Source of the DNA: an uncultured bacterium
Lineage (GTDB): Bacteria > Elusimicrobiota > Elusimicrobia > Elusimicrobiales > Elusimicrobiaceae
Assembly: GCA_949297775.1 (NCBI GenBank)
Contig: CASFTM010000008.1
Location: 1 to 64,000 of the forward strand
DNA: 64,000 nt
Direction of reading: 5' to 3'
Shown: in pieces, positions 1 to 64,000 of the stretch
Position numbering within the stretch: position 1 is the stretch's first letter
Layout of the letters: every line of letters begins with the position of its first letter
Position numbers and translations under genes: made by a program
The notes under the pieces: generated by a model
What the model was told of the DNA's origin: nothing
The model's input: only the letters and a program-made list of their open reading frames with translations
Database searches by the model: none

Positions 1-1
1 A

Positions 2-31
2 ATGACAGGTAGTGGAAACTACTTAAAGTAG
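2..31 (+). CDS. possible 3' end of an upstream gene
   Basis: One frame is open from the window edge to a TAG at 29-31, encoding about nine residues. A strong bidirectional terminator follows, nearly identical in stem to the one after pilin copy 3, so a gene probably ends here. Too little is present to name it. Confidence 0.25.
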   Translation: MTGSGNYLK

Positions 32-65
32 TAGCTAGTAGAGTGAGGGCTATGCCCGTATTGTG

Positions 66-99
66 AAAAACCCCCGGCTACGCCGGGGGATAGTTTTTT
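66..99. terminator. bidirectional terminator
   Basis: Stem CCCCCGGC / GCCGGGGG with a TAC loop (71-89). It is followed by a T-rich run on the + strand and by five T on the - strand, so it can end both an upstream + gene and lemA. Confidence 0.8.
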
Positions 100-113
100 G
101 TTCGGCAGAAAAA

Positions 114-653
114 TTATTCCATTACTTTTTCCAAACTGGGGTCAAAATCAAAGTATTCATACGGTTCAAATTCAAACATTTGGGCAATTAAATTGAGCGG
201 AATAACGGTGGCAATGGTGTTAAAATCCCGCGCGGCGCTGTTGTATTTTTTCTTGGCGCTTTGCACTTTGCTTTCGGCGTGGATGATGCTGCGCTGAAGT
301 TTCAAAAAGTGTTCATCGGTTTTTAATTCTGGGTGGTGCATAGCGGCGGTAAAAACTTTTTTAAATTTTTGGGTGATGTCATTTTCCAGCTGTACGCGTT
401 CTTGGAGCGTGGTGGTTTTGCGGCAGGCTTCTTTCAGGTTGGAAAGCTCGTAGATAAACGGGCGTTCCAGTTCGCTGAAAGAAGCGGCCGATAAAGCCAA
501 ACTGGGAATGAGCTCGGCCCGGTTTTTCATATGGTTATCCAGCTGCTGCCAGGCGTGTGAGGCCGCTTTGTTGAGCGACACAAATTTCAGGTAAGCTAAC
601 ATCAACAGTACCACCAGCATACACATCGCGCCAAATAAAAACCAAATTACCAT
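114..653 (-). CDS. lemA: LemA family membrane protein
   Basis: A 179-residue protein with one N-terminal membrane segment (about residues 3-22) followed by a helical domain. Family signatures are visible: the early N..W.QLDNH..NR.ELIPSL block, and near the C-terminus YNSAARDFN, the VIPLNLIA segment and the aromatic EPYEYFDFD. LemA proteins are widespread with a poorly defined role, often near membrane stress proteases. ATG at 653 is preferred over the upstream GTG because AAGGAGG lies 8 nt before it. A TATAAT-like box in the divergent region (about 690) fits its promoter. The gene is monocistronic here and diverges from the symporter. Confidence 0.85.
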   Translation of the reverse strand: MVIWFLFGAMCMLVVLLMLAYLKFVSLNKAASHAWQQLDNHMKNRAELIPSLALSAASFSELERPFIYELSNLKEACRKTTTLQERVQLENDITQKFKKVFTAAMHHPELKTDEHFLKLQRSIIHAESKVQSAKKKYNSAARDFNTIATVIPLNLIAQMFEFEPYEYFDFDPSLEKVME

Positions 654-673
654 AAAGGGCACCTCCTTCCCGG

Positions 674-702
674 TTGACTAACGTCCGTATTATAATTACA
701 AT
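674..702 (+). promoter_or_regulatory. sigma-70-type promoter of the symporter gene
   Basis: TTGACT at 674-679 and TACAAT at 697-702 with a 17-nt spacer. Transcription would start near 709, leaving a 5' leader of about 155 nt before the ATG at 864. Confidence 0.6.
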
Positions 703-736
703 GAGAGTAGCGGTTCAGCTACTACAAAGTATAAAA

Positions 737-828
737 ATTAACCCGAAAGAAATCAAGAACCGTCGGGCAGTATGTTTCCTGCCGCGGGTTAATCGGCTGG
801 TTTCGTGTGTTGTACCGGTGTATACCGG
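737..828 (+). promoter_or_regulatory. structured 5' leader of the symporter mRNA (candidate cis-regulatory RNA)
   Basis: Outer stem ATTAACCCG (737-745) pairs exactly with CGGGTTAAT (785-793). It encloses the hairpin GGCAG / CTGCC (766-783). A second hairpin, CCGGT-GTAT-ACCGG, follows at 815-828. The ribosome site CGGAGGA lies at 853-859. I do not recognise it as a known riboswitch class; a regulatory role is inferred from the long leader and nested pairing. Confidence 0.4.
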
Positions 829-863
829 ATTCGTGATTCTTTAAATTCCAAACGGAGGACTTC

Positions 864-2462
864 ATGCTGCTAACGATATCGTCGTTTGTCGGGTTTACGG
901 CGTTGGTGCTGGGCTTGTCGTATTATCTGACGAGAAAAAAAGACGCTTCCTCCTCGGAAGGCTACTTTTTAGCCGGAAGAGGACTAACCGGGTGGGTTAT
1001 TGCGGCTTCGCTGCTGCTGACCAACTTGTCTACCGAACAGATGGTGGGTCTCAACGGACAGGGCTATATGTTCAATATGTCGGGGATTGGCTACGAGCTG
1101 GGCGCTTCGCTGGCGTTGATTATCGTAGCTTTTTTCTTTTTGCCCCGGTATTTGAAAAAAGGATATGCCACTATCCCGGATTTCGTCGGAGAACGGTATG
1201 ACTCCGCGACAAAACAGTTCGTTAACTTCCTTTTTTTGGCGGGATATGTATTGATCTTATTGCCGACGGTGCTTTATTCCGGCGCCATCGGGATGGGCGG
1301 TATCTTTAACATTATGGAAACCTTCGGCTTGTCCGAAATGATGGCCATTATTGTAGTAGTGGTGGCGATTGGCGTTTTGGGTTGTCTGTATACCATTTTC
1401 GGCGGGCTGCGTATTATGGCTATTGCCGATACGTTAAACGGGATTGGCCTTATTTTTGGCGGGTTGATGATTCCGTTGTTTGCCTTGGCTTATGTGGGCG
1501 GTGGCGATATTTTGGGCGGTTTGACCGAGGTGGTCCGCTCTCACCCGGAAAAATTCAACGCTATCGGCGGTCCGACGGATCCTGTTCCTTTTGCGACGAT
1601 GTTTACCGGTATGTTCCTGGTAAACTTGTTCTACTGGGGCTGCAACCAAACCATCATTCAGCGTGCGCTGGCGGCTAAGAACTTAAAAGAAGGACAAAAA
1701 GGTCTTTTCCTGGCGGCTATCTTCAAATTAATTGGGCCGATTTATTTGATTATCCCGGGAATTGTGGCGTTTCATATTTTCCAGGATAACCCGCTTAAAG
1801 TGGGGGATATGGCGTACCCGATGCTCGTTAACAAAGTACTGCCGTTCTACCTGATAGGCTTCTTTGCGGCGGTATTGTTCGGTGCTATTTTAAGCTCGTT
1901 TAATGCGGCCTTGAACTCCACGTCTACCTTGTTTATGTTAAACGTCTATAAACCGCTTATTAAACCGACAGCTACGGATGAAGAACTGGTGCGCAAAGGC
2001 AAATATGTGGGTATTTTGTTGGCGGTTTTCTCTATGTGCGTGGCTCCTCTGATTGCGATGGCTCCGTCGGGGTTGTTTAACTACCTGCAGATGGTGAACG
2101 GTTTCTACAACGTGCCGATTTTTACGTTGATTATTTTCGGTATGCTTAACAAAACCGCGCCGGCTTGGGCCGCCAAAGTAACGCTGATTTTCTTTATGAT
2201 TGGTTACGGGTTGACCCAGTTGGGCGTAATCAAAACGGATCTGCACTTCCTGCATGTGCTGGCGATTCTGTTTGTGGTGTCTATTGCTTTTATGTACATC
2301 ACGGGCAAATTTTGGCCGGCTCAAAACCAATACGACGACAGCAAGGATTTAAACGTGGTAGACACTACCCCGTGGAGCATGCGCTTTATTATAAGCGTTG
2401 CTATCATTCTGTGCGTATTTGGCTTGTATGTGCTGTTCTCCCCTATGGGGATAGCGGCCTAG
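864..2462 (+). CDS. sodium:solute symporter (SSS family)
   Basis: A 532-residue integral membrane transporter with about 13-14 predicted hydrophobic segments. The N-terminus carries the SSS hallmarks EGYFLAGRGLTGWVIAASLL and LSTEQMVGLNGQGY, resembling sugar/solute carriers of the SGLT-like branch. It should couple sodium entry to uptake of a small solute; the substrate cannot be read from the sequence. CGGAGGA precedes ATG by a normal distance. It stands alone, with a strong promoter, a long folded leader and a strong terminator, so control through the leader is plausible. Confidence 0.88.
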   Translation: MLLTISSFVGFTALVLGLSYYLTRKKDASSSEGYFLAGRGLTGWVIAASLLLTNLSTEQMVGLNGQGYMFNMSGIGYELGASLALIIVAFFFLPRYLKKGYATIPDFVGERYDSATKQFVNFLFLAGYVLILLPTVLYSGAIGMGGIFNIMETFGLSEMMAIIVVVVAIGVLGCLYTIFGGLRIMAIADTLNGIGLIFGGLMIPLFALAYVGGGDILGGLTEVVRSHPEKFNAIGGPTDPVPFATMFTGMFLVNLFYWGCNQTIIQRALAAKNLKEGQKGLFLAAIFKLIGPIYLIIPGIVAFHIFQDNPLKVGDMAYPMLVNKVLPFYLIGFFAAVLFGAILSSFNAALNSTSTLFMLNVYKPLIKPTATDEELVRKGKYVGILLAVFSMCVAPLIAMAPSGLFNYLQMVNGFYNVPIFTLIIFGMLNKTAPAWAAKVTLIFFMIGYGLTQLGVIKTDLHFLHVLAILFVVSIAFMYITGKFWPAQNQYDDSKDLNVVDTTPWSMRFIISVAIILCVFGLYVLFSPMGIAA

Positions 2463-2477
2463 AGGCTGTTTCATCTG

Positions 2478-2510
2478 AAAAAACGGGCGGAAAATTTCCG
2501 CCCGTTTTTT
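2478..2510 (+). terminator. intrinsic terminator after the symporter gene
   Basis: AAAAAACGGGCGGAAA pairs with TTTCCGCCCGTTTTTT, a stem of about 16 bp with a minimal loop and a T-run. Confidence 0.9.
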
Positions 2511-2561
2511 GTTGGGAAGGGAAAAAACTTGTTATAATAACTAAACGGAGGGTTCCCTTTT

Positions 2562-3428
2562 ATGAATGAAAACCGCATTAATATAATGGCACCGGAACAA
2601 CTTGCGCCCGTGCAATCGGCCCAACAGCCGGAAGAACCCCGGGTGGAATATGCTTCGGTTGCGGAACGGTTCGTGGCGCTGTTGATTGACTATGGCGTGG
2701 TGTTTATTCCACTGCAACTGGTGCTGTGGGTGTTTTTTAAAATAGCCGGCCCGCTGGAGAGCTTGTGGCTGCCCGTGTGGCTGTTTGCGGGGATGAATTT
2801 GTTATTCATTTTGTATGAAGCTGTTTTCTCCTGCGGGGACCGGGTAACCTTGGGAAAAGCGTTGGTGGGCATTGCGGTTGTAAAAGCGGATTTAAGCGGC
2901 CCGATTTCTTTTCCGCGGGCTTTTTTGCGCGCGGTGGGGTATTATATAAGCGCCGCACTGCTGATGTGCGGTTTTTTGCTTGCGTTTTTTGATGACCGCC
3001 GCCGCACGCTGCAAGACCGTTTGGGCGGCAGCGTCGTCGTGCAAATCCGCCAACGGGGATGGGGAGAACGTTTGCTGGTGCGTTTTTTAGGTACGGTACT
3101 GCTGTTGGCGTTTGCGTGGATTTTCTATCAGCAATGCTTTGGCGGCGGTTCCCTTACCCAAAAAACTTATATCCGGCTGGCGGAAAAACAACTCCAAAAT
3201 ATTGCTTTGCTGGAAGAAGCCCATTACAACCGCTATGGCTATTATACGAACGATTTGCTGCGTTTATCGCTCTTATCCGGGGACCCGGTGCAATTCCAGC
3301 GCGATACGCAGAAAGTGCTTTATAATAAGGGCTTTAAAATCGGGGTGCAGGGAAACTCTTATAAGATTTCCGCTTTGGCGCGGGATGCCAAACATACGCC
3401 GGTGTATTTTGCTCCGCCCCAACCGTAA
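2562..3428 (+). CDS. RDD-domain membrane protein with a pilin-like C-terminal domain
   Basis: A 288-residue protein. A short soluble N-terminus is followed by an RDD domain (about residues 30-165) with the Arg of ERFVALLIDYG and a late DDRRRTLQDRLGG block, and by a further membrane segment at about 168-186. The C-terminal ~100 residues are soluble and contain KQLQNIALLEEAHYNRYGYY, which resembles the helix-to-loop region of the pilins in this window. RDD proteins are of mixed function; some have been linked to ion transport. The pilin-like tail is inferred from local pattern. Shine-Dalgarno ACGGAGGG precedes the ATG. It lies directly upstream of pilin cassette 1 but is separated from it by a terminator. 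Confidence 0.7.
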   Translation: MNENRINIMAPEQLAPVQSAQQPEEPRVEYASVAERFVALLIDYGVVFIPLQLVLWVFFKIAGPLESLWLPVWLFAGMNLLFILYEAVFSCGDRVTLGKALVGIAVVKADLSGPISFPRAFLRAVGYYISAALLMCGFLLAFFDDRRRTLQDRLGGSVVVQIRQRGWGERLLVRFLGTVLLLAFAWIFYQQCFGGGSLTQKTYIRLAEKQLQNIALLEEAHYNRYGYYTNDLLRLSLLSGDPVQFQRDTQKVLYNKGFKIGVQGNSYKISALARDAKHTPVYFAPPQP

Positions 3429-3442
3429 TTGGAACTTTATGA

Positions 3443-3478
3443 AAAAAGCCGGGCCCGGCAAACAGGCCCGGCTTTTTG
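3443..3478 (+). terminator. intrinsic terminator
   Basis: AAAAAGCCGGGCC pairs with GGCCCGGCTTTTT around a 9-nt loop, ending the RDD gene. Confidence 0.9.
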
Positions 3479-3570
3479 TTGCATAGAAAGCTTTTAGAGG
3501 GCCTTGCCTGTGGTCCGAAAAGCGCAAAAAATGGGCGCAGAGCCTCCCGGCAAGAGGGCCTGGAAGGGCC

Positions 3571-3640
3571 GTTGCGTAAGGGAGCAACATTGCGCAAACA
3601 GTGAGGCTCCATTAGTCGTGTTAACGGGTAAAGGAAAGGG
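3571..3640 (+). repeat. unit R, copy 1 (pilin-cassette repeat)
   Basis: Diverged copy of a dispersed ~70-bp unit with rough consensus TACGTAAGAG..GC..CATTGC..GAACAGTGTGGCC then TAGTCGTGTTAACGGGCATAG. Here GCGTAAGGGAGCAACATTGCG and TTAGTCGTGTTAACGGG are clear. All copies lie upstream of pilin genes. Confidence 0.65.
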
Positions 3641-3642
3641 GA

Positions 3643-3712
3643 GGGGCGGCTCGCCCCTTGATTTGTTTTTTTTTTTTGATAAATTTTGCGTATGAGCAAA
3701 ATTTATCAAAAA
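3643..3712 (+). promoter_or_regulatory. pilin cassette 1 control module: GC hairpin, T12 promoter, start-codon hairpin
   Basis: GGGGCG-GCT-CGCCCC inverted repeat (3643-3657) abuts TTGATT (3658-3663). Then come TG, twelve T (3666-3677), and TAAATT (3680-3685), giving a 16-nt spacer. ATG (3692) follows TAAATT by 6 nt. GATAAATTTTGC (3678-3689) and GCAAAATTTATC (3696-3707) are exact inverted repeats, extended to 17 bp by flanking T5/A5, with the ATG in the 6-nt loop. There is no Shine-Dalgarno sequence. Promoter calls are inference; the repeats are seen directly. Confidence 0.65.
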
Positions 3713-4195
3713 CCCCTCCCGGCGGGGAAAAACGCCGGATTCACGCTAATAGAGTTATTAGTAGTGGTTTTAATCATTGGTATCTTGGCGGCGGTGGCGC
3801 TTCCCAAGTACGAACTGGCGGTGGAGAAATCCCGCGCGGCGGAACCCTTAGCCTTATTAAAGAGTTTGCATACAGCGCAGGAAGTGTATTATATGGCTAA
3901 CGGCAGTTATGCAATGAATTTTGAAGATTTGGATATTACTATTCCGGAAAGCAAAAATTTTGATTATCAAATTTCCGATTTAAAGGCTATTGCCGCTGTT
4001 TCCCGGAAGAAGCCCTACTTGCTGGTGTTTCGGCTGCTTTCGCCTGGAGACAGGCGTTTTCGTATTGCGTGCGGTACCTGGGCGAAAAGCGGTACCTCGG
4101 ACTATGAATATGCCCGCACGATATGCGCCGCTTTGGGGGCTGACGTCAGCAAATTGGAAAGTGATTCCGACCCGCGTTGGGCGATTGCAAAATGA
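3692..4195 (+). CDS. type IV pilin-like protein, copy 1
   Basis: A 167-residue prepilin. A 16-residue positively charged leader (MSKIYQKPLPAGKNAG) is expected to be cut by prepilin peptidase between Gly16 and Phe17. The mature N-terminus [20 protein letters not shown] has the Glu at +5 and forms the assembly helix. The conserved motif VYYMANGSY follows, then a variable C-terminal domain with two cysteines (ACGTW and TICAAL) that may form the usual pilin disulfide. ATG at 3692 is chosen over TTG at 3686 because the leader then matches the other copies. It may be a structural or minor pilin, or a type II secretion pseudopilin. Confidence 0.85.
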   Translation: MSKIYQKPLPAGKNAGFTLIELLVVVLIIGILAAVALPKYELAVEKSRAAEPLALLKSLHTAQEVYYMANGSYAMNFEDLDITIPESKNFDYQISDLKAIAAVSRKKPYLLVFRLLSPGDRRFRIACGTWAKSGTSDYEYARTICAALGADVSKLESDSDPRWAIAK

Positions 4196-4247
4196 AAGCA
4201 AATTTGTCGGCAGAATAAATATCCCGGGCTAAGCCGGGGGTTCTATC

Positions 4248-4279
4248 AAAAAACCCCGCTCTTAATGAGCGGGGTTTTG
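4248..4279. terminator. bidirectional terminator between pilin 1 and pss
   Basis: AAAACCCCGCT pairs with AGCGGGGTTTT across CTTAATG. It serves the pilin on + and the convergent pss on -. A second GC-rich inverted repeat (CCCGGCT / AGCCGGG) lies just upstream at 4223-4238. Confidence 0.85.
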
Positions 4280-4301
4280 TTGCATGCAGTTAAAACTAAA
4301 A

Positions 4302-5096
4302 CTATTTTTCCACTTTAATACCGCGGAACGCTCTGTATAGTACCGCCAGCAGGCCAAAAATTACATACAGAGAGAAAACGATAAAAATCACGTCCTGCGG
4401 AAAGCGAATTAGCATTACGACCAAGAACACAATCAAGAGCAACATCCACACGCTTAAGCGTTTTTCGCGTTTGGCTTTAAAGGCCGCATACGGAATGTTG
4501 GACACCATTAACAACGACAAAATCAGCATCGCAAACCATACAAAGTTATACAAGTGCGGCAGGTAAATCGTCAGCAGGTGGATGTTGCGCCCGCCGATGT
4601 CGCCTTCCATAATGCAGTAGGAAATGGCAAAAGAAGCGAGCAACGCCGCCGGCGCCGGTACGGGCAGGCCGGAAAAGTATTTTTTGGAGCCTTCGCCCGC
4701 GTGGGCCATAGCGTTAAATTTAGCCAAGCGCAGTACGCCAAAGCACGTGTACACGCACGCAATCGGCGCGCCCCATAACGGCTGTAAATGAAGCACAAAG
4801 AAATACATCAAAAAGGCCGGCGCGGCGCAAAAAGAAACCGTATCCGCCAGCGAATCCATTTCCACGCCAAAATCGCTTTCGGCATCCAGCAGGCGGGCGA
4901 TGCGTCCGTCAAACATATCAAATACGGCAGCAGCCAAAATAAGCCAGCCGGCTTGCACGAAGTTGCCGCGGGCGGACGCCAAAATAGAAAAAAATCCGCA
5001 GGCCAAATTACCTAACGTAAACAAGGACGGCGCCGTCATTGCGCCGGTATGTTTTAGTTTTTCTACGACTTTGGTTTCTTTGCTTTCTTCTTGCAT
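4302..5096 (-). CDS. pssA: CDP-diacylglycerol-serine O-phosphatidyltransferase
   Basis: A 264-residue membrane enzyme making phosphatidylserine from CDP-diacylglycerol and serine. The full CDP-alcohol phosphotransferase signature is present: D60, D63-G64, A67-R68, G77, D81 and D85. Several membrane segments follow. The start is taken at ATG 5096, just after the psd stop, with AGAGG nearby; a GTG at 5114 would overlap psd. The neighbour psd uses its product, so the pair supplies phosphatidylethanolamine. The C-terminal third is unusually long and hydrophobic for the family. Confidence 0.9.
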   Translation of the reverse strand: MQEESKETKVVEKLKHTGAMTAPSLFTLGNLACGFFSILASARGNFVQAGWLILAAAVFDMFDGRIARLLDAESDFGVEMDSLADTVSFCAAPAFLMYFFVLHLQPLWGAPIACVYTCFGVLRLAKFNAMAHAGEGSKKYFSGLPVPAPAALLASFAISYCIMEGDIGGRNIHLLTIYLPHLYNFVWFAMLILSLLMVSNIPYAAFKAKREKRLSVWMLLLIVFLVVMLIRFPQDVIFIVFSLYVIFGLLAVLYRAFRGIKVEK

Positions 5097-5104
5097 AGCC
5101 GCCT

Positions 5105-5773
5105 CTATTTCCACAATCCCAGCACGGTAACGCCGCCCTGCACTTTTTGCCCTTCTTTTACCAAAATGCGCACGGCGTTTTTCGGCACATATACCGCTAC
5201 CTGCGAGCCAAAGCGAACCATTCCCAAATGCCCGCCGATTTTAATTTCCTGCTGGGGTTTTACCCAGCATTCAATGCGCCGGGCGATAGCGCCGGTGATT
5301 TGTTCCACGTGGGCGAACTTATTCGGATCGCCGTTTTTAAAGAGCTGAATCAAATTGCGTTCGTTTTTGTCGGCGGCGGGGTTATTGGCGAACAGGAAAG
5401 TTCCTTTGTTGTAGAAAATTTCGCCCGTTTTTCCGCTGACGGTGGAGCGCTGGATGTGCACGTCAAAAATAGACAGGAAAATACGGATGACTACGGAGTT
5501 GGGGTCGTCTTCGGTTTTAATGGAAAGGACGGTGCCGTCCGCCGGGCAGGCGATTTCATCCTCGGCAAATACGGTTTCGCGCTTCGGATCGCGGAAGAAA
5601 AATGCGCAAAAACAGCCGCCTAACAAACACAGTACGCCCAAGGTGCGCAAATCAAAGAATAAAAACACGGCCGCAGCCGCTACAGCCACGGCAAAAAATT
5701 TAATCCCTAACGGCAAAACGGTGCCAACCCAATCCAAACATTTGGCTAAGGTGCGGTTGATGTCTTCTAACAT
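5105..5773 (-). CDS. psd: phosphatidylserine decarboxylase, short form
   Basis: A 222-residue proenzyme that decarboxylates phosphatidylserine to phosphatidylethanolamine at the inner membrane. An N-terminal hydrophobic hairpin (about 18-62) anchors it. DVHIQRSTVSG matches the family's substrate-site block. The self-cleavage motif is FGSQV with Ser190 expected to become the pyruvoyl group, typical of the short Psd type. First gene of the psd-pss pair; no strong Shine-Dalgarno is visible before its ATG. Confidence 0.92.
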   Translation of the reverse strand: MLEDINRTLAKCLDWVGTVLPLGIKFFAVAVAAAAVFLFFDLRTLGVLCLLGGCFCAFFFRDPKRETVFAEDEIACPADGTVLSIKTEDDPNSVVIRIFLSIFDVHIQRSTVSGKTGEIFYNKGTFLFANNPAADKNERNLIQLFKNGDPNKFAHVEQITGAIARRIECWVKPQQEIKIGGHLGMVRFGSQVAVYVPKNAVRILVKEGQKVQGGVTVLGLWK

Positions 5774-5817
5774 AATTTTTTACCGGTGGGTTAGATTGAA
5801 TGGCAGGAAGTTGTAAG

Positions 5818-5900
5818 TGGGCAGGGGGGGACTTGAACCCCCACGACCTTGCGGTCAACAGATTTTAAGTCTGTCGCGTCTGCCATTCCGCCACCAGCCC
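5818..5900 (-). tRNA. tRNA-Leu (anticodon UAA)
   Basis: An 83-nt class II tRNA read on the - strand. The anticodon stem ACAGA/TCTGT holds loop CTTAAAA, giving anticodon UAA. A long variable arm (TGACCGCAAGGTC) and the T-arm GGGGG-TTCAAGT-CCCCC are clear. CCA is not encoded. The acceptor stem GGGCTGG / CCTGCCC has one U:U mismatch at the fifth pair. Confidence 0.93.
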
Positions 5901-5963
5901 TCTTATGCAACTATTTTAACAAAAATTTACAACCTTTGCACTCTTTTTATGGCAGGGGAATAT

Positions 5964-6374
5964 TTATTTATCAAAAGTTTTCAGTCCGTTGTAGAATTTG
6001 CGGCAGAAAAGCGTTTTTACGCCCAGGCTTTTTAGCGCTTGTTGGAGCTGGCGGTCGTCCGTTACGGCAATCACGCGTGTGCCGCTTTGGCTTAAGAAAT
6101 CAGCCCGCTCGTAGATGATTTGGTCCGCCGAATCTTCCTCCGAAAACGAAATATGCACCCCGCCGCGGTACAGGGGGCCTATGGGGCGAAAGGAACCGTC
6201 AAAAATCACCTCGTACTGGTGCATGGAGTAATGTTCATCCTGGGAGATTTCGCTTAAAAAATCAAGAAAATCCGCCGTTACTTCTTCTTCCGAGCGGGCA
6301 AATTCGTATAAAAAGCTGCGTACCAGGTTCAGTCCGTCAATCAAATACACGGTCGGTTTGGTGGTTAGATACAT
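5964..6374 (-). CDS. NYN-domain (YacP-like) RNA-binding/nuclease protein
   Basis: A 136-residue protein with the YacP/NYN fold pattern: VYLIDGLNLVRS near the N-terminus with the first acidic residue, EEDSADQIIYERAD in the middle, and VTDDRQLQ with further acidic residues. These match PIN-like nucleases acting on RNA. Start taken at ATG 6374, which begins directly before the conserved strand; an in-frame ATG at 6422 would add 16 non-conserved residues. It diverges from the tmRNA gene. Confidence 0.75.
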   Translation of the reverse strand: MYLTTKPTVYLIDGLNLVRSFLYEFARSEEEVTADFLDFLSEISQDEHYSMHQYEVIFDGSFRPIGPLYRGGVHISFSEEDSADQIIYERADFLSQSGTRVIAVTDDRQLQQALKSLGVKTLFCRKFYNGLKTFDK

Positions 6375-6471
6375 ATTCGGGTTGCCTTTGGCGCGTAAAA
6401 TTGTTATAAGAAAATGATACAATATAATGCTAATTTACCGAAAGCGTTCTTTGACAATTTCCGTATGTAAC

Positions 6472-6815
6472 GGGGGTGTAATAGATTCGACGGGTATCTG
6501 TTGCCGCCCGGGAGCAAGTGCCGGTTGGCCAGGCCGGCTAAAATAGGGCCAAACAAATAACTAACGACAATCAAGTCGCTTGGGCTAACGCTTAGTCCCA
6601 CCGCACCTTTGGTGTCTTCCATACGCTAAAGGACTGCGGTTATTATATGGAATGCGGCAAAGCGGGCGCGGTTCGTCCGGCTTTGCCTAAGACCCACGAA
6701 CCAAACCGCAGGCGTGCCGCTTCGCGCTTAGCTTGCGGTTACAAAAGCGAAGCTAAACTTGTAGCGCCCGGCTGGAGAGGATGTTCGGACGGGGGTGCGA
6801 ATCCCCCCACCTCCA
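6472..6815 (+). ncRNA. ssrA: tmRNA (SsrA), trans-translation rescue RNA
   Basis: The 5' end GGGGGTGTAATAGATTCGAC is the standard tmRNA start and pairs with CACCTCC at 6808-6814; A6815 is the discriminator and CCA is not encoded. The T-arm is GGGGG-TGCGAAT-CCCCC. The tag frame appears at 6560-6595: ACT-AAC-GAC-AAT-CAA-GTC-GCT-TGG-GCT-AAC-GCT-TAG, i.e. (A)TNDNQVAWANA. The start NDNQVA is typical, but the end ANA differs from the usual LAA degron. Single-piece (not permuted) form of about 344 nt. Confidence 0.95.
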
Positions 6816-6940
6816 CTTTTTCTTTTACGGCGCCCGCAGGCGGCGGATGAAATATATGCCGCCCGGCAGGTGTTATTATATAAGCGGGTATGCGGAAATT
6901 GCCAAAACGGGTAAAGTTTACCTTTGTCACGGGAGAGTGT

Positions 6941-8350
6941 ATGGCAGCTGAGATTAAATTCGGAACCGACGGTTGGAGAGGGGTAATTGGGTGGGATTTT
7001 ACGTTTGAAAACGTACGCCGTATGGCGCAGGCGCTGGCGGATTACATCAACGAAAACGCCCCCAGCGGCGAAGACGGCAAACTGCCTAAAATTTTTGTGG
7101 GATACGACCGCCGCTTTATGTCGGATTTGTTTGCGGCGGATATTGCCAGCATTTTCCGCTCCAATAAAATTGACGTTACGCTTTCTTCCTGCCCTATTTC
7201 CACGCCGGTGGCAGCGTGCCTGAGCCTAAGCAAATTTTGGATGAGCATTATGGTTACCGCCAGCCACAACCCGGCCCATTACAACGGGATTAAAATTAAA
7301 TTGGCGGGCGGGTCCGCTTCCGCGCGCGTAACCAAAGAAGTGGAAGAATTTATGGACCAAAATTCCATTTTGTTTTTGTATGGGCAAAAAGCCGAACAGA
7401 AAGATTTAACCGATGTGTATTTTAAATATGTGGCGGCGCATGTAAACGCTAAAAAACTTAAAACGTTTAAGTCCAAAGTGGTCATAGATTATATGTATGG
7501 TTCGGCGGCGGGGTATTTGGAAAAATTCCTGCCTGCCAAGCAAGTCCTTGCGCTGCACAGCGAACACGAACCTACTTTTGGAGGCGGTCAGCCGGAACCG
7601 GTGGAAAAGAACTTGGCTTTGCTTAAAAAAACCGTTGTGGAAAAGAAAGCCGCCCTGGGCATAGCGTTTGACGGCGACGGAGACCGGGTGGCCCTGATAG
7701 ATGAAAAAGGCATTTACCTTACGCCGTGTATGATTGCAGCGGTGCTGTGCCACTATTTGGTTAAATACAAAAAACTGAAAGGCAAAATCGTCCAGACGGT
7801 TTCTATGGGATATTTGCTTAAACGCATCGCCCGCAAGTACGAAATGCTGTTTGAAGAAGTGGGCGTAGGCTTTAAAAATGTAGCCGAGCGGATGAATTTG
7901 GACGATGTGGCCTTTGGCGTGGAAGAATCGGGCGGGTTTGCCTGGAAAGGCAATCTGCCGGACCGTGACGGCCTGACGGTGGCTTTGGCCTTCTTGGACA
8001 TTATGGCTTCCACCGGCAAAAAAGCCAGCGAACTTTGTGCTGCGGTGTCTGAGGAATACGGTGCTTCCTGTTATATGCGGCGGGATTTGCCGCTTTCCAA
8101 GCCGGTGGATAAAGCGGTAATGGCGGAAAAAATGCGCAAAAAACTGCCTAAAAAGATTAACGGGCGCCGCATTGCGGAAACGCTGACGTTTGACGGACTT
8201 AAAATTATTTTTGAAAACGACGAATGGCTGCTTTTGCGCCCTTCGGGTACGGAACCGCTGTTACGCATTTATGCGGAAAGCGCTGCAAAAAAAGATACAC
8301 AGGCATTGTTAGATTTTGGGGAAAAATTAGCTGCCCCTTATCAAAAGTAA
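6941..8350 (+). CDS. phosphohexomutase (phosphoglucomutase/phosphomannomutase family)
   Basis: A 469-residue alpha-D-phosphohexomutase moving phosphate between C1 and C6 of hexoses. Motifs in order: FGTDGWRG at the N-terminus, catalytic TASHNP (106-111, phosphoserine Ser108), metal loop DGDGDR (244-249) and phosphate-binding RPSGTEP near 437-443. Start at ATG 6941 because GGGAGAG lies just upstream and the family begins there. Substrate preference (glucose, mannose or glucosamine) cannot be set from sequence alone. It forms a short operon with the response regulator 9 nt downstream. Confidence 0.88.
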   Translation: MAAEIKFGTDGWRGVIGWDFTFENVRRMAQALADYINENAPSGEDGKLPKIFVGYDRRFMSDLFAADIASIFRSNKIDVTLSSCPISTPVAACLSLSKFWMSIMVTASHNPAHYNGIKIKLAGGSASARVTKEVEEFMDQNSILFLYGQKAEQKDLTDVYFKYVAAHVNAKKLKTFKSKVVIDYMYGSAAGYLEKFLPAKQVLALHSEHEPTFGGGQPEPVEKNLALLKKTVVEKKAALGIAFDGDGDRVALIDEKGIYLTPCMIAAVLCHYLVKYKKLKGKIVQTVSMGYLLKRIARKYEMLFEEVGVGFKNVAERMNLDDVAFGVEESGGFAWKGNLPDRDGLTVALAFLDIMASTGKKASELCAAVSEEYGASCYMRRDLPLSKPVDKAVMAEKMRKKLPKKINGRRIAETLTFDGLKIIFENDEWLLLRPSGTEPLLRIYAESAAKKDTQALLDFGEKLAAPYQK

Positions 8351-8359
8351 GAGGAGTTC

Positions 8360-8719
8360 ATGTTAAAAATTGCATTAGTAGACGATTCGGTGATTTTGCG
8401 TTCCGCCATTAAAAATGTGCTGGAATCCTCCGGATTTGACGTAGCGTTTGAAGCAAACGGTTCTGCGGAGCTGTTTGCCAAATTGGACGGAAGCGGCGTT
8501 GGACTTATTTTGCTGGATATTTTTTTCCCGACCGAAAACGGACTGGATATCTTGGCTAAACTCAAAAAACATATGCCGCAGGTAAAAGTATTAATTGTAA
8601 CCGGGCTGCGGCAGGATACCATTTTGGAGGAAGCCCAGCGGTTAGGGGCGGACGGCGTGCTGTATAAGCCGTTTGATACGGACGAATTGCTTTCGGCTAT
8701 TCATCGCTTGTCGCACTGA
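8360..8719 (+). CDS. single-domain response regulator (CheY-like)
   Basis: A 119-residue receiver domain with no output domain. The acidic pair Asp8/Asp9, phosphoacceptor Asp53 (LLDIFFP), Thr81 and Lys103 (YKPF) are all in place, so it should accept phosphate from a histidine kinase. AGAGGAG precedes ATG. No kinase is in the window. Co-transcription with the phosphohexomutase is likely; what it controls is unknown, though single receivers often act on motility or pili. Confidence 0.88.
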   Translation: MLKIALVDDSVILRSAIKNVLESSGFDVAFEANGSAELFAKLDGSGVGLILLDIFFPTENGLDILAKLKKHMPQVKVLIVTGLRQDTILEEAQRLGADGVLYKPFDTDELLSAIHRLSH

Positions 8720-8734
8720 CGGCCAGAAAATTTG

Positions 8735-8769
8735 AAACGCCGCCGGGATTATCCCGGCGGCGTTTTTTT
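8735..8769 (+). terminator. intrinsic terminator of the phosphomutase operon
   Basis: AACGCCGCCGGGAT pairs with ATCCCGGCGGCGTT, followed by seven T. Confidence 0.9.
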
Positions 8770-8773
8770 GTCT

Positions 8774-8799
8774 AAAAAACCCCGGCTTCGGGCCGGGGG
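8774..8799 (-). terminator. terminator of the lpt permease pair
   Basis: CCCCGGC / GCCGGGG stem; on the - strand it is followed by a T6 run, ending the lptF-lptG transcript. Confidence 0.75.
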
Positions 8800-8828
8800 A
8801 AAATAAAAAGAGGATAGCTTAATGGGGC

Positions 8829-9911
8829 TTATAGCTTAAGCCATTTGAATTCAAAGAATACTACTACCGAGAAAAACAGCACCGGCCCCCAACCCGCCAG
8901 GAACGGGTTGATGTAGCCGTTTTCGCCAATAGAGGTAAACATAGAAATCAGCCACCAAAAAGTGAAGGCAATGACGAGCGAAGCGATGATGTTTAAAATT
9001 TTACTTTTGCGGCGCATACTAATGGCAAACGGCATGCCCAGCAGACACATAATCAGGGTAACAAACGGCGTAGCCAGTTTGGATTGGAGCATCGTTTGGG
9101 CCGAGTACGAAGCCAAGCCGCTGTGTTTAAAGAAACGGATCCGTTTTGCCAGTTCCCGTATGCTAAGCAGTTTGCCGTCCGTGCGGTCTACGGACATTTC
9201 ATCCGGATTCAGGCTGACTGGAGATTCCGCCGTTTCAAAGCTTTGTTCCGTGGTGTCCATAGGGTCTAAAAAGGTCCGCAGTACCCCGTTGGAAAACAGC
9301 CAGCTTTTGGTTTCGGGGTTCCACACCATTTGGTCGGCTACGATTTGGTGGGCAATATCCCATCCTGCATCATAAGTGTCCAGCGATACGCGGCTCATGG
9401 TGCCGCTTTTTAAATTGACTTCCTTGGCAAAAAGCATTTGGTTGGGGGAAATTTTTAAGATGACATCCTGCTCCGTGCCGGGGTGGAACGAAGCGGAAGG
9501 GTTAATGCGGGTGTTGTAAATTTGGGAGGATTTGGCATTCAGCGGCGGAATAATAAATTCCTGCAGCAGCATCGTCAGCAGCACGACCAGCAAAATACAG
9601 CTGATTACCGGTTTAAACAGTTGGCGCGGGGCAAATCCGCTGGCTACGCAGGCGGTCCATTCGCCGTTGGAAACCATTTCTGATATCACGGATATGGCGC
9701 CCAACAAACACGCCACGGGCATAATGGTAGCCAGCCAGTTGGGGAAAGTGGTTACGGAGTAGGAAAGCAAATCCCACATCGTGGTGGTACCGTTGCCGAG
9801 GTTTTTCATTTTCTCAAAGGTATCCCCCAACACAACCAGCGTGGTAAATACGCCCAGGGCAAAAAAGAACGGGCCCCAAAATTTACGGGCGATATAAAAA
9901 TAAATCCGCAT
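8829..9911 (-). CDS. lptG: LPS export permease, LptG/LptF family (second of the pair)
   Basis: A 360-residue YjgP/YjgQ-family inner-membrane protein with three N-terminal and three C-terminal membrane segments around a periplasmic jellyroll domain. With its partner and LptB it extracts lipopolysaccharide from the inner membrane. Start ATG 9911 overlaps the upstream stop in a TAATG arrangement, so the two are translationally coupled. Assignment as LptG rather than LptF rests only on order and is uncertain. No lptB/lptC is nearby. Confidence 0.82.
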   Translation of the reverse strand: MRIYFYIARKFWGPFFFALGVFTTLVVLGDTFEKMKNLGNGTTTMWDLLSYSVTTFPNWLATIMPVACLLGAISVISEMVSNGEWTACVASGFAPRQLFKPVISCILLVVLLTMLLQEFIIPPLNAKSSQIYNTRINPSASFHPGTEQDVILKISPNQMLFAKEVNLKSGTMSRVSLDTYDAGWDIAHQIVADQMVWNPETKSWLFSNGVLRTFLDPMDTTEQSFETAESPVSLNPDEMSVDRTDGKLLSIRELAKRIRFFKHSGLASYSAQTMLQSKLATPFVTLIMCLLGMPFAISMRRKSKILNIIASLVIAFTFWWLISMFTSIGENGYINPFLAGWGPVLFFSVVVFFEFKWLKL

Positions 9912-11005
9912 TAAATGTTCAGCCTCTTTTTCCACAGGTATTTGGCGGCAAAAATGCCGGCTATAATCGGCAGCCACGGGCCGGGATAGGCAATCCAGCC
10001 GTATTTTTTACCCAGCGACAGGCCCAATGTCATCAACAAATAAAACGTAAAAATGATAATCACGCTGCACAGCATTCCCCAGCCCTTGTTGGTACGCTTA
10101 CCGAGGGAAAACCCTATCGGGCAGCTGACAAACAACAGCACAATCGGGGAGAGCGCCAAAACATTGCGCATACTGATTTCGGTACGGTATTCGTTAATAG
10201 TTTCCGGGTCCAGCGGCAGCTGGCGCATACGGCGAAGCAGCTTGGTGCTGGACATTTCCCCTACGCGCAGGCGGCGGTATTGTTCTTTTAAGAGGGAAAT
10301 ACTCATCACATATTCGTCAAAATTGGCGGCGATAAACGATGTGGGGTCTTTTTCATCCAGGCGCTGCATTTGCCCGTCTTCCAGCTGCAGGCCGATGGCG
10401 GTATCGCTTAAAATCACTTTGCCGCTGGCGGCGTTTACTTTGGTGCTAAGAGCACCTTCGTCGTTGCGTTTAATCAGGTGGATTTGGCGGGCGACGTCGG
10501 TGCTTTTGTCCAAGTTTTCCAAATACAAATCCCATTCGCCCAAGTTTAGAAAAGTTTGCGGTTCCAAATTGACTTTGGTAATTTTGCTGCGGGCTTCGGC
10601 GCGGCGGTCCAGCAGGCGTTTGTAGCTGCGCGGAGTGAACCAGTTGCTCATAATAACCAAAATGACGGATAAGGAAATGGCGCAAATTAAAAGAGGGCGG
10701 ATGATTTCTTTAAACGAAAACCCCGCCGCGCGCAGGGCGATTAGTTCCCCGTGCTCGCTCATATTGGTCAGCGTGAGCAAAATGGCAATTTGAAAGGCCA
10801 TCGGCGCGCTTAGGCAAAATACGTCCGGCAATACGTTTAACAGCGATGACGCCACCCACCCCCAGCTGGTTCCGTACGTCATAGCCATATCCAAAATACG
10901 GATAAACTGGTTCATAAAAATAACGAACGTAAGTATCCCCAGCACACCCAAAAAAAACGTGAGCAGGCTTTTGGCGATGTATTTCGTAAAAATGCCGATA
11001 CGCAT
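9911..11005 (-). CDS. lptF: LPS export permease, LptF/LptG family (first of the pair)
   Basis: A 364-residue paralogue of the following gene with the same six-segment plan. SEHGELIALRAAGFSFKEIIRPL is the characteristic cytoplasmic coupling region that contacts LptB. Start at ATG 11005: a -10-like TAGAAT lies 7 nt upstream on the - strand and there is no Shine-Dalgarno sequence, suggesting a leaderless mRNA. Acts in the LPS transport complex of the inner membrane. Confidence 0.82.
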   Translation of the reverse strand: MRIGIFTKYIAKSLLTFFLGVLGILTFVIFMNQFIRILDMAMTYGTSWGWVASSLLNVLPDVFCLSAPMAFQIAILLTLTNMSEHGELIALRAAGFSFKEIIRPLLICAISLSVILVIMSNWFTPRSYKRLLDRRAEARSKITKVNLEPQTFLNLGEWDLYLENLDKSTDVARQIHLIKRNDEGALSTKVNAASGKVILSDTAIGLQLEDGQMQRLDEKDPTSFIAANFDEYVMSISLLKEQYRRLRVGEMSSTKLLRRMRQLPLDPETINEYRTEISMRNVLALSPIVLLFVSCPIGFSLGKRTNKGWGMLCSVIIIFTFYLLMTLGLSLGKKYGWIAYPGPWLPIIAGIFAAKYLWKKRLNI

Positions 11006-11128
11006 ATATTTTATTCTAACAAAATATAACCCCGCCTGGCTGCAGAATTGCATTTTGGGCCTGGGCCCAAAAACCGATTGGGCCTTTTGACCCTAGCCGT
11101 GTAAGAAGCGGAAAAGTATAATAACAAT

Positions 11129-12313
11129 ATGAAATGGTTCCTGAGCTTACTGTGTATTGCTGTTAGTTTATCTTCTGTTTTCGGACAAAAACTCCCTTCC
11201 AAAAAAATGGCGGAAGAGCTTCTTCGCCCGCAACAGATTGTTCAAAAGGCGTTGCCGGCCCGCTTGGCTGTGCCACCGGCTATCCGGGGTGCGGCTCGTA
11301 CGGCCGGATATGCCGTTCAATCGGTTAAAAAAGAGGGGAATGCAACTTCTTCTGAAGGGCGCCCTGTGTTGTCGCCCGAAGCTTCCGCCTATTTGGAACG
11401 TTTGGCCGCCCGCCGCGCGGCGGATGCCAAAAGCGCGCCCGCTTTAACGCCGCTGCAGGAAGTAGAAAAAAATATCCGCCAATCGTTGGTGGAAATTGTA
11501 GGACGGGCTACCGGCGAGCTGATGGGGAGTGGTTTTGTGGTACGCAGCGGATCGGGGACCTTGTATGCAGTGGCTTCGTATCATGTGGTGGGGCACGCCG
11601 GCAATGCGCTGGCGGTGCGGATGTATGATGCAGAAGGGAACCCTGTTTTTTATCCTTGTGTGCTGGTGTCCGCTTCCGGTTCGTATGGCATTAATGCGCC
11701 GGATGCGGCCATTATTGCCTTGCCGGCCCGTGCGGCCCGCCATGCCAAGCCTCTTAAAGTGGCTTACGGCCTGCCCGCATCAAACGCTACACTGGTGACG
11801 TGGGGCATCCCCTATGCGGTGGGCCGGGCGATACGTGTGGGAGACTTACGGGTACAACACGCGGAAAGTTTTAAAATTGTGATGCATTCCCAACAAGAGG
11901 CAAACCACTTGCGCGGCCTATGCGGAAGCCCCGTATTAAATGAAGAAGGAAAAGTGGCGGGCATTTTCAGTGGGCACAAGGAGGGGGAGGACCTATTTTT
12001 TGCCGTAAATGCCCGCAAAGCGTTGGATTGGCTAATCAGCAATTATGAAAGCAGAAGGCAAGCAACGCTGACTTTTAAATTGCACGGACGGACCATTTTT
12101 ACCCTGCAAGCGGGCGAAACAATCGGCAAGGTGCGCCATTTGGATGAACTGGGCCGCCCTTTAGCAGAGGTGTATGTTCCCCGGTATGACGGAGCCTTTG
12201 ATTTGGAACATTTGGAAGGGTTGTTCCCGGATATAAAACCTGCCGACCGGTTGGATTTTGAAATTGTCAAACACCGGTTTGTTGACAGAGTAATCTCGGT
12301 GGAAATTTTGTAA
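11129..12313 (+). CDS. secreted trypsin-fold peptidase with Cys at the nucleophile site
   Basis: A 394-residue protein with a signal peptide (about 1-19, cut before Gln20). Residues 20-110 are low-complexity Ala/Arg/Lys-rich. A trypsin-like domain runs from about 112 to 292: GSGFVV, catalytic His152 in ASYHVVG, Asp192 in APDAAIIAL, and GLCGSPVL at 263-270 where GxSGGP is expected, so Cys265 replaces Ser. A separate C-terminal domain of about 95 residues follows. TATAAT at 11117-11122 lies 6 nt before ATG with no ribosome site. It may be a cysteine-type chymotrypsin-fold peptidase or an inactive binding protein. Confidence 0.75.
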   Translation: MKWFLSLLCIAVSLSSVFGQKLPSKKMAEELLRPQQIVQKALPARLAVPPAIRGAARTAGYAVQSVKKEGNATSSEGRPVLSPEASAYLERLAARRAADAKSAPALTPLQEVEKNIRQSLVEIVGRATGELMGSGFVVRSGSGTLYAVASYHVVGHAGNALAVRMYDAEGNPVFYPCVLVSASGSYGINAPDAAIIALPARAARHAKPLKVAYGLPASNATLVTWGIPYAVGRAIRVGDLRVQHAESFKIVMHSQQEANHLRGLCGSPVLNEEGKVAGIFSGHKEGEDLFFAVNARKALDWLISNYESRRQATLTFKLHGRTIFTLQAGETIGKVRHLDELGRPLAEVYVPRYDGAFDLEHLEGLFPDIKPADRLDFEIVKHRFVDRVISVEIL

Positions 12314-12333
12314 TATTGCACAAAAAACGTGCT

Positions 12334-12363
12334 AAAAGCTCCCTGCAAACAGGGAGCTTTTTT
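12334..12363 (+). terminator. intrinsic terminator
   Basis: AAAAGCTCCCTG pairs with CAGGGAGCTTTT, then T. Confidence 0.9.
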
Positions 12364-12446
12364 GTGGGGGAAGGCGGCTGTACATTTCAGACGGTCAAGA
12401 AAGGATAAATATTATAGAATGAAATAATGAGGTATTCTTGCCCCCT

Positions 12447-15400
12447 ATGAAAATACTGCGGCTGACTGTCGCCTTGTCCTTGTTTGTGCAATTCGTTGCC
12501 GCTCCTGTGGCCGGCGCCGAATCGTTGCCGTACAGCCTGGTGGACAAGGATCAGTATTCTATTTTTGCGGAAGACCAAGCCGCCAAAGAGGAAGAAGCCC
12601 TTACGTTGCAAGACCCTCCGGACGACGCGCAGCTGCTTAAGTTTACCGACGAATTTTGGCGTCAGGCCGTTACCGCCGTGGACGGCGCCTATAAACTGGA
12701 CAACGAACCGGAGCCCATTCCCGACTTAACTTTATTAAACCCTACGCTTTCACTGCCGCTTTACGGCACCAGTATCGCGTTGACGGGCCGCTATGTGCTG
12801 GGATTTAAAATGGCTGCCCAAAAGTACAAAGAAGATTCCAACAACGATATTGAAGACCGCAACACCAGCACCTTTGAAATGCAGCAGGAAATGCAGCTTA
12901 AAATGCAGGGTAAAATTTTGGAGCGCGTGTTTGTGGATATTGACTACGACGACCAGCGCGAAGAAGAAAAAACCCTCTCCGTAGCCTACCGCGGCAAACC
13001 CGGCGAATTGGTGCAAACAGCGGAATTTGGGGATATTAACTTGTCTCTGCCAGAGACGGAATTTATCGCTTACCAAAAACAGTTGTTCGGTGCCAAAATG
13101 CACTTGCAGCACAAAAACGCCAACTTGTATTTGATTGGTTCGCAGACTAAAGGTTCCAGCAAACAGAAACAGTTTATCGGCAGCAGCGTATCGGAAATTA
13201 TTTCGCTGGCGGACACCTCCTATATCCGCCGTACCTATTACGATTTGACTTTCGGCGGCAATGTCCGCCCGTATATAGACGACCAGGGCACTCTCCGCTA
13301 TCCCGTAGACCGCACGGCTTACGATGAATGGCGCAGTGTGATGGGCAGTATTTCCCCGGGCACGGAAGAAATTTACTACTACAGCAACGATTCTTCTACC
13401 TCTTCCGATTATGTTCCCGTGGATAAAACCGCCACCGACGCCTTAGGCGGAGGTGATTATCCCGCCAAATGGCAACTCCTTACTCGCGGGGTGGACTATA
13501 CCGTGGATTACGCCAGCGGCATTGTTACGTTTAAACGTACGATAACGGCGGAGAGCGTGATTGCCGTGGATTACCGCGATACCCGCGGCAACCAATTAAG
13601 CTCTGTAATGGGTACACCCAATACTATTAAACTAATTAAAACTTCCAACGACCAATCTGTTGTGTCAGGGGCGGGTATTTCCACCGAAACCGCCAATAAA
13701 CTGGAACTGAAAACCTATTACAACATTGGCGCCCAAAAAATCACGCAGGATAACGGCAAAGGCAACTTTATTTTGCAGCTGCAGGACGCCAACGGCCAGG
13801 CTGTTACAAACCCTTATTATAGTTATCCGACGTATATCAACGTGGATTTTAACACCGGTATTTTTGATTTAAGCTACCGCATAAACGATGCCGGCCTTTA
13901 CGCTACCACGCCGACTTCTTCCAAGAACTTGGCGTTTAAAATCCAATATGAGTCCACCGTCAAGACTTATTTTATTGAATCGAATATCGTCATTGAGTCC
14001 GAGACCGTCAAACTAAACGGGCGCACGCTTACCCGCAACAACGATTATTATATTGACTATACTTCCGGCTTTATCACTTTTTACAAAGGGGACGAAATTA
14101 CCGAAAATTCCGTCATAGACATTACTTACGATACCACCTCCGGTTCCAGTTCCAACAATGCCGTTATGGGCGGACGGCTGGACTATAAGCTTTTTGACAA
14201 AATCGTGATGGGCGCTACGATGCTTCAAGAAGGGGGCGAAAAACCCAGCACCGTGCCGCAGGTGGGGGACTACGGTAAAGATTTGTTGGTCTATGGGGCG
14301 GATATCAACGGGAAAGACATTAAATTGGCGGAACCGCTGTCGGTGGATTTCAGCGCAGAAGTTGCCAAAAGCAAAAAAGACCAAAACCTGTTCGGCTATG
14401 CGATGGTGGACAGTATGAACGAAACCACGGAGCAAGTGGGAGGCTCTATGATTTTTAGGGACTGGATTTTTGCTTCCAACCCCAGCGGCAAACCGGCTTT
14501 CTTAAATTCTATCCATTGGGACACGCAGGATTTGCCCGCCTTGGAAATTAACCCGCACGCCATCGCCAATTATAACGATAAACAGCAAGTTCTTATCTTA
14601 AATTACGACTTCACCCTCCCCGCCACCACCATAGACCAATCCACCGGTCAGCCCTTTTTAAACGAGGAAGGACGGGACGAAGTGTCTATCGTTTATCCGC
14701 TTAGTACCAGCGGTATGGATTTATCCAGCAAGACGTCGTTTGAACTTACCATGCTGGGGGAAGCAAACGGCCCGCAGGTTAACTTTACCTTTGGTAACAT
14801 TTCGGAATATTCGGATAATTCTACCGGTATGAACACCCAATGCGGCACCAATGTTCCCAAAACGGAAGATATTTATTGCCGCAATACCTTGGCCCCGAAC
14901 GAAGACATCGGCTGGCTGTTTACCAACCCGGACGGAACTGAGGAGCGGTACAATCCGTTTGTAAATAACGTTTACAACCCTGAATCCCAGCCCAACGGAC
15001 GCATTGATACGCAGGACTTGAACGGGAACGGCGTGTACGATGCGGAAAGCGTCCCGCTGCAGGGCAATTTCGGCTTCGCCGGGGCCGCCATTGAGGGGAT
15101 GAACAACAATACCGCTTCCAATACTGCGTGGACTACTTATACGATGCCGCTTTTGCTCTCCGACGCTGAAAAAGACCAATGGACGGCGGTGCGCCACTTG
15201 CGTATTACCGTCAAACTGACGGATGAAATGAAACGGGCAGGTAAACTCAAAGGGCAAATTAAAATTGCCAATGTGTCTTTGTCCGGCACGGCGTGGAACC
15301 CGCAGGACGACACGGACCCGGATGTGTTTTCCGTCGCGGGTATTAACAATGTGGACAGCACTACCTACGAACCAATTTTTGCCGATACCACCGGCGATGG

Positions 15401-18104
15401 ACTGACCGTATTTAACTATTTGTATGGTTCCATTGCCAATTATAAACAGTCCACCGGTTCCACCAACGCACTGGACCAGGCGCTGAATGTAAAGTTTGAC
15501 ACCTCTTCCCTGCCGTCCGTGCCGGATAATACGGCGGATACCAATCCCGCCGGAGAACGCTACGCCAACCGCAACTTCAGCACGATGGATTTTACCCAGC
15601 ACCGCGAATTCCGTTTCTTGCTGCACGGCGCTATGGAACAGGGCGGCGCGCGCCCGCTGGACCAGGCCGGTACGGAGTTCTTTTTAAAAGTAGGTACGGA
15701 TACCAACTACGATAAAGTAATCGTACCGACGGACTTCCGCGGTTGGCGTTTGATTTCGCTTAAAATGGTGGACTCCAACGGAGACGGCGTAGCCGACACC
15801 TTTCAAAACGCTTCCGATCCTTCTTATAACGTTCGGGTGGTAAACCACCGTGCGGTAGGCGGGATTTTAAATTTCAGCGAAATCAGTTTAATTTTAGCCG
15901 GCGTGCAGAAAGAGAGCGTGTACGAATACACGTTTACGCAAGAGGACTCCAGCCAAACGTGGTATGCCCGCGGCCTTTTGCAGCCCGGCTTGGCTTTGTA
16001 CAGCGATACGAATTGTACTATTTCCGCCGGGCGGGTGGAAACGGCTTCCGCACTGCCAGACGGCAGTTATCAGGTGGTGCTGGAGGACGGAAAAACGTAT
16101 ACCGCCGTGTTGGGGCCGGTTACCGCAAGTACGGGCAGCACGGGGGAAGTGTGGCTGAATGTCATTCACTTGGCGGAGGCCATCACGTTGGAGGGCACGG
16201 CCTACAAAGGGGATGTGGTGGTTAAATTGGATGGCTGGGGCAGTGCCGGAGCAAAGTATAAATATCAAGACAGCAATTTTGAAACTCCGCTTGCCGTAGC
16301 CAAAAACCAGGAAGTGACGGAAGAAGAATATTTCCTGAAAGTGGACAAAATTAAGGAATTTCCGATGGAAGCAAACTTGACGCGTTCTTCCACCGTAACG
16401 CCTTTGGTTACGGATACCACCGATTATAACACCATCAGCCTGTTGGATAAGGGCCAGGTGGACCGGCAGACGGCGGTTATCCGCGGGGATTTTAAAAAAG
16501 ACAATTTGCCCCAAATCGGGTTGGAATATACCACTGATACCGTGGAATATGACGCCATGCAGCGCAAAGACGATTCCCGTACCTACGGCGCCACCTTGAC
16601 GCACTCCGCCGGCGCGTTTAAAAACATTTCCGCCGGATATCACATTACCGATTCGTCCATTGACTACGACCGCGAAAAACATCTAGAGTCTTCCAACTAT
16701 TACAATACGGACGAAAACACCCAAAAAATGAATATGAAGGTAACCTACCAGCCGACAAACAATTTTAACTTTACGCCCAGTTATAATTTAACGAAAAGCA
16801 AAGAGGACCGCACCACCTATCAGCAAACGGATACGCAAAACATCAGCTACCCCAAAGCCATGACGCAGAGCACCGGTTTTAACAGTACCTGGAAAATCGC
16901 CAAATGGCTGGCTCCGTCGGTCAGCTACAATATTAGCACGGTGGAAAGCAATAACCTGACGGCCAAAACGCTTTCCGCTTCCGGGCAGCAGGTTAATGTC
17001 GGCGTGGGCGAAGTGAAAACGGTCAACCGTAACGCGGACGGAGGTATTTCTCTTACGCTGAACGGAAACGAAATTTTACCCAAAAGCAAATTATTTAATA
17101 CTTTTGTAATTTCTTCCAGCTACCGCATTCAGGATGCGGATTCTTGGTATGATGTGGACAGCGATTTTGATTCCCGCAAAGAATTGTGGATTCGCAGTTC
17201 GCTCAAAGACGTGGGAGAATACGGCTACCGCAAAAGTTTAATTTTGCGCGATACTTTTACGTCTACCCAGCGGTGGAGTCCGTTCTCGCAATACAATTTG
17301 GGCGGAGCCGCCGCGCCGCTTAAAACGGTTTCTATCATTAATAACTTTACCAAAACCTTGCAGACCAACGATGAAACCGGCACTTCGTACGATTCCACCA
17401 GCCTGACCTTGCCGGATATGACGTTTTCCATTTCCGATTTGGAAAAATTCTTTTACGGCGGCAAATGGTTCAGCTCCTCCAACTTAAAACTGCGCTACAG
17501 TATGGTGGAACAAACCACCACCAACAGCGATGAACAATACACCACCCAATACGGCGGAGATTTGCGCTTTATGCTGTTTAATTATTTTGACACGGTGCTT
17601 AACTATACGCGCAAAGTGTCCGACAAAACGGACCTGCGCGCCGGCACCAGCTTGGAGCGCGTGGAAGACAACGATGTTTCCGCGCAGACTTCTTTTTACA
17701 TCGGTTCTATGCGCGTAACGCCCAAACTGCTCTATACGTCACACGATAAATGGCTGGTGGCGGGGCAAATCAGCGAAAGCAGTACCGAAATGACGCCCAG
17801 CCTGAACCTGCGGTGGGACTTCAATATGCCGCGCGGTTTTAAACTGCCGTTTATTAACAAAATGTACAACGCCACCAACCGCGTGATTTGGAATACTACT
17901 TTTTCATTTACGGATAAAAAATCCCCGGTGGAAGTAACGGAGAACTACCAAAAATACGATTTCAGCACTTCACTGGATTACGAACTTTCGCAGAACCTGC
18001 GTTTTACGCTGGGCGGCGGGCTGACGGTATTGCAGCACGCATACGTCAAGACGGAAGACTATGTGGCCTATAACGTGGCCGCCAACGTGACGGTACAATT
18101 CTGA
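12447..18104 (+). CDS. giant SprA-like outer-membrane protein
   Basis: An 1885-residue exported protein with a signal peptide (MKILRLTVALSLFVQFVAAPVAGA). About residues 80-240 carry the SprA-type signature: LPLYGTSIALTGRYVLGFK, a MQQEMQLKMQGKILERVFVD stretch, then GDINLSLPETEF..YQKQLFGAK. Repeated GVDYTVDYASGIVTF modules follow, and the C-terminal ~500 residues are alternating aromatic beta-strands ending in Phe, as in large barrels. SprA forms the type IX secretion translocon in Bacteroidota, usually ~2,300-2,500 residues, so this is shorter. ATG 12447 is chosen because the signal peptide starts there. No other type IX genes are visible. comF follows 4 nt after the stop. Confidence 0.72.
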   Translation: MKILRLTVALSLFVQFVAAPVAGAESLPYSLVDKDQYSIFAEDQAAKEEEALTLQDPPDDAQLLKFTDEFWRQAVTAVDGAYKLDNEPEPIPDLTLLNPTLSLPLYGTSIALTGRYVLGFKMAAQKYKEDSNNDIEDRNTSTFEMQQEMQLKMQGKILERVFVDIDYDDQREEEKTLSVAYRGKPGELVQTAEFGDINLSLPETEFIAYQKQLFGAKMHLQHKNANLYLIGSQTKGSSKQKQFIGSSVSEIISLADTSYIRRTYYDLTFGGNVRPYIDDQGTLRYPVDRTAYDEWRSVMGSISPGTEEIYYYSNDSSTSSDYVPVDKTATDALGGGDYPAKWQLLTRGVDYTVDYASGIVTFKRTITAESVIAVDYRDTRGNQLSSVMGTPNTIKLIKTSNDQSVVSGAGISTETANKLELKTYYNIGAQKITQDNGKGNFILQLQDANGQAVTNPYYSYPTYINVDFNTGIFDLSYRINDAGLYATTPTSSKNLAFKIQYESTVKTYFIESNIVIESETVKLNGRTLTRNNDYYIDYTSGFITFYKGDEITENSVIDITYDTTSGSSSNNAVMGGRLDYKLFDKIVMGATMLQEGGEKPSTVPQVGDYGKDLLVYGADINGKDIKLAEPLSVDFSAEVAKSKKDQNLFGYAMVDSMNETTEQVGGSMIFRDWIFASNPSGKPAFLNSIHWDTQDLPALEINPHAIANYNDKQQVLILNYDFTLPATTIDQSTGQPFLNEEGRDEVSIVYPLSTSGMDLSSKTSFELTMLGEANGPQVNFTFGNISEYSDNSTGMNTQCGTNVPKTEDIYCRNTLAPNEDIGWLFTNPDGTEERYNPFVNNVYNPESQPNGRIDTQDLNGNGVYDAESVPLQGNFGFAGAAIEGMNNNTASNTAWTTYTMPLLLSDAEKDQWTAVRHLRITVKLTDEMKRAGKLKGQIKIANVSLSGTAWNPQDDTDPDVFSVAGINNVDSTTYEPIFADTTGDGLTVFNYLYGSIANYKQSTGSTNALDQALNVKFDTSSLPSVPDNTADTNPAGERYANRNFSTMDFTQHREFRFLLHGAMEQGGARPLDQAGTEFFLKVGTDTNYDKVIVPTDFRGWRLISLKMVDSNGDGVADTFQNASDPSYNVRVVNHRAVGGILNFSEISLILAGVQKESVYEYTFTQEDSSQTWYARGLLQPGLALYSDTNCTISAGRVETASALPDGSYQVVLEDGKTYTAVLGPVTASTGSTGEVWLNVIHLAEAITLEGTAYKGDVVVKLDGWGSAGAKYKYQDSNFETPLAVAKNQEVTEEEYFLKVDKIKEFPMEANLTRSSTVTPLVTDTTDYNTISLLDKGQVDRQTAVIRGDFKKDNLPQIGLEYTTDTVEYDAMQRKDDSRTYGATLTHSAGAFKNISAGYHITDSSIDYDREKHLESSNYYNTDENTQKMNMKVTYQPTNNFNFTPSYNLTKSKEDRTTYQQTDTQNISYPKAMTQSTGFNSTWKIAKWLAPSVSYNISTVESNNLTAKTLSASGQQVNVGVGEVKTVNRNADGGISLTLNGNEILPKSKLFNTFVISSSYRIQDADSWYDVDSDFDSRKELWIRSSLKDVGEYGYRKSLILRDTFTSTQRWSPFSQYNLGGAAAPLKTVSIINNFTKTLQTNDETGTSYDSTSLTLPDMTFSISDLEKFFYGGKWFSSSNLKLRYSMVEQTTTNSDEQYTTQYGGDLRFMLFNYFDTVLNYTRKVSDKTDLRAGTSLERVEDNDVSAQTSFYIGSMRVTPKLLYTSHDKWLVAGQISESSTEMTPSLNLRWDFNMPRGFKLPFINKMYNATNRVIWNTTFSFTDKKSPVEVTENYQKYDFSTSLDYELSQNLRFTLGGGLTVLQHAYVKTEDYVAYNVAANVTVQF

Positions 18105-18108
18105 TCCT

Positions 18109-18840
18109 ATGCAAAACACCTGCCGCCAGTTGCTTAAACTTTTCTTGCATTTTTGGTTTCCGCGCACTTGTTTCGCCTGCGGGCGGGATTTGGCGTGGCG
18201 AACGGAAGATCCTCTTTGCCCGGGTTGCGCCGGCTCCTTAACACCGCCCGGCCCGCTTATTTGCCAGCGGTGCGGGGCCGCGCTTAAAAGCGGCGGGGCG
18301 CATTGTTATGCCTGCCGCGGCGGCAAAGCCCGCCAATACAAGTGCCGGATGATTCGGGCTTCGTTTGTGTTTAACCCTTCTTCGCGCGCGTTGGTACACG
18401 CGCTAAAATACGCCAATGCCGACTATTTGGCCCGGTATATGGGGCGGCTGATGGGAAGAGAATTTGCCCAATACCCGGAGCTGTCGGAAGCGGAAGTGTT
18501 GGTTCCGGTACCGCTGTTTCCCAAACGGTGCCGCCGGCGCGGGTATAACCAAAGCGAACTGCTGGCGCGTGCCCTGGCGGAGACAATCGGCCTGCCGGTT
18601 AACACCGCCGCGCTGGCGCGCGTGCGCGATACCGTCAGCCAAACCACCTTGGGGCGTGCAGGGAGGCTGGCCAATATGTCCGGCGCGTTTTTATGCACGC
18701 GCCCGGCTGAACTAAAGGGGAAAGTGGTTTTGCTGGTGGACGATGTAGCCACTACCGGCGCTACGCTGGAAGGCTGTGCACAGGCCCTGCGTGCGGCGGG
18801 AGCCAAAAAAGTGTACGCGTACACTTTCGCACGGGAATAG
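18109..18840 (+). CDS. comF: ComF family phosphoribosyltransferase-like protein
   Basis: A 243-residue protein. The N-terminal zinc-binding region has four Cys pairs (CFAC at 21-24, then LCPGC, CQRC and CYAC). The C-terminal PRTase domain contains VLLVDDVATTGATL, the PRPP loop, and the family block RRRGYNQSELLA. ComF supports DNA uptake in competent bacteria; type IV pili also feature in uptake, but the link here is only suggestive. It starts 4 nt after the SprA-like gene and is probably co-transcribed. Confidence 0.88.
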   Translation: MQNTCRQLLKLFLHFWFPRTCFACGRDLAWRTEDPLCPGCAGSLTPPGPLICQRCGAALKSGGAHCYACRGGKARQYKCRMIRASFVFNPSSRALVHALKYANADYLARYMGRLMGREFAQYPELSEAEVLVPVPLFPKRCRRRGYNQSELLARALAETIGLPVNTAALARVRDTVSQTTLGRAGRLANMSGAFLCTRPAELKGKVVLLVDDVATTGATLEGCAQALRAAGAKKVYAYTFARE

Positions 18841-18864
18841 GACTTTCGGCCCCAGCCTGATCCG

Positions 18865-18892
18865 TTAAAAAAGCCGGCCCCTTAGGACCGGC
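18865..18892 (-). terminator. terminator of the radC-cyuA transcript
   Basis: On the - strand AGCCGGTCC pairs with GGGCCGGCT (one mismatch region) and is followed by six T. Confidence 0.7.
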
Positions 18893-18913
18893 TGAAGCAT
18901 ACTTTGGAAAAGC

Positions 18914-20203
18914 TTATCTGTTGCATTTTTCCTGCATAATATCCACAATCATCGGGTCCACTTGGCTCATCCCAACGCTGGAAATGGAGCCCAAGTTTTG
19001 GATGGTTTCCTCGGCAGTTTTGCCGACAAAGCCTTCCACTTCGGTAATGCCGTAATCATGTATAGCCATATAAGCCGCGCGGATGGCGGCGTCGGTGGAG
19101 CTGACCACTTTTAACGCGCATCCGCTTTTGGCGCCGTCGCAGAGCATGCCGCCAATGTCGCTAATGATGTTGTTAATCGCCAGCGTGACGGCGGGCACGC
19201 ATTTGCCGCGCTGTTGGTAAACAATGGCGGCGGACGCTCCCACTCCGGCGGCAATGGCGCAGCCGCAAATGGGCGCCAACTCTCCGGTGAATACTTTTAC
19301 GTAGCCGTTTAACAGGTGGGAAAGGGCAATGCTTTTTAAGATGGTGGTTTCATCCGCTTCCATTTCTTTGCCTACTTTCCAAGGGACCAAAATCGTTACT
19401 ACTCCCTGGTTGCCCGACTCGCCGCTGGCCATAACGGGCACGGCTTGTCCGTCCATACGGGCGTCCGCCGCGCAGGCGGTTAAGATTTTGGTGGAAGACA
19501 GTAAATCCATTTGCAGCAGTTTCTTGCGAACCAATTCCTTGATGTAAAAGCCGACTTTTTGCAAAGCTTGGCCCATTTCGGCGGCTTTCAAATTCATTTC
19601 TACGCCTTTTTTGATGTAGGCCAAGTCCTCGCTATCGGCGTTGTCGGCGGCGTCCAGCAAATCCTGCAGGGTGGCTTTTTTAAGCGCTTGTTTGAAATCT
19701 TGCGCGCCTTGGGTGTGATGGGAAAGCGGCAGCCGGTTGATTTTTACGGCGTCCCCTCCGGATAAATAGACGACTTCCGTATGGCTGCCGGCAATAATAC
19801 ACTTGGCTTTTTTGCCGCTTGCCCCCGTCAGTTCGGCTTCAATATAAAACCCGTGCACTCCCGGCGCAACTTCCAGGTGCACCTGGCGGCGGGCCAGCAT
19901 TTCTTTGGCGGAGGCAACAATTTTTTTGTCGGCTTTGGACAGAATTTCCATATTTAATTCCGGCGCGGCCAGCAAAACCCCGATGGCGGCCGCCAGCAGG
20001 TTGCCTTTTTCGCCGTCCGTGTTGGGAATACGTACCCCCATGCCGTTTTTGTAAGTCCCTGCATCCAGCCGCAGGCGCGCCATAGCGATAGGTTCGCCCA
20101 ACTCTTTAGACGCATACGCCGCACACAGTGCGACGGATACCGGCTCCGTACAACCCAGTGCCGGATAAACTTGGTATTTTAATACTTCTTTCAATAAGTT
20201 CAT
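18914..20203 (-). CDS. cyuA: L-cysteine desulfidase / UPF0597 (CyuA-like)
   Basis: A 429-residue protein of the serine dehydratase alpha-like UPF0597 family. YPALGCTEPVSVAL at the N-terminus places Cys18, and CGCAIAAGVGASA plus GMLCDGAKSGCA give the further cysteines expected to hold an iron-sulfur cluster. It should split L-cysteine into pyruvate, ammonia and sulfide, fitting amino-acid fermentation. Its ATG overlaps the radC stop by 4 nt (ATGA), so it is translated as the second gene of that operon. Confidence 0.85.
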   Translation of the reverse strand: MNLLKEVLKYQVYPALGCTEPVSVALCAAYASKELGEPIAMARLRLDAGTYKNGMGVRIPNTDGEKGNLLAAAIGVLLAAPELNMEILSKADKKIVASAKEMLARRQVHLEVAPGVHGFYIEAELTGASGKKAKCIIAGSHTEVVYLSGGDAVKINRLPLSHHTQGAQDFKQALKKATLQDLLDAADNADSEDLAYIKKGVEMNLKAAEMGQALQKVGFYIKELVRKKLLQMDLLSSTKILTACAADARMDGQAVPVMASGESGNQGVVTILVPWKVGKEMEADETTILKSIALSHLLNGYVKVFTGELAPICGCAIAAGVGASAAIVYQQRGKCVPAVTLAINNIISDIGGMLCDGAKSGCALKVVSSTDAAIRAAYMAIHDYGITEVEGFVGKTAEETIQNLGSISSVGMSQVDPMIVDIMQEKCNR

Positions 20204-20889
20204 TCTATTTTCCCGTTAGCTTTTAAACTATAATGGGAGCCTTTCCCCACGATAATATGGTCATGTACGGAGATGCCAAACAAAGCGGCCGCGCGGATAA
20301 CGTCCTGTGTCAGGTCAATGTCTTCCTGCGAGGGGGTTGCATCGCCGGACGGGTGGTTGTGCACCAAAATAATGGCTGCGGCTTTGGCCGCAAGCGCGCA
20401 TTCCACAATTTTGCGCGGCGAAACCGCCACCCGGTCAATCAGCCCCGAGGCCACCACCTGCGTCCCCATAACGGTATTGCGTACTGAAAGGTAAATAACT
20501 TCCAGGCATTCTTCTTTCTTTCCCGCCAAAGAGGCTTTGCAATATTCCAGCACTTGCTTGGGGGTGCGGATGGTGATGCGGTCTTTTACTTCGTCCAGCG
20601 AATATTTTTTGAATACTGCGCGGATTAATTTTAAAAACTGTGCCGTATTTTCCCCAACGCCGGGAACGGAAACGAGTTGGGCGGAGTCTGCGTCCAGCAC
20701 GGCGGCCAGCGAGCCGAATTTTTTTAAAAGGGCCCAGGCAATGGGTTTGGTGTCTTTGCGCGCGATGGCGTACGTCAGCAAAAGTTCCAGGGTTTCGTGG
20801 TCTAAAAAAGAGTCCAGCCCGGCCGAAGCGAATTTTTCCCGGATGCGTTGACGGTGCCCGATGTAAGACGGCCTGTTATTGTTTGGCAT
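20200..20889 (-). CDS. radC: RadC family (JAB/MPN-domain) protein
   Basis: A 229-residue protein with an N-terminal helix-hairpin-helix region (about 60-75, VSVPGVGENTAQFL) and a C-terminal JAB-type domain whose metal site VHNHPSGDATPSQEDID is complete. The historical DNA-repair role is doubtful; the biochemical role is unknown. AGGAAAC precedes the ATG. Divergent from lpd. Confidence 0.9.
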   Translation of the reverse strand: MPNNNRPSYIGHRQRIREKFASAGLDSFLDHETLELLLTYAIARKDTKPIAWALLKKFGSLAAVLDADSAQLVSVPGVGENTAQFLKLIRAVFKKYSLDEVKDRITIRTPKQVLEYCKASLAGKKEECLEVIYLSVRNTVMGTQVVASGLIDRVAVSPRKIVECALAAKAAAIILVHNHPSGDATPSQEDIDLTQDVIRAAALFGISVHDHIIVGKGSHYSLKANGKIE

Positions 20890-20968
20890 AGTGTTTCCTG
20901 TTTTTTATTATACCGTTTTTAATGCTACAATAGGTATAATCAAAACGCCGTACGGAAGGGGGCACTTT

Positions 20969-22339
20969 ATGAAGAATATAGTAGTGATTGGCGGAGGGCC
21001 CGGCGGATATCCGGCCGCTTTAAAAGCCGCCGCGCTGGGAGCCAAAGTAACATTGGTGGAAAAAAATAAATTAGGAGGCGTATGCCTAAATTGCGGGTGT
21101 ATCCCTTCCAAATCGCTCCTGGACGCCGCGCACCGTTTTCATACGGCACGGCATTTGCCCTCGTTGTGTACAGACGGTGCGCAAGAAGCGGCGGAAGCGC
21201 TGTTTGCCGCCCGTTCGTGGGACAAAATAAAAGCCCGCCAGCAGGCTGCCACCCGCAAGCTTACGCAGGGGATTGCTTTTTTGCTTAAAAAATCCGGGGT
21301 GGAGGTAATCCAGGGGGAGGCCTCTTTTGTAGAGGAACACACCATACACGTAAAATGTGCCGACGGTACCGAAAAAGACCTGCCGTGCGACGGGGTGATT
21401 TTAGCAACCGGATCGGAAGCGTTTTTCCCGCCGTCGTTTGACCAATTAAAAGATAAAATTTACGACAATTCCACCGTGTTTGATATGCCCGCGCTTCCCA
21501 AGTCTATGGTTATAATCGGCGGGGGCGTCATCGGTTGTGAAATGGCAGATTTGTTAAACGCATTGGGAGTGGAAGTGAGCGTGGTGGAAATGCAGCCGCG
21601 CATTTTGCCGCTGGAAGATGAAAACGCCGCGCGCGTGCTGTTCCAGGCGCTTTCCAAGCGCGGCGTCGCTTTCCACACGGGCGCCAGCGCCACGGCCTGC
21701 ACCGCGGACGCAAATGGCTTTGCCCTTACCCTTTCCGACGGGAAAACCCTGCAGGTCCAAGCCGTGTTGGCCGCCATTGGGCGCACGGTGGATTTGGGCG
21801 CGCTGCATTTGGAAAATATCGGAGTGGAATGGACCCGAAAAGGCGTAAAAGTGAATCCGGAAACGCTCCAATTAAAAAATGATATTTATGCGGTGGGGGA
21901 CGTAAACGGCCTGTTCCAACTGGCGCACGCCGCCAGCCGCCAGGGCGAAGTGGCCGCCAGCAATTTGTGCGGCGTGCCGGCGGTGTACTATAACGAAAGC
22001 GTGCCGCGCGCTATCTATACCTCGCCCGAAATTGCCGCAGTGGGCCTTTCGCGTGCGCAGGCCGAAGCCAAAGGAATTACCGTTAAAAGCCACAAGGCCT
22101 TTTTGCTGGCCAACGGCCGCGCTGTCGCCCAGGAGCAAACCGAAGGCTATTATGAGCTTTTTGGTGACGCGCAAACCGGGCTTTTGTTGGGGGCCGTATT
22201 GGCGGGGGCTTATGCCACCGAGCTTATTCACGCGGTCAGTGTGGCGTTAGCCGCCCAGATGACGGTGGAGCAGTTCCGGGAAGTTATCTTTGCCCACCCT
22301 ACTTTTGCCGAGTCTTTGGGGGAGGCCGCCGCTAAATGA
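20969..22339 (+). CDS. lpd: dihydrolipoyl dehydrogenase
   Basis: A 456-residue flavoprotein that reoxidises protein-bound dihydrolipoamide with NAD+. FAD site GGGPGGYPAA (8-17), redox pair Cys39/Cys44 in GGVCLNCGCIPSK (with an extra Cys42), NAD site IIGGGVIGCEMADLL, and C-terminal His443...Glu448 (HPTFAE) are all present. Start 20969 follows GGAAGGGGG. No 2-oxoacid dehydrogenase or glycine-cleavage gene adjoins it; the nearby buk and ptb recall the Bacillus bkd operon, so a role in branched-chain oxoacid metabolism is possible. Confidence 0.9.
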   Translation: MKNIVVIGGGPGGYPAALKAAALGAKVTLVEKNKLGGVCLNCGCIPSKSLLDAAHRFHTARHLPSLCTDGAQEAAEALFAARSWDKIKARQQAATRKLTQGIAFLLKKSGVEVIQGEASFVEEHTIHVKCADGTEKDLPCDGVILATGSEAFFPPSFDQLKDKIYDNSTVFDMPALPKSMVIIGGGVIGCEMADLLNALGVEVSVVEMQPRILPLEDENAARVLFQALSKRGVAFHTGASATACTADANGFALTLSDGKTLQVQAVLAAIGRTVDLGALHLENIGVEWTRKGVKVNPETLQLKNDIYAVGDVNGLFQLAHAASRQGEVAASNLCGVPAVYYNESVPRAIYTSPEIAAVGLSRAQAEAKGITVKSHKAFLLANGRAVAQEQTEGYYELFGDAQTGLLLGAVLAGAYATELIHAVSVALAAQMTVEQFREVIFAHPTFAESLGEAAAK

Positions 22340-23046
22340 AGGCGTTTTGTGTGGTACTCGTCCGCCCGCGCGACCCCAATAATATCGGGGCGTGTGCGCG
22401 GGCGATGGGCAACTTCGGCTTGTCTGATTTGCGGGTGGTGGACCCATATCCACCCGTCTGGCGCGAAGCCGTCAGCGCGGTGGGCGTATCGGATATTTTA
22501 ACAAAGGCCCTCTGCTGTTCTACCCTGGATGAAGCGCTGCGGGACGCACAGTTTTCCCTGGCGTCCACCGCTCTTAAAAACCGGGAAATTAAACAGGAAA
22601 TTATCCCGCTTCCGCACTTAAACGAGCGTTTGGCGCAAGAGCCGTCCGAACAGATTGCCCTGGTGTTTGGCAACGAAAAAAGTGGCCTTTCCAACGAAGA
22701 TATAGAACGCTGCGATGCCGTGCTGAATATCCCCACGGTTTCCAAACAGCCGTCCGTCAACTTGGCCCAAGCCGTGATTTTAACGTGCTACGAGCTTTCC
22801 CGCCGCCCAGATTTTGCCGCGCTGCGCACCCCTGGTTCCGGCCCGCAGCTGCCTACGGACGCACAAAAAGAAATTTTTATTGCCGCCGCGGACGTTTTGT
22901 TTGAAAAATCCGGTTTTAAAACCGATTTTTCTTCCGCTCAGCGCAAAGCCATCCTGCGCCATATGCTTACCCGGCAGGGGCTGTCTCGCGAACAGCTGTT
23001 TTTCCTTAAAAAATGGGCTGAAAAATTAACCGCCAAACTGCCCTAA
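22336..23046 (+). CDS. SPOUT (TrmJ/TrmH-type) RNA methyltransferase
   Basis: A 236-residue S-adenosylmethionine-dependent RNA 2'-O-methyltransferase. Knot motifs are evident: VRPRDPNNIGACARAMGNFG, LVFGNEKSGLSNEDI and PTVSKQPSVNLAQAV, the last resembling TrmJ (tRNA position 32). A C-terminal helical extension of about 75 residues fits TrmJ-like proteins. ATGA overlap with lpd shows translational coupling. Confidence 0.85.
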   Translation: MKAFCVVLVRPRDPNNIGACARAMGNFGLSDLRVVDPYPPVWREAVSAVGVSDILTKALCCSTLDEALRDAQFSLASTALKNREIKQEIIPLPHLNERLAQEPSEQIALVFGNEKSGLSNEDIERCDAVLNIPTVSKQPSVNLAQAVILTCYELSRRPDFAALRTPGSGPQLPTDAQKEIFIAAADVLFEKSGFKTDFSSAQRKAILRHMLTRQGLSREQLFFLKKWAEKLTAKLP

Positions 23047-23099
23047 ATCCGGCGGCTAAAGTGCTCATATTTTGTTAAAATATATAAAAAGGGGGAAAA

Positions 23100-24212
23100 A
23101 TGGCTTACAACATTTTGGTCATAAACCCGGGGTCCACCTCGGATGACATCGGTTACTACCGCGGTGATAAGCCCGTGTTTGAAGTAACCGTGCGCTATTC
23201 CCTGACAGATTTGGAGCCTTACGAAGGCAAAAATGTAACCGAACAGCTGCCGCTGCGGCGCAAGCTGATTTTGGATTATTTATTGGACCATAAAGTCCCG
23301 CTGAAAGAAATTGACGCCGTCATCGGGCGCGGCGGTTTTATCCACGCCTTGGAAGGCGGCGTGTACGCGGTAAACGACCAAATGGTAAGCGATTTGGAAA
23401 CCGGACGCTACGGCGGCATACACCCCAGCAATCTGGGCGGTATTTTGGCAAAAGAGATTGCCCAGTACGCCGACTGCCCCAGCTTTATTGCCAACCCGGT
23501 GGTAATTGACGAACTTCAGCCGGTGGCGCGCTATTCGGGTATGCCCGAGAATCCGCGTGTTTCCATTTTTCACGCATTAAGCCAAAAACGTGTGGCCCGG
23601 ATGATTGCTGAAAAATTGGGCAAAACGTATGAAACCGTGAACTGCATTGTCTGCCACGGCGGCGGCGGGGTTACCGTCGGCGCCCACCGGAAGGGCAAAG
23701 TGGTGGATGTGAACAACGGCTACGAAGGAGACGGCCCGATGACCCCCCAACGAAGCGGCGGCACGCCCAACGCGGGGCTGGTGCAGATGTGCTTTTCGGG
23801 CAAGTACACCTTGCGCGATATGCGCCTGAAAATGCGCGGCAAAGGAGGGCTGGTGGCGTATACCGGCACGTCGGACGTAAAAGATTTGGAAGAATTTATC
23901 CGCACCGGGGAAAAGCGCCCCGGCTCGCTCATCTTCTGCAGCCGCGAAGAAGCCAAACTGGCCGAAGACGCGATGATTTACCAAATTGCCAAATACATTG
24001 GCTCTATGGCGGTGGTGTTGGAGGGCAAGGTGGACTTTATCGCCTTAACGGGCGGACTGATGCACAGCAAAACCATTCCGCAGGAACTCAGCCGGTATGT
24101 AGGGTGGATTGCTCCGGTGTATGTGTTCCCCGGAAGCGAAGAAAAGGATGCCCTGCGCGAAGCCGCCGTGCGCGCCTTGAATAACCCTAAGATTATTAAG
24201 CAGTACAGTTGA
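23100..24212 (+). CDS. buk: butyrate kinase (branched-chain acid kinase)
   Basis: A 370-residue acetokinase-family enzyme that makes ATP from butyryl- (or isobutyryl-/isovaleryl-) phosphate. VINPGSTSDDIG is the N-terminal phosphate site; GRGGFIHALEGG, CHGGGGVTVGAH and GDGPMTPQRSGG are Buk hallmarks. AAAGGGGGAAAA precedes ATG. The next gene supplies its substrate, giving substrate-level phosphorylation from acyl-CoA. Confidence 0.93.
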   Translation: MAYNILVINPGSTSDDIGYYRGDKPVFEVTVRYSLTDLEPYEGKNVTEQLPLRRKLILDYLLDHKVPLKEIDAVIGRGGFIHALEGGVYAVNDQMVSDLETGRYGGIHPSNLGGILAKEIAQYADCPSFIANPVVIDELQPVARYSGMPENPRVSIFHALSQKRVARMIAEKLGKTYETVNCIVCHGGGGVTVGAHRKGKVVDVNNGYEGDGPMTPQRSGGTPNAGLVQMCFSGKYTLRDMRLKMRGKGGLVAYTGTSDVKDLEEFIRTGEKRPGSLIFCSREEAKLAEDAMIYQIAKYIGSMAVVLEGKVDFIALTGGLMHSKTIPQELSRYVGWIAPVYVFPGSEEKDALREAAVRALNNPKIIKQYS

Positions 24213-24244
24213 TTTTGCAGTATCACTTAAGGAGAAAGAAAAGT

Positions 24245-25162
24245 ATGAAATTCACAAGCTTTGCTGATTTGATTAACCAGGTAAAAGGAAAATCAAACAG
24301 AGTCGTGGTGCCGGGCGCCAATAACAAAGAAGCCCTGACCGCCATCAAAATGGCCGATGAAAACGGCCTTATTTCCCACGGGATTTTGATTGGGCCCCTG
24401 TCCGCCGTAAAAGAAACCGTCGCCCAAGTAGGCCTGAACGAAAGCAAGTTTGAATTTATTGACTGCGAAGACGTCCCCACCATGTGCAAACTGGCGGTGG
24501 ATCAGATCTTGGCCGGAAAAGGCGATTTTCTCATCAAAGGCTTGGTGGACACCAAATACTATATGAAAGCCATTTTGAATAAGGAAGCCCACCTGGTGCC
24601 GGAAGGGGCACTGTTATCGCACTTTGTACTGTTCAGCACGCCGAAATACAAAAAACCCTTTGCCGTGACGGACTCCGCCGTAGTGATTGCACCGACCTTG
24701 GAACAGAAAGTAAAAATCATCCAAAACGCGGTGGACACCATGCACAAGCTGGGCTTGGAACACCCGAAAGTGGCCTGCGTGTGCCCGGTGGAAAAAGTGA
24801 ACGAAAAGATCCCCTCTACCGTGGACGCGGCTGCCCTGGAGCAGATGAATGCGGAAGGGAAAATCACCGGCTGCAGCGTGGAGGGCCCGTACGATTTGTA
24901 CATTTCCCTCTCGCCTGAAAAAGCCGCCGAAAAAGGCATTAAAGGCAAAACCGTCGCCGGCGACGCCGATATCTTGATGTTGCCCGACTTGGACGCCGCT
25001 AACCCGCTCTATAAAGCGCTGACGTTCTTTGGCGACCAGATGGAAGCCGCCGCCGTTTTGGTGGGGCCGAAAATCCCGGTCATTTTGCCGTCCCGCGCCG
25101 ATGACCCCAAAGTAAAACTCAACGCCATCGCGTTGTGCTCTTATTTAAAGGACGCTAAGTAA
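24245..25162 (+). CDS. ptb: phosphate butyryltransferase
   Basis: A 305-residue enzyme of the phosphate acyltransferase family converting butyryl- or branched acyl-CoA plus phosphate to acyl-phosphate. VVVPGANNKEAL at the N-terminus and DADILMLPDLDAANPLYKAL near the C-terminus are characteristic. AAGGAGA 9 nt upstream selects the ATG at 24245 over an in-frame ATG inside the end of buk. The order buk-ptb is reversed compared with the clostridial ptb-buk operon. Confidence 0.92.
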   Translation: MKFTSFADLINQVKGKSNRVVVPGANNKEALTAIKMADENGLISHGILIGPLSAVKETVAQVGLNESKFEFIDCEDVPTMCKLAVDQILAGKGDFLIKGLVDTKYYMKAILNKEAHLVPEGALLSHFVLFSTPKYKKPFAVTDSAVVIAPTLEQKVKIIQNAVDTMHKLGLEHPKVACVCPVEKVNEKIPSTVDAAALEQMNAEGKITGCSVEGPYDLYISLSPEKAAEKGIKGKTVAGDADILMLPDLDAANPLYKALTFFGDQMEAAAVLVGPKIPVILPSRADDPKVKLNAIALCSYLKDAK

Positions 25163-25175
25163 TTCTTATCTGTAA

Positions 25176-25199
25176 AGGGGCGGCTTTGCGGCCGCCCCT
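25176..25199 (+). terminator. weak hairpin between ptb and the peptidase gene
   Basis: AGGGGCGGC (25176-25184) pairs with GCCGCCCCT (25191-25199), followed by only three T and, within 5 nt, by the start codon. It may attenuate rather than end transcription. Confidence 0.5.
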
Positions 25200-25203
25200 G
25201 TTT

Positions 25204-26487
25204 ATGTCTATGAAAAAAACGATTTTAGCTTTGCTTCAACGCCATTACCGGCGTTACCACGATGTGCTTTTTTATGTGCTTACGCTGTGCGTAATTGCTT
25301 TGTCCACTTTTGTTGCTATTCACATTTCCCGCGTTAAAGATGCACAGGAGCGCGAAAACTTGCACGAACGCGAAATCCCCGTAGTGGAATACACCGTTAA
25401 GGAAAAACCCATTTATGTCGCCCTGCAGGAAGCCGGTTTAGATAACCAGCTGGTGGCGCAGATTGTCAGCAAATTATCCTCCGTTGCCGATACGCGCAAA
25501 CTCCAAAAAAATGACGCGTATTCCGTATCGGTGGATTCGGATGGGCAGTTTATTATGCTTTTGCTTACCCAAGGCTTCAAACGGTATTATGTTGCCAATG
25601 TGGAAGGCGCGTTGGTGTCCGGGGTAAGTGACGTGGAAATAAAAACCCGTATTAAAACCGCCGCCGGGAAAATCAAGGATTCTCTGTTTAATTCTATGAT
25701 TGGGCAGGGCTTGCAGACGCCGCTTATCTTGGATTTTACAGATGCGTTTTCCTGGACGATTGACTTTAACACCGATACCCGCAACGGCGACGAATACGCC
25801 GCCCTGTGGGAAGAAAATTACACCGTTACCGGCGAAATTACCAGCCAGGAATTGCTGGCGGCCTCCTATAAAGGGGCCGAAACCGGCGTAACGACCAATG
25901 CCTTTTATTTTGAAGGGGATTTTTACGATGAAACCGGCAAGATGAGTAAAAAGATGTTCTTAAAATCGCCCATCAGCTTCCGCAATTACCGTATTTCTTC
26001 CCGCTTTTCTTACGGGCGCATGCACCCTATTTTGAAAATCCGCCGCCCGCATTTGGGCATTGACTACGCCGCCCCGTCCGGCACCCCCGTGCAGGCCGTG
26101 GCGGATGGTACCGTCCGGTTTGCCGGAAAAAAGGGCGGGTTCGGCAATTATATAGAAATCCGCCACGCTAACAGCTATACCACGATGTACGGCCACTTGA
26201 AAGGCTTTGCAAAAGGTATTAAAAAAGGTGCCAAAGTAAAGCAAGGGCAGACGGTCGGTTATGTGGGCAGCACGGGGCTTTCCACCGGGCCGCACTTGGA
26301 TTTCCGCGTAAAAGAAAAAAATAAATTCGTGGATTTCTTAAAAATGAAAAACCGCAATTCCGCCGTACGGGACGTGCCTAAAGAACAACGCAAAGAATTT
26401 GAAGAGCTAAAAGTGTTATACTTAAAGGAATTGGACGCGGCTAAAAAAGCGGCTTTTGAAACGCCCGCCGCGCCGGAGGAAAAATGA
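25204..26487 (+). CDS. M23 family (LytM-like) peptidoglycan endopeptidase
   Basis: A 427-residue protein with one N-terminal membrane anchor (about 20-45), a central beta-rich region and a C-terminal LytM domain. Zinc ligands appear in HLGIDYAAPSG, but the usual HxH motif reads GPHLDF, so Asp stands where the second His normally is; I recall this variant in other anchored M23 proteins. It should act on cell-wall cross-links. ATG 25204 or 25210 are both possible; no Shine-Dalgarno is seen. Its stop overlaps the next start by 4 nt. Confidence 0.85.
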   Translation: MSMKKTILALLQRHYRRYHDVLFYVLTLCVIALSTFVAIHISRVKDAQERENLHEREIPVVEYTVKEKPIYVALQEAGLDNQLVAQIVSKLSSVADTRKLQKNDAYSVSVDSDGQFIMLLLTQGFKRYYVANVEGALVSGVSDVEIKTRIKTAAGKIKDSLFNSMIGQGLQTPLILDFTDAFSWTIDFNTDTRNGDEYAALWEENYTVTGEITSQELLAASYKGAETGVTTNAFYFEGDFYDETGKMSKKMFLKSPISFRNYRISSRFSYGRMHPILKIRRPHLGIDYAAPSGTPVQAVADGTVRFAGKKGGFGNYIEIRHANSYTTMYGHLKGFAKGIKKGAKVKQGQTVGYVGSTGLSTGPHLDFRVKEKNKFVDFLKMKNRNSAVRDVPKEQRKEFEELKVLYLKELDAAKKAAFETPAAPEEK

Positions 26488-27053
26488 AGCATAAAAAAAT
26501 AGCGCTTACCGGCGGCCCGAACAGCGGTAAAACCACGGCCCTTTCCCTTTTAAAAGAAACCTTTGGTCCTAAAGTGGAAGTCGTGCGCGAGGCCGCGACG
26601 ATGATTTTCAGCGGCGGGTTTCCGCGGCAGGACAACAGCCGCCCGCATATTGAAGCCGCCCAGCAAATTATTTTTTACGCCACGCGCGAAATGGAAGCCT
26701 TGGCGGAAGAATCGTCCGACGCGCCACTTATCGTGTGCGACCGCGGGACCGTAGACGCTGCCGTTTACTGGCCTGGCGGGGTGGAAGATTTTTTTGCCAA
26801 AATGGATACTTCGCTGGAAGCGGAGCTGGCCCGTTATGATGCGGTGCTTCACCTCTCTCCGCCGGATAATCCGGCGTTTTACCAGTCCACCCACGTGCGG
26901 ACCGAAAGCCTGGAGGAAGCCTTTGCCATTGACCGCAAAATTTTAAAAATTTGGGAAAAACACCCCAACCGTTTAGTGGTAGGCGGCAAAGAACATTTTT
27001 TTGAGAAAGCGGAAATTATTAAAAATTTTGTAGAAAAAATTATCAAAGGATAG
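26484..27053 (+). CDS. P-loop ATPase/kinase-like protein (AAA_28 type), paralogue A
   Basis: A 189-residue P-loop protein: Walker A GGPNSGKT (10-17), then VREAATMIFSGGFPRQDN, CDRGTVDAAVYW and a C-terminal FFEKAEIIKNFVEKII. The pattern matches small NadR/thymidylate-kinase-like ATPases; the substrate is unknown. It overlaps the M23 gene by ATGA. A close copy follows directly. Confidence 0.75.
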   Translation: MKHKKIALTGGPNSGKTTALSLLKETFGPKVEVVREAATMIFSGGFPRQDNSRPHIEAAQQIIFYATREMEALAEESSDAPLIVCDRGTVDAAVYWPGGVEDFFAKMDTSLEAELARYDAVLHLSPPDNPAFYQSTHVRTESLEEAFAIDRKILKIWEKHPNRLVVGGKEHFFEKAEIIKNFVEKIIKG

Positions 27054-27056
27054 CCT

Positions 27057-27620
27057 ATGAAAAAAATCGTTTTAACCGGCGGCCCCAGCGGCGGCAAAAC
27101 TACGGCGCTTTCTATTTTGAAAGAGACCTTCGGCAATAAAATTGCCCTCGTGCAGGAAGCCGCTACGCTTATTTACAGCGGCGGTTTCCCGCGTAAAGAC
27201 AACAGCCCCGTGCACATTGAGCACGCCCAAAATATTATTTTTTATACCGTACATCAGTTGGAACAGCTGGCGGAAGCAACCTCTAATGCCAAAGTAATGG
27301 TGTGCGACCGCGGGTCCATTGACGGCGCGGTATACTGGCCGTACGGCGCGGAGAATTTTTTCTCCTCTATGCACAGCTCGCTGGAAGCGGAGTTGGCGCG
27401 TTACGACGCGGTCATTCACCTTTCTCCGCCGCCGGAAAAAGATTTTTACCAGGCCACCAATGTCCGTACGGAAAATTTGCAGCAGGCCTTTGAAATTGAC
27501 GATAAAATTTTAAAAATTTGGGAAAAACACCCCAATCGTCTGGTGGTTCCGCGGGAAAAACATTATTTTGAAAAAGCGGAAATCATCAAAAACTTTGTAG
27601 AAAAACTTATTTCCGAATAA
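27057..27620 (+). CDS. P-loop ATPase/kinase-like protein (AAA_28 type), paralogue B
   Basis: A 187-residue tandem copy of the preceding gene: Walker A GGPSGGKT, VQEAATLIYSGGFPRKDN, CDRGSIDGAVYW and the shared tail KILKIWEKHPNRLVV. Most residues are identical, and the few changes cluster around residues 60-80 and 130-140. It begins 3 nt after its twin. This is a local gene duplication; why both are kept is unclear. Confidence 0.75.
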   Translation: MKKIVLTGGPSGGKTTALSILKETFGNKIALVQEAATLIYSGGFPRKDNSPVHIEHAQNIIFYTVHQLEQLAEATSNAKVMVCDRGSIDGAVYWPYGAENFFSSMHSSLEAELARYDAVIHLSPPPEKDFYQATNVRTENLQQAFEIDDKILKIWEKHPNRLVVPREKHYFEKAEIIKNFVEKLISE

Positions 27621-27638
27621 TTAAGGAGCAGTACTAAT

Positions 27639-28034
27639 ATGTGGAATCCGTTTAAAAAGAAAGATGACGCGGCCCAAGCTGGGCAAGCCGCAGCGGCTAA
27701 ATCCGATAAAAAAGAATCTATTGAAGAACGCATTGAGCGGGAGTTGGACTCCTTGCCGGATATGATTAAAGGCAAGCTGAAGGACCCGTCTATTAAAAAG
27801 CGTTTTATTGACATTGCCAAACGTATGGAAAAAGACGGGGTGGACTTTAAGAGCATTCGCCAAATGAAAAAGTGGATGAAAGCCCACGAAGCCGAACTAA
27901 AAGCCGAAGCCAACGGCGGTACGGCAGCCAAAGTGGAGACGGTGGTGCACGAAGGCCCCAAAATCGGGCGTAACGACCCGTGCCCGTGCGGCAGCGGAAA
28001 GAAATATAAAAAGTGCTGCGGCGCCGGTAAATAG
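27639..28034 (+). CDS. SEC-C motif protein
   Basis: A 131-residue, highly charged and helical protein ending in [16 protein letters not shown], the zinc-binding SEC-C tail also found at the end of SecA. The N-terminal 100 residues are not recognised. AAGGAGCA precedes the ATG. Last gene of the run from the M23 peptidase, ended by a strong terminator. Confidence 0.75.
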
Positions 28035-28055
28035 CGGGGTTGCCAGGCAGAATTT

Positions 28056-28091
28056 AAACGGGCGGACCGAAAAAGGTCCGCCCGTTTTTTT
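28056..28091 (+). terminator. intrinsic terminator
   Basis: AAACGGGCGGACC pairs with GGTCCGCCCGTTT around GAAAAA, then T. Confidence 0.92.
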
Positions 28092-28180
28092 GCCGTGCAT
28101 GGGCGCGGCGTTGGAGAAGCGGGTGGCCCAGTTGGTTGCGCTAGTGGAGGGAGAGCGGGTAACCCAGGCGCTGGGCTTTT

Positions 28181-28255
28181 GCGTAAGGGTGCTATCCTGC
28201 AGGAACAGTGTGGCCCCAGGAGTCGTGTTAGCGGGCGTAGAGTCGGGAGCACCGC
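28181..28255 (+). repeat. unit R, copy 2a
   Basis: GCGTAAGGGTGC, AGGAACAGTGTGGCCCC and AGTCGTGTTAGCGGGC align with copy 1, ending GGGAGCACC. Confidence 0.65.
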
Positions 28256-28267
28256 CTCGGGGTGAGA

Positions 28268-28510
28268 GCCCTTTTTCTGGCGCCAGAAAAAGGGCGAAAA
28301 AGAGCGCCGGCCCAGGGCCCCATAAAAATCACTTCCAAACGGGACATTTTATAACTCGCGCGTACCGCGCTCAGACAATAAAATTTCTGATCCGTTTGGA
28401 AGGCTTTTTATAGACATAAAATTTCTGATCCGTTTGGAAGGCTTTTTATAGACGGGGCGAAAGGGCCGGTTAAACAGCAACGGCATAAGCGGAAGCGTCT
28501 TCCTTTTTGG
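28268..28510 (+). repeat. structured element B, copy 1
   Basis: It starts with a perfect 28-bp palindrome (28268-28295; half GCCCTTTTTCTGGC). A nested hairpin follows: outer CTTCCAAACGG (28332-28342) with CCGTTTGGAAG (28392-28402), middle ATTTTAT/ATAAAAT, inner GCGCG-TAC-CGCGC (28358-28370). Homology to 51748-51966 continues through AAGGGCCGG and CTTCCTTTTTG. Paired positions differ between the copies in a compensatory way. Confidence 0.7.
28378..28453 (+). repeat. 38-bp direct tandem duplication inside element B copy 1
   Basis: 28378-28415 is repeated exactly at 28416-28453. The unit begins ATAAAATTTCTGATCCG and ends GCTTTTTATAGAC, so the 3' arm of the long hairpin exists twice. Element B copy 2 has the unit once. 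Confidence 0.95.
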
Positions 28511-28575
28511 GTCGTGCGACAGTGCGGAAACAGTGTGGCCCCTGGAGTCGTGTTAGCGGGGGCAAGGTAAGGGAG
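28509..28575 (+). repeat. unit R, copy 2b
   Basis: GGAAACAGTGTGGCCCC and GGAGTCGTGTTAGCGGG match the consensus; the 5' third is degenerate. Confidence 0.6.
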
Positions 28576-28643
28576 GGGCGGCTCGCCCCTTGATTTGTTT
28601 TTTTTTTTTGATAAATTTTGGCTATGAGCAAAATTTATCAAAA
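28575..28643 (+). promoter_or_regulatory. pilin cassette 2 control module
   Basis: GGGGCG-GCT-CGCCCC (28575-28589), TTGATT (28590-28595), T12 (28598-28609), TAAATT (28612-28617; spacer 16), ATG 28624 after 6 nt. Inverted repeat GATAAATTTTG (28610-28620) / CAAAATTTATC (28629-28639). Same plan as cassette 1 with a slightly different loop. Confidence 0.65.
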
Positions 28644-29145
28644 AAACCACCCGGCGGGGAAAAACGCCGGATTTACGCTAATAGAGCTGTTAGTAGTCGT
28701 TTTAATCATTGGGATATTGGCGGCGGTGGCTTTGCCGCAATATGAAATGGCGGTGATGAAATCCCGCTTGGCTACCATGCGCACGGTGGCGGAAAACCTG
28801 AAAAAGGCCGAAGAAATCTACTATATGGCTAATGGCTATTACGAAGCCAATACGGATAAATTGGATATTGATTTTAAAGGAGTCTGTACGGGCACAGACG
28901 TATTGTGGTGCAAAGATGAATTTATAGTGGATGTATTTGATGGAGCCGGGATTGTGACGGACCCGAATAATTTGTTTATAGGGATTTATTTTTGCCCGGG
29001 GGTGGATTCTGCTGCTTGTAAACCGAACGCTGCTTTTATGTATAAGATATGGTTGACGAATTCTGCAAAGCCAGATGAAAGAGAATGCCTTGGATATAGT
29101 AGCAAAGGACAAAAAATGTGTAAAATTCTAAATGTACAGCAGTAG
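28624..29145 (+). CDS. type IV pilin-like protein, copy 2
   Basis: A 173-residue prepilin with leader MSKIYQKNHPAGKNAG before the cleavage Phe, the same assembly helix as copy 1, and IYYMANGYYEAN. The C-terminal domain is unlike copy 1 and rich in Cys and Asp (GVCTGTDVLWC, YFCPGVDSAAC), ending with ECLGYSSKGQKMCKIL, a Cys pair spaced by 10. Four to six cysteines suggest more than one disulfide. No ribosome site. Confidence 0.85.
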   Translation: MSKIYQKNHPAGKNAGFTLIELLVVVLIIGILAAVALPQYEMAVMKSRLATMRTVAENLKKAEEIYYMANGYYEANTDKLDIDFKGVCTGTDVLWCKDEFIVDVFDGAGIVTDPNNLFIGIYFCPGVDSAACKPNAAFMYKIWLTNSAKPDERECLGYSSKGQKMCKILNVQQ

Positions 29146-29168
29146 CCGGAAACATCAATTTGGCAGCT

Positions 29169-29204
29169 AAAAACCCCGGGCGGTTAAAAGCCCGGGGGTT
29201 TGTT
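29169..29204. terminator. bidirectional terminator, pilin 2 / TPR gene
   Basis: AACCCCGGGC pairs with GCCCGGGGGTT (one extra G), flanked by A and T runs. Confidence 0.8.
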
Positions 29205-29216
29205 TGGCGGGAAATA

Positions 29217-30476
29217 TTATTTTTCCAGGCGGGAGAGGCGGCTCTGCGCGCTGGAGGCAATTTTGTCCGTCGGGTGGCTGATAATCAGCTTCCGATACAT
29301 TTCGGCGGCTTGCGCGTCACGGTTTTGCTGTTCGTAGGCGCGGCCCAAGTCGTACATCAGCTGCGGGGCCTGGGGGCCCTTGGGATGCATCAAGAGGGCT
29401 TTTTCCATAGATTGGATGTATTTGTTCTGGTCGCGCATTTTTTTGCGGGCCAAATCCGCCGCTTTGAGTAATGCCTCAGTGGATTGGGCGCTGTTGGCGG
29501 AAAAGGCTTGGGACGTTTGGTGAAGCGTGTTGTAGGCGGCGTCAAAATTTTTGGTTTTGGTGTAAACGTCCGCTTTTCCCAAATAAGCTTCGTAAGCGGC
29601 GGGGGTGGTGCCCAAGAGTTCAATGGCTTTATCGTAATTGATAAGCGCGCTGTCGTACTGTTTGTTGTTCTCGTCCAAAATAGCCATATGTTTGTACACA
29701 ATGCCCGTTTCGGACGAGCCCGGGAACTCGCGCAATACCTGCGTGTAGGTGCCCATGGCGTTGGCGGTATCTTTTAAATTGTCGGCATAGATATCGCCAA
29801 TCAGGCGCAGGCTGGCGGCGCGGTACGGCGTTTTAGGGTAGAGTTCGCTTGCTTTCTTGTATTGGGAAATGGCAGCTAAATAGTTGCCGTTTACGCGGTG
29901 CAAATCCCCGTACCACAGTTCCACCAAGTCGCTGGCTTCGTAATTGGGATACGTAACAAAAAACTTTTCAAACGCTTCTGCGGCCGGTTCATACAGGCTG
30001 CGCCCGGAGAGCTTGGAAAGCGCAAATAACGCTTGGGCTTGGCGCTGGGCGGGCGTTTTTAAATCCGCCGGAACCGCTGCGGCAAACAGGGCGGTGGCCT
30101 GGTCGCGCTGTTTGGCGTTGACCGCCATTACCGCGCTGGCCATCAGCGGGTTTAGGAGCGATAAGTCCGCCTCCGGATACATATTGCGCAGCTGAAACAG
30201 CGTTACAAGCGCGCGGTCGTAATCCTCGGCGCGTACATACAAGCGCGCTTGCAGCAAGAGGGCGTCTTTGACGGCGGGCTGATGGGCGTTTTGTTGGGCC
30301 CAGGTGCCCAGGCCGTCTGCCAGCGTTTTGGCAAAGGCGCGTTCTTCCTTGCCGGGGTCGGCGGGAAGGGTGAGCGCTTGTTTTTTATAAAATTCAAGCG
30401 CGGCGGCAGCGTCTGCAGCGCAGACACACGGAGCGGCAAAAGCGATTGCCGCTAGAGCAACTAATAGGTTACGCAT
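29217..30476 (-). CDS. periplasmic tetratricopeptide-repeat protein
   Basis: A 419-residue protein with a signal peptide ending near AADA (about residue 20). About nine helical TPR-like repeats are seen, for example YPNYEASDLVELWYGDLH, NYLAAISQYKKASELYPKTP, and a final AYEQQNRDAQAAEMYRKLI. It resembles outer-membrane assembly or Tol-associated TPR proteins and probably acts as a binding scaffold in the periplasm. No good ribosome site precedes its ATG; it lies 15 nt after yajQ and is likely co-transcribed. Confidence 0.8.
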   Translation of the reverse strand: MRNLLVALAAIAFAAPCVCAADAAAALEFYKKQALTLPADPGKEERAFAKTLADGLGTWAQQNAHQPAVKDALLLQARLYVRAEDYDRALVTLFQLRNMYPEADLSLLNPLMASAVMAVNAKQRDQATALFAAAVPADLKTPAQRQAQALFALSKLSGRSLYEPAAEAFEKFFVTYPNYEASDLVELWYGDLHRVNGNYLAAISQYKKASELYPKTPYRAASLRLIGDIYADNLKDTANAMGTYTQVLREFPGSSETGIVYKHMAILDENNKQYDSALINYDKAIELLGTTPAAYEAYLGKADVYTKTKNFDAAYNTLHQTSQAFSANSAQSTEALLKAADLARKKMRDQNKYIQSMEKALLMHPKGPQAPQLMYDLGRAYEQQNRDAQAAEMYRKLIISHPTDKIASSAQSRLSRLEK

Positions 30477-30491
30477 AAAGGGTCTGTAAGG

Positions 30492-30986
30492 TTATCTGTA
30501 ATTGGTGAATTGGAGTTCTACCCCGAAATCCTGCCCTTTTAACAAGGTGATGGTGTTCTGCAGTTCGTCTTTGGATTTGGACGACACGCGCAGCTGGTCC
30601 CCCTGTATAGAGGCAGAAACTTTCAGTTTGGCGTCCTTGATGGCTTTGGAAATTTCCTTGGCTTTGTCGGACGGAATGCCCTGCTGGATTTTAACCGTCT
30701 GTTTGGCGTTTCCGCCCAGAGCGGCTTCAATCTTTTGCGGGAGCATATTTTTAAGCGGTACGCCGCGCTTGGCAATACGGGTGAATATAATATCGCGCAG
30801 CGCATTTACTTTGTATTCGTCGCTGGACGAAAGTTTCAGTTCGTTGTCTTTTTGATTCAGCTCAATGTTGGAATTCGTTCCTTTGAAATCGTAGCGGTTG
30901 GTAATTTCTTTGTTGGCGGCGGAAACAGCCTCCGAAATAATGTTCAAATCTACCTTGGATACCACGTCAAAGCTATAATCTGCCAT
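30492..30986 (-). CDS. yajQ: YajQ family nucleotide-binding protein
   Basis: A 164-residue UPF0234 protein; DYSFDVVSKVDLNIISEAVS, NRYDFKGT and the tail TLLKGQDFGVELQFTNYR are near-diagnostic. Members bind nucleotides including cyclic-di-GMP in some species; the role here is unknown. GGAGGT before ATG 30986 fixes the start. Confidence 0.93.
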   Translation of the reverse strand: MADYSFDVVSKVDLNIISEAVSAANKEITNRYDFKGTNSNIELNQKDNELKLSSSDEYKVNALRDIIFTRIAKRGVPLKNMLPQKIEAALGGNAKQTVKIQQGIPSDKAKEISKAIKDAKLKVSASIQGDQLRVSSKSKDELQNTITLLKGQDFGVELQFTNYR

Positions 30987-31115
30987 ATAAACCTCCACCA
31001 CCGGCCTAGCCGATGAGTTCCTATATTATAGCTTTTTTTGTACAATGATTTTAACGGTAGGGAAAAGCGCACCGCGCGGATTTCCTGCCATTTTACGAGG
31101 AGCTCTTGTTCGCAG

Positions 31116-31132
31116 CGCCGGGTGAACCGGCG
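31116..31132 (+). promoter_or_regulatory. hairpin in the nucleoside-transporter leader
   Basis: CGCCGG-GTGAA-CCGGCG, ending 11 nt before the ATG, close enough to affect ribosome access. Too small to class. Confidence 0.35.
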
Positions 31133-31143
31133 GGATAACGCAT

Positions 31144-32466
31144 ATGAAAATTAAAATTCGTTTAACCGTGATGAACTTCCTCCAGTTTGCCGTCTGGGGG
31201 GCTTACCTGACGTCCATGGGTACTTTTTTGGCGGGCGCCGGACTGGCGGAAAAAATTGGATGGTTTTATGCGGCGCAAGGTTTTGTGTCGCTGTTTATGC
31301 CGGCAATCATCGGCATTGTGGCGGACCGCTGGGTTCCCGCGCAAAAATTGCTGGGCATCTGCCATTTGTTGGCGGCGGTCGGCATGGCGGGGGCGGCTTA
31401 TTTTGGCTCCTTGCCGCAGGTAAGCTTTGCCGCTGTATTTGGGATGTATCTGTTCAGCGTGGCTTTCTATATGCCCACGATTGCTCTTTCCAACTCTGTA
31501 GCGTATACTATTTTGCGCCAAGGCGGCTTTGATACGGTAGCCGCTTTCCCTCCCATCCGCGTATTCGGCACGGTGGGTTTTATCTGTGCGATGTTGACTT
31601 CCAACTTTACGGGCTTCCAAAACACCTATATGCAGTGGTATTTTTCGGGGGCGCTTGGTGTGTTGCTGGGACTGTACTGCTTTACCTTGCCCCACTGCCC
31701 TACGTGCGCGACCCAAGCCAAGTCGCTTTCCGAAGCGTTGGGCCTTAAAGCATTTGCTTTGTTTAAAGAAAAGAAAATGGCTGTTTTCTTTATCTTCTCT
31801 ATGTTATTAGGAATGTCCTTGCAGATTACCAACGCGTACGCCAATCCGTTTATCAACGGGTTTAACTCGTTGGCGGGGTTTGCGGGCTCTTGGGGGGCCA
31901 ATAACGCCAATGCGCTTATTTCGCTTTCGCAAATGTCCGAAACACTGTGTATTTTGCTGATTCCGTTCTTTTTGAACCGCTTCGGCATTAAGAAAGTAAT
32001 GCTGATTAGTATGTTTGCCTGGGTGCTGCGCTTTGGGTTCTTTGGGATTGGCAACCCGTCTACGGCTACCGGCATTGTGCTGCTGGTGCTTTCTATGATT
32101 GTATACGGCGTGGCGTTTGACTTCTTTAACGTGTCCGGCTCGCTGTATGTGGATAAAGAAACCGACCCGGCTATCCGCTCCAGCGCACAGGGCGTGTTTA
32201 TGCTGATGACCAACGGCTTTGGCGCGATGATTGGCACATTGGGGGCCCAATGGGTAATTAACAAACTGGTCAATGTGCACATTAACGCTTATACCGCGGC
32301 AAACGGTTTCCTGCCGGCGGGTGAAGTGTATCCGGCGGACGTATCCCGCGCCATTATGACGGGGTGGAGTGAGTCGTGGTTTGTATTTGCGGGGTTTTCG
32401 CTTGTGGTGGCGGTGTTGTTTGCGTTCATTTTTAAATACAAACACGTGCCTGTTGAAAGCAAATAA
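31144..32466 (+). CDS. nucleoside:proton symporter (NupG/NHS-type MFS)
   Basis: A 440-residue, 12-segment transporter. The N-terminus LTVMNFLQFAVWGAYLTSMG, the LFMPAIIGIVADRW loop and GVAFDFFNVSGSLYVDKE near segment 9 match the nucleoside symporter branch of the major facilitator superfamily. It should import nucleosides with protons. Only a weak ribosome site is seen, behind a small leader hairpin. Single-gene unit. Confidence 0.88.
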   Translation: MKIKIRLTVMNFLQFAVWGAYLTSMGTFLAGAGLAEKIGWFYAAQGFVSLFMPAIIGIVADRWVPAQKLLGICHLLAAVGMAGAAYFGSLPQVSFAAVFGMYLFSVAFYMPTIALSNSVAYTILRQGGFDTVAAFPPIRVFGTVGFICAMLTSNFTGFQNTYMQWYFSGALGVLLGLYCFTLPHCPTCATQAKSLSEALGLKAFALFKEKKMAVFFIFSMLLGMSLQITNAYANPFINGFNSLAGFAGSWGANNANALISLSQMSETLCILLIPFFLNRFGIKKVMLISMFAWVLRFGFFGIGNPSTATGIVLLVLSMIVYGVAFDFFNVSGSLYVDKETDPAIRSSAQGVFMLMTNGFGAMIGTLGAQWVINKLVNVHINAYTAANGFLPAGEVYPADVSRAIMTGWSESWFVFAGFSLVVAVLFAFIFKYKHVPVESK

Positions 32467-32484
32467 ACCTTACTCTTTGGACAG

Positions 32485-32516
32485 ACGGCGTTCCTTTTAT
32501 TGGGACGCCGTTTTTT
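32485..32516 (+). terminator. intrinsic terminator
   Basis: ACGGCGTTCC pairs with GGGACGCCGT (one wobble), then T6. Confidence 0.85.
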
Positions 32517-32605
32517 GTTGGGCAACAGGTACGCCGGCGGGAAAGCCGCCCGCGTGCGAAAAATGTTTGTGTCTGCCAAAGAAAAAATTCCAGGGAAAAT
32601 TTGAA

Positions 32606-32637
32606 AATAAAAAACCGCCCTTTTTAAGGGCGGTTTA
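32606..32637 (-). terminator. rpsT terminator
   Basis: On the - strand AAACCGCCCTT pairs with AAGGGCGGTTT, followed by T-rich sequence. Confidence 0.85.
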
Positions 32638-32652
32638 GAAAACGTGATTGAC

Positions 32653-32931
32653 TTATTTAGCCGCTTTGTTCGCCGCTTTAGCCAAGCGGGATTTCTTGCG
32701 GGCGGCCGTTTTCCAGTGCATAACGCTTTTTTTGGCGGCCTTGTCAATGCAAGATTCGGCTTTTTTCAAGTCTTCTTTCAGCGTGGCGGCTTTCGTTTTG
32801 ATGGAAGCGGCTACGGCTTTGGTGGCCAAGCGGACCTTTTTGGTCAGGCCCTTATTAGCGGAAGTTCTCTTTTCAGCTTGGCGCTGCGCTTTGATGGCGC
32901 TCGTGTGTCTACCAGTTTTTAATTTTGCCAT
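32653..32931 (-). CDS. rpsT: 30S ribosomal protein S20
   Basis: A 92-residue, Lys/Ala-rich helical protein of the small ribosomal subunit. HTSAIKAQRQAEKRTSANKG matches the S20 N-terminus, followed by the usual IDKAAKKSVMHWKTAARKKSRL. AGAGGAA precedes the ATG. Monocistronic. Confidence 0.92.
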   Translation of the reverse strand: MAKLKTGRHTSAIKAQRQAEKRTSANKGLTKKVRLATKAVAASIKTKAATLKEDLKKAESCIDKAAKKSVMHWKTAARKKSRLAKAANKAAK

Positions 32932-33046
32932 TTAATAATTCCTCTATAGAAAAATCGGTTATTTATATTTTATCCTTTTATTTTTCCCGGGTCAACCCTT
33001 TTTTAAGGCTTCCGCGCAACTGCGCCGGAAATGTTACAATAAACCT

Positions 33047-34417
33047 ATGGATCCCCGTTTAGATATTTTACCAAATAAACCCGGTGTTTACATTATGCGT
33101 GCCAAAGACGGCACGATTCTCTACGTGGGCAAGGCCAAAAACCTTTCCGACCGGGTAAAACAGTATTTCCAGGAATCCAACCTCTATTCCCGCGGCTGGA
33201 AATTACCCAGTCTGCTGCCCCTGATCGCCAAGATAGACTATGTAACCACCGCCAGTGAGCGCGACGCTTTGGTGCTGGAAGAAAAACTCATCAAGGAGTA
33301 TCAGCCCTTTTTTAACTCGCTGGGGAAAGATGGCAAAAGCTATCCGTATTTAAAACTAACGATGGGGGAGGATTACCCGCGCCTGCAGCTCACCCGCCGT
33401 GTGGTGCGCGGGAAAGACTTATACTTTGGACCATACCCCAAATCCAGTATCGTGAAAGGGCTGATGCGTTTTTTGTGGAAAAGCAAATACGCCCCGCTGC
33501 GCCCGTGCAAGTGGAGCTTTTCGCGCGAAAAACCACTGGACCCGCGCAAAATTAACACTTGTATCTATTATCACACGGGGCAATGCCCGGCACCGTGCGC
33601 CGGGAAAATTTCGTATGAAGCATACCGCGAAATTGCCGAACGGCTGGCGGATTTTTTGGACGGAAATTTTGGCAATATCACCGAGCGTATTACCGCGTTG
33701 ATGCGCCGCCACGCCGAAAAATTGGAATACGAACAAGCCGCCGTGTACCGCAATTTTCTGCACGCGCTGGACCATATGCGCGAGCGGGTGATCGTCGGGC
33801 GGTTTAAGGACGATAAAATCACCACCGCTATGCAAAATACCGATAAATTAAAACGCTTGGCCCAGGTAATCGGTATGCGCCGTCTGCCCGCACATATAGA
33901 AGCGTTTGATAACTCCCACCTGTTTGGGCGCGAGGCCGTGGGCTGTATGGTATGCTATATAAACGGGGAGAAAAACCACGAGCATTACCGCCGGTTTAAA
34001 ATCCGTTCCAAACTGCCCGAAAAAGGCGGCAGTGATTTTGCGATGATGGAAGAAAGCGTGTACCGCCGTCTGCGCCAAATTAAGCGCGACCCGGCGCAAA
34101 CGCCCGATTTGATTTTGCTGGACGGTGGAAAAAGCCAAATTTCCGCCGCGATGAATGCCTTTGACCGTGCGGGCTTGTATATCCCTTTTATTTCATTGGC
34201 GGAAACGCACGAAGGCATTTATTTGCCCGGCGCGGCGGAAAGCATTAAGCTTCCTATTGGAGACCCTGCGCTTAATTTGTTAATGGAAATCCGCGATGAA
34301 GTGCATCGCTTTGCCATTACCTACCACCGCAAGCTGCGCGCCAAGGCCGAGCTGACCGGGCACCAAAGCCAGGAAGGGTTGCTTGACGGCAAAGATCCCG
34401 CCGGACGGGATTTGTAA
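33047..34417 (+). CDS. uvrC: UvrC-like excinuclease subunit lacking the C-terminal HhH domain
   Basis: A 456-residue protein. The GIY-YIG nuclease domain (NKPGVYIMRAKDGTILYVGKA, residues ~9-90), a Cys cluster (RPCK...CIYYHTGQCPAPC), a UvrB-binding helix pair near 215-245 and the RNase H-like nuclease (EAFDNSHLFG, LILLDGGKSQ, RFAITYHRKLR) are present. UvrC usually has ~600 residues and ends in helix-hairpin-helix motifs; here the protein stops right after the nuclease. TACAAT at 33035-33040 is 6 nt before ATG and there is no ribosome site, so the mRNA may be leaderless. Confidence 0.85.
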   Translation: MDPRLDILPNKPGVYIMRAKDGTILYVGKAKNLSDRVKQYFQESNLYSRGWKLPSLLPLIAKIDYVTTASERDALVLEEKLIKEYQPFFNSLGKDGKSYPYLKLTMGEDYPRLQLTRRVVRGKDLYFGPYPKSSIVKGLMRFLWKSKYAPLRPCKWSFSREKPLDPRKINTCIYYHTGQCPAPCAGKISYEAYREIAERLADFLDGNFGNITERITALMRRHAEKLEYEQAAVYRNFLHALDHMRERVIVGRFKDDKITTAMQNTDKLKRLAQVIGMRRLPAHIEAFDNSHLFGREAVGCMVCYINGEKNHEHYRRFKIRSKLPEKGGSDFAMMEESVYRRLRQIKRDPAQTPDLILLDGGKSQISAAMNAFDRAGLYIPFISLAETHEGIYLPGAAESIKLPIGDPALNLLMEIRDEVHRFAITYHRKLRAKAELTGHQSQEGLLDGKDPAGRDL

Positions 34418-34464
34418 AGTCCCTGCCTTCCCGCGCAGAAGTATATCCAGCTTTTCCACCATAG

Positions 34465-34500
34465 AAAACCGCCTTTAAACAAGAGTTTAGAGGCGGTTTT
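34465..34500. terminator. bidirectional terminator, uvrC / pilT
   Basis: AAAACCGCCTTTAAAC pairs with GTTTAGAGGCGGTTTT (one G:T). Confidence 0.85.
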
Positions 34501-34519
34501 AGTCTGGCGGCTTAACGGT

Positions 34520-35599
34520 TTATTTAAAATTAGCCGTTCCCAGTTTTTGCTGGAGATAAGTTTTAAGCCCGGACGGGTCCCCCGTGTGGGAAAGGGCTTC
34601 CTGATAGCTGATTTTCTTTTGGATATACAAATCACCCAACGCTTGGTTCATCGTGATCATACCCATACCCACGCTGGTTTGCATGGTGGAGATAATCTGT
34701 TCGGCTTTTCCGTCGCGGATTAAGCTGCGCACGGCGGAGTTGGCAAGCAGCACTTCGCACGCCATGGCGCGCCCGCCGGTAAGGGTGGGAATAAGCTGTT
34801 GGGATAAAATGGCTTCTAACACGAAGGACAGCTGCGTGCGAATCTGCGGCTGCTGGTTCGCTGGGAACACGTCAATAATACGGTTGATAGACTGGACGGC
34901 GTCGTTGGTGTGCAGAGTGGCAAATACCAAGTGCCCCGTTTCCGCCAGGGTCAGGCAGGCTTCCATCGTTTCTTTATCGCGCAACTCGCCTACCAGAATG
35001 ATGTCCGGGTCCTGACGCAGGAAGTGCTTCAAAGCGTCCGCAAAAGAAAGGGTATCTGCACCTACTTCGCGCTGGTTGACGATGCTGCGTTTGTGCGGAT
35101 GTACGAATTCGATAGGGTCTTCCACCGTCATAATATGGTTGCTTTCGTTCATATTCAGGTAGTTAATCATACTGGCTAAAGACGTAGATTTACCCGAACC
35201 GGTACACCCCGTAACCAAAACCAGCCCTTTGTTGAGCTTCATAATATTATAAACAATCGGCGGAAGGTTCAGCTCTTCAAACGATTTAAATTCATTTGGA
35301 ATGGAACGCAAAGCGGCGGCCACGCAGCCTTTTTGTTTATATACGTTTACACGAAGACGCCCCAGCGATTTAAGACCGAACGAAAAGTCCAATTCCAGTT
35401 TTTCTTCAAATTGCTGGCGTTGTTCGTCCGTCATAATAGAATAAATCAACGTCTGGGCGCTTTCTTTGGTAAGCGGTTCAAATTGCGTGGCGTATAAACG
35501 GCCCTGGATACGCAGCACCGGCGGTACGCCCACCGTCAAGTGAATATCGGAAGCGTTTTTCGCTTTCATCAGTTTGAACAAATCGTCCATTAATATCAT
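34520..35599 (-). CDS. pilT: pilus retraction ATPase PilT
   Basis: A 359-residue secretion ATPase that disassembles type IV pili. Walker A GCTGSGKST (131-139), Asp box (VEDPIEF), Walker B ILVGELRD, His box TGHLVFATLHTNDA and the C-terminal PilT motif AVRSLIRDGK are all intact. AGAGGG selects ATG 35599; a Met three codons later is also possible. It is the only pilus machinery gene in the window and supports a functional, retractable pilus for the dispersed pilins. Confidence 0.95.
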   Translation of the reverse strand: MILMDDLFKLMKAKNASDIHLTVGVPPVLRIQGRLYATQFEPLTKESAQTLIYSIMTDEQRQQFEEKLELDFSFGLKSLGRLRVNVYKQKGCVAAALRSIPNEFKSFEELNLPPIVYNIMKLNKGLVLVTGCTGSGKSTSLASMINYLNMNESNHIMTVEDPIEFVHPHKRSIVNQREVGADTLSFADALKHFLRQDPDIILVGELRDKETMEACLTLAETGHLVFATLHTNDAVQSINRIIDVFPANQQPQIRTQLSFVLEAILSQQLIPTLTGGRAMACEVLLANSAVRSLIRDGKAEQIISTMQTSVGMGMITMNQALGDLYIQKKISYQEALSHTGDPSGLKTYLQQKLGTANFK

Positions 35600-35615
35600 A
35601 AGCAACCCTCTTTGA

Positions 35616-37595
35616 TTATTGAATTTTTCCAACCAGGTCCAGCGTTATATTATTTAAAGCGCCCGTTAGTTTTCCCTGCGTTATATCCGCCTGGAAAATA
35701 TATACTATCGGTTCCATACGGGTCTTGGTTAGCCTGTATTTTACAATATATGTGCTTTTATGCAAAGGCTCTGCTGCCCATTCAGCCGTATAGCCCTGTT
35801 CCTTTTGTGTTTGGTACAAACGGGCAAAATAGGCTCCCACCGTGCCGCGTCCGCCGGAAAGCGGGTGATTTTTTACAAGTTCTATGGCTTTGTCGGCTTG
35901 GGACGGCTCGGCCTCTGCCGGCGGCGGAGGGACGGGGATGTCTGGCATCTGTTGCACAGCCGGCTCTTTTTGCCCATCCGTTGCGGAAAGGGCGGGTTGT
36001 TCCTGCAAGTTCTTTGCCGGGACCGGTTCGGAGGGGTGCCGCAAAATTGCTTTATTAATGTATATTGCCGCGCCTACCGCTATTAATGCAATTAATACAG
36101 ACAGAGCTGCCATAGCTTTCTTATACGAACGATCGCTCTTTAAACGTTCGTTTTGGGTTTGCCGCAAAAAATTTTTTATCTCCGGGGTTTGTTTTAACCG
36201 GGTGCGTATTTGATTGAGTTCCGGTTCTACGGTAACATTTTTTATCGGTTCTTTTATTTCCGGCGGAACTGATACATTCAATTTTCCATCTTCTAAAATT
36301 TGGCGGACGGTTTCTCCTTTTTCCTCTTCCTTCGTGACCAGTTCTTCCGGTTCCGGCGTTTTTTGCGGGAGCGGTTCAGCCGCTTGTTTTGGCTCCGGTT
36401 GGCTGACGGACTCATTCTCGTTTAAGCTTTTTTCCAAAGGAGCTGCCGGTTCTTGCGGAGCGGGAGATTCTTCTGCCGGTTTGGCGGACAGAATTTCTTC
36501 CTGTACAGAAGGGGCTGGCTTTGCCGGAGGTACGGCTGCAACGGTTGGCTGCATTAAAAAAGGCTCAGCTTCTGTCAACGGTGGAAGGTTCGCTGCTGGT
36601 TCATCTAAAATGGGCAATTGGGACGGAACCGTTTCTTTTTCTTCCGGAGGCAACACTGGCGCAGCGGCCTGCTCTGCGGCAGAGGCCGCAGGGACTTCTG
36701 CCGAAGGAGAAACCCCATGCAAGGTAAGCACTAAATCTTGCCCGCCGGGGTTGGAAATCGGTATGGATGAAGGCTGCGCTGGAAGTGGCCCAGGAGAGGA
36801 CAATGCTGCCGCGGGCTCGGCTGGCTTGCCGGATTTAGCCGTATGTTGCTTTTTTTCGTCGGATTTGACGGACTCTTTGGGAGCAGCCTCGGCATTTTTG
36901 GAGAGCTCCGCCTGCTCCCCAGCGGTATCCGGTTCTTTGGAAACGGTTTGTTTCGCCCCGGCCTGCGTAGCGTGCGCGGCGGCTTGCGGCTTTGAGGAGG
37001 AATCCGTTTGGGCGGGCTGACTGGGCTGTTCTAAGGTGTCTTCCGCAAGGGGCTCTTTTTCACTGTCATCTGAGGTAAATTCATCAAAGGGGTCGTTTCC
37101 CAGCGGTTGGATTTCTTTGTCTGCAGGCGGAGTGGTCCTGCCGAGCTGTGTTTTTAAAGCGCGGGACAAATCCATATCCGAATTTTCATTCGGATCGGGA
37201 ATGCCCAAGATGTTACCTAAATCTTCGCCCTGGATATTGTTAAAATAGTCTTCAATGGGGCCGGGTTTGGCTGGCTTTTTAGGGATTTCCAAGGCCGGAT
37301 CTTCCGTTGAGCTTTCATCGGGAGGAACGCCTAACGGGTTGCGTTGTTTTAATAGAGTGTCCATTTCCTCGTCAAAGGAATCGGTGCTGGGTTCCGGCGG
37401 ATTGGCGGAAGGGGCCGGCTTTCCTAAAAGCGTGTAAAACTCGCTAAATGTTCCCGCCAAACGCCAACTGTCTTGGTCTTCGCTGAATTTTTCGGGGCAT
37501 ACCAGGCTGGTAGCGGCAAAGCCGGGCCGGGCGGCAAGTTCGCCCGGCTCAAACGGTCCGATTACGTCATTCCCGTCAAAAAACCAGTATTTCAT
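35616..37595 (-). CDS. GYF_2-like membrane protein with long disordered region
   Basis: A 659-residue protein not recognised as a named family. Residues 1-60 look like a GYF_2-type domain (KYWFFDGNDVIGPFEPGELA). About 60-500 is Pro/Glu/Ala-rich, probably disordered. One membrane segment lies near 515-535 (MAALSVLIALIAVGAAIYIN), followed by a Pro-rich linker and a ~90-residue C-terminal periplasmic domain. It sits between gltX and pilT, 17 nt from pilT, so it may serve the pilus, in a manner loosely like FimV-type organisers; this is inference. Confidence 0.6.
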   Translation of the reverse strand: MKYWFFDGNDVIGPFEPGELAARPGFAATSLVCPEKFSEDQDSWRLAGTFSEFYTLLGKPAPSANPPEPSTDSFDEEMDTLLKQRNPLGVPPDESSTEDPALEIPKKPAKPGPIEDYFNNIQGEDLGNILGIPDPNENSDMDLSRALKTQLGRTTPPADKEIQPLGNDPFDEFTSDDSEKEPLAEDTLEQPSQPAQTDSSSKPQAAAHATQAGAKQTVSKEPDTAGEQAELSKNAEAAPKESVKSDEKKQHTAKSGKPAEPAAALSSPGPLPAQPSSIPISNPGGQDLVLTLHGVSPSAEVPAASAAEQAAAPVLPPEEKETVPSQLPILDEPAANLPPLTEAEPFLMQPTVAAVPPAKPAPSVQEEILSAKPAEESPAPQEPAAPLEKSLNENESVSQPEPKQAAEPLPQKTPEPEELVTKEEEKGETVRQILEDGKLNVSVPPEIKEPIKNVTVEPELNQIRTRLKQTPEIKNFLRQTQNERLKSDRSYKKAMAALSVLIALIAVGAAIYINKAILRHPSEPVPAKNLQEQPALSATDGQKEPAVQQMPDIPVPPPPAEAEPSQADKAIELVKNHPLSGGRGTVGAYFARLYQTQKEQGYTAEWAAEPLHKSTYIVKYRLTKTRMEPIVYIFQADITQGKLTGALNNITLDLVGKIQ

Positions 37596-37622
37596 GGCGC
37601 TCCTTGCCCCGTTTGGGCGGAG

Positions 37623-39086
37623 TTATTTGCAATACTTCAGCGCGTTTTTTAAGCGCGCGGTAACGGTTTCTTTCCCCATATATTCCAACATTTTAAACAA
37701 GGTCGGTCCGTGCGTCCGGCCCGATACGGCTACGCGTACCGGGTGGAAGATCTGTCCGGCTTTCATCCCGTTTTCTTTGGCGTAGGCGCGGGCGGCGGCT
37801 TCCAGGTTGGCTTCGGTAAAATCGGCCAGGTTTCCGTACACGTTAATCATTCCTTCCAGCACTTGTTTGGCTTCGGGCTTGGAGAAAACTTTGTCTATCG
37901 CTTCCTGCTCAAACGCCGGTTCTTCAAAGAAGAAGCGGATTAAGTCCGGAATTTCGGTAAGCAGTTTGTATTTTTCCTGCTCCAGCCCGATAATGCCTTC
38001 CAGGCGGGCGCGGTCTACGCCCTGGAGGTTAATGCCGGCTTTTTCAATAAACGGCAAGGCCAAATCCGTCAGGCGGGAAATCGGCGTTGCGCGGATGTAT
38101 TCCCCGTTCATCCAGTTCAGTTTTTCCGGGTCCATTACGGCCGGGCTGGGCTGACAGCCGGAGATATCAAATTTTTCTTCCAATTCGCCGGGGGCAAACA
38201 GCTGCTGGGAATCGGGCGTGGCCCACCCCAATAACGCCAGGTAGTTTTTCAGCGCTTCGGGCAAATACCCCATATTGCGGAATTCCACCACGTTCGTGGC
38301 GCCGTGGCGTTTGGAAAGTTTTTTGCCGTCCGGTCCGTGAATCATAGACAGGTGGGCAAAAATGGGTTCCTTCCAGCCCAGCGCGCGGTAGATTTGGATT
38401 TGCGCCGGCGTGTTGGAAATGTGGTCGTCCCCGCGGATGACGTGCGTCATACGCATCAAGTGGTCGTCCACCACCACGGCGAAGTTATACGTGGGGTAGC
38501 CGCTTGTTTTTTGGATGACCAAATCGTACAAATCTTTACTGGCAAATTTTACGTGCCCGCGGATCATATCGTCCCATTCTACGTCGCCTTCCTGCGGCAT
38601 GCGGAAACGGATGACGTATTTGCGGCCCTGGGCTTCCAATTCTTTTTGTTGTTCTTCCGTCAGGTGGCTGCATTTGCCGCTGTATTTGGGAGGGCGGTGT
38701 TCCGCCAGGCATTTTTGGCGGTTTTCTTCCAGTTCTTCTTCGGTGCAATAGCATTTATAGGCTTTGCCTTCGGCTAAGAGCTGGTCAATATATTTTTTGT
38801 AAATACCCTGGTCGGCGCGGATGGCTTGGTAGTAAGGGGCGTCGGGCCCTTTATCGGTGCCGTCGGGCATGGGGCCTTCGTCCCAGGTTAAGTTCATCCA
38901 CTGCATTCCTTCAAAAATGGCGTCGGTAGAGGCTTGGGTGGAGCGTTCTTCGTCTGTATCTTCAATGCGCAGTAAAAACGTGCCTTTATTTTTTTTGGCA
39001 AAAAGGTAGTTGAAAAGTGCCGTGCGAACCCCTCCGATGTGCAAAAATCCAGTCGGAGACGGGGCAAATCTAACTCTTACGGTCAT
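37623..39086 (-). CDS. gltX: glutamyl-tRNA synthetase
   Basis: A 487-residue class I synthetase charging tRNA-Glu (and possibly tRNA-Gln). HIGH region PSPTGFLHIGGVRTALFN and KMSKS-type KKLSKRHG are present. The central EDTDEERS loop is typical. Start at ATG 39086 after AGAGGA. First gene of gltX-GYF-pilT. Confidence 0.95.
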   Translation of the reverse strand: MTVRVRFAPSPTGFLHIGGVRTALFNYLFAKKNKGTFLLRIEDTDEERSTQASTDAIFEGMQWMNLTWDEGPMPDGTDKGPDAPYYQAIRADQGIYKKYIDQLLAEGKAYKCYCTEEELEENRQKCLAEHRPPKYSGKCSHLTEEQQKELEAQGRKYVIRFRMPQEGDVEWDDMIRGHVKFASKDLYDLVIQKTSGYPTYNFAVVVDDHLMRMTHVIRGDDHISNTPAQIQIYRALGWKEPIFAHLSMIHGPDGKKLSKRHGATNVVEFRNMGYLPEALKNYLALLGWATPDSQQLFAPGELEEKFDISGCQPSPAVMDPEKLNWMNGEYIRATPISRLTDLALPFIEKAGINLQGVDRARLEGIIGLEQEKYKLLTEIPDLIRFFFEEPAFEQEAIDKVFSKPEAKQVLEGMINVYGNLADFTEANLEAAARAYAKENGMKAGQIFHPVRVAVSGRTHGPTLFKMLEYMGKETVTARLKNALKYCK

Positions 39087-39194
39087 AAAGTATCAGGTCC
39101 TCTGTTGTTATATAGTATACGTATATAAATATATTATACTTATTATGGTAAATTTTTTAAAATATATAAAAGTAAGTTTTCGTAACTTTGGGGG

Positions 39195-40280
39195 ATGTCC
39201 GTGAGTGCCTTTTTTATTGTAGCATCCGTGGTGTTGTGGCTGATGCAGGTGACGGTGGGGGCGTGGCTGTTTTGGTCGTTTCCGCAGATGGGGTGGAAAA
39301 TCCCGGTAGCGGTTTTGCCCGTATTGCTGACGGTGTTTTTTCGGTTTTCTATGGAGTACACCCGCGCCCATTGGGGCGCGTGGGAAAGTGTATTGTATTA
39401 TATGGCCTATGCTTGGGCTGGCCTGATATTTTTGGCTTTTTGCATTTGTGCGGTATGTGCGTTGGTGCAATGGGTATTGTTTTTCTTTCACGTAAATATC
39501 CGCAGCTGGCTGGGGTGGGTAAGCGTGGGGCTTATGCTGCTGGCGGCGGCTTTGGCGGTGTACGGCGGGATTTCTACGCCGCGCGTAAAGCGTATTCCTG
39601 TGGCCATATCCGGCGCTCCCAAAATGAAAATTGCGCTCTTGTCCGATGCGCATTTAGGACTGGGAGTTTCGTTAAATCGGTTTGACAAAGCCTTACAGCG
39701 TTTGGAAGCGGAAGAGCCGGATGTTTTATTTGTGCTGGGGGATATCTTTGAGTATGGCCCCAACCGTTCCGCGTATGCCAAACGTTTGGCGCAAGTCCAA
39801 ACGCCTTTGGGTACTTATGGAGTGTTTGGCAACCACGAATATTATGTGGGGTACGAAAATTCCAAGAACTTTTTTATAGACTCCGGTATCACGTTGTTGG
39901 AAAACGAAACCGTCCAAATGCCTAACGGCGTGGCGGTGGCCGGCGTGAAAGACGTGCGCACGGCGCGGGTATCCGCGCAAGACGTACAGACCCTGTTGCA
40001 ACAAACCGACTCCGCCCGCTTGCTTATTTATTTAAGCCATACGCCTTTGTATGCCGAAGAAGCCGCCGCGGCGGGAGTGGATTTAATGTTCAGCGGGCAC
40101 ACCCACAACGGGCAGATTTTTCCGTTTAATTATTTGGTCTATCTGCAGTTCCCGCGGGTATATGGATTATTTGCGGTGGACGGTATGAAATTTTATATTA
40201 CTTCCGGTTTGTTTTATTGGGGAATCCCGCTGCGGTTTTTGGCTCCGGCGGAAATTCCAATCATAGAGGTAAACGCATGA
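39195..40280 (+). CDS. membrane metallophosphoesterase
   Basis: A 361-residue protein with four N-terminal membrane segments (about 1-135) and a calcineurin-like domain: SDAHLG, LGDIFEYGPN, FGNHEYY, SHTPL and SGHTHNGQIF give the two-metal site. It resembles YaeI/YkuE-type enzymes acting on lipid-linked phosphates, such as UDP-diacylglucosamine or phosphodiesters; the substrate is unknown. GTG at 39201 is an alternative start better placed after GGGGG. Its stop overlaps the next gene by ATGA. Confidence 0.85.
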   Translation: MSVSAFFIVASVVLWLMQVTVGAWLFWSFPQMGWKIPVAVLPVLLTVFFRFSMEYTRAHWGAWESVLYYMAYAWAGLIFLAFCICAVCALVQWVLFFFHVNIRSWLGWVSVGLMLLAAALAVYGGISTPRVKRIPVAISGAPKMKIALLSDAHLGLGVSLNRFDKALQRLEAEEPDVLFVLGDIFEYGPNRSAYAKRLAQVQTPLGTYGVFGNHEYYVGYENSKNFFIDSGITLLENETVQMPNGVAVAGVKDVRTARVSAQDVQTLLQQTDSARLLIYLSHTPLYAEEAAAAGVDLMFSGHTHNGQIFPFNYLVYLQFPRVYGLFAVDGMKFYITSGLFYWGIPLRFLAPAEIPIIEVNA

Positions 40281-41905
40281 AACGCTGGCTGTGGCCCGTG
40301 CTGCTTTTTTGCGCGTTCCCGGTATGGGGAACGGTGCAGTTTGAAGATTTATCCTACGAAGAAAAATTGGGCCAAACGCTGGTAGTGTTTGTGGATGTGG
40401 ACAGCGCCGAACTGGTGCGCCCTGCCATAGAAGCCGGCAAAATCGGCGGGGTGCTTATCCAATGGGGCACATACTCGCTGGATGAAACCAAAAAACTGGT
40501 AAAAACATTGCAAAGCTGGGCCGCCAAAAGCCCGCACAAAATACCGTTGCTCATATCCATAGACTATGAAGGCGGTACCGTATACACGCCCATTACCTTG
40601 GGCTTTGATTATCTGCCCACCAATATGATGCTTTCCGCCGCGCAGGATGAAGAAGGGGCCGCTTCCATTGCTTATTTAGCCGGTTTGGAATTGCGCCGTG
40701 CCGGCGTGCATATTAACTTCTCCCCGGTGCTGGATGTTAACAGCAATCCCAACAACCCCATTATTGGCGTGCGCTCCTTTGGGTCCGACCCGGCGAACGT
40801 AACCAAAATGGGGCTTTCGTTAATGAACGGCTTTAAAGCGGCGGGGATTATCAGCGTGGTAAAGCATTTTCCGGGCCACGGGGATACCTCCACAGACTCC
40901 CATTATGGCGTGCCGATAGTCAAAGATAGTTATGAACAGCTGCAAAAGGTCCATCTTGCTCCCTTTGCCGAAGCCGTGCGGCAGGGAGTCCCCGGGGTGA
41001 TGACGGGGCATGTGCTTTACCCCGCTTTAGATAGTAAGAACATTGCTACATTTTCTAAACCCATCTTGCAGGATTTGCTGCGCCAACAAATGGGGTTTGA
41101 TGGATTTATTGTAACCGACAGTTTGGATATGAAAAGCGCCACCACTTTTTGTACCATTGCCGGCTGTGCCGTGCGGGCGCTGGAAAGCGGGACCGATATG
41201 GTTTTATTAGGGCGCTATATCAAACCTTTGGCGGTTTTTAACCAAATTTTGCGGGAAACCCGGCAAAAGAAATTACAAGCCCGCGTAGAAGAATCCGCCC
41301 GTCGGATTTTTGATTTAAAAAAGCAGATGGGATTGCTGGATGGTACGCGCGAAGTGCCCGCTCCGATTGAAAAAGCCTATCAAACGGAAATGGAAAAAAT
41401 AAGCAATGAGTTTGTTACCTTGGTTCGTGACCGCAAAAAATTGTTGCCTTTTGTCCCTTCTAAAAACAAAAAACCTACCGTGTGCGCCGTGTTTTTTGCG
41501 CCGTCGCGCTTTGCGGACCAGTTGGTCAGTTTTTCCAAGCCTTTTTTGGAAAAGGGGTGGAACATCCGCACCTATAATGCCGCTTTAACGCCGCGTAAAA
41601 AAGACAGCCAGCGCGCCGCCGCCTGCGCCCGGGGGGCGGACTTACTAGTGGTAACCAGCCTGCAATGGGCAGATAAAACCAACATCAACCAAAAAAACGC
41701 CATTAATGGGCTGATCAACGAAAACAAAAATACGGTTTTTATTTCTACCATGAGCCCGTATGACATAAAAAATTACCCGGAGGCGGACACCGTACTGGCC
41801 ACCTACGGGTTAAATAAATACGCTTTACAAACCGCGGCAAACATTATTTTGGGTAATTTGCCGCCGCAGGGCGTGCTGCCGGTTAAGCTGCAATCGGAAA
41901 ATTAG
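40277..41905 (+). CDS. secreted glycoside hydrolase family 3 (NagZ-like)
   Basis: A 542-residue protein with a signal peptide (about 1-18). The GH3 barrel carries ISIDYEGGTV, FSPVLDVN, KHFPGHGDTSTDSHYG (catalytic His loop typical of beta-N-acetylhexosaminidases) and VTDSLDMKS with the nucleophile Asp. An additional C-terminal domain of about 190 residues is present. It likely removes N-acetylglucosamine from wall fragments or dietary glycans. Translationally coupled to the phosphoesterase; converges on dedA with a 4-nt overlap. Confidence 0.86.
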   Translation: MKRWLWPVLLFCAFPVWGTVQFEDLSYEEKLGQTLVVFVDVDSAELVRPAIEAGKIGGVLIQWGTYSLDETKKLVKTLQSWAAKSPHKIPLLISIDYEGGTVYTPITLGFDYLPTNMMLSAAQDEEGAASIAYLAGLELRRAGVHINFSPVLDVNSNPNNPIIGVRSFGSDPANVTKMGLSLMNGFKAAGIISVVKHFPGHGDTSTDSHYGVPIVKDSYEQLQKVHLAPFAEAVRQGVPGVMTGHVLYPALDSKNIATFSKPILQDLLRQQMGFDGFIVTDSLDMKSATTFCTIAGCAVRALESGTDMVLLGRYIKPLAVFNQILRETRQKKLQARVEESARRIFDLKKQMGLLDGTREVPAPIEKAYQTEMEKISNEFVTLVRDRKKLLPFVPSKNKKPTVCAVFFAPSRFADQLVSFSKPFLEKGWNIRTYNAALTPRKKDSQRAAACARGADLLVVTSLQWADKTNINQKNAINGLINENKNTVFISTMSPYDIKNYPEADTVLATYGLNKYALQTAANIILGNLPPQGVLPVKLQSEN

Positions 41906-42555
41906 TTTCCTTGCGGTTGGCGGCGTGCGTTCCAAAATTCATACACCGCCGGCAGTACGGAAATAACGATAATCGCTACAACCACATAATGGAAATGGTC
42001 TTGCACTACGGGTAAATCCGCAAAAAAGTATCCGCCCAGCGTAAACGCCAGTACCCAAACCGCAGCTCCAATTAAGTTATAAGAGGCAAAGTGGAAGTAC
42101 GTCATTTTGCCGATTCCCGCCACAAAAGGCGCAAATGTGCGGATGATTGGAATAAAACGAGCCAAAATAATCGTTTTTCCGCCGTATTTTTCGTAGAAAG
42201 CGTGGGCTTTGTTTAAGTGGTTTTTATTTAAAAATATACTGTCTTCCTTTGTAAATACTTTGGGTCCCAGCCATTTGCCGATTTCATAATTGCAAAAGTC
42301 GCCCAATACGGCGGCGGCAAACACAACGGGAATAAGCCAATACAAATTGATGGCACTCCCTTCCGCAGCCGCCAGCGCCCCGCAGGCGAATAATAGCGAG
42401 TCCCCCGGCAGGAACGGCGTAACCACCAGGCCCGTTTCGCAGAAAACCACTACAAAAATTACTACATATAGCCAGACGCCCATCCAGGCCGCCCAGGAGT
42501 TCAAATGCACGTCCAAGTGCAGAAAAATATCTAATATTTGTGCTAAAAATTCCAT
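41902..42555 (-). CDS. DedA family membrane protein
   Basis: A 217-residue SNARE-associated/VTT-type protein. FCETGLVVTPFLPGDSLLFACGALA and GGKTIILARFIPIIRTFAPFVAGIGKM are the family blocks, with the F.PG.. and R..P..R residues kept. DedA proteins move undecaprenyl phosphate or phospholipids across the inner membrane. Start at ATG 42555; TACAAT lies 6 nt upstream on - with no ribosome site, so a leaderless mRNA is likely. Confidence 0.88.
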   Translation of the reverse strand: MEFLAQILDIFLHLDVHLNSWAAWMGVWLYVVIFVVVFCETGLVVTPFLPGDSLLFACGALAAAEGSAINLYWLIPVVFAAAVLGDFCNYEIGKWLGPKVFTKEDSIFLNKNHLNKAHAFYEKYGGKTIILARFIPIIRTFAPFVAGIGKMTYFHFASYNLIGAAVWVLAFTLGGYFFADLPVVQDHFHYVVVAIIVISVLPAVYEFWNARRQPQGN

Positions 42556-42602
42556 ATATAAATTGTAGCAAATCATAGAAAAGCATTTCTTTTTGGGAAA
42601 TA

Positions 42603-42650
42603 TTGACGGGAAGGCTTATTTATGATATTATATACTTACCGGTAAGTATA
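42603..42650 (+). promoter_or_regulatory. promoter with perfect 20-bp palindromic operator
   Basis: TTGACG (42603-42608), 17-nt spacer, TATTAT (42626-42631), then TATACTTACCGGTAAGTATA (42631-42650), a perfect palindrome covering the expected start of transcription. The position suits a repressor operator; the ACCGGT centre and 20-bp size resemble sites of TetR-family regulators. No such regulator is in the window. Confidence 0.6.
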
Positions 42651-42669
42651 TTTTAATATAGGACTTCTT

Positions 42670-43338
42670 ATGAAACTATCCAAACATGTAATGCTTGCAG
42701 CCGGTGTATTGGTTGCTTGGTTGTGCGGTTCAACGACAGTGTACGGACAAACGTATCAGGCCCAGGATTGGGTGCTGAGTATGGGCGGAATAATTTCGCC
42801 TGTGGAGCTGGGAAGCGATTGGGGCGAAGTAAACGTGGAAAATATTACTGCGGGAATTACGCACGACGCTAAACTGGGCGAGCCTGGGGTGGGAATAGAC
42901 CTGCAAGCCCTCTATTTTGTGAACCCGCGGTTAGCGGTGGGGGCGGAATTTTCCCAGGAATGGTTTTTAGAAGAACTTTCAAGCGGTTGGTGGGTGGATG
43001 GAAAAACCAGCCAGCAACGTTATTTGCTGGCAGCCCGCGTATACTTAAATCCGCAAAGCAGAGCTAAAGTGTATGCTGCGCTGGGCGGCGGATTGGCTCA
43101 TACCAAAATAAGTATAGATTTTTCCCCGGAGGCGGATTTTTCTTATACAGGTTTTGGCTATTATGTCGGCCTAGGGCTGGATTACGCCCTAAACCACCGC
43201 TGGAGTTTGGGTGCCGAAATGCGGTACAACGGGAATAAATTCCACGACAAACAAACATTGGCAAATGGGGATTTGGCGCAAGTCTATCGGCAGGCTAACT
43301 ATCTGGCCGGCATGTTGCGTGTCAATTACCGAATGTAA
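42670..43338 (+). CDS. outer-membrane beta-barrel protein (OmpA/OmpW-like)
   Basis: A 222-residue protein with a signal peptide (cut near VYGQ, residue 25). The mature part has about eight alternating strands (LQALYFVNPRLAVGAEFSQ, KVYAALGGGLAHTKISID, GYYVGLGLDYALNHRWSLGAEMRYNGN) and ends MLRVNYRM, typical of small barrels. Function unknown. It is preceded by a strong promoter and a palindromic operator, suggesting induced expression. Confidence 0.78.
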   Translation: MKLSKHVMLAAGVLVAWLCGSTTVYGQTYQAQDWVLSMGGIISPVELGSDWGEVNVENITAGITHDAKLGEPGVGIDLQALYFVNPRLAVGAEFSQEWFLEELSSGWWVDGKTSQQRYLLAARVYLNPQSRAKVYAALGGGLAHTKISIDFSPEADFSYTGFGYYVGLGLDYALNHRWSLGAEMRYNGNKFHDKQTLANGDLAQVYRQANYLAGMLRVNYRM

Positions 43339-43365
43339 CAGGAATGGGGGATAAGTCGGGGGGAA

Positions 43366-43401
43366 AACAGGGAGCCTGCCGCAAGGGGCTCCCTGTTCGT
43401 T
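43366..43401 (+). terminator. terminator of the barrel gene
   Basis: AACAGGGAGCC pairs with GGCTCCCTGTT, followed by CGTTTGT; a weak T-run. Confidence 0.75.
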
Positions 43402-43460
43402 TGTATCTAATTTAACACAGCGCTATCTAAGGAGGAACCTGGTGGGCTGGACGGCTGGGG

Positions 43461-43520
43461 TACGTAAGAGAGCAATATTGTAAATACACTAATCGTGTTA
43501 ACGGACATAGAGAAGGGAGC
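43461..43520 (+). repeat. unit R, copy 3a
   Basis: TACGTAAGAGAGCAATATTG, CTAATCGTGTTAACGGACAT and AGAGAAGGGAGCCC; the middle GAACAGTGTGGCC part is missing. Confidence 0.65.
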
Positions 43521-43545
43521 CCAGCCTTGGTCCGGCAAGGGGTTG

Positions 43546-43610
43546 TTACGCGAGCGTGTGCCACATCGGGAACAGTCTGGCCTAAACTAGTCGTATAGAG
43601 AAGGAGGCCA
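43546..43610 (+). repeat. unit R, copy 3b
   Basis: TTACGCGAGCGTGTGCCACAT, GGGAACAGTCTGGCCTAA and ACTAGTCGTATAGAGAAGG; a short deletion removes TTAACGG. Confidence 0.6.
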
Positions 43611-43676
43611 GCCTCTGGCCCTTGATTTGTTTTTTTTTTTTGATAAATTTTGCGTATGAGCAAAATTTATCAAAAA
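43606..43676 (+). promoter_or_regulatory. pilin cassette 3 control module
   Basis: The GC hairpin has a different sequence, GGCCAG-CCT-CTGGCC (43606-43620), yet the same size and place. TTGATT 43622-43627, T12 43630-43641, TAAATT 43644-43649 (spacer 16), ATG 43656 after 6 nt. Inverted repeat GATAAATTTTGC (43642-43653) / GCAAAATTTATC (43660-43671), identical to cassette 1. Confidence 0.65.
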
Positions 43677-44183
43677 TCCTTCACAACAGGAAAAAACGCC
43701 GGATTTACGTTAATAGAGTTATTAGTAGTGGTTTTAATCATTGGTATTCTGGCGGCGGTGGCGTTGCCCAAGTACGAGCAAGCGGTAGCCAAAGCGCGGT
43801 ATATGAGTTTGATGCCTTTGTTGCGCGCTATCAACGACGCAGAAAATGTGTACTATATGGCTAATGGCACTTACACGGCGGATTTTAGCGAATTGGATAT
43901 AGAAATGCCTGCCGGTGCCAAGACAACGGCTGCCAACAAAGTGGAATATGAGCATTTTCATTGTTTTTTAAGAGAGAAGGGCAATTCTTTTTCTGCGTAT
44001 TGTGACAGTAAATATGAAAATATGCCGCAGTTAGAAAAATATTACACACGAAATTATTTCATTTGTTGGGCGAGATTAAATAACGAAAAAAGCGCCCAGC
44101 TTTGCCGCAGCATCTCAGGGGTTAATACGCCTACGGAATCCAATAACGATTCCGGCGAAAAGAACGGCTATCCCTTTTCGTAA
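43656..44183 (+). CDS. type IV pilin-like protein, copy 3
   Basis: A 175-residue prepilin; the leader MSKIYQKSFTTGKNAG differs in the middle from other copies while the start and GKNAG are kept. Assembly helix and VYYMANGTYTADFSELDIEMP follow. The C-terminal domain is distinct and polar, with CFLREK, YCDSKYE and ICWARLNNEKSAQLCRSI, the last giving the recurrent late Cys pair. Ends in a Ser/Asn-rich tail. No ribosome site. Confidence 0.85.
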   Translation: MSKIYQKSFTTGKNAGFTLIELLVVVLIIGILAAVALPKYEQAVAKARYMSLMPLLRAINDAENVYYMANGTYTADFSELDIEMPAGAKTTAANKVEYEHFHCFLREKGNSFSAYCDSKYENMPQLEKYYTRNYFICWARLNNEKSAQLCRSISGVNTPTESNNDSGEKNGYPFS

Positions 44184-44202
44184 GCTTACTTGGGTGTATC
44201 AC

Positions 44203-44230
44203 AAAAACCCCCGGCTATGCCGGGGGATAT
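44203..44230. terminator. bidirectional terminator, pilin 3 / holA
   Basis: CCCCCGGC-TAT-GCCGGGGG with A5 on the left; almost the same as the terminator at 66-99. Confidence 0.82.
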
Positions 44231-44256
44231 TTATTCAAGCGCTTTTGCCAGGTTGG

Positions 44257-45267
44257 TTATTTATTAAACAGGGTAAGCAAAATACCTTTCAGCAGAATTT
44301 TGGGGTCCGCGCCCGAGGAGGATTTTAACGCACTGTCCGCGTCAATAATGCGGTTTAAAGCGTTTAAAAAATTCTTTTGCGGGGGGAACATCCGCGCTTG
44401 GCTGACCAGCCGGCTTTCCCAGTACATCAGCCCTGCCGCACGCAAAATTTCCGCCGGCGCGAGGCCCGCTTCGCTCAGGCGTTTAATGCGCGCCATTTTT
44501 AAAATGGGAAACGTCATTTTGCTTAGAATTGCTACGGGTTCTTCTCCGTCATCCAGCAGTTTGTCCACCAATTTGACGGCGCGGGTTTTGCTGCACGCGG
44601 TAATGGCGTTGGAAAGCTCAAATGGGTTTTCTTCCTTGCTAAAACCGATGCAGGCCAGTACGTCTTCCTGCGTAATGGCTTTAGTTGCCCGGTCGGCGGT
44701 ATAGAGGGAGATCTTTTCAATCTCGTTTTCCAGCGCGTTTAGTTCGCTGCCGACGCTTTCGCACAATAAATCCACGGAATTAAAATCCGGCTGGAGTCCT
44801 TTTTCCTGTAATTTTTGACGCACCCAGGAAGTAAGTTCGTCTTTTTTAAGTTCATCAAAGTTGGCTACGCGCCCCGCGTCCGAGCAGACTTCTGCCAGCA
44901 CTTTTTCCGTTTTCATTTTTTTGGAATCGTTATGCGTCAAAATAAGCGTGGTGGTGGGCAGCGGGTTATCCAAATAGCGGATTAACGCTTCCTTGGGTTC
45001 TTTGCGCAGCTTTTCAATGCCGGTCAGTACCACCAGGCGGTTTTCCGAAAATACGGGGGCGGTGTTTGCCAGGGCCAGCACTTCGCCCATATCGGCTTTG
45101 TCGGCTTCGCTTTGGTAGGAGTTGAAATCGTCCGGGTGGAGAATGGCGCGGATTTTTTGAATGACCAAATTTTTGCGGTAGACGTCTTCCCCCGTCAGCA
45201 AATAGACGGGGGAAACAGTATTTTTGGCAAGTTCTGCGTTTAATTTTTCGGCGGTAAGTTTAGGCAT
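44257..45267 (-). CDS. holA: DNA polymerase III subunit delta
   Basis: A 336-residue clamp-loader subunit. VYLLTGEDVYRKNLVIQKIRAIL, NRLVVLTGIEKL and LENEIEKISLY match HolA; the protein opens the sliding clamp ring. Last of leuS-lptE-holA, the same order as in E. coli. It starts 1 nt before the lptE stop region, so it is tightly coupled. Confidence 0.88.
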   Translation of the reverse strand: MPKLTAEKLNAELAKNTVSPVYLLTGEDVYRKNLVIQKIRAILHPDDFNSYQSEADKADMGEVLALANTAPVFSENRLVVLTGIEKLRKEPKEALIRYLDNPLPTTTLILTHNDSKKMKTEKVLAEVCSDAGRVANFDELKKDELTSWVRQKLQEKGLQPDFNSVDLLCESVGSELNALENEIEKISLYTADRATKAITQEDVLACIGFSKEENPFELSNAITACSKTRAVKLVDKLLDDGEEPVAILSKMTFPILKMARIKRLSEAGLAPAEILRAAGLMYWESRLVSQARMFPPQKNFLNALNRIIDADSALKSSSGADPKILLKGILLTLFNK

Positions 45268-45268
45268 T

Positions 45269-45850
45269 TTATTGCGTAATGGTTGTGTATTCGGGGTTAT
45301 TCATTACTTTCTTTTTGTTTTCGCTCATCACGGAGCCGAAGCCTTCCACCGTGCGCTTGACGATGTCTTTAGATAATTTTTGGAACACCACATCACGCGC
45401 CTGCACTTCGGTCATCCCGCCGGGCAGGGTGGAGGCCGCATAAATCTGCGTACCCAAGAAAGCGGGTTCGCGCCACACGGGGGCGTTGGTGGTTTTGTCC
45501 ATAAATACCACATCCAGCCAAATGTCCATCCGGTACACGGTGGGGATGAGCTGGCTGTCGTACTGAATGGGCACGTTTAAATAGCGGGAAATCGTGGTAA
45601 CGACCACGCCCTCGGCGCCGTTGTTTTCCGACACGATTTGATAGGACCCGTTGCGCAGGAATTCGTCGTAGAGTTCGTTATAAAACTTATCTTCCAGCGC
45701 AAACACTTCGGTTTTGTTCAAAATAGGCCGTACGGCAATTTTTTTAATATGCTGCGGCATAATTTGGGCTTGCGGTTTATACACCGCTCCTTCGCTGGCG
45801 CAAGCCGCCAACGCGGCGGCGGCGCACAAGACGGACAAGAATTTTTTCAT
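45269..45850 (-). CDS. lptE: LptE-like LPS-assembly lipoprotein
   Basis: A 193-residue lipoprotein: signal MKKFLSVLCAAAALAAC with lipobox LAAC (Cys17). The core IAVRPILNKT..FALEDKFYNELYDEFLRNG and VVVTTISRYLNVPIQYD resembles the LptE family, the plug of the LptD channel. The position between leuS and holA, as in proteobacteria, supports the call. Similarity is weak by eye, hence moderate confidence. Confidence 0.75.
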   Translation of the reverse strand: MKKFLSVLCAAAALAACASEGAVYKPQAQIMPQHIKKIAVRPILNKTEVFALEDKFYNELYDEFLRNGSYQIVSENNGAEGVVVTTISRYLNVPIQYDSQLIPTVYRMDIWLDVVFMDKTTNAPVWREPAFLGTQIYAASTLPGGMTEVQARDVVFQKLSKDIVKRTVEGFGSVMSENKKKVMNNPEYTTITQ

Positions 45851-45882
45851 ACTCGCTCCCTGGGCCGGGGTATTCCCGGCGG

Positions 45883-48396
45883 TTATTTTTTAGGGGCGGC
45901 CACAAAGCTGACCATGCGGCCGGGGACGTCAAGCACTTTTGTGATGTACAGCCCTTCCAAGCTGCGCTGTACTTTGGCGCTGGCTTTGGCGGCGGCTTCC
46001 AATTCTTCCCGTGCGGCGTTGGCGGGGACGGCAATGCGGTCGCGCACTTTGCCGTTTACCTGTACGCCGATTTCCACGGTATCGTCCTGCATCATATCCG
46101 GGTTGACGACGGGCCATGCGGATTTGACCACAAATCCTTCGTAGCCTTTCTGCTGCCAAATTTCCTCGGTCAAATGCGGGGCGAAGGGGTGCAGTAGTTT
46201 TAAGAACGTTTGGAACGTATCCTGGCTGACCTGCGGCAATTTGCTGATGTCGTTAAAGAGCACCATCAACGCGGAAATCGCCGTATTGAAGCGGAAATTT
46301 TCAATATCTTCGCTTACTTTGGCGATGGTTTTGTTCTTTAAAATTTCGCTCTTGCGCGGGTCGGACTGGTCGGAGAGTTTCACGTTTTCGCTCCAGCCGG
46401 CCACACGCTTTAAGAAGCGGGAAATGCCTTCAATGCCTTTCATATCCCAGGGCTTGCTGGCTTCAAACGGGCCCATAAACATTTCATACATCCGGAAGGC
46501 GTCCGCACCGTATTGGTTGAGGATGTCGTCCGGGTTGATGACGTTTTTCTTGGATTTGGACATTTTTTCCACCATCGGGGAGAGTTCTTCCCCGGTGGTT
46601 TTTAAGTAGGCTTTACCGTCTTTGAAATCAATTTCGTCGTAGCCGTGGTAGGCGCCCATTTTATCGCGGTAGGAGAAAGCCAAAATCATCCCCTGGTGGC
46701 GCAATTTTTGGAACGGTTCCGGGTGGGTAACGACGCCTAAATCAAATAATACCCGGTGCCAAAAACGCGCGTACAACAGGTGCAGCACGGCGTGTTCGGC
46801 CCCTCCGATATAGCAGTCCACGGGGCCGTAGGCTTTTTCAATGGCCGGGTCCACCAGGGCGTTGTCGTTATGCGGGTCCATATAGCGCAGGTAGTACCAG
46901 CACGAGCCCGCCCATTGGGGCATGGTGTTGGTTTCGCGTTTGGCGGGGCCGCCGCAGTGCGGACAGGTGGTATTCACCCAGTCCGTTACGGTAGCCAGCG
47001 GGGATTCCCCGGTGCCCGAGGGTTCAAATTTTTCCACTTCCGGCAGGGTTAAGGGCAGCTGGTCCTCTGGCAGGGGCACGACGCCGCATTTAGGGCAGTG
47101 TACGACGGGAATCGGCTCGCCCCAATAGCGTTGGCGGGCGAACACCCAGTCGCGCAGTTTATAGGTGGTTTTGGCGTTGCCCAGGCTGCGTTCGGAAAGC
47201 CATTTAATCATAGCGGCTTTGGATTCTTTGACGCGCAGTCCGTTTAAAAAGCCGGAGTTGACGAGTTCGCCGTCGCCGGTGAAAGCTTCTTTTTCCACGC
47301 CCTGTTCGCTTTTAATCACTTCAATAATATCCAGCCCGAATTTTTTGGCGAAGGCGTAGTCGCGTTCGTCGTGGGCGGGCACGGCCATAATGGCGCCGGT
47401 GCCGTAACCCATCAGCACGTAGTCGGACGTCCAAACCGGGATTTTTTTGCCGTTTACCGGGTTGATGGCGTACGCGCCGGTGAATACGCCGGTTTTGTCT
47501 TTGTTTAAATCACCGCGTTCCAAGTCGCTTTTTTTGGCGGCTTAGGCCTGATATTTGGCCACGGCTTCTTTTTGTTCCGGCGTAACGATTTTTTTCAAAA
47601 TCGGGTGCTCCGGCGATACGACCATATACGTCGCGCCGAAAAGCGTGTCCGGGCGGGTGGTGAAGACGGTCAAAATATCGTCGTGCCCGTCAATTTTAAA
47701 TTTTACTTCCGCCCCGTTGGATTTGCCAATCCAGTTGCGCTGCATAGCCAGCGTGCTTTCCGGCCAGTCCAGCGTGTCCAAGCCGGCTAAAAGCTGTTCG
47801 GCATAGTCGGTAATGCGCAAAATCCACTGGCGCAGCGCTTTGCGTTCAATTTCGTGCCCGCAGCGTTCGCACTTGCCGTTAAACACTTCTTCGTTGGCCA
47901 GGCCCGTTTTGCACGAGGGGCACCAGTTTATCGGCACGGTGGATTCGTACGCCAAGCCCTTTTTAAACAGCTGCAGGAAAATCCACTGCGTCCATTTGTA
48001 GTATTCCGGGTCCGTGGTGTTAATTTCGCGGCTCCAGTCGTACGCGAGGCCGATGGATTTGATTTGGCGTTTAAAATTGGCAATGTTTTTATGAGTGGTA
48101 ATCCGCGGGTGAACCCCCGTGGCGATGGCATAGTTTTCCGCAGGTAGGCCGAAGGCGTCCCACCCCATGGGGTGCAGCACGTCGTAGCCGTTCATTAATT
48201 TATAGCGTACCAAAATGTCCGAGGCGGTGTAACCTTCCGGGTGCCCGACGTGCAACCCCGCTCCGGACGGATAGGGGAACATATCCAGGCAATAAAACTT
48301 TTTGCCTTTCGGCATTTTGGGGCTGACAAAAAGGTTTGCTTTTTCCCAGCGTTCTTGTTGTTTTTTGTCAATTTGCGGAAAATTATCAATACTCAT
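45883..48396 (-). pseudogene. leuS: leucyl-tRNA synthetase interrupted by one in-frame TAA
   Basis: Read as one frame this is an 837-position LeuRS, normal for the family. HIGH motif [12 protein letters not shown], the editing-domain threonine-rich [29 protein letters not shown] and KMSKS (VEKMSKSKKNV) are all intact. The frame is broken only at 47542-47544, TAA in AKYQA*AAKKSDLER, inside the CP1 editing domain; GAA (Glu) by a single G-to-T change is the likeliest ancestor. Both halves are in the same frame, and a TTG 7 codons later could restart but lacks a ribosome site. It may be a sequencing error, a real nonsense mutation or stop read-through. First gene of leuS-lptE-holA. Confidence 0.9.
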
Positions 48397-48483
48397 ACTC
48401 CCTTATTCTAACAATTTTCAAGCGAAAAAATAAGCCCCTGTATTGGGGGCGTATGTCGGTCCGGAAACGGGGTGCCGCAGGGG

Positions 48484-48498
48484 GCGTTTGGTAAACGC
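48484..48498 (+). repeat. small inverted repeat upstream of pilin 4
   Basis: GCGTTT-GGT-AAACGC. Unit R is not recognisable in this short (178-bp) upstream region. Confidence 0.5.
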
Positions 48499-48530
48499 AC
48501 CTGTCGGGAGCGGATAGAAAAGGGGATACC

Positions 48531-48595
48531 GCCAAGAGGCCTTGACTCGTTTTTTTTTTTGATAAATTTTACCTATGAACAAAATTTATCAAAAA
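48531..48595 (+). promoter_or_regulatory. pilin cassette 4 control module
   Basis: Only a weak GC repeat (GCC-AAGA-GGC) precedes TTGACT (48542-48547). T11 (48550-48560), TAAATT (48563-48568; spacer 15), ATG 48575 after 6 nt. The inverted repeat is 10 bp, GATAAATTTT (48561-48570) / AAAATTTATC (48581-48590), with a 10-nt loop holding the ATG. No ribosome site. Confidence 0.6.
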
Positions 48596-49111
48596 ACCCT
48601 CCCGACGGGGAAAAACGCCGGATTTACGTTAATAGAGCTGCTAGTAGTGGTTTTAATTATCGGTATTTTGGCGGCGATAGCGTTGCCCAAATATGAATTT
48701 GCCGTTCAAAAAGCGCGCGTGACGGAAGCCATGGTGGTCTTGAAAAAAATGGGGGACAACATAGATATGTGTATGCTGGCCAATGGAAATGATTTTAGCC
48801 TGTGTACAAGCCCTGACATTTTAGCTGAAGGCGTGGAGAACTCCATTGCCAATTCCAAAAATTTTACATATTCTACAGACCAAAACGTCCCACTGGCTAT
48901 GAATAAACAACAAGATTATATGTTGGGATATGTGCCTGCCTCCCTTGCGGAAAAAAGCTTTCCGCTGCCTGGTGGTGGATTGAGCGTTTTTCCTCTTCCT
49001 ACTGGGCGTTATTGTATGGAAATAACGGAACAAGGCAAATCCTTTTGTAAAAGCCTTAGCCAGGGGGCCCCACCTATGGGACATGAGGGCGAGAAGGCGT
49101 ATCCTTTTTAA
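48575..49111 (+). CDS. type IV pilin-like protein, copy 4
   Basis: A 178-residue prepilin with leader MNKIYQKTLPTGKNAG and the common assembly helix. Unlike its sisters it reads CMLANGNDF instead of YYMANG. The C-terminal domain ends GRYCMEITEQGKSFCKSLSQGAPP with a Cys pair spaced by 10. Many Met/Asn/Pro residues give a different surface from other copies. Confidence 0.84.
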   Translation: MNKIYQKTLPTGKNAGFTLIELLVVVLIIGILAAIALPKYEFAVQKARVTEAMVVLKKMGDNIDMCMLANGNDFSLCTSPDILAEGVENSIANSKNFTYSTDQNVPLAMNKQQDYMLGYVPASLAEKSFPLPGGGLSVFPLPTGRYCMEITEQGKSFCKSLSQGAPPMGHEGEKAYPF

Positions 49112-49130
49112 TTACTTGCCCGGCTCATTT

Positions 49131-49160
49131 AAAACACCCCGCAGACGGCGGGGTGTTTTA
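49131..49160. terminator. terminator, pilin 4 / xer
   Basis: AAAACACCCCGC pairs with GCGGGGTGTTTT; works in both directions. Confidence 0.88.
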
Positions 49161-49208
49161 TTGTGATTGGTCGGAAAAGCCTGCCGGTTGGCGGCTTTTA
49201 CGGGCAAA

Positions 49209-50096
49209 TCAGCCGCGGGGGTGGAACTTTTTGTGTTTGTTTTTCAGGTCGCTTACATCCAAATGGGTGTAGATTTGGGTGGTCGTCAGATTGGCGTGGC
49301 CGAGCATTTCCTGCAGGCTTCTCAAATCGGCCCCGCCCTGCAGCATATGGCTGGCAAACGTATGGCGGAACAAGTGCGGGTGGAGCGGCTGAGAGATGTT
49401 AGCCTTGCGTCCCAGGTCGGCTAAATCTTTCCAAACGGATATGCGGCTTATTTTTTTGCCGTTTTTGTTTAAAAACACTTCGGAACCGACGGTTTTATCG
49501 GCAAAGTGCGCTTCGCGCACCGCCAGGTATTGGTTGAGGCGTTCGCAGGCGCGGGGATGGATGGGCACAAAACGCTGTTTGCCCCCCTTGCCAAAAGCCA
49601 ACACCCAGCCTTCTTTGGTGTTGACGTTTTCCAAGCGCAAATTAATCAGTTCGCTTACGCGCAGGCCGGCGGCGTATAAAAGTTCAATAATCGTAACCGT
49701 ACGAATTTCCGCCAAGGTTTCGGCGGGGTAGGATAGCAGGCGTTCCATTTCTTCGCGCGTGAGCTGGGTGGGGATTTTTTGCGCCAGCTTGGGCGATTTT
49801 AAAAAACGGGCGGGGTCGTCTTTTATTTTTTCTTCAATCAGCAAAAATTTGTAAAAGCATTTCACGGCTTCCATCTTGCGGAACACGCTGGCGGGGGCCA
49901 GCTTTTCCACCACGCGCAGCTGGTAGTTGTATTGGTCCAAAAATTCGGGTTCAACGGCAAGGGGGTCCTTTTCGTTTGCCAAACAATATTCCAAATAGCT
50001 TTCCACGTCCGAACCGTAGGACGCCACCGTATTTTTGGAAAGTTGGCGTTCAAAAGACAAATGGTTTTTAAAGTCTTCCAGTAACAAAGAATCCAT
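49209..50096 (-). CDS. xerD: tyrosine recombinase XerC/XerD
   Basis: A 295-residue integrase with an N-terminal SAM-like domain (1-95) and catalytic domain. The full set Arg146 (GLRVSEL), Lys170, His241-x-x-Arg244 (HLFRHTF), His267 (GHANL) and nucleophile Tyr276 is present. Size and sequence fit the housekeeping enzyme that resolves chromosome dimers. XerC versus XerD is not settled. It follows the glycosyltransferase by 1 nt. Confidence 0.9.
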   Translation of the reverse strand: MDSLLLEDFKNHLSFERQLSKNTVASYGSDVESYLEYCLANEKDPLAVEPEFLDQYNYQLRVVEKLAPASVFRKMEAVKCFYKFLLIEEKIKDDPARFLKSPKLAQKIPTQLTREEMERLLSYPAETLAEIRTVTIIELLYAAGLRVSELINLRLENVNTKEGWVLAFGKGGKQRFVPIHPRACERLNQYLAVREAHFADKTVGSEVFLNKNGKKISRISVWKDLADLGRKANISQPLHPHLFRHTFASHMLQGGADLRSLQEMLGHANLTTTQIYTHLDVSDLKNKHKKFHPRG

Positions 50097-50097
50097 A

Positions 50098-51555
50098 TCA
50101 AGGCTCCGCTACGGGGTGTACGGTCATCAGGCAAATATCGTTGCCAAAAACGTATGGTTCCCGGTCTTCTTCCACCCCATATGTCAGAGAAGCTTCTATC
50201 AGGTGGACTTGTGTGCAAAGCGGGATTAGCACCGGCGTTTTGGGGCTTTGGGCGGCTTGCCGGGCGGTGTGTTTGTCCAGTTTCTTTATTTGCAGGCCCG
50301 AGCCCGAGGGAATATAATAGGCCATCATCCGCTGGAAAGCGGCGTCCGTATAGCCGGTTTTGGCGGTGTCAATGAGCAGGGTTTTGGCTCCCATTTCGTT
50401 TACAGCAAAGGCAAAAGCGTCTTTCAGGCCGGTAAATTCGCGGATATACCTAAAGTCCATTTGCATATAGTGGTATCCCCACGCTGTCATCAGCGCCGGC
50501 AGCAGCACAATAAACAGGGCGTGACGTTCGTACAAATGGTAAATAAACCCCGCCAGCAACAGCAGAATGGACGGCATCAGAACGGCAAAATACCGCTCCA
50601 TCCATAAATTGTATTTAAGCGATACGACCGCCACTACTCCCACCAGCAAGAAGATTTGCCCGGCCGGCAGGATAATGTCGGCGTGTTTCAACAGGCGCGC
50701 CCGGTAGGTGTGCACCAAGGACACCGCGGCTAAAACCGTACCGATTAACAACCCCGCCAGCACCGGGGGCCTGCCCAGCAGGTATTGCAAAATTTCCCAA
50801 GTGGCGCGTGCCCAGGGGGTGGCATACCACCACATTCCGGTAGGGGCCGCCATAATGCTGTAAGTAACCGCCAGCCACGGCAGCCACAGCAAAAAGGCAG
50901 CCGCGGTTCCCCAAAAGACGGTTTTGCGGGCGGTTTTGTAATAACAGGCGTATAGAAATAAGATAAGCGCCGTGATAAAAAATAACCCGGCGGAAAAGAA
51001 GTGCAAATAGGCTCCTGCCAAGCCGGAAATAAAAAATACGGCCCATAAATTTTTAGCCGGGTATTCGTGCTTAGCCAAGCAGTCCAGTATCCGCAGTGCG
51101 GACAGCGTAAACAGGCAAACGCTTAAAATGGCCCACGCATAGGAACGAATATAGATGGAAAACACCGCTAACACCCCGCAGCCGGCGGTCAGCGCGGTGA
51201 AAATAAATTTTTTGAGCCTAGGCCAGCCGGCTGGGGCGTAAAAATAGCTGATAATGACGGTCAACCCCCCTGCTAATGCGCTAAAAAAACGCATCTTGCC
51301 AACGGACAGCCCCACCAGGCTGTTCCAAAAATACAGCAAGACGTTATACAAGGGCGGATTGATGTCTTTAAGCAACATTTCGTTCCAAACAAAGGAAAGA
51401 GAGTCCTGCGGGTTGGAAGTAGCCATAGAATACAGCTCGTCGTATAAAAAACCCATATGCAGGTAGCAAAAACGCTGCCACAGCATATATCCGGCAATGA
51501 CAGCCGATACCGTTACGGATAGAATAAGCAAAAAGCGGTTTATTTTTTGTTTCAT
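50098..51555 (-). CDS. GT39/ArnT-like membrane glycosyltransferase
   Basis: A 485-residue protein with about 11 membrane segments. The first extracytoplasmic loop has YDELYS and KDINPPLYNVLLYFW, the acidic and DxNPP pattern of lipid-phosphosugar-dependent GT-C enzymes. It should add a sugar from a polyprenyl carrier to a protein or lipid A in the periplasm. ArnT-type activity and protein O-mannosylation (possibly of pilins) are both speculative. Confidence 0.75.
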   Translation of the reverse strand: MKQKINRFLLILSVTVSAVIAGYMLWQRFCYLHMGFLYDELYSMATSNPQDSLSFVWNEMLLKDINPPLYNVLLYFWNSLVGLSVGKMRFFSALAGGLTVIISYFYAPAGWPRLKKFIFTALTAGCGVLAVFSIYIRSYAWAILSVCLFTLSALRILDCLAKHEYPAKNLWAVFFISGLAGAYLHFFSAGLFFITALILFLYACYYKTARKTVFWGTAAAFLLWLPWLAVTYSIMAAPTGMWWYATPWARATWEILQYLLGRPPVLAGLLIGTVLAAVSLVHTYRARLLKHADIILPAGQIFLLVGVVAVVSLKYNLWMERYFAVLMPSILLLLAGFIYHLYERHALFIVLLPALMTAWGYHYMQMDFRYIREFTGLKDAFAFAVNEMGAKTLLIDTAKTGYTDAAFQRMMAYYIPSGSGLQIKKLDKHTARQAAQSPKTPVLIPLCTQVHLIEASLTYGVEEDREPYVFGNDICLMTVHPVAEP

Positions 51556-51664
51556 AATTGCTTATATTATAGAAATTTTGGCGTAACGCGCCGCAAAGGG
51601 ATAAAAAGTTTTAACGGGAAATGTGGCGTTTAACGGCGTTTGGGGCGTGGTCTGCGCCGGGACA

Positions 51665-51740
51665 TTACGTAAGAGCGCGGCATGGCGGGAGCAGTGTGGT
51701 CCGACTAATCGTGCTAACGGACATAGAGCAGGGAGCCCCG
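51665..51740 (+). repeat. unit R, copy 5a
   Basis: TTACGTAAGAGCGCGGCATGG, GAGCAGTGTGGTCC, ACTAATCGTGCTAACGGACA and TAGAGCAGGGAGCCCC; a near-full copy. Confidence 0.7.
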
Positions 51741-51747
51741 GTTCTGG

Positions 51748-51966
51748 GCCCTTTTTCTGGCGCCAGAAAAAGTACCAAAAAGTGCCCGGCCCAGGGCCCC
51801 ATAAAAATCACTTCCAAGCGGGAAATTTTATAACTCGTGCGAGGCGCACTCAAACAATAAAATTTCTTTTCCGCTTGGAAGGCTTTTTATAGACGGGGCA
51901 AAAGGGCCGGATAAACGGCAACGGCAACAGCACAACCACGGCCAAGCGGAAAAACTTCCTTTTTGA
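51748..51966 (+). repeat. structured element B, copy 2
   Basis: Perfect 22-bp palindrome at 51751-51772 (half CTTTTTCTGGC). Nested hairpin: outer CTTCCAAGCGG (51811-51821) / CCGCTTGGAAG (51871-51881), middle GAAATTTTAT (51822-51831) / ATAAAATTTC (51857-51866), inner GTGCG-AGG-CGCAC (51837-51849). GGCTTTTTATAGAC follows the outer arm. Compared with copy 1 both arms change together. Confidence 0.7.
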
Positions 51967-52037
51967 AACAGTGCAACATTGCAGGAGCAGTGTGGCCTAA
52001 GCTAATAGTGTTATGGCGCATAGAGTGGGGAGGGACG
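51966..52037 (+). repeat. unit R, copy 5b
   Basis: AACAGTGCAACATTGC, AGGAGCAGTGTGGCCTAA and GCTAATAGTGTTATGGCGCA, then TAGAGTGGGGAGG. Confidence 0.6.
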
Positions 52038-52046
52038 GATAGCCCC

Positions 52047-52100
52047 TTGATTTGTTTTTTTTTTTGATAAATTTTGGCTATGAGCAAAATTTATCAAAAA
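52047..52100 (+). promoter_or_regulatory. pilin cassette 5 control module
   Basis: TTGATT (52047-52052), T11 (52055-52065), TAAATT (52068-52073; spacer 15), ATG 52080 after 6 nt. Inverted repeat GATAAATTTTG (52066-52076) / CAAAATTTATC (52085-52095), ATG in the loop. The upstream GC hairpin is reduced to GGG...CCCC. Confidence 0.62.
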
Positions 52101-52592
52101 ACATTCCCGGCAATGAAAAACGCCGGGTTCACGCTAATAGAGTTATTAGTGGTCGTTTTAATCATTGGTATTTTGGCGGCAGTAGCGTTGCCGAAATATC
52201 AATGGGCTGTATGGAAAAGCCATTTTTCTGGCTCATTGCAGAAAATAACCGCTCTTGCAAAAGCGGAAGAAGTCTTTTTTATGGCAAACGGTGAATATAC
52301 TTCTTGTGAAAATTTGGATATTGAGTATGATTGTGATTTCTTGCAAGGAGAAAAAGGTGATAAATTTATTACCGCCATTGAAACCAAAAGTATTGTTTCG
52401 GTGGGGCCTAGCCCTTATATCGGGGCTTCTATTTTTTGGTGCAAAGATTTAGATTTGACGGTAATGGGGAACCGTATGATGTGTATGATCCGGCCGGATT
52501 TCAAATATACTGTTTATTTTGACAATGCAGATTCCCCTAATAAAGGAAAAACGGTTTGTGTAGGGGATGAATATTGCAAACACATTCAATAG
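52080..52592 (+). CDS. type IV pilin-like protein, copy 5
   Basis: A 170-residue prepilin with leader MSKIYQKTFPAMKNAG and the shared helix. VFFMANGEYTSCENLDIEYDC follows; the C-terminal part has six Cys (SCEN, YDCDF, IFWCKD, MCMI, TVCVGDEYC). The two last Cys are only five residues apart. The tail is short. No ribosome site. Confidence 0.85.
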   Translation: MSKIYQKTFPAMKNAGFTLIELLVVVLIIGILAAVALPKYQWAVWKSHFSGSLQKITALAKAEEVFFMANGEYTSCENLDIEYDCDFLQGEKGDKFITAIETKSIVSVGPSPYIGASIFWCKDLDLTVMGNRMMCMIRPDFKYTVYFDNADSPNKGKTVCVGDEYCKHIQ

Positions 52593-52601
52593 AAATTTAT
52601 T

Positions 52602-52631
52602 AAAAAACCCCGCTGTTTGAAGCGGGGTTTT
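52602..52631. terminator. bidirectional terminator, pilin 5 / recA
   Basis: AAAACCCCGCT pairs with AGCGGGGTTTT around GTTTGA; the same arms as after pilin 1. Confidence 0.88.
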
Positions 52632-52647
52632 GTACAATTAGCTAACG

Positions 52648-53718
52648 TTATTTTTTAGCGGTTTTCTTGTCGGCTTTGGCGTCTTCCGCGGGTTTGGTTT
52701 CGGCGGTTTCTGCCTTTTTGCCGCTGTAATGGTGGCCGAGATATTTGACGTAGAGCTTGTCTTCAATTTCGGCGGCCAAGTCCGGGTTATCCTTTAGGTA
52801 CTGGCGGGCGTTTTCGGCGCCTTGGCCCAGTTTTTCGTCTCCGTAGATATACCAGCTGCCGCTTTTGTCAATCAGCTTGGCTTCCACGCCTTTGTCAATA
52901 ATGCACGCCTCGCGCGAAATGCCTTGGCCCAAAATCATCGTAAATTCGGCCTGGCGGTACGGCGGGGCCACTTTGTTTTTTGTCACTTTGGCGCGTACGC
53001 GGGTGCCGATGATTTCGTCGCCTTTTTTCAGGTTTTCAATGCGGCGCACGTCAATACGCACCGAAGCGTAGAATTTCAAGGCCAGCCCGCCGGGGGTGGT
53101 TTCCGGATTGCCGAACATCACGCCGATTTTCTGGCGCAGCTGGTTGATGAAGATAATGCTGGTTTTGGTTTTGTTTAAAATGCTGGTCAGTTTGCGCAGG
53201 GCCTGGCTCATCAGGCGGGCCTGCACGCCCACGCTGGCGTCGCCCATTTCGCCTTCAATTTCCGAGCGGGGCACCAACGCGGCAACCGAGTCCACAATAA
53301 TCAAATCAATCGCGCCGGAGCGGACCAATTTTTCGGCAATTTCCAGGGCTTGTTCGCCGCAGTCGGGCTGAGAAACGAACAATTCGTCCACATTTACGCC
53401 CAAGTGGGCCGCATACACCGGGTCCAGTGCGTGTTCGGCGTCAATAAAGGCCACCGTGCCGCCCATTTTTTGCGCTTGCGCGGCTACATGCAGGGAAAGT
53501 GTCGTTTTGCCGCCGGCTTCCGGGCCGTAAATTTCAATCACGCGCCCGCGGGGCAGCCCGCCTACGCCTAAGGCCAAATCCAAAGATAAGGCGCCCGTGG
53601 GGATGACTTCTACGTTTTTCACACCGCCGTCGCCCAGTTTGCAAATGGCTTCTTTTCCGAAAGCTTTTTCAATCTGGCCCAAGGCCAAATCCAGCGCTTT
53701 TTGTTTATTTGCGTCCAT
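52648..53718 (-). CDS. recA: recombinase RecA
   Basis: A 356-residue DNA strand-exchange ATPase. Walker A reads GPEAGGKT (65-72) where most RecA have GPESSGKT; Walker [13 protein letters not shown], loop L1/L2 ([22 protein letters not shown]) are standard. The C-terminus is Lys/Ala/Glu-rich. AGAGGAGT precedes ATG. It follows clpC by 21 nt and may share its transcript. Homologous recombination among the near-identical pilin 5' regions would use this enzyme. Confidence 0.97.
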
Positions 53719-53739
53719 GAAGTACTCCTCTTACTTAGG

Positions 53740-56268
53740 TTAAATGGCTACAGCCGTTTTCGTTTTAGCTGCCGCGCCGGCAAACGTCAGTTTCCCGGCG
53801 GATTTGTTAAAGTCTACCACAATTTCGGTGTGCGCGGGATAGCGGCTGACAAGGATATTTTCCGCCAGCGGGTCTTCCAGTTCGCGCTGCAGCGTGCGCA
53901 ACAGCGGACGCGCCCCGTATTTGACGTCAAAGCCTTTTTCCACCAAAAAGTCCTTAGCGGCTTTGGTTAGTTTAAGGGAAAGTTCTTTGTCCTTTAGCTT
54001 TTCGTCTACTTCGGTTAAAGCCAGGTCCAGAATTTGCCCGATGTTTTCTTTGGTCAGCGAATGGAATACCACAATTTCGTCAATGCGGTTGATAAATTCC
54101 GGGTTGAACGTTTTTTTGACTTCTTCCATCACGTTCTTGCGCATATCCTGGTATTCCTGTTCTTCGGTCTGGTGGGCGGCGAAACCCAATGTGTTGCCTT
54201 TGTTGGTAATTTCGCGCGCGCCGACGTTAGACGTCATAATAATCACACAGTTTTTAAAACTTACTTTGTGGCCTAAATTGTCCGACAGAGACCCTTCATC
54301 CAGCACTTGGAGCAGGATGTTGTAAATGTCCGGGTGGGCTTTTTCCAGCTCGTCCAACACTACCACGCTGTACGGGCGGCGGCGGACGGCTTCGGTCAGC
54401 TGGCCGCCTTCTTCATATCCTACATAGCCGGGCGGCGCCCCAATCAGGCGCGAAACGGCGAACTTTTCCATATATTCCGACATATCCAGCCGGATCATGG
54501 CGTCCTCGTCGCCAAACAGGAAGGTGGCCAAGCTTTTAGCCAGTTCCGTCTTGCCTACGCCCGTGGGACCCAGGAACAAGAACCCGCCAATCGGCCGGTG
54601 TGGGTTGCCTAGCCCGGTGCGGTTTCTGCGGATAGCCAGCGAAACGGCTTTTACGGCGTCGTCCTGCCCGATAATGCGTTCGTGCAGGTGCTCTTCCATA
54701 TGCAAAATTTTGTCGGTTTCGCTTTGCGTCAAGCGCGTAACGGGGATGCCCGTCCATTTGGAAGCCACCAGCGCGATGTCCTCCTCGGTTACTTCGGGCA
54801 CTTCTTTATCGTGCTTTTCGTGCCACTGCTGCTTTAAGTGTTCCACGTACGCTTTTAAGCGTTCTTCGGTGTCTTTGGCGGCGGCGGCTTTTTCAAATTC
54901 TTTTTTGGAAAGGGCTTCGTCCTTTTCCTGCACGGCCTGGTTGTATTCCAGTTGTTTTTGTTTGATTTCCGGCGGCAGGACGGCGTTTTTCAGGCGCGCG
55001 CGGGCGCCGGCTTCGTCAAAGAGGTCAATGGCTTTGTCGGGCATGGCGCGGTCGGTAATATAGCGGTCCGCAATGGCGGCGGCGGCGCGGACGGCGCCGT
55101 CGGTATATTTTACCTTGTGGTGCTGTTCGTATTTGGCGCGGATGCCTTTTAAAATGGTAACGGTTTCGTCCACGTCCGGCGGGTCCGCCACGACGGGCTG
55201 AAAGCGGCGTTCCAGGGCGGTGTCGGCCTCAATGTATTTGCGGTACTCGTCAAAGGTGGTGGCCCCGATGCACTGCACTTCGCCGCGGGCCAGGGCGGGC
55301 TTTAACATATTGGAAGCGTCAATAGACCCTTCCGCCGCACCGGCGCCGATAATGGTGTGCAGCTCGTCAATAAAGATAATGGCGTCCTTGGAGGCAGCCA
55401 GCTCGTCAATGATGTTTTTTAAACGCTGTTCAAATTCTCCGCGGTATTTGGTGCCTGCTATGACGGACGCCAAATCCAGCGCCAGCAGGCGTTTGTTTGC
55501 CAGCACGTCGGAAATTTCGCCCCGGGCGATTTTTTGCGCCAGTCCTTCCACGATAGCTGTTTTGCCCGCGCCCGGTTCCCCAATGAGCACCGGGTTGTTT
55601 TTGGTGCGGCGTGCCAAAATTTGCACCAGGCGTTCCATTTCTTCTTCACGCCCGATGACGGGATCCAATTGGTTTTGGGCCGCCAGTTTGGTTAGATCGC
55701 GCGTGTATTCGTCCAGCGTGGGGGTTTTGGTTTTCTTGGCGTTTGGGGTTTCGCGTTCCCGTTTGGGGACGGAATTTAAATTGATTTCCTGCGGCAAATC
55801 GGTCAAATCTTCGGTCAAATCGCCGGGTTCGGCGTCGCCGATAAAATTAAGCGTGGCGTCGCGTACGGCGTCCAGGTTCAGGCCCAGATTTTCCAAAATG
55901 CGGCTGGCCATCCCTTCTTCTTCGCGGATCAGCCCCAGCAAAATATGTTCGGTGCCGATATGGTCCGTGCCCAGCATTTGGGATTCTTCCACGGAAAATT
56001 CCAGCACTTTTTTAGCCCGCGGTGTGAACGGAATTTCACCTAGCAGCATAATGGTATCGCCGATACCCACCATCTTTTCAATTTCCAGGCGTACTTTGCG
56101 GAAGGTTACTCCCAGCCCGGTAAGGATTTTGTTGGATACGGTTCCTTCCAGGGCACTTAGGCCCAGCAAAATGTGTTCGGTTCCTACATAGTCGTGGTTG
56201 AGGCGTTTGGCCTCTTCCTGCGCGATGAGAATGATTTTTTGCGCGTTTTCGGTAAATCTTTTTGCCAT
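53740..56268 (-). CDS. clpC: ClpC-type AAA+ unfoldase
   Basis: An 842-residue Clp/Hsp100 ATPase. Two N-terminal Clp repeats (YVGTEHILLGL and HIGTEHILLGL), first AAA module with GEPGAGKTAIVEG, a UVR-like middle region (KKEFEKAAAAKDTEERL) and a second AAA module with GPTGVGKTELAK. It feeds proteins to ClpP. The middle region is shorter than in ClpB, favouring ClpC. Confidence 0.92.
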   Translation of the reverse strand: MAKRFTENAQKIILIAQEEAKRLNHDYVGTEHILLGLSALEGTVSNKILTGLGVTFRKVRLEIEKMVGIGDTIMLLGEIPFTPRAKKVLEFSVEESQMLGTDHIGTEHILLGLIREEEGMASRILENLGLNLDAVRDATLNFIGDAEPGDLTEDLTDLPQEINLNSVPKRERETPNAKKTKTPTLDEYTRDLTKLAAQNQLDPVIGREEEMERLVQILARRTKNNPVLIGEPGAGKTAIVEGLAQKIARGEISDVLANKRLLALDLASVIAGTKYRGEFEQRLKNIIDELAASKDAIIFIDELHTIIGAGAAEGSIDASNMLKPALARGEVQCIGATTFDEYRKYIEADTALERRFQPVVADPPDVDETVTILKGIRAKYEQHHKVKYTDGAVRAAAAIADRYITDRAMPDKAIDLFDEAGARARLKNAVLPPEIKQKQLEYNQAVQEKDEALSKKEFEKAAAAKDTEERLKAYVEHLKQQWHEKHDKEVPEVTEEDIALVASKWTGIPVTRLTQSETDKILHMEEHLHERIIGQDDAVKAVSLAIRRNRTGLGNPHRPIGGFLFLGPTGVGKTELAKSLATFLFGDEDAMIRLDMSEYMEKFAVSRLIGAPPGYVGYEEGGQLTEAVRRRPYSVVVLDELEKAHPDIYNILLQVLDEGSLSDNLGHKVSFKNCVIIMTSNVGAREITNKGNTLGFAAHQTEEQEYQDMRKNVMEEVKKTFNPEFINRIDEIVVFHSLTKENIGQILDLALTEVDEKLKDKELSLKLTKAAKDFLVEKGFDVKYGARPLLRTLQRELEDPLAENILVSRYPAHTEIVVDFNKSAGKLTFAGAAAKTKTAVAI

Positions 56269-56419
56269 CTTTCATATACCCCTTTCAAACGATTACTTCC
56301 ATTATATAAAAATAAAAAGCGGGCCGGAAAACCCCTTTTGAAGCGGGAGAATGTGCCCGCGGACAAGGGAAAACGGGCTTCGGGTTCCTCCAAAAGATAT
56401 TTGGTATAATACCTTATAT

Positions 56420-57019
56420 ATGGAAGAAGCAATCAAAAGAGCCAAAAAAATTAAAGCCATTTTGACCGACGTAGACGGTATTTTGACGGACGGGAAGGTT
56501 AATTTTTTTGTCCGGGACGACGGCAAAATAGACGAATTTAAATCTTTCCACACGCAGGACGGCATTGCTGTGCTGCTCTGCCACAGTGCGCAAATTATTT
56601 GCGGCATTATTACCGGCCGCCGCCATCCCACTACCGTCACGCGGGCCAAAAACCTGGGATTTAAATATATGTACCAGGGGTTTTTGACCAAAATCGGCCC
56701 GCTGAATGATATCTTGGAAAAAGAACACCTAACGGCGGACGAAGTGGCCTATATCGGCGATGATATTACCGATATTCCGTTGCTCAAAGAAGTGGGGTTC
56801 GCCGCTACTGTGCCCAATGCGCTGGACTGTGTTAAAAAACACGCCCATTATATTACCAAACGGGTGGGCGGGGACGGCGCGTACCGCGAGATTATTGATT
56901 TTATCTTAAACGCCCAAGGCAAACTGGCCCCTTTGTTGGAACAAGTGGAAGCTTCGGCCTGGATGGCGGGCAAACGGCCGGAAATGGAAGTGGTTACCTC
57001 CCAGGAAGGCATAGCCTAA
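56420..57019 (+). CDS. kdsC: KDO-8-phosphate phosphatase
   Basis: A 199-residue HAD phosphatase (type C0, without cap). ILTDVDGILTDG supplies Asp17/Asp19; IITGRRH, and YIGDDITDIPLL complete the site. It makes KDO for lipopolysaccharide. TATAAT at 56405-56410 lies 9 nt before ATG 56420 with no ribosome site, pointing to a leaderless mRNA. Heads the operon kdsC-tmk-holB-metG. The last 35 residues extend beyond the usual family length. Confidence 0.88.
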   Translation: MEEAIKRAKKIKAILTDVDGILTDGKVNFFVRDDGKIDEFKSFHTQDGIAVLLCHSAQIICGIITGRRHPTTVTRAKNLGFKYMYQGFLTKIGPLNDILEKEHLTADEVAYIGDDITDIPLLKEVGFAATVPNALDCVKKHAHYITKRVGGDGAYREIIDFILNAQGKLAPLLEQVEASAWMAGKRPEMEVVTSQEGIA

Positions 57020-57028
57020 CCGGTGCTT

Positions 57029-57646
57029 ATGAAAGGAAAATTTATCGTATTGGAAGGGCCGGACCGCTGCGGCAAATCCACCCAAGCAAAAATGCTGTAT
57101 AACCAGCTGGTAGCCCGCGGGCAGGATGTGATCCTCACGCGTGAGCCGGGCGGTACCCCTACGGCGGAACGGATTCGCCAAATTGTGTTGGAGCCGGGGC
57201 TGGATGTGCGCCCGTTGGCGGAGTTGTTGCTTTACGAAGCTTCCCGCGCCCAACACACGCAGGAAAAAATCCTTCCCGCGCTGGAAGCGGGCAAAACCGT
57301 CATTTGCGAGCGCTATACTATGTCCACTTGCGCTTACCAAGGGTACGGGCGCGGCATTGCCCTTGAAACTATAGACACGTTAAACCAAATTGCCACCAAC
57401 GGCACCCACCCGGATTTGACGCTTGTATTTTTAATGTCCGACAAGTATTTTACCCAGCGCGGCGAATACTTGTTTTCCGACCGGCTGGAACAGGAAGATT
57501 TGGCCTTTCGCCAAAAAATGCGCAAAGGTTATTTGGAAATGATTGAACGTACGCCCAATGCGTATTTAATTGACGCTGACAAAAACATCAGTGATATCCA
57601 AGCCCGCGTATTGGAACTATTGAGAGAACATAAAATTATAGATTAA
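57029..57646 (+). CDS. tmk: thymidylate kinase
   Basis: A 205-residue dTMP kinase: P-loop EGPDRCGKST (9-18), TREPGGTPTAERIR, and CERYTMSTCAYQGYG in the lid/base-binding region. It provides dTDP for DNA synthesis. ATG 57029 preferred to a GTG two codons earlier. Followed without gap by holB, the common tmk-holB pairing. Confidence 0.94.
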   Translation: MKGKFIVLEGPDRCGKSTQAKMLYNQLVARGQDVILTREPGGTPTAERIRQIVLEPGLDVRPLAELLLYEASRAQHTQEKILPALEAGKTVICERYTMSTCAYQGYGRGIALETIDTLNQIATNGTHPDLTLVFLMSDKYFTQRGEYLFSDRLEQEDLAFRQKMRKGYLEMIERTPNAYLIDADKNISDIQARVLELLREHKIID

Positions 57647-58651
57647 ATGCCGTTTGCCGACATCCTGGGGCAGGAAAAAGCCTCCGCGTATTTAAAAAAA
57701 TTAGCCGCGCACCAACGCGTGCCGGGGGCTCTTTTGTTCTACGGTCCGGACGGCGTGGGGAAGGCCAAAACGGCGGTAGCGTTTGCCCAGGCGTTAAACT
57801 GCCAGGATCCGCTTGCCCGCCAAACGGGCGAGGCGTGCGGCGTATGCGCGTCGTGCCAAGCGATTTTAAAGGGAACCCATCCGGATGTGACGTTTGTGGA
57901 TTTTACCTACCAGGCCCGGCTGGAAGTGAAGAAAGACTTTTCCAGCAAAGGATACGAAGAAGAACTGGAAAAAGAAATCGCCAAACAACAGCATATTAAC
58001 GTGGATACTATCCGCGACGTGACGGCGAAGTCCCAGCAAAAAGCCGTAGGCGGCGGCTGGAAAGTGCTGATTATTGACCAGGCGCAGACCATGCAGGCTT
58101 CCGCCGCCAATGCATTGCTTAAATTTATTGAAGAACCGCCGCAAAAAACGGTTTGGATTTTGATTACCAATAAACGCGCCGCTATGCTGCGCACTATTTT
58201 ATCGCGCTGCCAGCCGCTGGCGTTTGCGCCGCTTTCGCGGGAAAACATCAAACTTATTTTGCAGCAAACGGGGGCCGATGTGCCGGACGCGGACTTGTGT
58301 GCCCAATACAGCGGGGGTTCGGTATCCGGGGCGTTGTCTGCGGCGGAAGCGTTGGAACTGCTGCAATCCGGCGGATTTGGTACCCCGCAGGGGCCGGCGG
58401 GCGTGGCGGCGGGGCTTTCCCGCACGTTGGTAACCGCCCGGCAGGAAGTGCAGGCGGTGTTGAATGTGCTGATTCGGGCCTTGCACCAGGCGTGGACGGC
58501 GGAAGCGGACCCGCGCTCCCAGCGTGCGTTGCAGGAAGCGCTGAAACGATTTGAAAATTACAAACGCAGTATCGGGCGCAACGTATCGCCCGCGCTGGTG
58601 CTGGAAACCGCTCTAATGAGCTTAGACGGCCTTCCCGTGCAGATTTTTTAA
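57647..58651 (+). CDS. holB: DNA polymerase III subunit delta prime
   Basis: A 334-residue clamp-loader subunit. The P-loop is degenerate (GPDGVGKA, 33-40), as in other delta-prime subunits that do not hydrolyse ATP. Zinc cysteines 52, 64, 67 and 70, and the LSRCQPL sensor block are present. ATG directly abuts the tmk stop, so initiation is coupled. Confidence 0.92.
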   Translation: MPFADILGQEKASAYLKKLAAHQRVPGALLFYGPDGVGKAKTAVAFAQALNCQDPLARQTGEACGVCASCQAILKGTHPDVTFVDFTYQARLEVKKDFSSKGYEEELEKEIAKQQHINVDTIRDVTAKSQQKAVGGGWKVLIIDQAQTMQASAANALLKFIEEPPQKTVWILITNKRAAMLRTILSRCQPLAFAPLSRENIKLILQQTGADVPDADLCAQYSGGSVSGALSAAEALELLQSGGFGTPQGPAGVAAGLSRTLVTARQEVQAVLNVLIRALHQAWTAEADPRSQRALQEALKRFENYKRSIGRNVSPALVLETALMSLDGLPVQIF

Positions 58652-58663
58652 TACGGAGAACTT

Positions 58664-60175
58664 ATGACCAAGAAATTCTATATCACCACCCCTATTTATT
58701 ACGTGAACTCGGTTCCGCACATCGGACACGCCTACACGACCATCGCCCAAGATGTGCTGGCCCGCTACAAAAGACAAAAAGGTTTTGACGTCCGCTTTTT
58801 AACCGGCACCGACGAACACGGCGCCAATATTGAAAAATCCGCCACGGCCGCCGGGGTAACCCCCAAGCAGTGGACCGATGACGTTTCTTCCAAATACAAA
58901 GCTTTGTGGAAAACGCTGAACATCTCCTACGACGATTTTATCCGCACGACCGACCAAAAACACGAACAGGTAGTGCAGGCCATTTTTGAAAAGCTCTTAA
59001 AAAGCGGGGATATTTATTTGGGTTCTTATTCCGGCAAATACTGCCTGTCCTGCGAGCAGTACTATAACGACAGCGAAATTTTGGAAGGCAACCTCTGCCC
59101 CGTGCACAAACGCCCGCTGACCGAAGTGCACGAAGAAACCTATTTCTTTAAACTTTCCCGCTACGAAAAACCCCTGCTTAAATATTACGAAGAACATCCG
59201 GAATTCCTAAGCCCCAAAACCCGCGCCAACGAAATTATCAATTTCGTCAAAGGCGGTCTGCAGGATTTGTCCGTCACGCGTACGAAAGTGGCCTGGGGTA
59301 TCCCGGTGCCCAGCAACCCGCACCATACTATTTATGTATGGTTTGACGCGCTTATCAACTATATTTCCGCCGCCGGATACGGCACCGTTTTGTGCGAAGA
59401 CAAAACCCTGCACGAAGCGCAGCTAAAGCAAATCGGCGCGGAAAAATTTGAAGACTTGTGGCCGGCTGATTTGCATATGGTGGGGAAAGAAATTTTCCGC
59501 TTTCACACCGTTATTTGGCCTGCCGTGCTGATGGCGCTGGGGCTGCCGCTTCCTAAAAAAGTGTTTGCCCATGGCTGGTGGACGGTGGAAGGGGAAAAGA
59601 TGTCCAAGTCTTTGGGCAACATCATTGACCCGGCTAAAGTATCCGCCGAATACGGCGTGGACCCGCTGCGCGCGTTTTTGTTCCGCGAAGTGCCGTTTGG
59701 GCAAGACGGCGATTTTTCTATGGAAAGCTTTAAAAACCGCTATAATTCCGACCTGGCCAACAACATTGGCAACCTGCTTTCCCGCACGCTTAATATGGCG
59801 GCTAAAAACATCGGCGAACTGCCCGAGAAAATTGAAGGGGATTATCCGCTGCTTGCTAAATCGGCGCAGGTGGAAGAAGCCATTGATAAAGCTTACGACG
59901 AATTGGCCTTTGATAAAGTGTTGGAAAACATCTACGGTTTTGCCAGCGATTTAAACAAATTGGTGGATACCAAAAAACCGTGGGAACTGGCCAAAACCGA
60001 CCCGCAAGCCGCCAAAGCGGTACTTTTGGAATTGGTGGCGTGCCTGCGCAAAGTGGCTGTGTGGCTGGAACCGTTTATGCCGACTGTCGCCAAAGAAATG
60101 CAAAAACGTCTGTTGCCCGGCAAGATTGAAAAATATCCGCCGCTTTTCCCGCGGTTGGACGCCGCTAAAAAATAA
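58664..60175 (+). CDS. metG: methionyl-tRNA synthetase
   Basis: A 503-residue class I synthetase. TPIYYVNSVPHIGHAY carries the HIGH motif, CLSCEQYYNDSEILEGNLCPVH the zinc site, and GEKMSKSLGN the KMSKS loop. The C-terminal tRNA-binding extension is absent, as in short monomeric forms. ACGGAGAA precedes ATG. Last gene of its operon. Confidence 0.95.
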   Translation: MTKKFYITTPIYYVNSVPHIGHAYTTIAQDVLARYKRQKGFDVRFLTGTDEHGANIEKSATAAGVTPKQWTDDVSSKYKALWKTLNISYDDFIRTTDQKHEQVVQAIFEKLLKSGDIYLGSYSGKYCLSCEQYYNDSEILEGNLCPVHKRPLTEVHEETYFFKLSRYEKPLLKYYEEHPEFLSPKTRANEIINFVKGGLQDLSVTRTKVAWGIPVPSNPHHTIYVWFDALINYISAAGYGTVLCEDKTLHEAQLKQIGAEKFEDLWPADLHMVGKEIFRFHTVIWPAVLMALGLPLPKKVFAHGWWTVEGEKMSKSLGNIIDPAKVSAEYGVDPLRAFLFREVPFGQDGDFSMESFKNRYNSDLANNIGNLLSRTLNMAAKNIGELPEKIEGDYPLLAKSAQVEEAIDKAYDELAFDKVLENIYGFASDLNKLVDTKKPWELAKTDPQAAKAVLLELVACLRKVAVWLEPFMPTVAKEMQKRLLPGKIEKYPPLFPRLDAAKK

Positions 60176-60189
60176 ACTGCGGCTGATTT

Positions 60190-60226
60190 AAAAAGCGGAC
60201 GGATTTGATATCCGTCCGCTTTTTTA
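60190..60226 (+). terminator. intrinsic terminator after metG
   Basis: AAAAGCGGACGGAT pairs with ATCCGTCCGCTTTT, then T. Confidence 0.92.
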
Positions 60227-60270
60227 TAGAGAACCTTGTAAAACGAGAAGAAAAAGATTACACTAAAAAG

Positions 60271-60954
60271 ATGAAGAAACTGGGCGTATGGATTATTTTG
60301 CTGTTGGCAGGGGTAACCGGGGCGCAGGCCGCTTCCTCCGGGCGGATTTTTACGGCGGTACACAGCGGGAACCGGGAGGAGGTGGAACGGTTGCTCTCCA
60401 AGGATAAAACCTTGGTATACCAACAAGACGAGCAAGGAATGACCCCTTTTTTGGCGGCGGTGGAAAGCCAGGATTTGGATATGGCGGTGCTGTTGGCGGA
60501 TTATTTTTCCCGCCTGGATGCCAATGCCGCGCCCGGAAATGCTTTGCATATAGCGGTTTTGAATGAGGATGCCCCGATGCTGCGGGTGCTTTTCCAATTG
60601 TTTGACGAGGAAGACCCCGATTTGGTTTCTTTCCTGCTGAATGCCCCTCGCCGCTGGGGGGGGCCCGGCACCCCTTCTAACGACGGCAATACGCCGCTGC
60701 ACTTGGCGGCATTAAAATGTCACCGGCCGATGTATCAATTTTTAGTAGCAAACGGGGCCAAGCCCACCGTGCGCAACCGTGTGGGCAAAACGCCTGCCCA
60801 ACTCTTAAAAGCCTGCCCGCCGGAACCGACAAACCCGGCCCCGGTTCAAAAAGACACTGCGGCCCCTGCCGCTACACAGGCCATGCCTGCCCCCCAAGCA
60901 GTTCCGGCAAAACCGCTCCCGCCGGAAGAGCCGCTCGTATTTCCGTTGGAATAA
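60271..60954 (+). CDS. secreted ankyrin-repeat protein
   Basis: A 227-residue protein with a signal peptide (cut near AQAA, residue 20). About four ankyrin repeats are visible: GRIFTAVHSGNREEVERLL, GMTPFLAAVESQDLDMAVLL, GNALHIAVLNEDAPMLRVLF and GNTPLHLAALKCHRPMYQFL. A Pro/Ala-rich tail follows. Such proteins bind partners in the periplasm; the partner is unknown. Start at ATG 60271 gives the signal peptide. Confidence 0.82.
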   Translation: MKKLGVWIILLLAGVTGAQAASSGRIFTAVHSGNREEVERLLSKDKTLVYQQDEQGMTPFLAAVESQDLDMAVLLADYFSRLDANAAPGNALHIAVLNEDAPMLRVLFQLFDEEDPDLVSFLLNAPRRWGGPGTPSNDGNTPLHLAALKCHRPMYQFLVANGAKPTVRNRVGKTPAQLLKACPPEPTNPAPVQKDTAAPAATQAMPAPQAVPAKPLPPEEPLVFPLE

Positions 60955-60988
60955 AAATCCGCTTGCAAAAGCGGTTTTTCTTTTTGAA
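60954..60988 (+). terminator. intrinsic terminator
   Basis: CCGCTT-GCAA-AAGCGG followed by T5 and a second T5. Confidence 0.85.
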
Positions 60989-61007
60989 CAGGCATTGGCA
61001 CAGGTTT

Positions 61008-61085
61008 GTTACGTTAGCGCGCGGCATTGCGAAAACCGTGTGGCCCAACTAGTCGTGCTAATGGGCATAGAGAAGGGAACCCCGG
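61008..61085 (+). repeat. unit R, copy 6
   Basis: GTTACGTTAGCGCGCGGCATTGCG, AAACCGTGTGGCCCAACTAG and TCGTGCTAATGGGCATAG, ending GGGAACCCCGG. Confidence 0.68.
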
Positions 61086-61175
61086 CCCGCCCTTTGCAAA
61101 AACGTCCACAACAATTTGTTTCCGTATTGCATTAGCACCGTACCTAACGAAACTCTGTCCGAGGCAGCGCTCCGC

Positions 61176-61208
61176 GGCCTGGAAGGCCTTGACTCGTTTT
61201 TTTTTTTT
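61176..61208 (+). promoter_or_regulatory. partial pilin control module (cassette 6), hairpin lost
   Basis: GGCC-TGGAA-GGCC (61176-61188), TTGACT (61189-61194), CG, T12 (61197-61208), then GATACACTGG instead of GATAAATTTT. The start-codon hairpin and TAAATT box are gone. GAGGAG at 61283-61288 is a normal ribosome site for the ATG at 61295. Confidence 0.6.
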
Positions 61209-61294
61209 GATACACTGGGCCTAGCGTTGATTTTCGGGCTGTTAATTATTAGACTGTAATTAGGTTCTAGAATTGACTTGCTGAGGAGTTTTTT

Positions 61295-61795
61295 ATGGAA
61301 AAGGGTTTTACTTTAATAGAATTATTAGTTGTCGTTTTAATCATTGGTATTCTAGCGGCGGTGGCGCTGCCGCAGTATGAAAAGGCCGTTATCAAAAGCC
61401 GTATGGTGGAAGCCCTTACGTTGGGGAGCTCTTTGCAAAAAGCACAGGAAGCTTATTATATGGCAAACGGGGAATATGCTTACGATTTGGAAGCATTGGA
61501 TATTTCCCTAAACTGTACAATGGGAGAGGAAAAACTCTGGTGGAACTGCCCTCATTTTGGTATTTCCTTACAAGGGAGTTCTTCTTCAAACGTCCATTTT
61601 TGGGTTCAGCCGAAAGGCGTATTTGGCAAAACTAGCGATGGTGAATACTGGTATTGGGATTTTTATTTACAAAGTCAACGACGTATTTGCGTAGCTTACA
61701 GCAAACTGGCCCAGACGGCCTGCCAAAGTTTAACGGGCGATTATGAGGGGCAAAAGGATTCTAACGGGGCCATGCGTTACTATTATAACCCATAA
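61295..61795 (+). CDS. type IV pilin-like protein, copy 6 (short leader)
   Basis: A 166-residue prepilin whose leader is only MEKG before the cleavage Phe, unlike the 16-residue leaders of copies 1-5. The assembly helix is the same in protein sequence but differs more at the DNA level. [19 protein letters not shown] follows. The C-terminal region is Trp-rich ([15 protein letters not shown]) and ends [20 protein letters not shown] with Cys spaced by 10. GAGGAG lies 6 nt before ATG. It may be the form closest to the ancestral gene. Confidence 0.87.
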
Positions 61796-61823
61796 AATTT
61801 GAAATAAAGGAAGATGCTTTTAA

Positions 61824-61865
61824 GGCTGGCACTTAGCTTAAATCAATCAGGTGCCAGTCTTTTTG
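61824..61865 (+). terminator. terminator of pilin 6, overlapping the end of recG
   Basis: CTGGCAC (61826-61832) pairs with GTGCCAG (61851-61857) and is followed by TCTTTTT. Half of the stem lies inside the recG coding sequence. Confidence 0.65.
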
Positions 61866-63929
61866 ATACAGCTGCACCAGCTTTTGCCGCAGTAACGCAT
61901 GTTCGGGCGCGGAAAGGGACGGGTCCTGCGATAAAAGCTCGTCGCGGTCCTCAATTGCCCAGTAGAGGATAGCCTTATCTTTAAAAATATCTCCGGCTTT
62001 GAATTCCAATTCGCCGCTTTGGCGCGTGCCCAAAATTTCGCCCGGGCCCCGCAGCTGCATATCGCGCTCGCCGATTTTAAAACCGTCGCGCGTGGCGCAA
62101 ATAATGTCCACCCGTTCCTTGGCTACGCTTCCGGCGTGTTGGGGTACCAAAATACAATAGCTCTCGTGCTCGCCGCGGCCCACGCGCCCGCGCAGCTGGT
62201 GCAGGCTGGCTAGGCCAAAGCGTTCGGCGTTTTCTATCACCATTACGGTAGCATTTTTGACATCAATGCCTACTTCAATCACAGGCGTGGCTACCAAAAT
62301 ATCGGTTTTGTGCGCGGCAAAATCCGCCATCACGCTTTCTTTTTCGCTTTGGCTCATTTGCCCGTGCAAAATGGACAGACGGAACTGCGGGAACACTTTT
62401 TTTAATTTTTCAAATTCTTCCGTAACGGCTTTGGCGGAAATTTTTTCGCTTTCTTCAATCAGTGGAAAAACAATATACGCCTGCCGCCCTTTTTTTACCT
62501 CTTCGCGCACTCTGTCGCAGGCCAGCTTGGAAGTGGCGGTTTCGGTTTGAATGGGCTGGCGGCCCGGGGGCAGTTCGCTTAAGGTGGATACTTCCAAATC
62601 CCCGTAGAACGCCAGTGCCAGCGTGCGCGGAATGGGGGTGGCGGTCATCGTTAACAAATCCAGTTTAGCGGTTTTTTCCTTCAGGCGGCTGCGCTGTTTA
62701 ACGCCAAAGCGGTGCTGTTCGTCAATTACCGCCAGGCGCAGGTTTTTAAATTGCACCCCGTCTTGTATGACGGCGTGCGTGCCCACCAAAATATCAATTT
62801 TCCCTTCCGCCAACTCTTTTAAAATTTTCTTTTTGGCGGCAGTTTTGGTGCTGGACGTGAGCACCGACACCGTAACGGGCAAACCTTTCAAAATGCGCTT
62901 AAAAGTTAAATAATGTTGCTCGGCTAAAATTTCCGTTGGCGCCATTAAGGCGGCCTGGTAGCCGTTTTCCACCGCCAAGAGCATTGCACACAGGGCTACT
63001 ACGGTTTTGCCGGAACCTACATCCCCCTGCAGCAGGCGGTTCATGGGGCGGGGAGAGGTTAAATCGTTGAAAATTTCATTGATGACTTTTTTCTGGCTGT
63101 TGGTAAATTCAAACCCCAGCTGCTGGCGGAACGGCGTTAAGAGGTTCTTTTTAATCTGGTAGGTATAATCCTTGGCTAAAATTTTGGTTTGCGTGCGCTT
63201 GATGCCCCAGGCCGTGGCCAAAAGCAAAAATTCTTCGTACGCCAGGCGGGTGCGGGCGGTTTCCAGTTCGGCTAAAGAATTGGGAAAATGCACCGCTTTT
63301 AAGGCTTGCGGCGCGCTTAAAAGCCTGCGTTTTTTTAGCAGGGTTTCCGGCAAAATTTCCGGCTCCCGCGAAAGCGAGCCCGATTGCAGTGCTTCGTAAA
63401 CAAATTGGCGGAACTGTTTGTTGGTCAGGCCTTCGGTCAGCGCGTAAATGGGGGTTAAGCGCCCGGCGTGCAATTTGGTCAGTGCGTCGGCGGCAGGATA
63501 ATGCTCGTCCACGGTTACCTTATGCCCAAAAAAATTATTTTTGTCATCCCGTTTGCCGATGACCCACACTTCGTTATTCATTTTAAAATCTTTTTTGAGC
63601 GTGCCGAACGGATCAAACCGGAAACCGCGGTACATCCGTTTTTTAAACCAGGTGCATTCTATTTGTTCGCCGCGTTCGTTTTCTAAAAACGCTTTAAAAA
63701 TCAGCACGCTGCGGGCCGGGATTTCCTGTGTGCGCAATACGCGCCCTTTGAATACGACCAGCGAATCGGCGTTGTACTCATTAGGCGGGGTGCCCAGGCG
63801 GCGGTCCTGGTAGGTGCGGGGGTAATAATGCAGCAAATCTTCCACGGTCTGCACTTCCAGGCGTTCAAACAATTTTGCCTTGGCCGGGCCGATGCCTTTT
63901 AGATATTGGATTTGGGTGGTGTCCGTCAT
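61833..63929 (-). CDS. recG: ATP-dependent DNA helicase RecG
   Basis: A 698-residue branch-migrating helicase for stalled forks and recombination intermediates. N-terminal wedge (IQYLKGIGPAKAKLFERL), Walker A GDVGSGKT, DExH box VIDEQHRFG, MTATPIPRT, and the RecG tail QLRGRVGRG and LRGPGEILGTRQSG are present. Length is normal. No clear ribosome site before the ATG. It converges on pilin 6. Confidence 0.95.
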   Translation of the reverse strand: MTDTTQIQYLKGIGPAKAKLFERLEVQTVEDLLHYYPRTYQDRRLGTPPNEYNADSLVVFKGRVLRTQEIPARSVLIFKAFLENERGEQIECTWFKKRMYRGFRFDPFGTLKKDFKMNNEVWVIGKRDDKNNFFGHKVTVDEHYPAADALTKLHAGRLTPIYALTEGLTNKQFRQFVYEALQSGSLSREPEILPETLLKKRRLLSAPQALKAVHFPNSLAELETARTRLAYEEFLLLATAWGIKRTQTKILAKDYTYQIKKNLLTPFRQQLGFEFTNSQKKVINEIFNDLTSPRPMNRLLQGDVGSGKTVVALCAMLLAVENGYQAALMAPTEILAEQHYLTFKRILKGLPVTVSVLTSSTKTAAKKKILKELAEGKIDILVGTHAVIQDGVQFKNLRLAVIDEQHRFGVKQRSRLKEKTAKLDLLTMTATPIPRTLALAFYGDLEVSTLSELPPGRQPIQTETATSKLACDRVREEVKKGRQAYIVFPLIEESEKISAKAVTEEFEKLKKVFPQFRLSILHGQMSQSEKESVMADFAAHKTDILVATPVIEVGIDVKNATVMVIENAERFGLASLHQLRGRVGRGEHESYCILVPQHAGSVAKERVDIICATRDGFKIGERDMQLRGPGEILGTRQSGELEFKAGDIFKDKAILYWAIEDRDELLSQDPSLSAPEHALLRQKLVQLYQKDWHLIDLS

Positions 63930-63990
63930 AGCTATATACTTATTTTACAAATAATATATGCTACAATTAAAAAAAAGGAGGAGCCTATTT

Positions 63991-64000
63991 ATGGATTTAG
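63991..64000 (+). CDS. start of a gene running off the window
   Basis: ATGGATTTAG follows a strong ribosome site (AAAAGGAGGAG), with TACAAT at 63962-63967 as a likely -10 box. Only Met-Asp-Leu can be read. Confidence 0.6.

What the first reader, a model, noticed from the sequence alone, without database searches (positions are those of the whole stretch)
11888..11940. Trypsin-fold secreted protease with Cys in place of the catalytic Ser
His152 and Asp192 are in good context, but the nucleophile motif is G-L-C-G-S-P-V. Cys in this position is known from viral 3C-like proteases and is rare in cellular trypsin-fold enzymes. The protein also has a unique C-terminal domain.
Basis: partly seen in the sequence, partly recalled or inferred. 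Interest (0 to 1): 0.6.

Follow-up and report, generated by a model that had tools for sequence, protein, structure and literature searches.

The report
Bacterial trypsin-fold protease with cysteine nucleophile
This bacterium and its relatives carry a large, fast-changing family of secreted proteins built like the digestive enzyme trypsin but with a cysteine in the cutting position, a design that published surveys of this enzyme class report only from viruses.

Summary
ORF 11129-12313 (+) encodes a 394-aa secreted trypsin-fold protein with His152, Asp192 and Cys265 (TGC, 11921-11923). All 13 syntenic orthologues keep H-D-C at 38-54% identity, while flanking proteins are mostly 82-97% identical. 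It is one branch of a large paralogous family: 9 copies in this genome, up to 15 matches in relatives, mostly in tandem arrays. Of 216 non-redundant trypsin domains collected from Elusimicrobiota, 184 have Cys at the nucleophile (about 183 after one probable misalignment) and 25 have Ser, mostly HtrA-like. The few main-family members without Cys have also lost His or Asp; none reverted to Ser. No second Cys is conserved. About 97% have a Sec-like signal. AlphaFold gives a confident chymotrypsin fold plus an unmatched C-terminal beta domain. Most paralogues carry His213/Ser216 in the S1 site, as in Glu-specific proteases; the window's branch has Phe/Tyr213 and His216. Best reading: an active, secreted, bacterial PA-clan cysteine endopeptidase family. 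Published PA-clan surveys state that cellular members use serine and cysteine members are viral. Activity, specificity and role are inferred, not shown.

The parts
11129..12313 (+). Secreted trypsin-fold protein with Cys nucleophile, 394 aa
11129..11188 (+). Sec-type signal peptide, about residues 1-20
   Evidence: helix 2-17 in model; Sec-like N-termini in 161 of 166 family members
11189..11443 (+). Variable, largely disordered stretch, possible propeptide (residues 21-105)
   Evidence: low pLDDT at 38-72; poorly aligned among orthologues
11444..12052 (+). Trypsin-fold catalytic domain, about residues 106-308
   Evidence: Pfam; model pLDDT mostly 93-98; Foldseek
11582..11584 (+). His152, general base (chymotrypsin His57)
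   Evidence: invariant
11702..11704 (+). Asp192, triad acid (chymotrypsin Asp102)
   Evidence: at least 90% in A1; 171 of 184 Cys domains
11915..11932 (+). Nucleophile motif G263-L-C265-G-S-P; G263 is the oxyanion-hole Gly193 equivalent
   Evidence: C-2 is Gly in 183 of 184, C+1 is Gly in 184 of 184
11966..11977 (+). S1-pocket strand F280-S-G-H283 (chymotrypsin 213-216): Phe/Tyr213 and His216 in this branch instead of His213/Ser216 of most paralogues
12059..12310 (+). C-terminal beta domain, residues 311-394, no match in Pfam or PDB

Best explanation
The protein is a secreted, catalytically active thiol endopeptidase of the chymotrypsin (PA) fold. It is exported by Sec, probably loses or rearranges its disordered N-terminal region, and cleaves with a Cys265-His152-Asp192 triad and the usual Gly-x-Cys-Gly oxyanion hole. 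It is one branch of a lineage-specific, tandemly duplicated, rapidly diverging family in the window's bacterial family (Elusimicrobiaceae by my reading) in which the Ser/Cys exchange most simply happened once for the main family and Cys was then retained. Most paralogues carry the His213/Ser216 S1 site of Glu-cleaving PA proteases; the window's branch changed this to Phe/Tyr213 and His216, so its P1 preference has probably shifted. The most likely role is cutting proteins outside the cell (host, dietary or competitor) in an anoxic, reducing habitat where a thiol stays active. Shown: sequence, predicted fold, conservation, secretion signals, expansion and rate. Inferred: activity, specificity and target.
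For: H, Gly-x-Cys-Gly invariant and D at least 90% across 41 divergent members; H-D-C in all 13 syntenic orthologues. 184 Cys, 25 Ser and 5 other letters in 216 domains, with full H-D-C in 170. Main-family members without Cys have other triad residues altered too: Q/D/W (twice), S/D/H, H/N/A. No other Cys column is conserved: 181 of 181 at the nucleophile, next best 39. Codons TGC 164, TGT 20. Confident model with Foldseek E=1e-8 to 1e-10 to DegS, DegQ, HtrA2 and MarP/Rv3671c. Profile alignment maps Cys onto the catalytic Ser of plant Deg proteases and also matches picornavirus 3C chains, E about 5e-4. His213 in 127 of 184 and Ser216 in 125 of 184, residues described for glutamyl endopeptidases and, for His213, 3C proteases in PMC5508998. 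Sec-like N-terminus in 161 of 166. Ser and Cys need only 2 changes on the tree. Protease dN is about 5 times that of its neighbours, with dN/dS 0.24-0.35 in the closest pairs, so it is under purifying selection but changes fast.
Against: No activity data exist. Nine Cys members have Asn in place of Asp and may be dyads or inactive. The window branch lacks the S1 His found in most paralogues. The profile was built from Cys members, so the counts describe this family and its nearest relatives, not all trypsin-like proteins. The tree is a quick one with long branches, and the multi-domain Cys members (L079, L103) may be a separate origin.
Confidence: 0.82

Rival explanations
1. The Cys acts as acyl-enzyme nucleophile for transpeptidation or ligation (sortase-like attachment of surface proteins) rather than hydrolysis. 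The gene sits beside a SprA-like outer-membrane translocon gene.
For: Adjacent SprA-like gene on the same strand. The same site holds Cys paralogues in five other genomes. Thioester enzymes can transpeptidate (general knowledge).
Against: The SprA-like gene is in 63 of 66 genomes while 11 of the 30 loci inspected have no protease at the site, so it is not an obligate partner. The paralogue arrays of this genome lie among housekeeping genes. No T9SS tail domain (TIGR04183) was found in the genome.
Confidence: 0.08
2. Catalytically dead pseudo-protease family used for binding, in which the Cys is tolerated or structural.
For: A few members are clearly degenerate (Q/W, S/H, N/A). Repurposed proteases of this fold exist, such as MamO (PMC4794232, abstract).
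Against: Triad residues are among the most conserved positions of a fast-evolving family. There is no partner Cys for a disulfide. Loss of Cys coincides with loss of His or Asp.
Confidence: 0.07
3. The Cys is a redox or metal-sensing residue and the protein is a regulated switch rather than a protease.
For: An exported Cys would be sensitive to oxidation (inference only).
Against: No conserved second Cys. The oxyanion-hole glycines and triad context are fully kept.
Confidence: 0.03

Closest known systems
Bacterial trypsin-like serine proteases of the HtrA/DegS/DegQ, MarP/Rv3671c and SplB/V8 kinds (Pfam Trypsin_2)
   Same: Fold, order and context of His, Asp and nucleophile, secretion, a C-terminal accessory domain
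   Different: Cys instead of Ser in essentially every member; C-terminal domain not recognised as PDZ
Viral 3C and 3C-like cysteine proteases (PA clan, MEROPS C3, C4, C30, C37)
   Same: Cys nucleophile in G-x-C-G on the same fold; G-I/M-H-x-G strand in most paralogues; profile hits to 3C chains; 3 of 41 members hit Pfam Peptidase_C3
   Different: Chromosomal bacterial genes with Sec signals and their own C-terminal domain, no polyprotein; not found in the viral, phage or plasmid collections with the queries used
Glutamyl endopeptidases (Glu-SGP, V8, SplB)
   Same: His213 in most paralogues, and Ser216 as in Glu-SGP
   Different: Cys nucleophile; no Ser/Thr consensus seen at position 190; window branch lacks His213

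Membership tests
PA-clan (chymotrypsin) fold | Double beta-barrel with His, Asp, nucleophile in that order | tested here: met
   Confident model with Foldseek matches; Pfam Trypsin_2; profile alignment
S1 / Trypsin_2 serine protease | Ser nucleophile in GxSGG/P | tested here: not met
   Cys265 here and Cys in 184 of 216 collected domains
HtrA/Deg (S1C) | C-terminal PDZ domain | tested here: not met
   No PDZ hit in Pfam; Foldseek of the C-terminal domain gives no match with E<=0.001
Viral PA-clan cysteine proteases (C3 and relatives) | Cys nucleophile in GxCG on the PA fold | tested here: met
Viral PA-clan cysteine proteases (C3 and relatives) | Encoded in a viral polyprotein and processing it | tested here: not met
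   Stand-alone gene with signal peptide between lptF/G and a SprA-like gene
Glutamyl endopeptidase | His213 with Ser/Thr190 in S1 | tested here: not met
   Window has Phe280 at 213; paralogues have His213 but no Ser/Thr consensus at 190 (position 190 by counting back from Cys)
PA-clan cysteine peptidase (as an enzyme) | Thiol-dependent peptide hydrolysis | not testable with these tools
   needs an enzyme assay
PA-clan cysteine peptidase (as an enzyme) | Cys S-gamma within reach of His imidazole | tested here: inconclusive
Type IX secretion cargo | Por secretion tail domain | tested here: not met
   TIGR04183 absent from the genome while two control genomes rang

The most novel reading that the evidence does not exclude
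A cellular, bacterial branch of PA-clan cysteine peptidases: Ser was exchanged for Cys in one bacterial lineage independently of RNA viruses, became fixed, and the family then expanded to as many as about 15 secreted enzymes per genome with a 3C-like GxCG...GIHxG active site.
Probability: 0.7. Interest if true: 0.78.

Novelty: new variant of a known kind. Interest (0 to 1): 0.7.

Why it matters
[quoted passage not shown] A natural bacterial Ser/Cys switch, fixed and diversified in a family with Ser relatives in the same phylum, would be a further natural case of nucleophile exchange. How such a switch is survived has been studied by directed evolution of TEV protease (PMC4576821); here it could be studied in a natural family. 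Annotation pipelines are likely to call these proteins serine proteases or inactive homologues, and the family may supply new sequence-specific thiol proteases.

Tried and rejected
Chance substitution or sequencing error: rejected by conservation. Disulfide-forming Cys: rejected, no conserved partner. Phage or plasmid origin: no hits in phages or plasmids with one paralogue as query, nor in IMG/VR with orthologue patterns, so this is a limited test. Obligate T9SS component: rejected, site empty in many genomes that have the SprA-like gene. T9SS cargo by tail domain: TIGR04183 absent. The Peptidase_C25 search was uninformative because no control rang. C-terminal domain as PDZ or T9SS tail: only insignificant Foldseek hits. 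A1 could not be used for a genome-contig scan; the A2 scan returned only 12 orthologues, from Elusimicrobia or unnamed bacterial records. One 'Cys' domain (L080, GNCGLGFSGGP) is probably misaligned, so the Cys count is about 183.

Full report
Observation. ORF 11129-12313 (+) gives a 394-aa protein. It has a signal peptide, a variable and largely disordered stretch, a trypsin-fold domain (Pfam Trypsin_2 at residues 133-279, above the curated cut-off) and an 84-residue C-terminal domain.

Homologues. The genome contains 9 family members: this gene, 4 in tandem on contig C1 and 4 on C21. Across 66 genomes of the genus, 44 by my count carry strong matches, with up to 15 matches in a genome of about 1.6 Mb. 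Across 340 genomes of the phylum, strong matches (E<=1e-20 with a paralogue profile) occur in only 2 of 100 genera. The second genus is represented by a genome with a single 1,643,562-bp contig, which from memory is the size of Elusimicrobium minutum. Orthologues in named records are from uncultured Elusimicrobiales, Elusimicrobia UBA1436 or unnamed bacteria.

Nucleophile tally. An HMM of the catalytic domain collected 216 non-redundant domains. The nucleophile column reads Cys 184, Ser 25, Ala 2, Trp 2, His 1, gap 2; the full H-D-C triad is in 170. One Cys case (L080) is probably misaligned. The Ser domains are mostly HtrA-like or small single-domain proteins from the phylum; some come from genus members that lack the Cys family. 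Main-family members without Cys carry Q/D/W (twice), S/D/H or H/N/A, so they lost His or Asp as well; none reverted to Ser. Gly at C-2 and C+1 is kept in 183 and 184 of 184. No other Cys column is conserved. All 13 syntenic orthologues have H, D and C. On a quick maximum-likelihood tree built without the nucleophile column, Ser and Cys need only two changes; support is moderate and some branches are long.

Structure. [quoted passage not shown] Foldseek finds DegS, DegQ, Deg8, HtrA2, MarP and SplE in the PDB, and astrovirus, potyvirus and other viral chymotrypsin-like proteases in BFVD. Profile alignments to solved chains place His on His, Asp on Asp and Cys on the catalytic Ser (plant Deg proteases), and 3C proteases are also matched at E about 5e-4. 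Coordinates could not be read, so the Cys-His distance is not measured. The C-terminal domain folded alone has pLDDT 78 and no significant PDB match.

Specificity. At chymotrypsin position 213, 127 of 184 Cys domains have His, and at 216 Ser in 125. A review of glutamyl endopeptidases describes His213, Ser/Thr190 and residue 216 as the S1 determinants, with His213 kept and Gly or Ala at 216 in 3C proteases (PMC5508998). Glu or Gln at P1 is thus a reasonable guess for most paralogues, but no Ser/Thr consensus was seen at position 190, so it is not secure. The window branch has Phe or Tyr at 213 and, in all but the most distant orthologue, His at 216, so its preference has probably changed.

Setting. 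The gene lies between two lptF/lptG-family genes on the opposite strand and a 1888-aa SprA-like translocon gene on its own strand (TIGR04189 E=1e-31, below its cut-off). The named orthologue loci keep this order. Flanking proteins are mostly 82-97% identical to the window's (66-83% in the most distant locus), while the protease is only 38-54%. Median dN is 0.46 for the protease against 0.05-0.09 for neighbours; dN/dS in the closest pairs is 0.24-0.35 against about 0.01-0.14. dS is near saturation in most pairs, so the ratio is rough. Five genomes hold distant Cys paralogues, in several cases tandem copies, at the same site, and 11 inspected loci have lptF/G directly beside the SprA-like gene with nothing detected between. 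The paralogue arrays on C1 and C21 are flanked by ordinary housekeeping genes.

Interpretation. Strict retention of the triad and oxyanion glycines in an otherwise fast-changing, secreted, tandemly duplicated family is best explained by an active thiol protease with diversifying targets. A nutritional, host-directed or competitor-directed role is inference; the gut habitat is recalled knowledge of these lineages, not a tool result.

Novelty. Literature held here says that the PA-clan cysteine families are from positive-strand RNA viruses (PMC6524800) and that cellular proteases of the clan use serine (PMC4576821). No paper on bacterial trypsin-fold cysteine proteases was found among the titles and abstracts listed in the searches made; 'trypsin-like cysteine' in bacteria retrieved mainly periodontal papers, where I take it to mean the unrelated gingipains. 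MEROPS and UniProt could not be searched, so other bacterial examples cannot be excluded.

Noticed in passing
window 12438-18104 (+): SprA-like outer-membrane translocon homologue (TIGR04189 E=1e-31, below cut-off), found in 63 of 66 genus genomes, yet no Por secretion tail (TIGR04183) is found in this genome.
   Followed up: partly
window 11054-12437 and the same site in L205-L234: The interval between lptF/G and the SprA-like gene is variable: one Cys protease, distant Cys paralogues including tandem copies, or no protease, depending on the genome.
   Followed up: partly
L167:38-10663 and L168:1187-5278: Genome G125 (probably Elusimicrobium minutum) has giant proteins with trypsin domains: an open frame of about 3968 aa with four such domains, three of them with Cys, and a 1363-aa protein ending in protease plus C-terminal domain, with an HGD...N...D kinase-like motif upstream seen by eye.
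   Followed up: partly
L103 (G231:C18): A roughly 1100-aa open frame carries one Cys and one Ser trypsin domain, a possible natural setting to study nucleophile exchange.
   Followed up: no
L037, L072, L111, L116: Probable pseudo-proteases in the family (Q/D/W, H/N/A, S/D/H), and a subfamily with Asn in place of the triad Asp and Glu/Gly at 213/216.
   Followed up: partly
L188:1866-2939: Deoxyhypusine synthase-family gene (PF01916, E=3e-93) near the C1 protease array in this bacterial genome.
   Followed up: no
A1 members against PADLOC: 23 of 41 members weakly match RT-Protease_XI and 11 match LmuA defence models, presumably through the shared trypsin fold.
   Followed up: no

What the first reader, a model, noticed from the sequence alone, without database searches (positions are those of the whole stretch)
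12447..18104. SprA-like giant barrel apparently outside Bacteroidota
The SLPETEF..YQKQLFGAK block and repeated modules resemble SprA, the type IX secretion translocon, yet the genome looks like Elusimicrobiota and no por/gld gene is nearby. It may indicate a type IX-like system, or a separate export role.
Basis: partly seen in the sequence, partly recalled or inferred. Interest (0 to 1): 0.55.

Follow-up and report, generated by a model that had tools for sequence, protein, structure and literature searches.

The report
Type IX-like secretion core in Elusimicrobiota
A giant outer-membrane protein in a gut bacterium outside the Bacteroidota is a true relative of the type IX secretion channel; its phylum also carries matching shuttle and cargo genes, but the known motor proteins were not found, so a simpler form of this export machine may exist there.

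Summary
[quoted passage not shown] It matches TIGR04189 (E=9.5e-32, below the family cut-off). A profile of 21 orthologues hits the solved F. johnsoniae SprA at E=1.5e-38. The organism is Elusimicrobiota. The gene is phylum-wide (105 of 119 genomes), one clade, mostly beside lptF/lptG (19 of 21 loci). The same genomes encode PorV-family shuttles (112 of 119) and proteins ending in T9SS-type sorting domains (78 of 119). Cargo and PorV genes are often adjacent: 23 of 40 sampled cargo genes against 2 of 20 control regions, and 30 of 30 fetched loci in the window's genus. GldM and GldN were not found (GldN 0 of 18 Elusimicrobiota, 6 of 6 Bacteroidota controls), nor a full PorU sortase. Best reading: a T9SS-type core in which a dedicated PorV carries, and probably anchors, each cargo. 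Its energy source is unknown; a divergent motor cannot be excluded.

The parts
12447..18104 (+). SprA/Sov-like giant outer-membrane beta-barrel protein, 1885 aa (alternative TTG start at 12438)
   Evidence: TIGR04189 E=9.5e-32; family profile against solved SprA E=1.5e-38; Foldseek best four hits are SprA chains
12447..12518 (+). probable Sec signal peptide, residues 1-24 (by eye, no predictor run)
   Evidence: sequence read directly
12768..13223 (+). most SprA-like N-terminal block, residues 108-259, with SLPETEF..YQKQLFGAK
   Evidence: best TIGR04189 stretch
13479..13613 (+). repeat module 1 (residues 345-389, DYTVDYASGIVTF)
14028..14171 (+). repeat module 2 (residues 528-575, DYYIDYTSGFITF)
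16143..16202 (+). GEVW.N block shared with Bacteroidota SprA, about residues 1233-1252
   Evidence: position from the conserved columns; lies in the stretch aligned to SprA 1158-1604
16713..18101 (+). C-terminal run of long predicted strands ending in an invariant Phe (outer-membrane barrel)
   Evidence: secondary structure of a low-confidence model; 21 of 21 orthologues end in F
8829..9977 (-). LptF/LptG-family LPS export permease, phylum-wide neighbour
   Evidence: PF03739 E=8.6e-70; synteny 19 of 21 loci
9911..11053 (-). second LptF/LptG-family permease
   Evidence: PF03739 E=2e-68; synteny
18109..18840 (+). ComF-type phosphoribosyltransferase directly downstream, conserved neighbour (probably not part of the system)
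   Evidence: PF00156 and PF18912; 18 of 21 loci

Best explanation
The protein is the outer-membrane translocon of a type IX-like protein export route in Elusimicrobiota. Shown by sequence: it is homologous to SprA; its phylum carries PorV-family barrels and proteins ending in T9SS-type sorting domains (CTDs); cargo genes are often next to their own PorV-family gene. Inferred from the solved Bacteroidota system (PMC10994853, passages): cargo reaches the periplasm by Sec, its CTD enters the SprA-like pore, binds the loops of a PorV-family carrier docked at a lateral opening, and leaves through that opening together with the carrier. Inferred from the gene pairing and from the lack of a PorU-type sortase: each PorV-family protein serves one cargo and stays bound to it as its surface anchor, much as described for Type B cargo and PorP/SprF shuttles in F. 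johnsoniae (PMC12618676, passages). How the carrier-cargo complex is pulled off without a recognisable GldLM motor is not known.
For: SprA homology. One Elusimicrobiota clade, support 100/99. PorV family in 112 of 119 genomes, 74 over cut-off. CTD in 78 of 119, 76 over cut-off; in 40 of 40 sampled genes the CTD is at the very C-terminus. PorV beside the CTD gene, same strand, in 23 of 40 loci (21 downstream, 2 upstream) against 2 of 20 control regions, both of those beside a CTD-like gene. Own genome: PorV-family gene directly after a 1570-aa CTD protein on contig C7; 30 of 30 own-genus loci. Within family f9 (38 genomes) SprA, CTD and PorV are mostly lost together: SprA x CTD 21/3/2/12, Fisher p=1.2e-5; all 7 PorV-less genomes lack a SprA match (from; not corrected for relatedness). 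LptD-like protein kept in 118 of 119.
Against: GldM 0 of 119 and GldN 0 of 18, so the known energy source is missing by these profiles. No full PorU. TIGR04189 never passes its cut-off in the phylum (0 of 119). TIGR04183 finds no CTD in any of the 24 own-genus genomes; the own-genome CTD was seen only with a PorZ model and with my own profiles. 17 of 40 CTD genes had no PorV in the stretch fetched. G048 and G117 have CTD and PorV but no SprA match. No experiment; surface export is not shown.
Confidence: 0.7

Rival explanations
1. A classical, complete T9SS whose motor and ring proteins (GldK/L/M/N, SprE, PorU) have diverged beyond the profiles.
For: KSB1 and a Longimicrobiales genome carry SprA homologues, KSB1 also a full PorU, yet neither rings for GldM or GldN: the motor profiles may be blind outside Bacteroidota.
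Against: 6 of 6 Bacteroidota controls ring strongly while 0 of 119 Elusimicrobiota ring for GldM and 0 of 18 for GldN; TIGR04189, a model of the same kind, still finds SprA in 105 of 119.
Confidence: 0.3
2. The barrel serves LPS or lipid export with its neighbours LptF/LptG, not protein export.
For: lptF/lptG-family genes beside it in 19 of 21 loci; next-best fold hits after SprA are LptD.
Against: A separate LptD-like protein is present in 118 of 119 genomes, including 13 of the 14 without a SprA match; SprA matches are lost together with CTD and PorV in f9 while LptD stays; sequence and fold match SprA far better.
Confidence: 0.1
3. The CTD-like and PorV-like genes are ordinary Ig-fold tails and FadL-type porins, unrelated to the SprA-like protein.
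For: FlgD Ig-like domains score on the same proteins; two of the three own-genome PorV matches are other FadL-superfamily or TraF_2-type proteins.
Against: CTD at the extreme C-terminus in 40 of 40 and pairing with PorV well above control; 30 of 30 in the genus; joint loss in f9.
Confidence: 0.12

Closest known systems
SprA/Sov translocon of the Bacteroidota type IX secretion system (PDB 6H3I, 8GL6, 8GL8)
   Same: Colinear homology in three significant stretches between SprA 151 and 1604; apparent signal peptide, long-strand C-terminal half, terminal Phe; partner classes PorV and CTD in the genome
   Different: About 500 residues shorter (1885 against 2403); below the TIGR04189 cut-off; gene beside lptF/lptG; no GldM, GldN or full PorU found
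Type B CTD cargo with cognate PorP/SprF shuttle (F. johnsoniae, PMC12618676)
   Same: Cargo gene followed by the gene of its own outer-membrane shuttle
   Different: Here the cargo tail is Type A-like (TIGR04183) and the shuttle is of the PorV family; in F. johnsoniae Type A cargo share one PorV
T9SS said to be possible in other FCB phyla (Fibrobacterota, Ignavibacteriota, Gemmatimonadetes, Cloacimonadota and others; statement in PMC11285876)
   Same: SprA-type protein outside Bacteroidota; the tree holds Ignavibacteriales, KSB1 and Gemmatimonadota rows
   Different: Elusimicrobiota is not listed there; [quoted passage not shown]

Membership tests
SprA/Sov family (TIGR04189) | significant profile match | tested here: met
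   E=9.5e-32, three stretches; 105 of 119 genomes
SprA/Sov family (TIGR04189) | score over the curated equivalog cut-off (200 bits) | tested here: not met
   109.3 bits; 0 of 119 over cut-off. So a homologue, not filed as the equivalog
SprA/Sov family | sequence match to the solved SprA over most of its length | tested here: met
   E=1.5e-38, three significant colinear stretches; the C-terminal third of SprA has no significant sequence match
SprA/Sov family | 36-strand barrel with lateral opening | tested here: inconclusive
   Partial model, mean pLDDT 59.5, pTM 0.37; SprA chains are the four best hits, but the alignment held SprA rows
Type IX secretion system | PorV-family shuttle in the genome | tested here: met
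   112 of 119; own genome C7, 87.4 bits, cut-off 90
Type IX secretion system | cargo with C-terminal sorting domain | tested here: met
   78 of 119 by TIGR04183; own genus only by PorZ model and own profiles
Type IX secretion system | GldM motor arm | tested here: not met
   0 of 119; controls 6 of 6 Bacteroidota; profile sensitivity outside Bacteroidota unproven
Type IX secretion system | GldN ring protein | tested here: not met
   0 of 18 Elusimicrobiota, 6 of 6 Bacteroidota
Type IX secretion system | PorU sortase, full length | tested here: not met
   0 of 18 Elusimicrobiota over cut-off; in the listed rows only the C-terminal part matches, one weak exception G006:C55
Type IX secretion system | GldK, GldL, SprE, SprT/PorT, Plug, PorX/PorY, SkpA, PPI | not tested
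Type IX secretion system | dependence of cargo export on SprA | not testable with these tools
   needs a mutant
LptD | being the genome's LPS translocon | tested here: not met
   a separate LptD-like protein in 118 of 119 genomes

The most novel reading that the evidence does not exclude
Elusimicrobiota keep a motorless form of type IX secretion, possibly close to its ancestral state: a SprA-like pore plus one private PorV-family carrier per cargo, where the carrier is used once and remains as the surface anchor. The GldKLMN motor and the PorU sortase would then be later additions in the Bacteroidota line.
Probability: 0.35. Interest if true: 0.85.

Novelty: new variant of a known kind. Interest (0 to 1): 0.66.

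Why it matters
A 2024 paper states that T9SS genes are absent outside the FCB phyla (PMC11285876, passages), and a 2016 survey found T9SS only in Bacteroidetes (PMC4793230, passages). A phylum-wide SprA-PorV-CTD set in Elusimicrobiota widens the range of the system. It also offers a natural test of which parts are the core: if export works without GldLM, the need for motor-driven release of the carrier (PMC10994853, passages) is not universal. It gives a concrete hypothesis for how these bacteria build their cell surface.

Tried and rejected
Pfam SprA_N in the own genome found nothing and no control rang, so it says nothing. phmmer of the single protein against the PDB missed SprA; only the family profile found it. 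My guess while working that the conserved downstream genes F6/F7/F10 were pilus genes was wrong: they are phosphoglycerate kinase, GAPDH and SecG. The LptD-substitute idea looked possible at first (PF04453 in only 7 of 119) and was rejected with a phylum-specific profile (118 of 119). The trypsin-like gene 11129-12313 has no counterpart family in the other 20 loci and was set aside. A first tree had wrongly cut rows for L136 and L129 and was discarded; L144, in the first tree, was left out of the second. The folded segment gave a low-confidence model and is used only as weak support. Searching plasmids found nothing.

Literature: searches. No listed paper was seen to describe a T9SS in Elusimicrobiota. 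Of the papers that hold both terms, all but PMC8026616 (listing only) were checked by passage; in those passages Elusimicrobia appears in other contexts or in reference lists. The main Elusimicrobia groundwater genome paper (DOI recalled) is not held. NCBI's automatic labels on Elusimicrobiota proteins may already say PorV/PorQ or sorting domain (recalled, not checked).

Full report
The observation. The ORF lies at 12438/12447-18104 on the + strand, 1885 residues from the ATG. The named block is present (SLPETEF at residue 200, KQLFGAK at 211) and so is a duplicated module (residues 350 and 533; 22 of 48 identical). Pfam gives nothing of note. NCBIfam TIGR04189, the T9SS translocon Sov/SprA model, matches at E=9.5e-32 and 109.3 bits in three stretches, under its 200-bit equivalog cut-off.

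Homology to SprA. I aligned the window protein with 20 orthologues from unnamed relatives (alignment A1). Its profile finds F. johnsoniae SprA among all PDB sequences at E=1.5e-38, with three significant colinear stretches covering SprA 151-267, 673-779 and 1158-1604; beyond that there is no significant sequence match. All 21 proteins end in phenylalanine, as outer-membrane barrels commonly do. A fold of residues 690-1885 is of low confidence (mean pLDDT 59.5, pTM 0.37) but is a run of long strands. Its four best Foldseek matches are SprA chains (E 4e-18 to 7e-14) and the next is LptD at 3.5e-4. Because SprA rows were in the alignment, this is only supporting.

The organism and the history of the gene. 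TIGR04189 matches 105 of 119 genomes drawn from the window's phylum; none of the 119 passes the cut-off, and the 14 misses are all in one family, f9. The two named Elusimicrobiota loci, L136 (Elusimicrobium sp.) and L129 (Candidatus Ruminimicrobiellum; taxonomy), score 1870 and 1600 bits, against at most 274 for the rest. The window protein is about 43% identical to L136 in two long stretches and 27-29% to L129. In a tree of 44 rows, the 23 Elusimicrobiota rows are one side of a branch (100/99); L136 falls inside the window's family and L129 inside f9. So f1 is Elusimicrobiaceae-like and f9 Endomicrobiaceae-like, and the gene looks vertically inherited rather than recently taken from Bacteroidota. 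The tool warns that long branches meet between the Gemmatimonadota rows and this clade.

Neighbourhood. In 21 loci (the window and 20 fetched), LptF/LptG-family genes lie near the gene in 19: divergent in 18, on the same strand in L032, none found in L039 and L041. A ComF-type gene follows in 18 (families). In about half of the loci two further families lie near: a barrel related to PorV (F3, 10 of 21) and an M6 peptidase (F4, 9 of 21) (families). The F4 proteins carry HExxH (10 of 10, one of them HELTH in a frame cut by the locus end), and 9 of the 10 end in a CTD-like tail, one of them weak. They are candidate cargo or processing enzymes; none is at the window's locus.

Partners in the phylum. 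PorV_fam (NF033709) matches 112 of 119 genomes, 74 over cut-off, with ten or more matches in many non-f1 genomes. The T9SS Type A sorting domain (TIGR04183) matches 78 of 119, 76 over cut-off, but none of the 24 genomes of the window's genus. I fetched the best-ranked CTD gene of 40 genomes and 20 control regions and searched them with profiles built from the Elusimicrobiota hits. In 40 of 40 the CTD is at the extreme C-terminus. A PorV-family gene lies on the same strand in 23 of 40 (21 downstream, 2 upstream), against 2 of 20 controls, and both control cases were themselves beside CTD-like genes. Several of the 40 stretches were cut by contig ends, so 23 is a lower bound. The control positions were picked by hand, in 16 genomes.

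Partners in the window's own genome. NF033709 finds three proteins. Two are a TraF_2-type and a FadL-type protein. The third (contig C7) is PorV-like (87.4 bits, cut-off 90) and directly follows a protein of about 1570 residues (gap about 35 bases to its longest possible start). That protein has an apparent signal peptide (by eye), an internal FlgD-Ig domain and a C-terminal domain that matches the tail of PorZ (E=4e-8) and my CTD profile, in two pieces split by an insertion. Searching 41 genus genomes with a CTD alignment that includes this row gave matches in 33, 29 of them at E of 5e-17 or better. All 30 fetched loci have the PorV-family gene beside it. The genus therefore seems to keep one clear cargo-carrier pair.

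What is missing. GldM (TIGR03517) was found in 0 of 119 and in 6 of 6 Bacteroidota controls. GldN (TIGR03523) was found in 0 of 18 Elusimicrobiota and 6 of 6 controls. PorU (NF033707) is over cut-off in the 6 controls and in KSB1 but in 0 of 18 Elusimicrobiota, whose listed matches cover only the C-terminal part of the model apart from one weak exception. A caution: the Longimicrobiales and KSB1 genomes, which carry SprA homologues, also lack GldM and GldN matches. Either the motor profiles fail outside Bacteroidota or those lineages lack the motor too.

Linked loss. In f9 (38 genomes), SprA-positive genomes have a CTD match in 21 and none in 3; SprA-negative ones in 2 and 12 (Fisher p=1.2e-5). 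All 7 genomes without PorV also lack a SprA match (p=2.7e-4) (lists). These genomes are related, so the p-values overstate the evidence. The two exceptions, G048 and G117, are fragmented assemblies (110 and 280 contigs). An LptD-like protein stays in 118 of 119 genomes, including 13 of the 14 SprA-negative ones, so this is not loss of the outer membrane's LPS pathway.

Mechanism. In F. johnsoniae, PorV docks at a lateral opening of SprA, the CTD of a cargo binds PorV loops inside the pore, and energy from the motor is needed to pull the pair out (PMC10994853, passages). Type B cargo there use private PorP/SprF shuttles, often encoded directly downstream, which also set the final location; Type A cargo share one PorV (PMC12618676, passages). 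The Elusimicrobiota pattern combines a Type A-like tail with private PorV-family genes. With no PorU found, I infer that the carrier is the anchor. The step that cannot be explained is energy.

Verdict. The protein is a SprA homologue and works, most likely, as the pore of a T9SS-type export route. It is not filed as a full T9SS, because GldM, GldN and PorU were tested and not met. It is a new variant of a known kind; the most novel reading, a motorless core, is open.

Noticed in passing
window 11129-12313 (+): Secreted-looking trypsin-like (Trypsin_2) protein between lptF and the sprA-like gene; no counterpart family in the other 20 loci compared, including the same-genus locus L031.
   Followed up: partly
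L098:2-6750 (own genome, contig C7): The own-genome cargo-PorV pair lies directly upstream of what looks like a Tad/Flp pilus operon (recognised by eye from the protein starts).
   Followed up: no
L036, L043, L044, L045, L046, L049, L050 and others: An M6-type peptidase with HExxH, most with a T9SS-like CTD, near lptFG and the sprA-like gene (family F4, 9 of 21 loci), often with a PorV-like barrel; could be cargo or stand in for PorU.
   Followed up: partly
G006, G012, G041 and other non-f1 genomes: Very large PorV and CTD repertoires (up to 60 PorV and 94 CTD first-look candidates in one genome), including CTD proteins with open frames of several thousand residues.
   Followed up: no
L122 genome (KSB1) and L107 genome (Longimicrobiales): SprA homologues, and in KSB1 a full PorU, without GldM or GldN profile matches: the missing-motor question may extend beyond Elusimicrobiota.
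   Followed up: no
window residues about 1158-1231 (nt 15918-16139): A stretch of roughly 75 residues in the window protein that does not align to the closest named relative L136.
   Followed up: no

Follow-up and report, generated by a model that had tools for sequence, protein, structure and literature searches.

TtgR is a TetR-family efflux repressor, and the genes of two regulators of comparable systems, acrR and mtrR, lie divergent from their pump genes. The locus that we describe here resembles those of AcrR, MtrR and TtgR in the TetR_N domain of its regulator, in a palindromic operator placed over the promoter and in having the regulator gene beside a tripartite RND pump. It differs from AcrR and MtrR in its low overall identity to them and in the position of its tetR, which opens the pump operon and is not divergent from it, and it differs from all three in its probable second target, an outer-membrane barrel gene with a G6 element in the 3' region of its transcript. 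A further comparison is offered by PfmR (TTHB023) of Thermus thermophilus, for which PMC7022988 cites a predicted site, TACCGACCGNTNGGTN, its abstract giving fatty acid biosynthesis genes, not efflux genes, as the targets. PfmR is also of the TetR family, has a 16-bp site with similar TACC...GGT letters and is a fold match of our regulator (3vpr, 21%), although the centre and half-site spacing of the two sites differ. The 3' end of the barrel transcript, an intrinsic terminator behind the reading frame of an envelope protein, is like that of the 3'-UTR-derived small RNAs reviewed in PMC9438474. It is unlike them in that the combination of promoter, operator and 3' end is found here without the reading frame as well, in that no Hfq was found in the genome, and in that the RNA is a candidate. 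The open-access literature, as far as surveyed, holds nothing on this system. Our results, obtained from sequence alone, assign to uncultured Elusimicrobiota an efflux regulon together with its probable regulator and operator code.

The window, by which we mean the whole stretch of 64,000 nucleotides that was analysed, is part of contig C8 of genome G000 (1.69 Mb). Its features relevant to this study are as follows.

41902-42576, minus strand: gene for a DedA-type membrane protein with a VTT domain (PF09335, E 1.2e-20), lying divergent from the barrel gene
42603-42631, plus strand: sigma-70-type promoter, with -35 TTGACG at 42603-42608, a 17-bp spacer and an extended -10 TATTAT at 42626-42631
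42630-42651, no strand: 22-bp perfect palindrome ATATACTTACCGGTAAGTATAT, putative TetR operator, with the conserved core TACYTACCGGTARGTA at 42633-42648
42670-43338, plus strand: outer-membrane beta-barrel gene, 222 aa (PF13505 OMP_b-brl, E 8.7e-13, above cut-off), with orthologues in the genus
43357-43363, plus strand: CGGGGGG element behind the barrel stop codon, in the 3' UTR of the transcript, from a G6 comparison across barrel loci
43366-43397, plus strand: terminator-like hairpin of 12 pairs that closes the barrel transcript, from hairpin prediction

An earlier note on this DNA had described a perfect 20-bp palindrome over the start site of the barrel gene, overlapping a good -10 box with a near-consensus -35. 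That palindrome, TATACTTACCGGTAAGTATA at 42631-42650, was located and extends by one base per side to a perfect 22 bp, and the promoter matches the consensus at 10 of 12 positions, with a TG preceding its -10 box. Two bases are common to the -10 box and the palindrome, and the probable start site of the barrel transcript (~42638) lies within the latter; the promoters of 25 units were compared in register. The downstream gene, which the note had taken for an outer-membrane barrel, is borne out as such by its PF13505 match, and by eye its protein has a signal-like N-terminus. When the window was dinucleotide-shuffled 100 times, four of the shuffles contained a perfect palindrome of at least 22 bp and 11 contained one of at least 20 bp, and the window itself holds three other perfect palindromes of at least 20 bp (at 18808, 28268 and 51751). 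The length of the palindrome by itself is therefore only moderately unusual, and the case for it rests on its position and conservation. Two of the other long perfect palindromes, at 28268-28295 and 51751-51772, have CTTTTTCTGGCGCCAGAAAAAG in common and may be copies of one terminator or of a repeat element.

A genome-wide search with the 20-mer, allowing up to three mismatches, returned one other place in G000, a 16-bp palindrome (TACCTACCGGTAGGTA) on contig C16, and the exact core occurs in G000 at these two sites only. On C16 the core sits 12 bp upstream of the following gene, which is the finding that the earlier note had named as a check, namely the same palindrome before a gene of the TetR family.

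G000 contig C16, 52618-53274: TetR-family repressor gene, 219 aa (PF00440 TetR_N, E 5.2e-16, cut-off passed)

This gene heads an operon on one strand in the order tetR, tolC (OEP, 2.3e-64), mfp (HlyD/RND_mfp, 2.2e-46) and RND (ACR_tran, 3.3e-260), so that a TolC/OEP channel, a periplasmic adaptor and an ACR_tran permease adjoin one another as in RND tripartite efflux operons. By eye, the operator abuts the -10 box in the tetR promoter too. When up to three mismatches were allowed, the core was found at 11 places per strand in G000, two of them the exact ones, compared with six for the reversed control; a site with two mismatches that lies inside a response-regulator-like reading frame was not counted as an operator. 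Beyond what the earlier note had proposed, the operator is present also at the efflux operon and, in relatives, at further genes, and the barrel transcript has a G6 element at its 3' end that recurs in promoter-operator units with no barrel gene. An outer-membrane protein gene and the drug-efflux operon that encodes its likely repressor probably have this palindromic DNA switch in common. More specifically, we consider it very probable, from the sequence comparisons, that it is the operator of the C16-encoded TetR repressor, which would be autoregulated at its own efflux operon and would also control the barrel gene.

The distribution of the operator across the genus is in agreement with this assignment. 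Of the 66 genomes searched, 34 have the exact core, at 67 places in total, and none has the reversed control. A TetR orthologue (E<1e-20) is present in 35 of the genomes, which include all 34 with an exact site; the thirty-fifth, G005, has sites with one mismatch. No exact core occurs in the 31 genomes that lack the TetR (Fisher 5e-18, related genomes being treated as independent). Flanks were taken for all 65 exact sites outside G000, and all 67 sites were sorted by neighbour, giving tetR (30), a barrel orthologue (15), a second MFP (10), units without a barrel gene (6), a POTRA-domain protein (2) and YrbL-/Kdo-kinase-like genes (2), with two sites at contig ends. Genes of efflux and of the envelope predominate, with the assignment of the second, AcrA/Mex-type adaptor checked by profile in one of 10 cases and otherwise made by likeness, POTRA checked in one of two and the kinase-like genes in both. 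At the tetR promoters of the genus, the repressor's own operator is exact in 30 of 35, has one mismatch in two and two mismatches in one (G070), and is not recognisable in two, G032 and G009, where the best sites have six and five mismatches, respectively. Without exception, the 33 TetR proteins in the alignment, a set that leaves out those of G011 (truncated) and G070, have VTKPVLYYYFK as their recognition helix.

That the palindrome instead belongs to some other palindrome-binding regulator, or works as an RNA hairpin or terminator, we regard as highly improbable. Perfect palindromes are able to form hairpins, some relatives have further TetR-like genes (weak matches), and sites with two mismatches are present in genomes without the TetR: at up to two mismatches, 47 of 61 genomes have a match, and 30 TetR-less genomes hold 30 sites, compared with 11 for the reversed control. 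Such copies are most numerous in G072 (five) and G079 (four), where they are perhaps due to a diverged regulator or to chance. The exact sites, however, co-occur with one TetR and precede the gene for that very protein, while the palindrome in the window lies over a -10 box and, by eye, is not followed by a T-run. A transcription terminator or a chance sequence was rejected in view of its position, its conservation and its co-occurrence with the repressor.

The barrel genes themselves provide a second comparison. A barrel match at E<=1e-15 was obtained in 30 genomes, with that in G086 and G011 being to a distant paralogue only. Among the 21 TetR-positive genomes with a barrel orthologue, the operator upstream is exact in 15 and has one mismatch in four, compared with none of the seven TetR-negative genomes with an orthologue, whose best sites have four to six mismatches (19/21 versus 0/7; Fisher 3e-5, again with related genomes treated as independent). 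The two TetR-positive exceptions, G077 and G066, show no operator in the 500 bp covered, and the 5' parts of their barrel loci appear truncated or rearranged. Conservation of the palindrome upstream of orthologues, the other check that the earlier note had set, was therefore found at up to one mismatch in nearly all the TetR-positive loci, and together with the C16 copy it supports the note's suggestion that the palindrome is a site for a dimeric repressor of TetR type.

The pairing of repressor and operator extends beyond the genus. In a sample of 80 TetR relatives from public records, the 350 bp ahead of tetR contain an operator with at most one mismatch in 26 of 28 from Elusimicrobiota (four of the 28 were assigned to that phylum by their match to genus genomes) and in seven of 52 others, with none in 80 for the reversed control. 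The Elusimicrobiota count is only partly new evidence because many of the 28 are genomes in the genus set. All seven of these foreign loci except L168 were inspected; L148 was too short, and in the other five (L162, L163, L170, L180 and L191) an adaptor-like and an RND-like reading frame follow the TetR gene by eye. A structure model of an orthologue with 84% identity to the TetR (pLDDT 87.3) has an all-helical fold, and the best 50 PDB matches listed, with TM-scores of 0.54-0.70 on the query and 15-23% identity, are of TetR type. Its fold neighbours include TM1030, DarR, FadR, QacR, MtrR, AcrR and PfmR, and several such entries contain drugs, steroids or acyl-CoA. A toxic or lipid-like inducer, as suggested in the earlier note, would fit the efflux operon, the neighbours QacR, MtrR and FadR and these bound compounds, although this is a guess. 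The C16 TetR scores below the curated NCBIfam equivalog cut-offs for MtrR (48.6 bits versus 280) and AcrR (34.9 versus 271), and by this measure it is not an equivalog of either.

A different arrangement of the same elements was seen in the sister family of the order, where a TetR match opens a 614-661-aa frame in 17 of 24 genomes. TetR_N and OEP were matched in one reading frame by Pfam at L087, the sole fusion locus checked in that manner. Apparent in-frame TetR-TolC fusions, each in a single reading frame of ~620 aa, were seen at L083, L086-L090, L092 and L093 of the sister family and at L141-L143, L145, L150 and L156. The same operator, with no more than one mismatch, is present in all 14 fusion-type loci scanned, pointing to a deep repressor-operator pair. 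The junction of the two parts contains an internal signal-peptide-like stretch, which is preceded by an ATG in L083 and L145 and by GTG and TTG codons in L089, whereas the nearest start in L093 is a TTG ~17 codons before it, and L086 and L087 have no ATG, GTG or TTG in the preceding dozen or so codons. An obligate fusion is likely in the latter two, which have no close internal start, so that some of these organisms seem to produce the channel solely in fused form. The joining of a repressor to an exported channel is odd, and the finding raises the question of how such a protein works; no TetR-TolC fusion was found in the part of the open-access literature surveyed. A 601-aa frame in G002 (contig C36) that had been suspected of being a further example was set aside, as the part of the frame viewed is unlike a fusion.

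We propose the following mechanism for the two promoters of G000. A TetR dimer would bind two ACTTACC half-sites and shut off the barrel promoter by covering its -10 box and start site, and in the absence of ligand it would sit likewise over the -10 and start of the tetR promoter, so that pump, barrel and any RNA from the barrel unit are kept low. Binding of a pump substrate or a membrane-active compound to the repressor would then cause its release. Since the tetR-tolC-mfp-RND operon, with tetR at its head, has a near-identical operator that is placed in the same way, ligand binding would induce the pump and the barrel together, the barrel having a presumed part in the response. The barrel transcription unit ends in the G6 element and terminator, and this end may act as a small RNA.

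The last suggestion adds to the operator explanation and does not replace it. In 18 of the 21 TetR-positive barrel loci a run of at least six G lies within 30 nt of the barrel stop, before the terminator (CGGGGGG in 15 and AGGGGGG in three; G066 has G5, and G002 and G015 have none), compared with none of the seven TetR-negative barrel loci within 60 nt of the stop (Fisher 1e-4). In the window, 10 of 12 G6 runs are in open frames of at least 100 codons and one is in a tRNA-Leu gene, the remaining one being the element at 43357-43363. In addition, promoter, exact operator, CGGGGGG and hairpin are present without a barrel reading frame in G086, G023, G068, G071, G075 and G011, with the CGGGGGG 22-84 bases after the operator and followed by the terminator-like hairpin (identified by tool in L202, by folding in L207 and L248 and by eye in the rest, as were the terminators of most loci). 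The presence of the G6 element and terminator both after the barrel and in six units without it suggests a TetR-controlled small RNA, and it is unusual for a repressor-controlled promoter to be kept where the gene that it serves elsewhere is missing, which points to an RNA with a regulatory role. Relatives that keep the switch without the barrel gene may use it to control only such an RNA.

Retention of the operator in those units would also be expected if it served mainly the divergent VTT (DedA-type) gene. A VTT-type reading frame starts ~40-131 bp from the site, on its other side, in the window and in the loci of twelve relatives (identified there by sequence likeness and with uncertain start codons), and a promoter match of 10/12 directed towards the VTT gene crosses the palindrome (42656-42627), such that the VTT gene may also be controlled. 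As the main function this is unlikely, since the operator of G071 has no adjoining VTT gene, that of G075 has no VTT start in the 333 bp that remain before the contig ends, and the G6 element is left unexplained.

The small-RNA reading, by comparison, is that the main conserved product of the promoter is a short TetR-controlled RNA of regulatory function, which has a G6 segment for pairing and ends in a terminator hairpin and is released from the barrel mRNA or made directly in species without the barrel; we consider it possible but lean slightly against it. The RNA would be induced with the efflux pump, and the barrel frame would be a dispensable passenger that was lost, if the direction is read correctly, in several lineages that retained operator, promoter, G6 element and terminator, a proposal that we make with the same slight reserve. 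On the TetR tree, which includes five of the genomes with barrel-less units, three changes are needed, two of them forced by well-supported branches, but these may amount to one gain and two losses of the barrel. Between G071 and G075, the promoter with operator is 85% and the G6 core 91% identical, compared with 64% for the drifting leader and 49% for the upstream flank, which is unrelated; the coding end of the neighbouring holA (88%) is about as well kept as the operator and G6 core. The corresponding comparison of G086 with G023 (G6 core 98%, flank 97%) is uninformative because the two genomes are too close.

Coding potential and folding give a mixed picture. The units of G086, G023 and G068 appear to be non-coding, as they have no ATG, GTG or TTG between the operator and the hairpin stem. 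In G071 and G075, however, there is a common short frame that ends in AQNKFTGG, the G6 run forming its last two codons, and a short ATG frame spans the run in G011, so that a small peptide is possible in those units. Folding is favourable for the G086 and G068 units (z -5.8 and -4.2, mostly from the terminator), but that of the G071 unit, taken as its first 106 nt with the terminator excluded, does not exceed the folding of shuffles (z 0.8), and that of the 3' end in the window is weak (z -1.6). Also weighing against a small RNA are a search of five loci in Rfam that assigned no family (one chance-level match, E 0.25, far below the gathering score), a survey of C6 targets that gave no convincing one, and eight TetR-positive genomes with neither a barrel gene nor a barrel-less unit. 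The genome, moreover, contains no Hfq that was found, and if the reading is true it would represent a repressor-controlled 3'-end RNA in a genome without a recognisable Hfq. A G-quadruplex as the role of the 3' element was set aside, the window having several G-runs but many relatives a single G6 run by eye.

The C6 target motif TTNCCCCCCG has at least 159 matches in G000, G020, G023, G068, G071 and G086. Among 30 viewed in context, 24 are inside reading frames and two of the other six are the RNA units themselves; no pattern emerged. In each of the six genomes the motif outnumbers its reversed control, and among the matches listed it is strongly strand-biased in G086 (25 versus 4). It is possible that this reflects a strand-biased G-rich motif, though most copies viewed are coding.

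Type IV pilin-like genes, six in number, are scattered singly in the window (3686, 28618, 43650, 48575, 52074 and 61295), all recognised by eye and with a profile check for that at 43650 alone; one such gene lies directly 3' of the barrel unit. Another pilin-like gene adjoins an inverted repeat with related half-sites, TTATTTACCG-AC-CGGTAAATAA, on contig C11 of G000 (L096, ~30652). This site has two mismatches to the core and was not counted as an operator, given its other spacing and its location ~120 bp from the pilin-like gene. Similar sites, TTACCGGTCGGTA, are present in G001 and G071, and the repeat may serve as operator for another regulator of TetR type.
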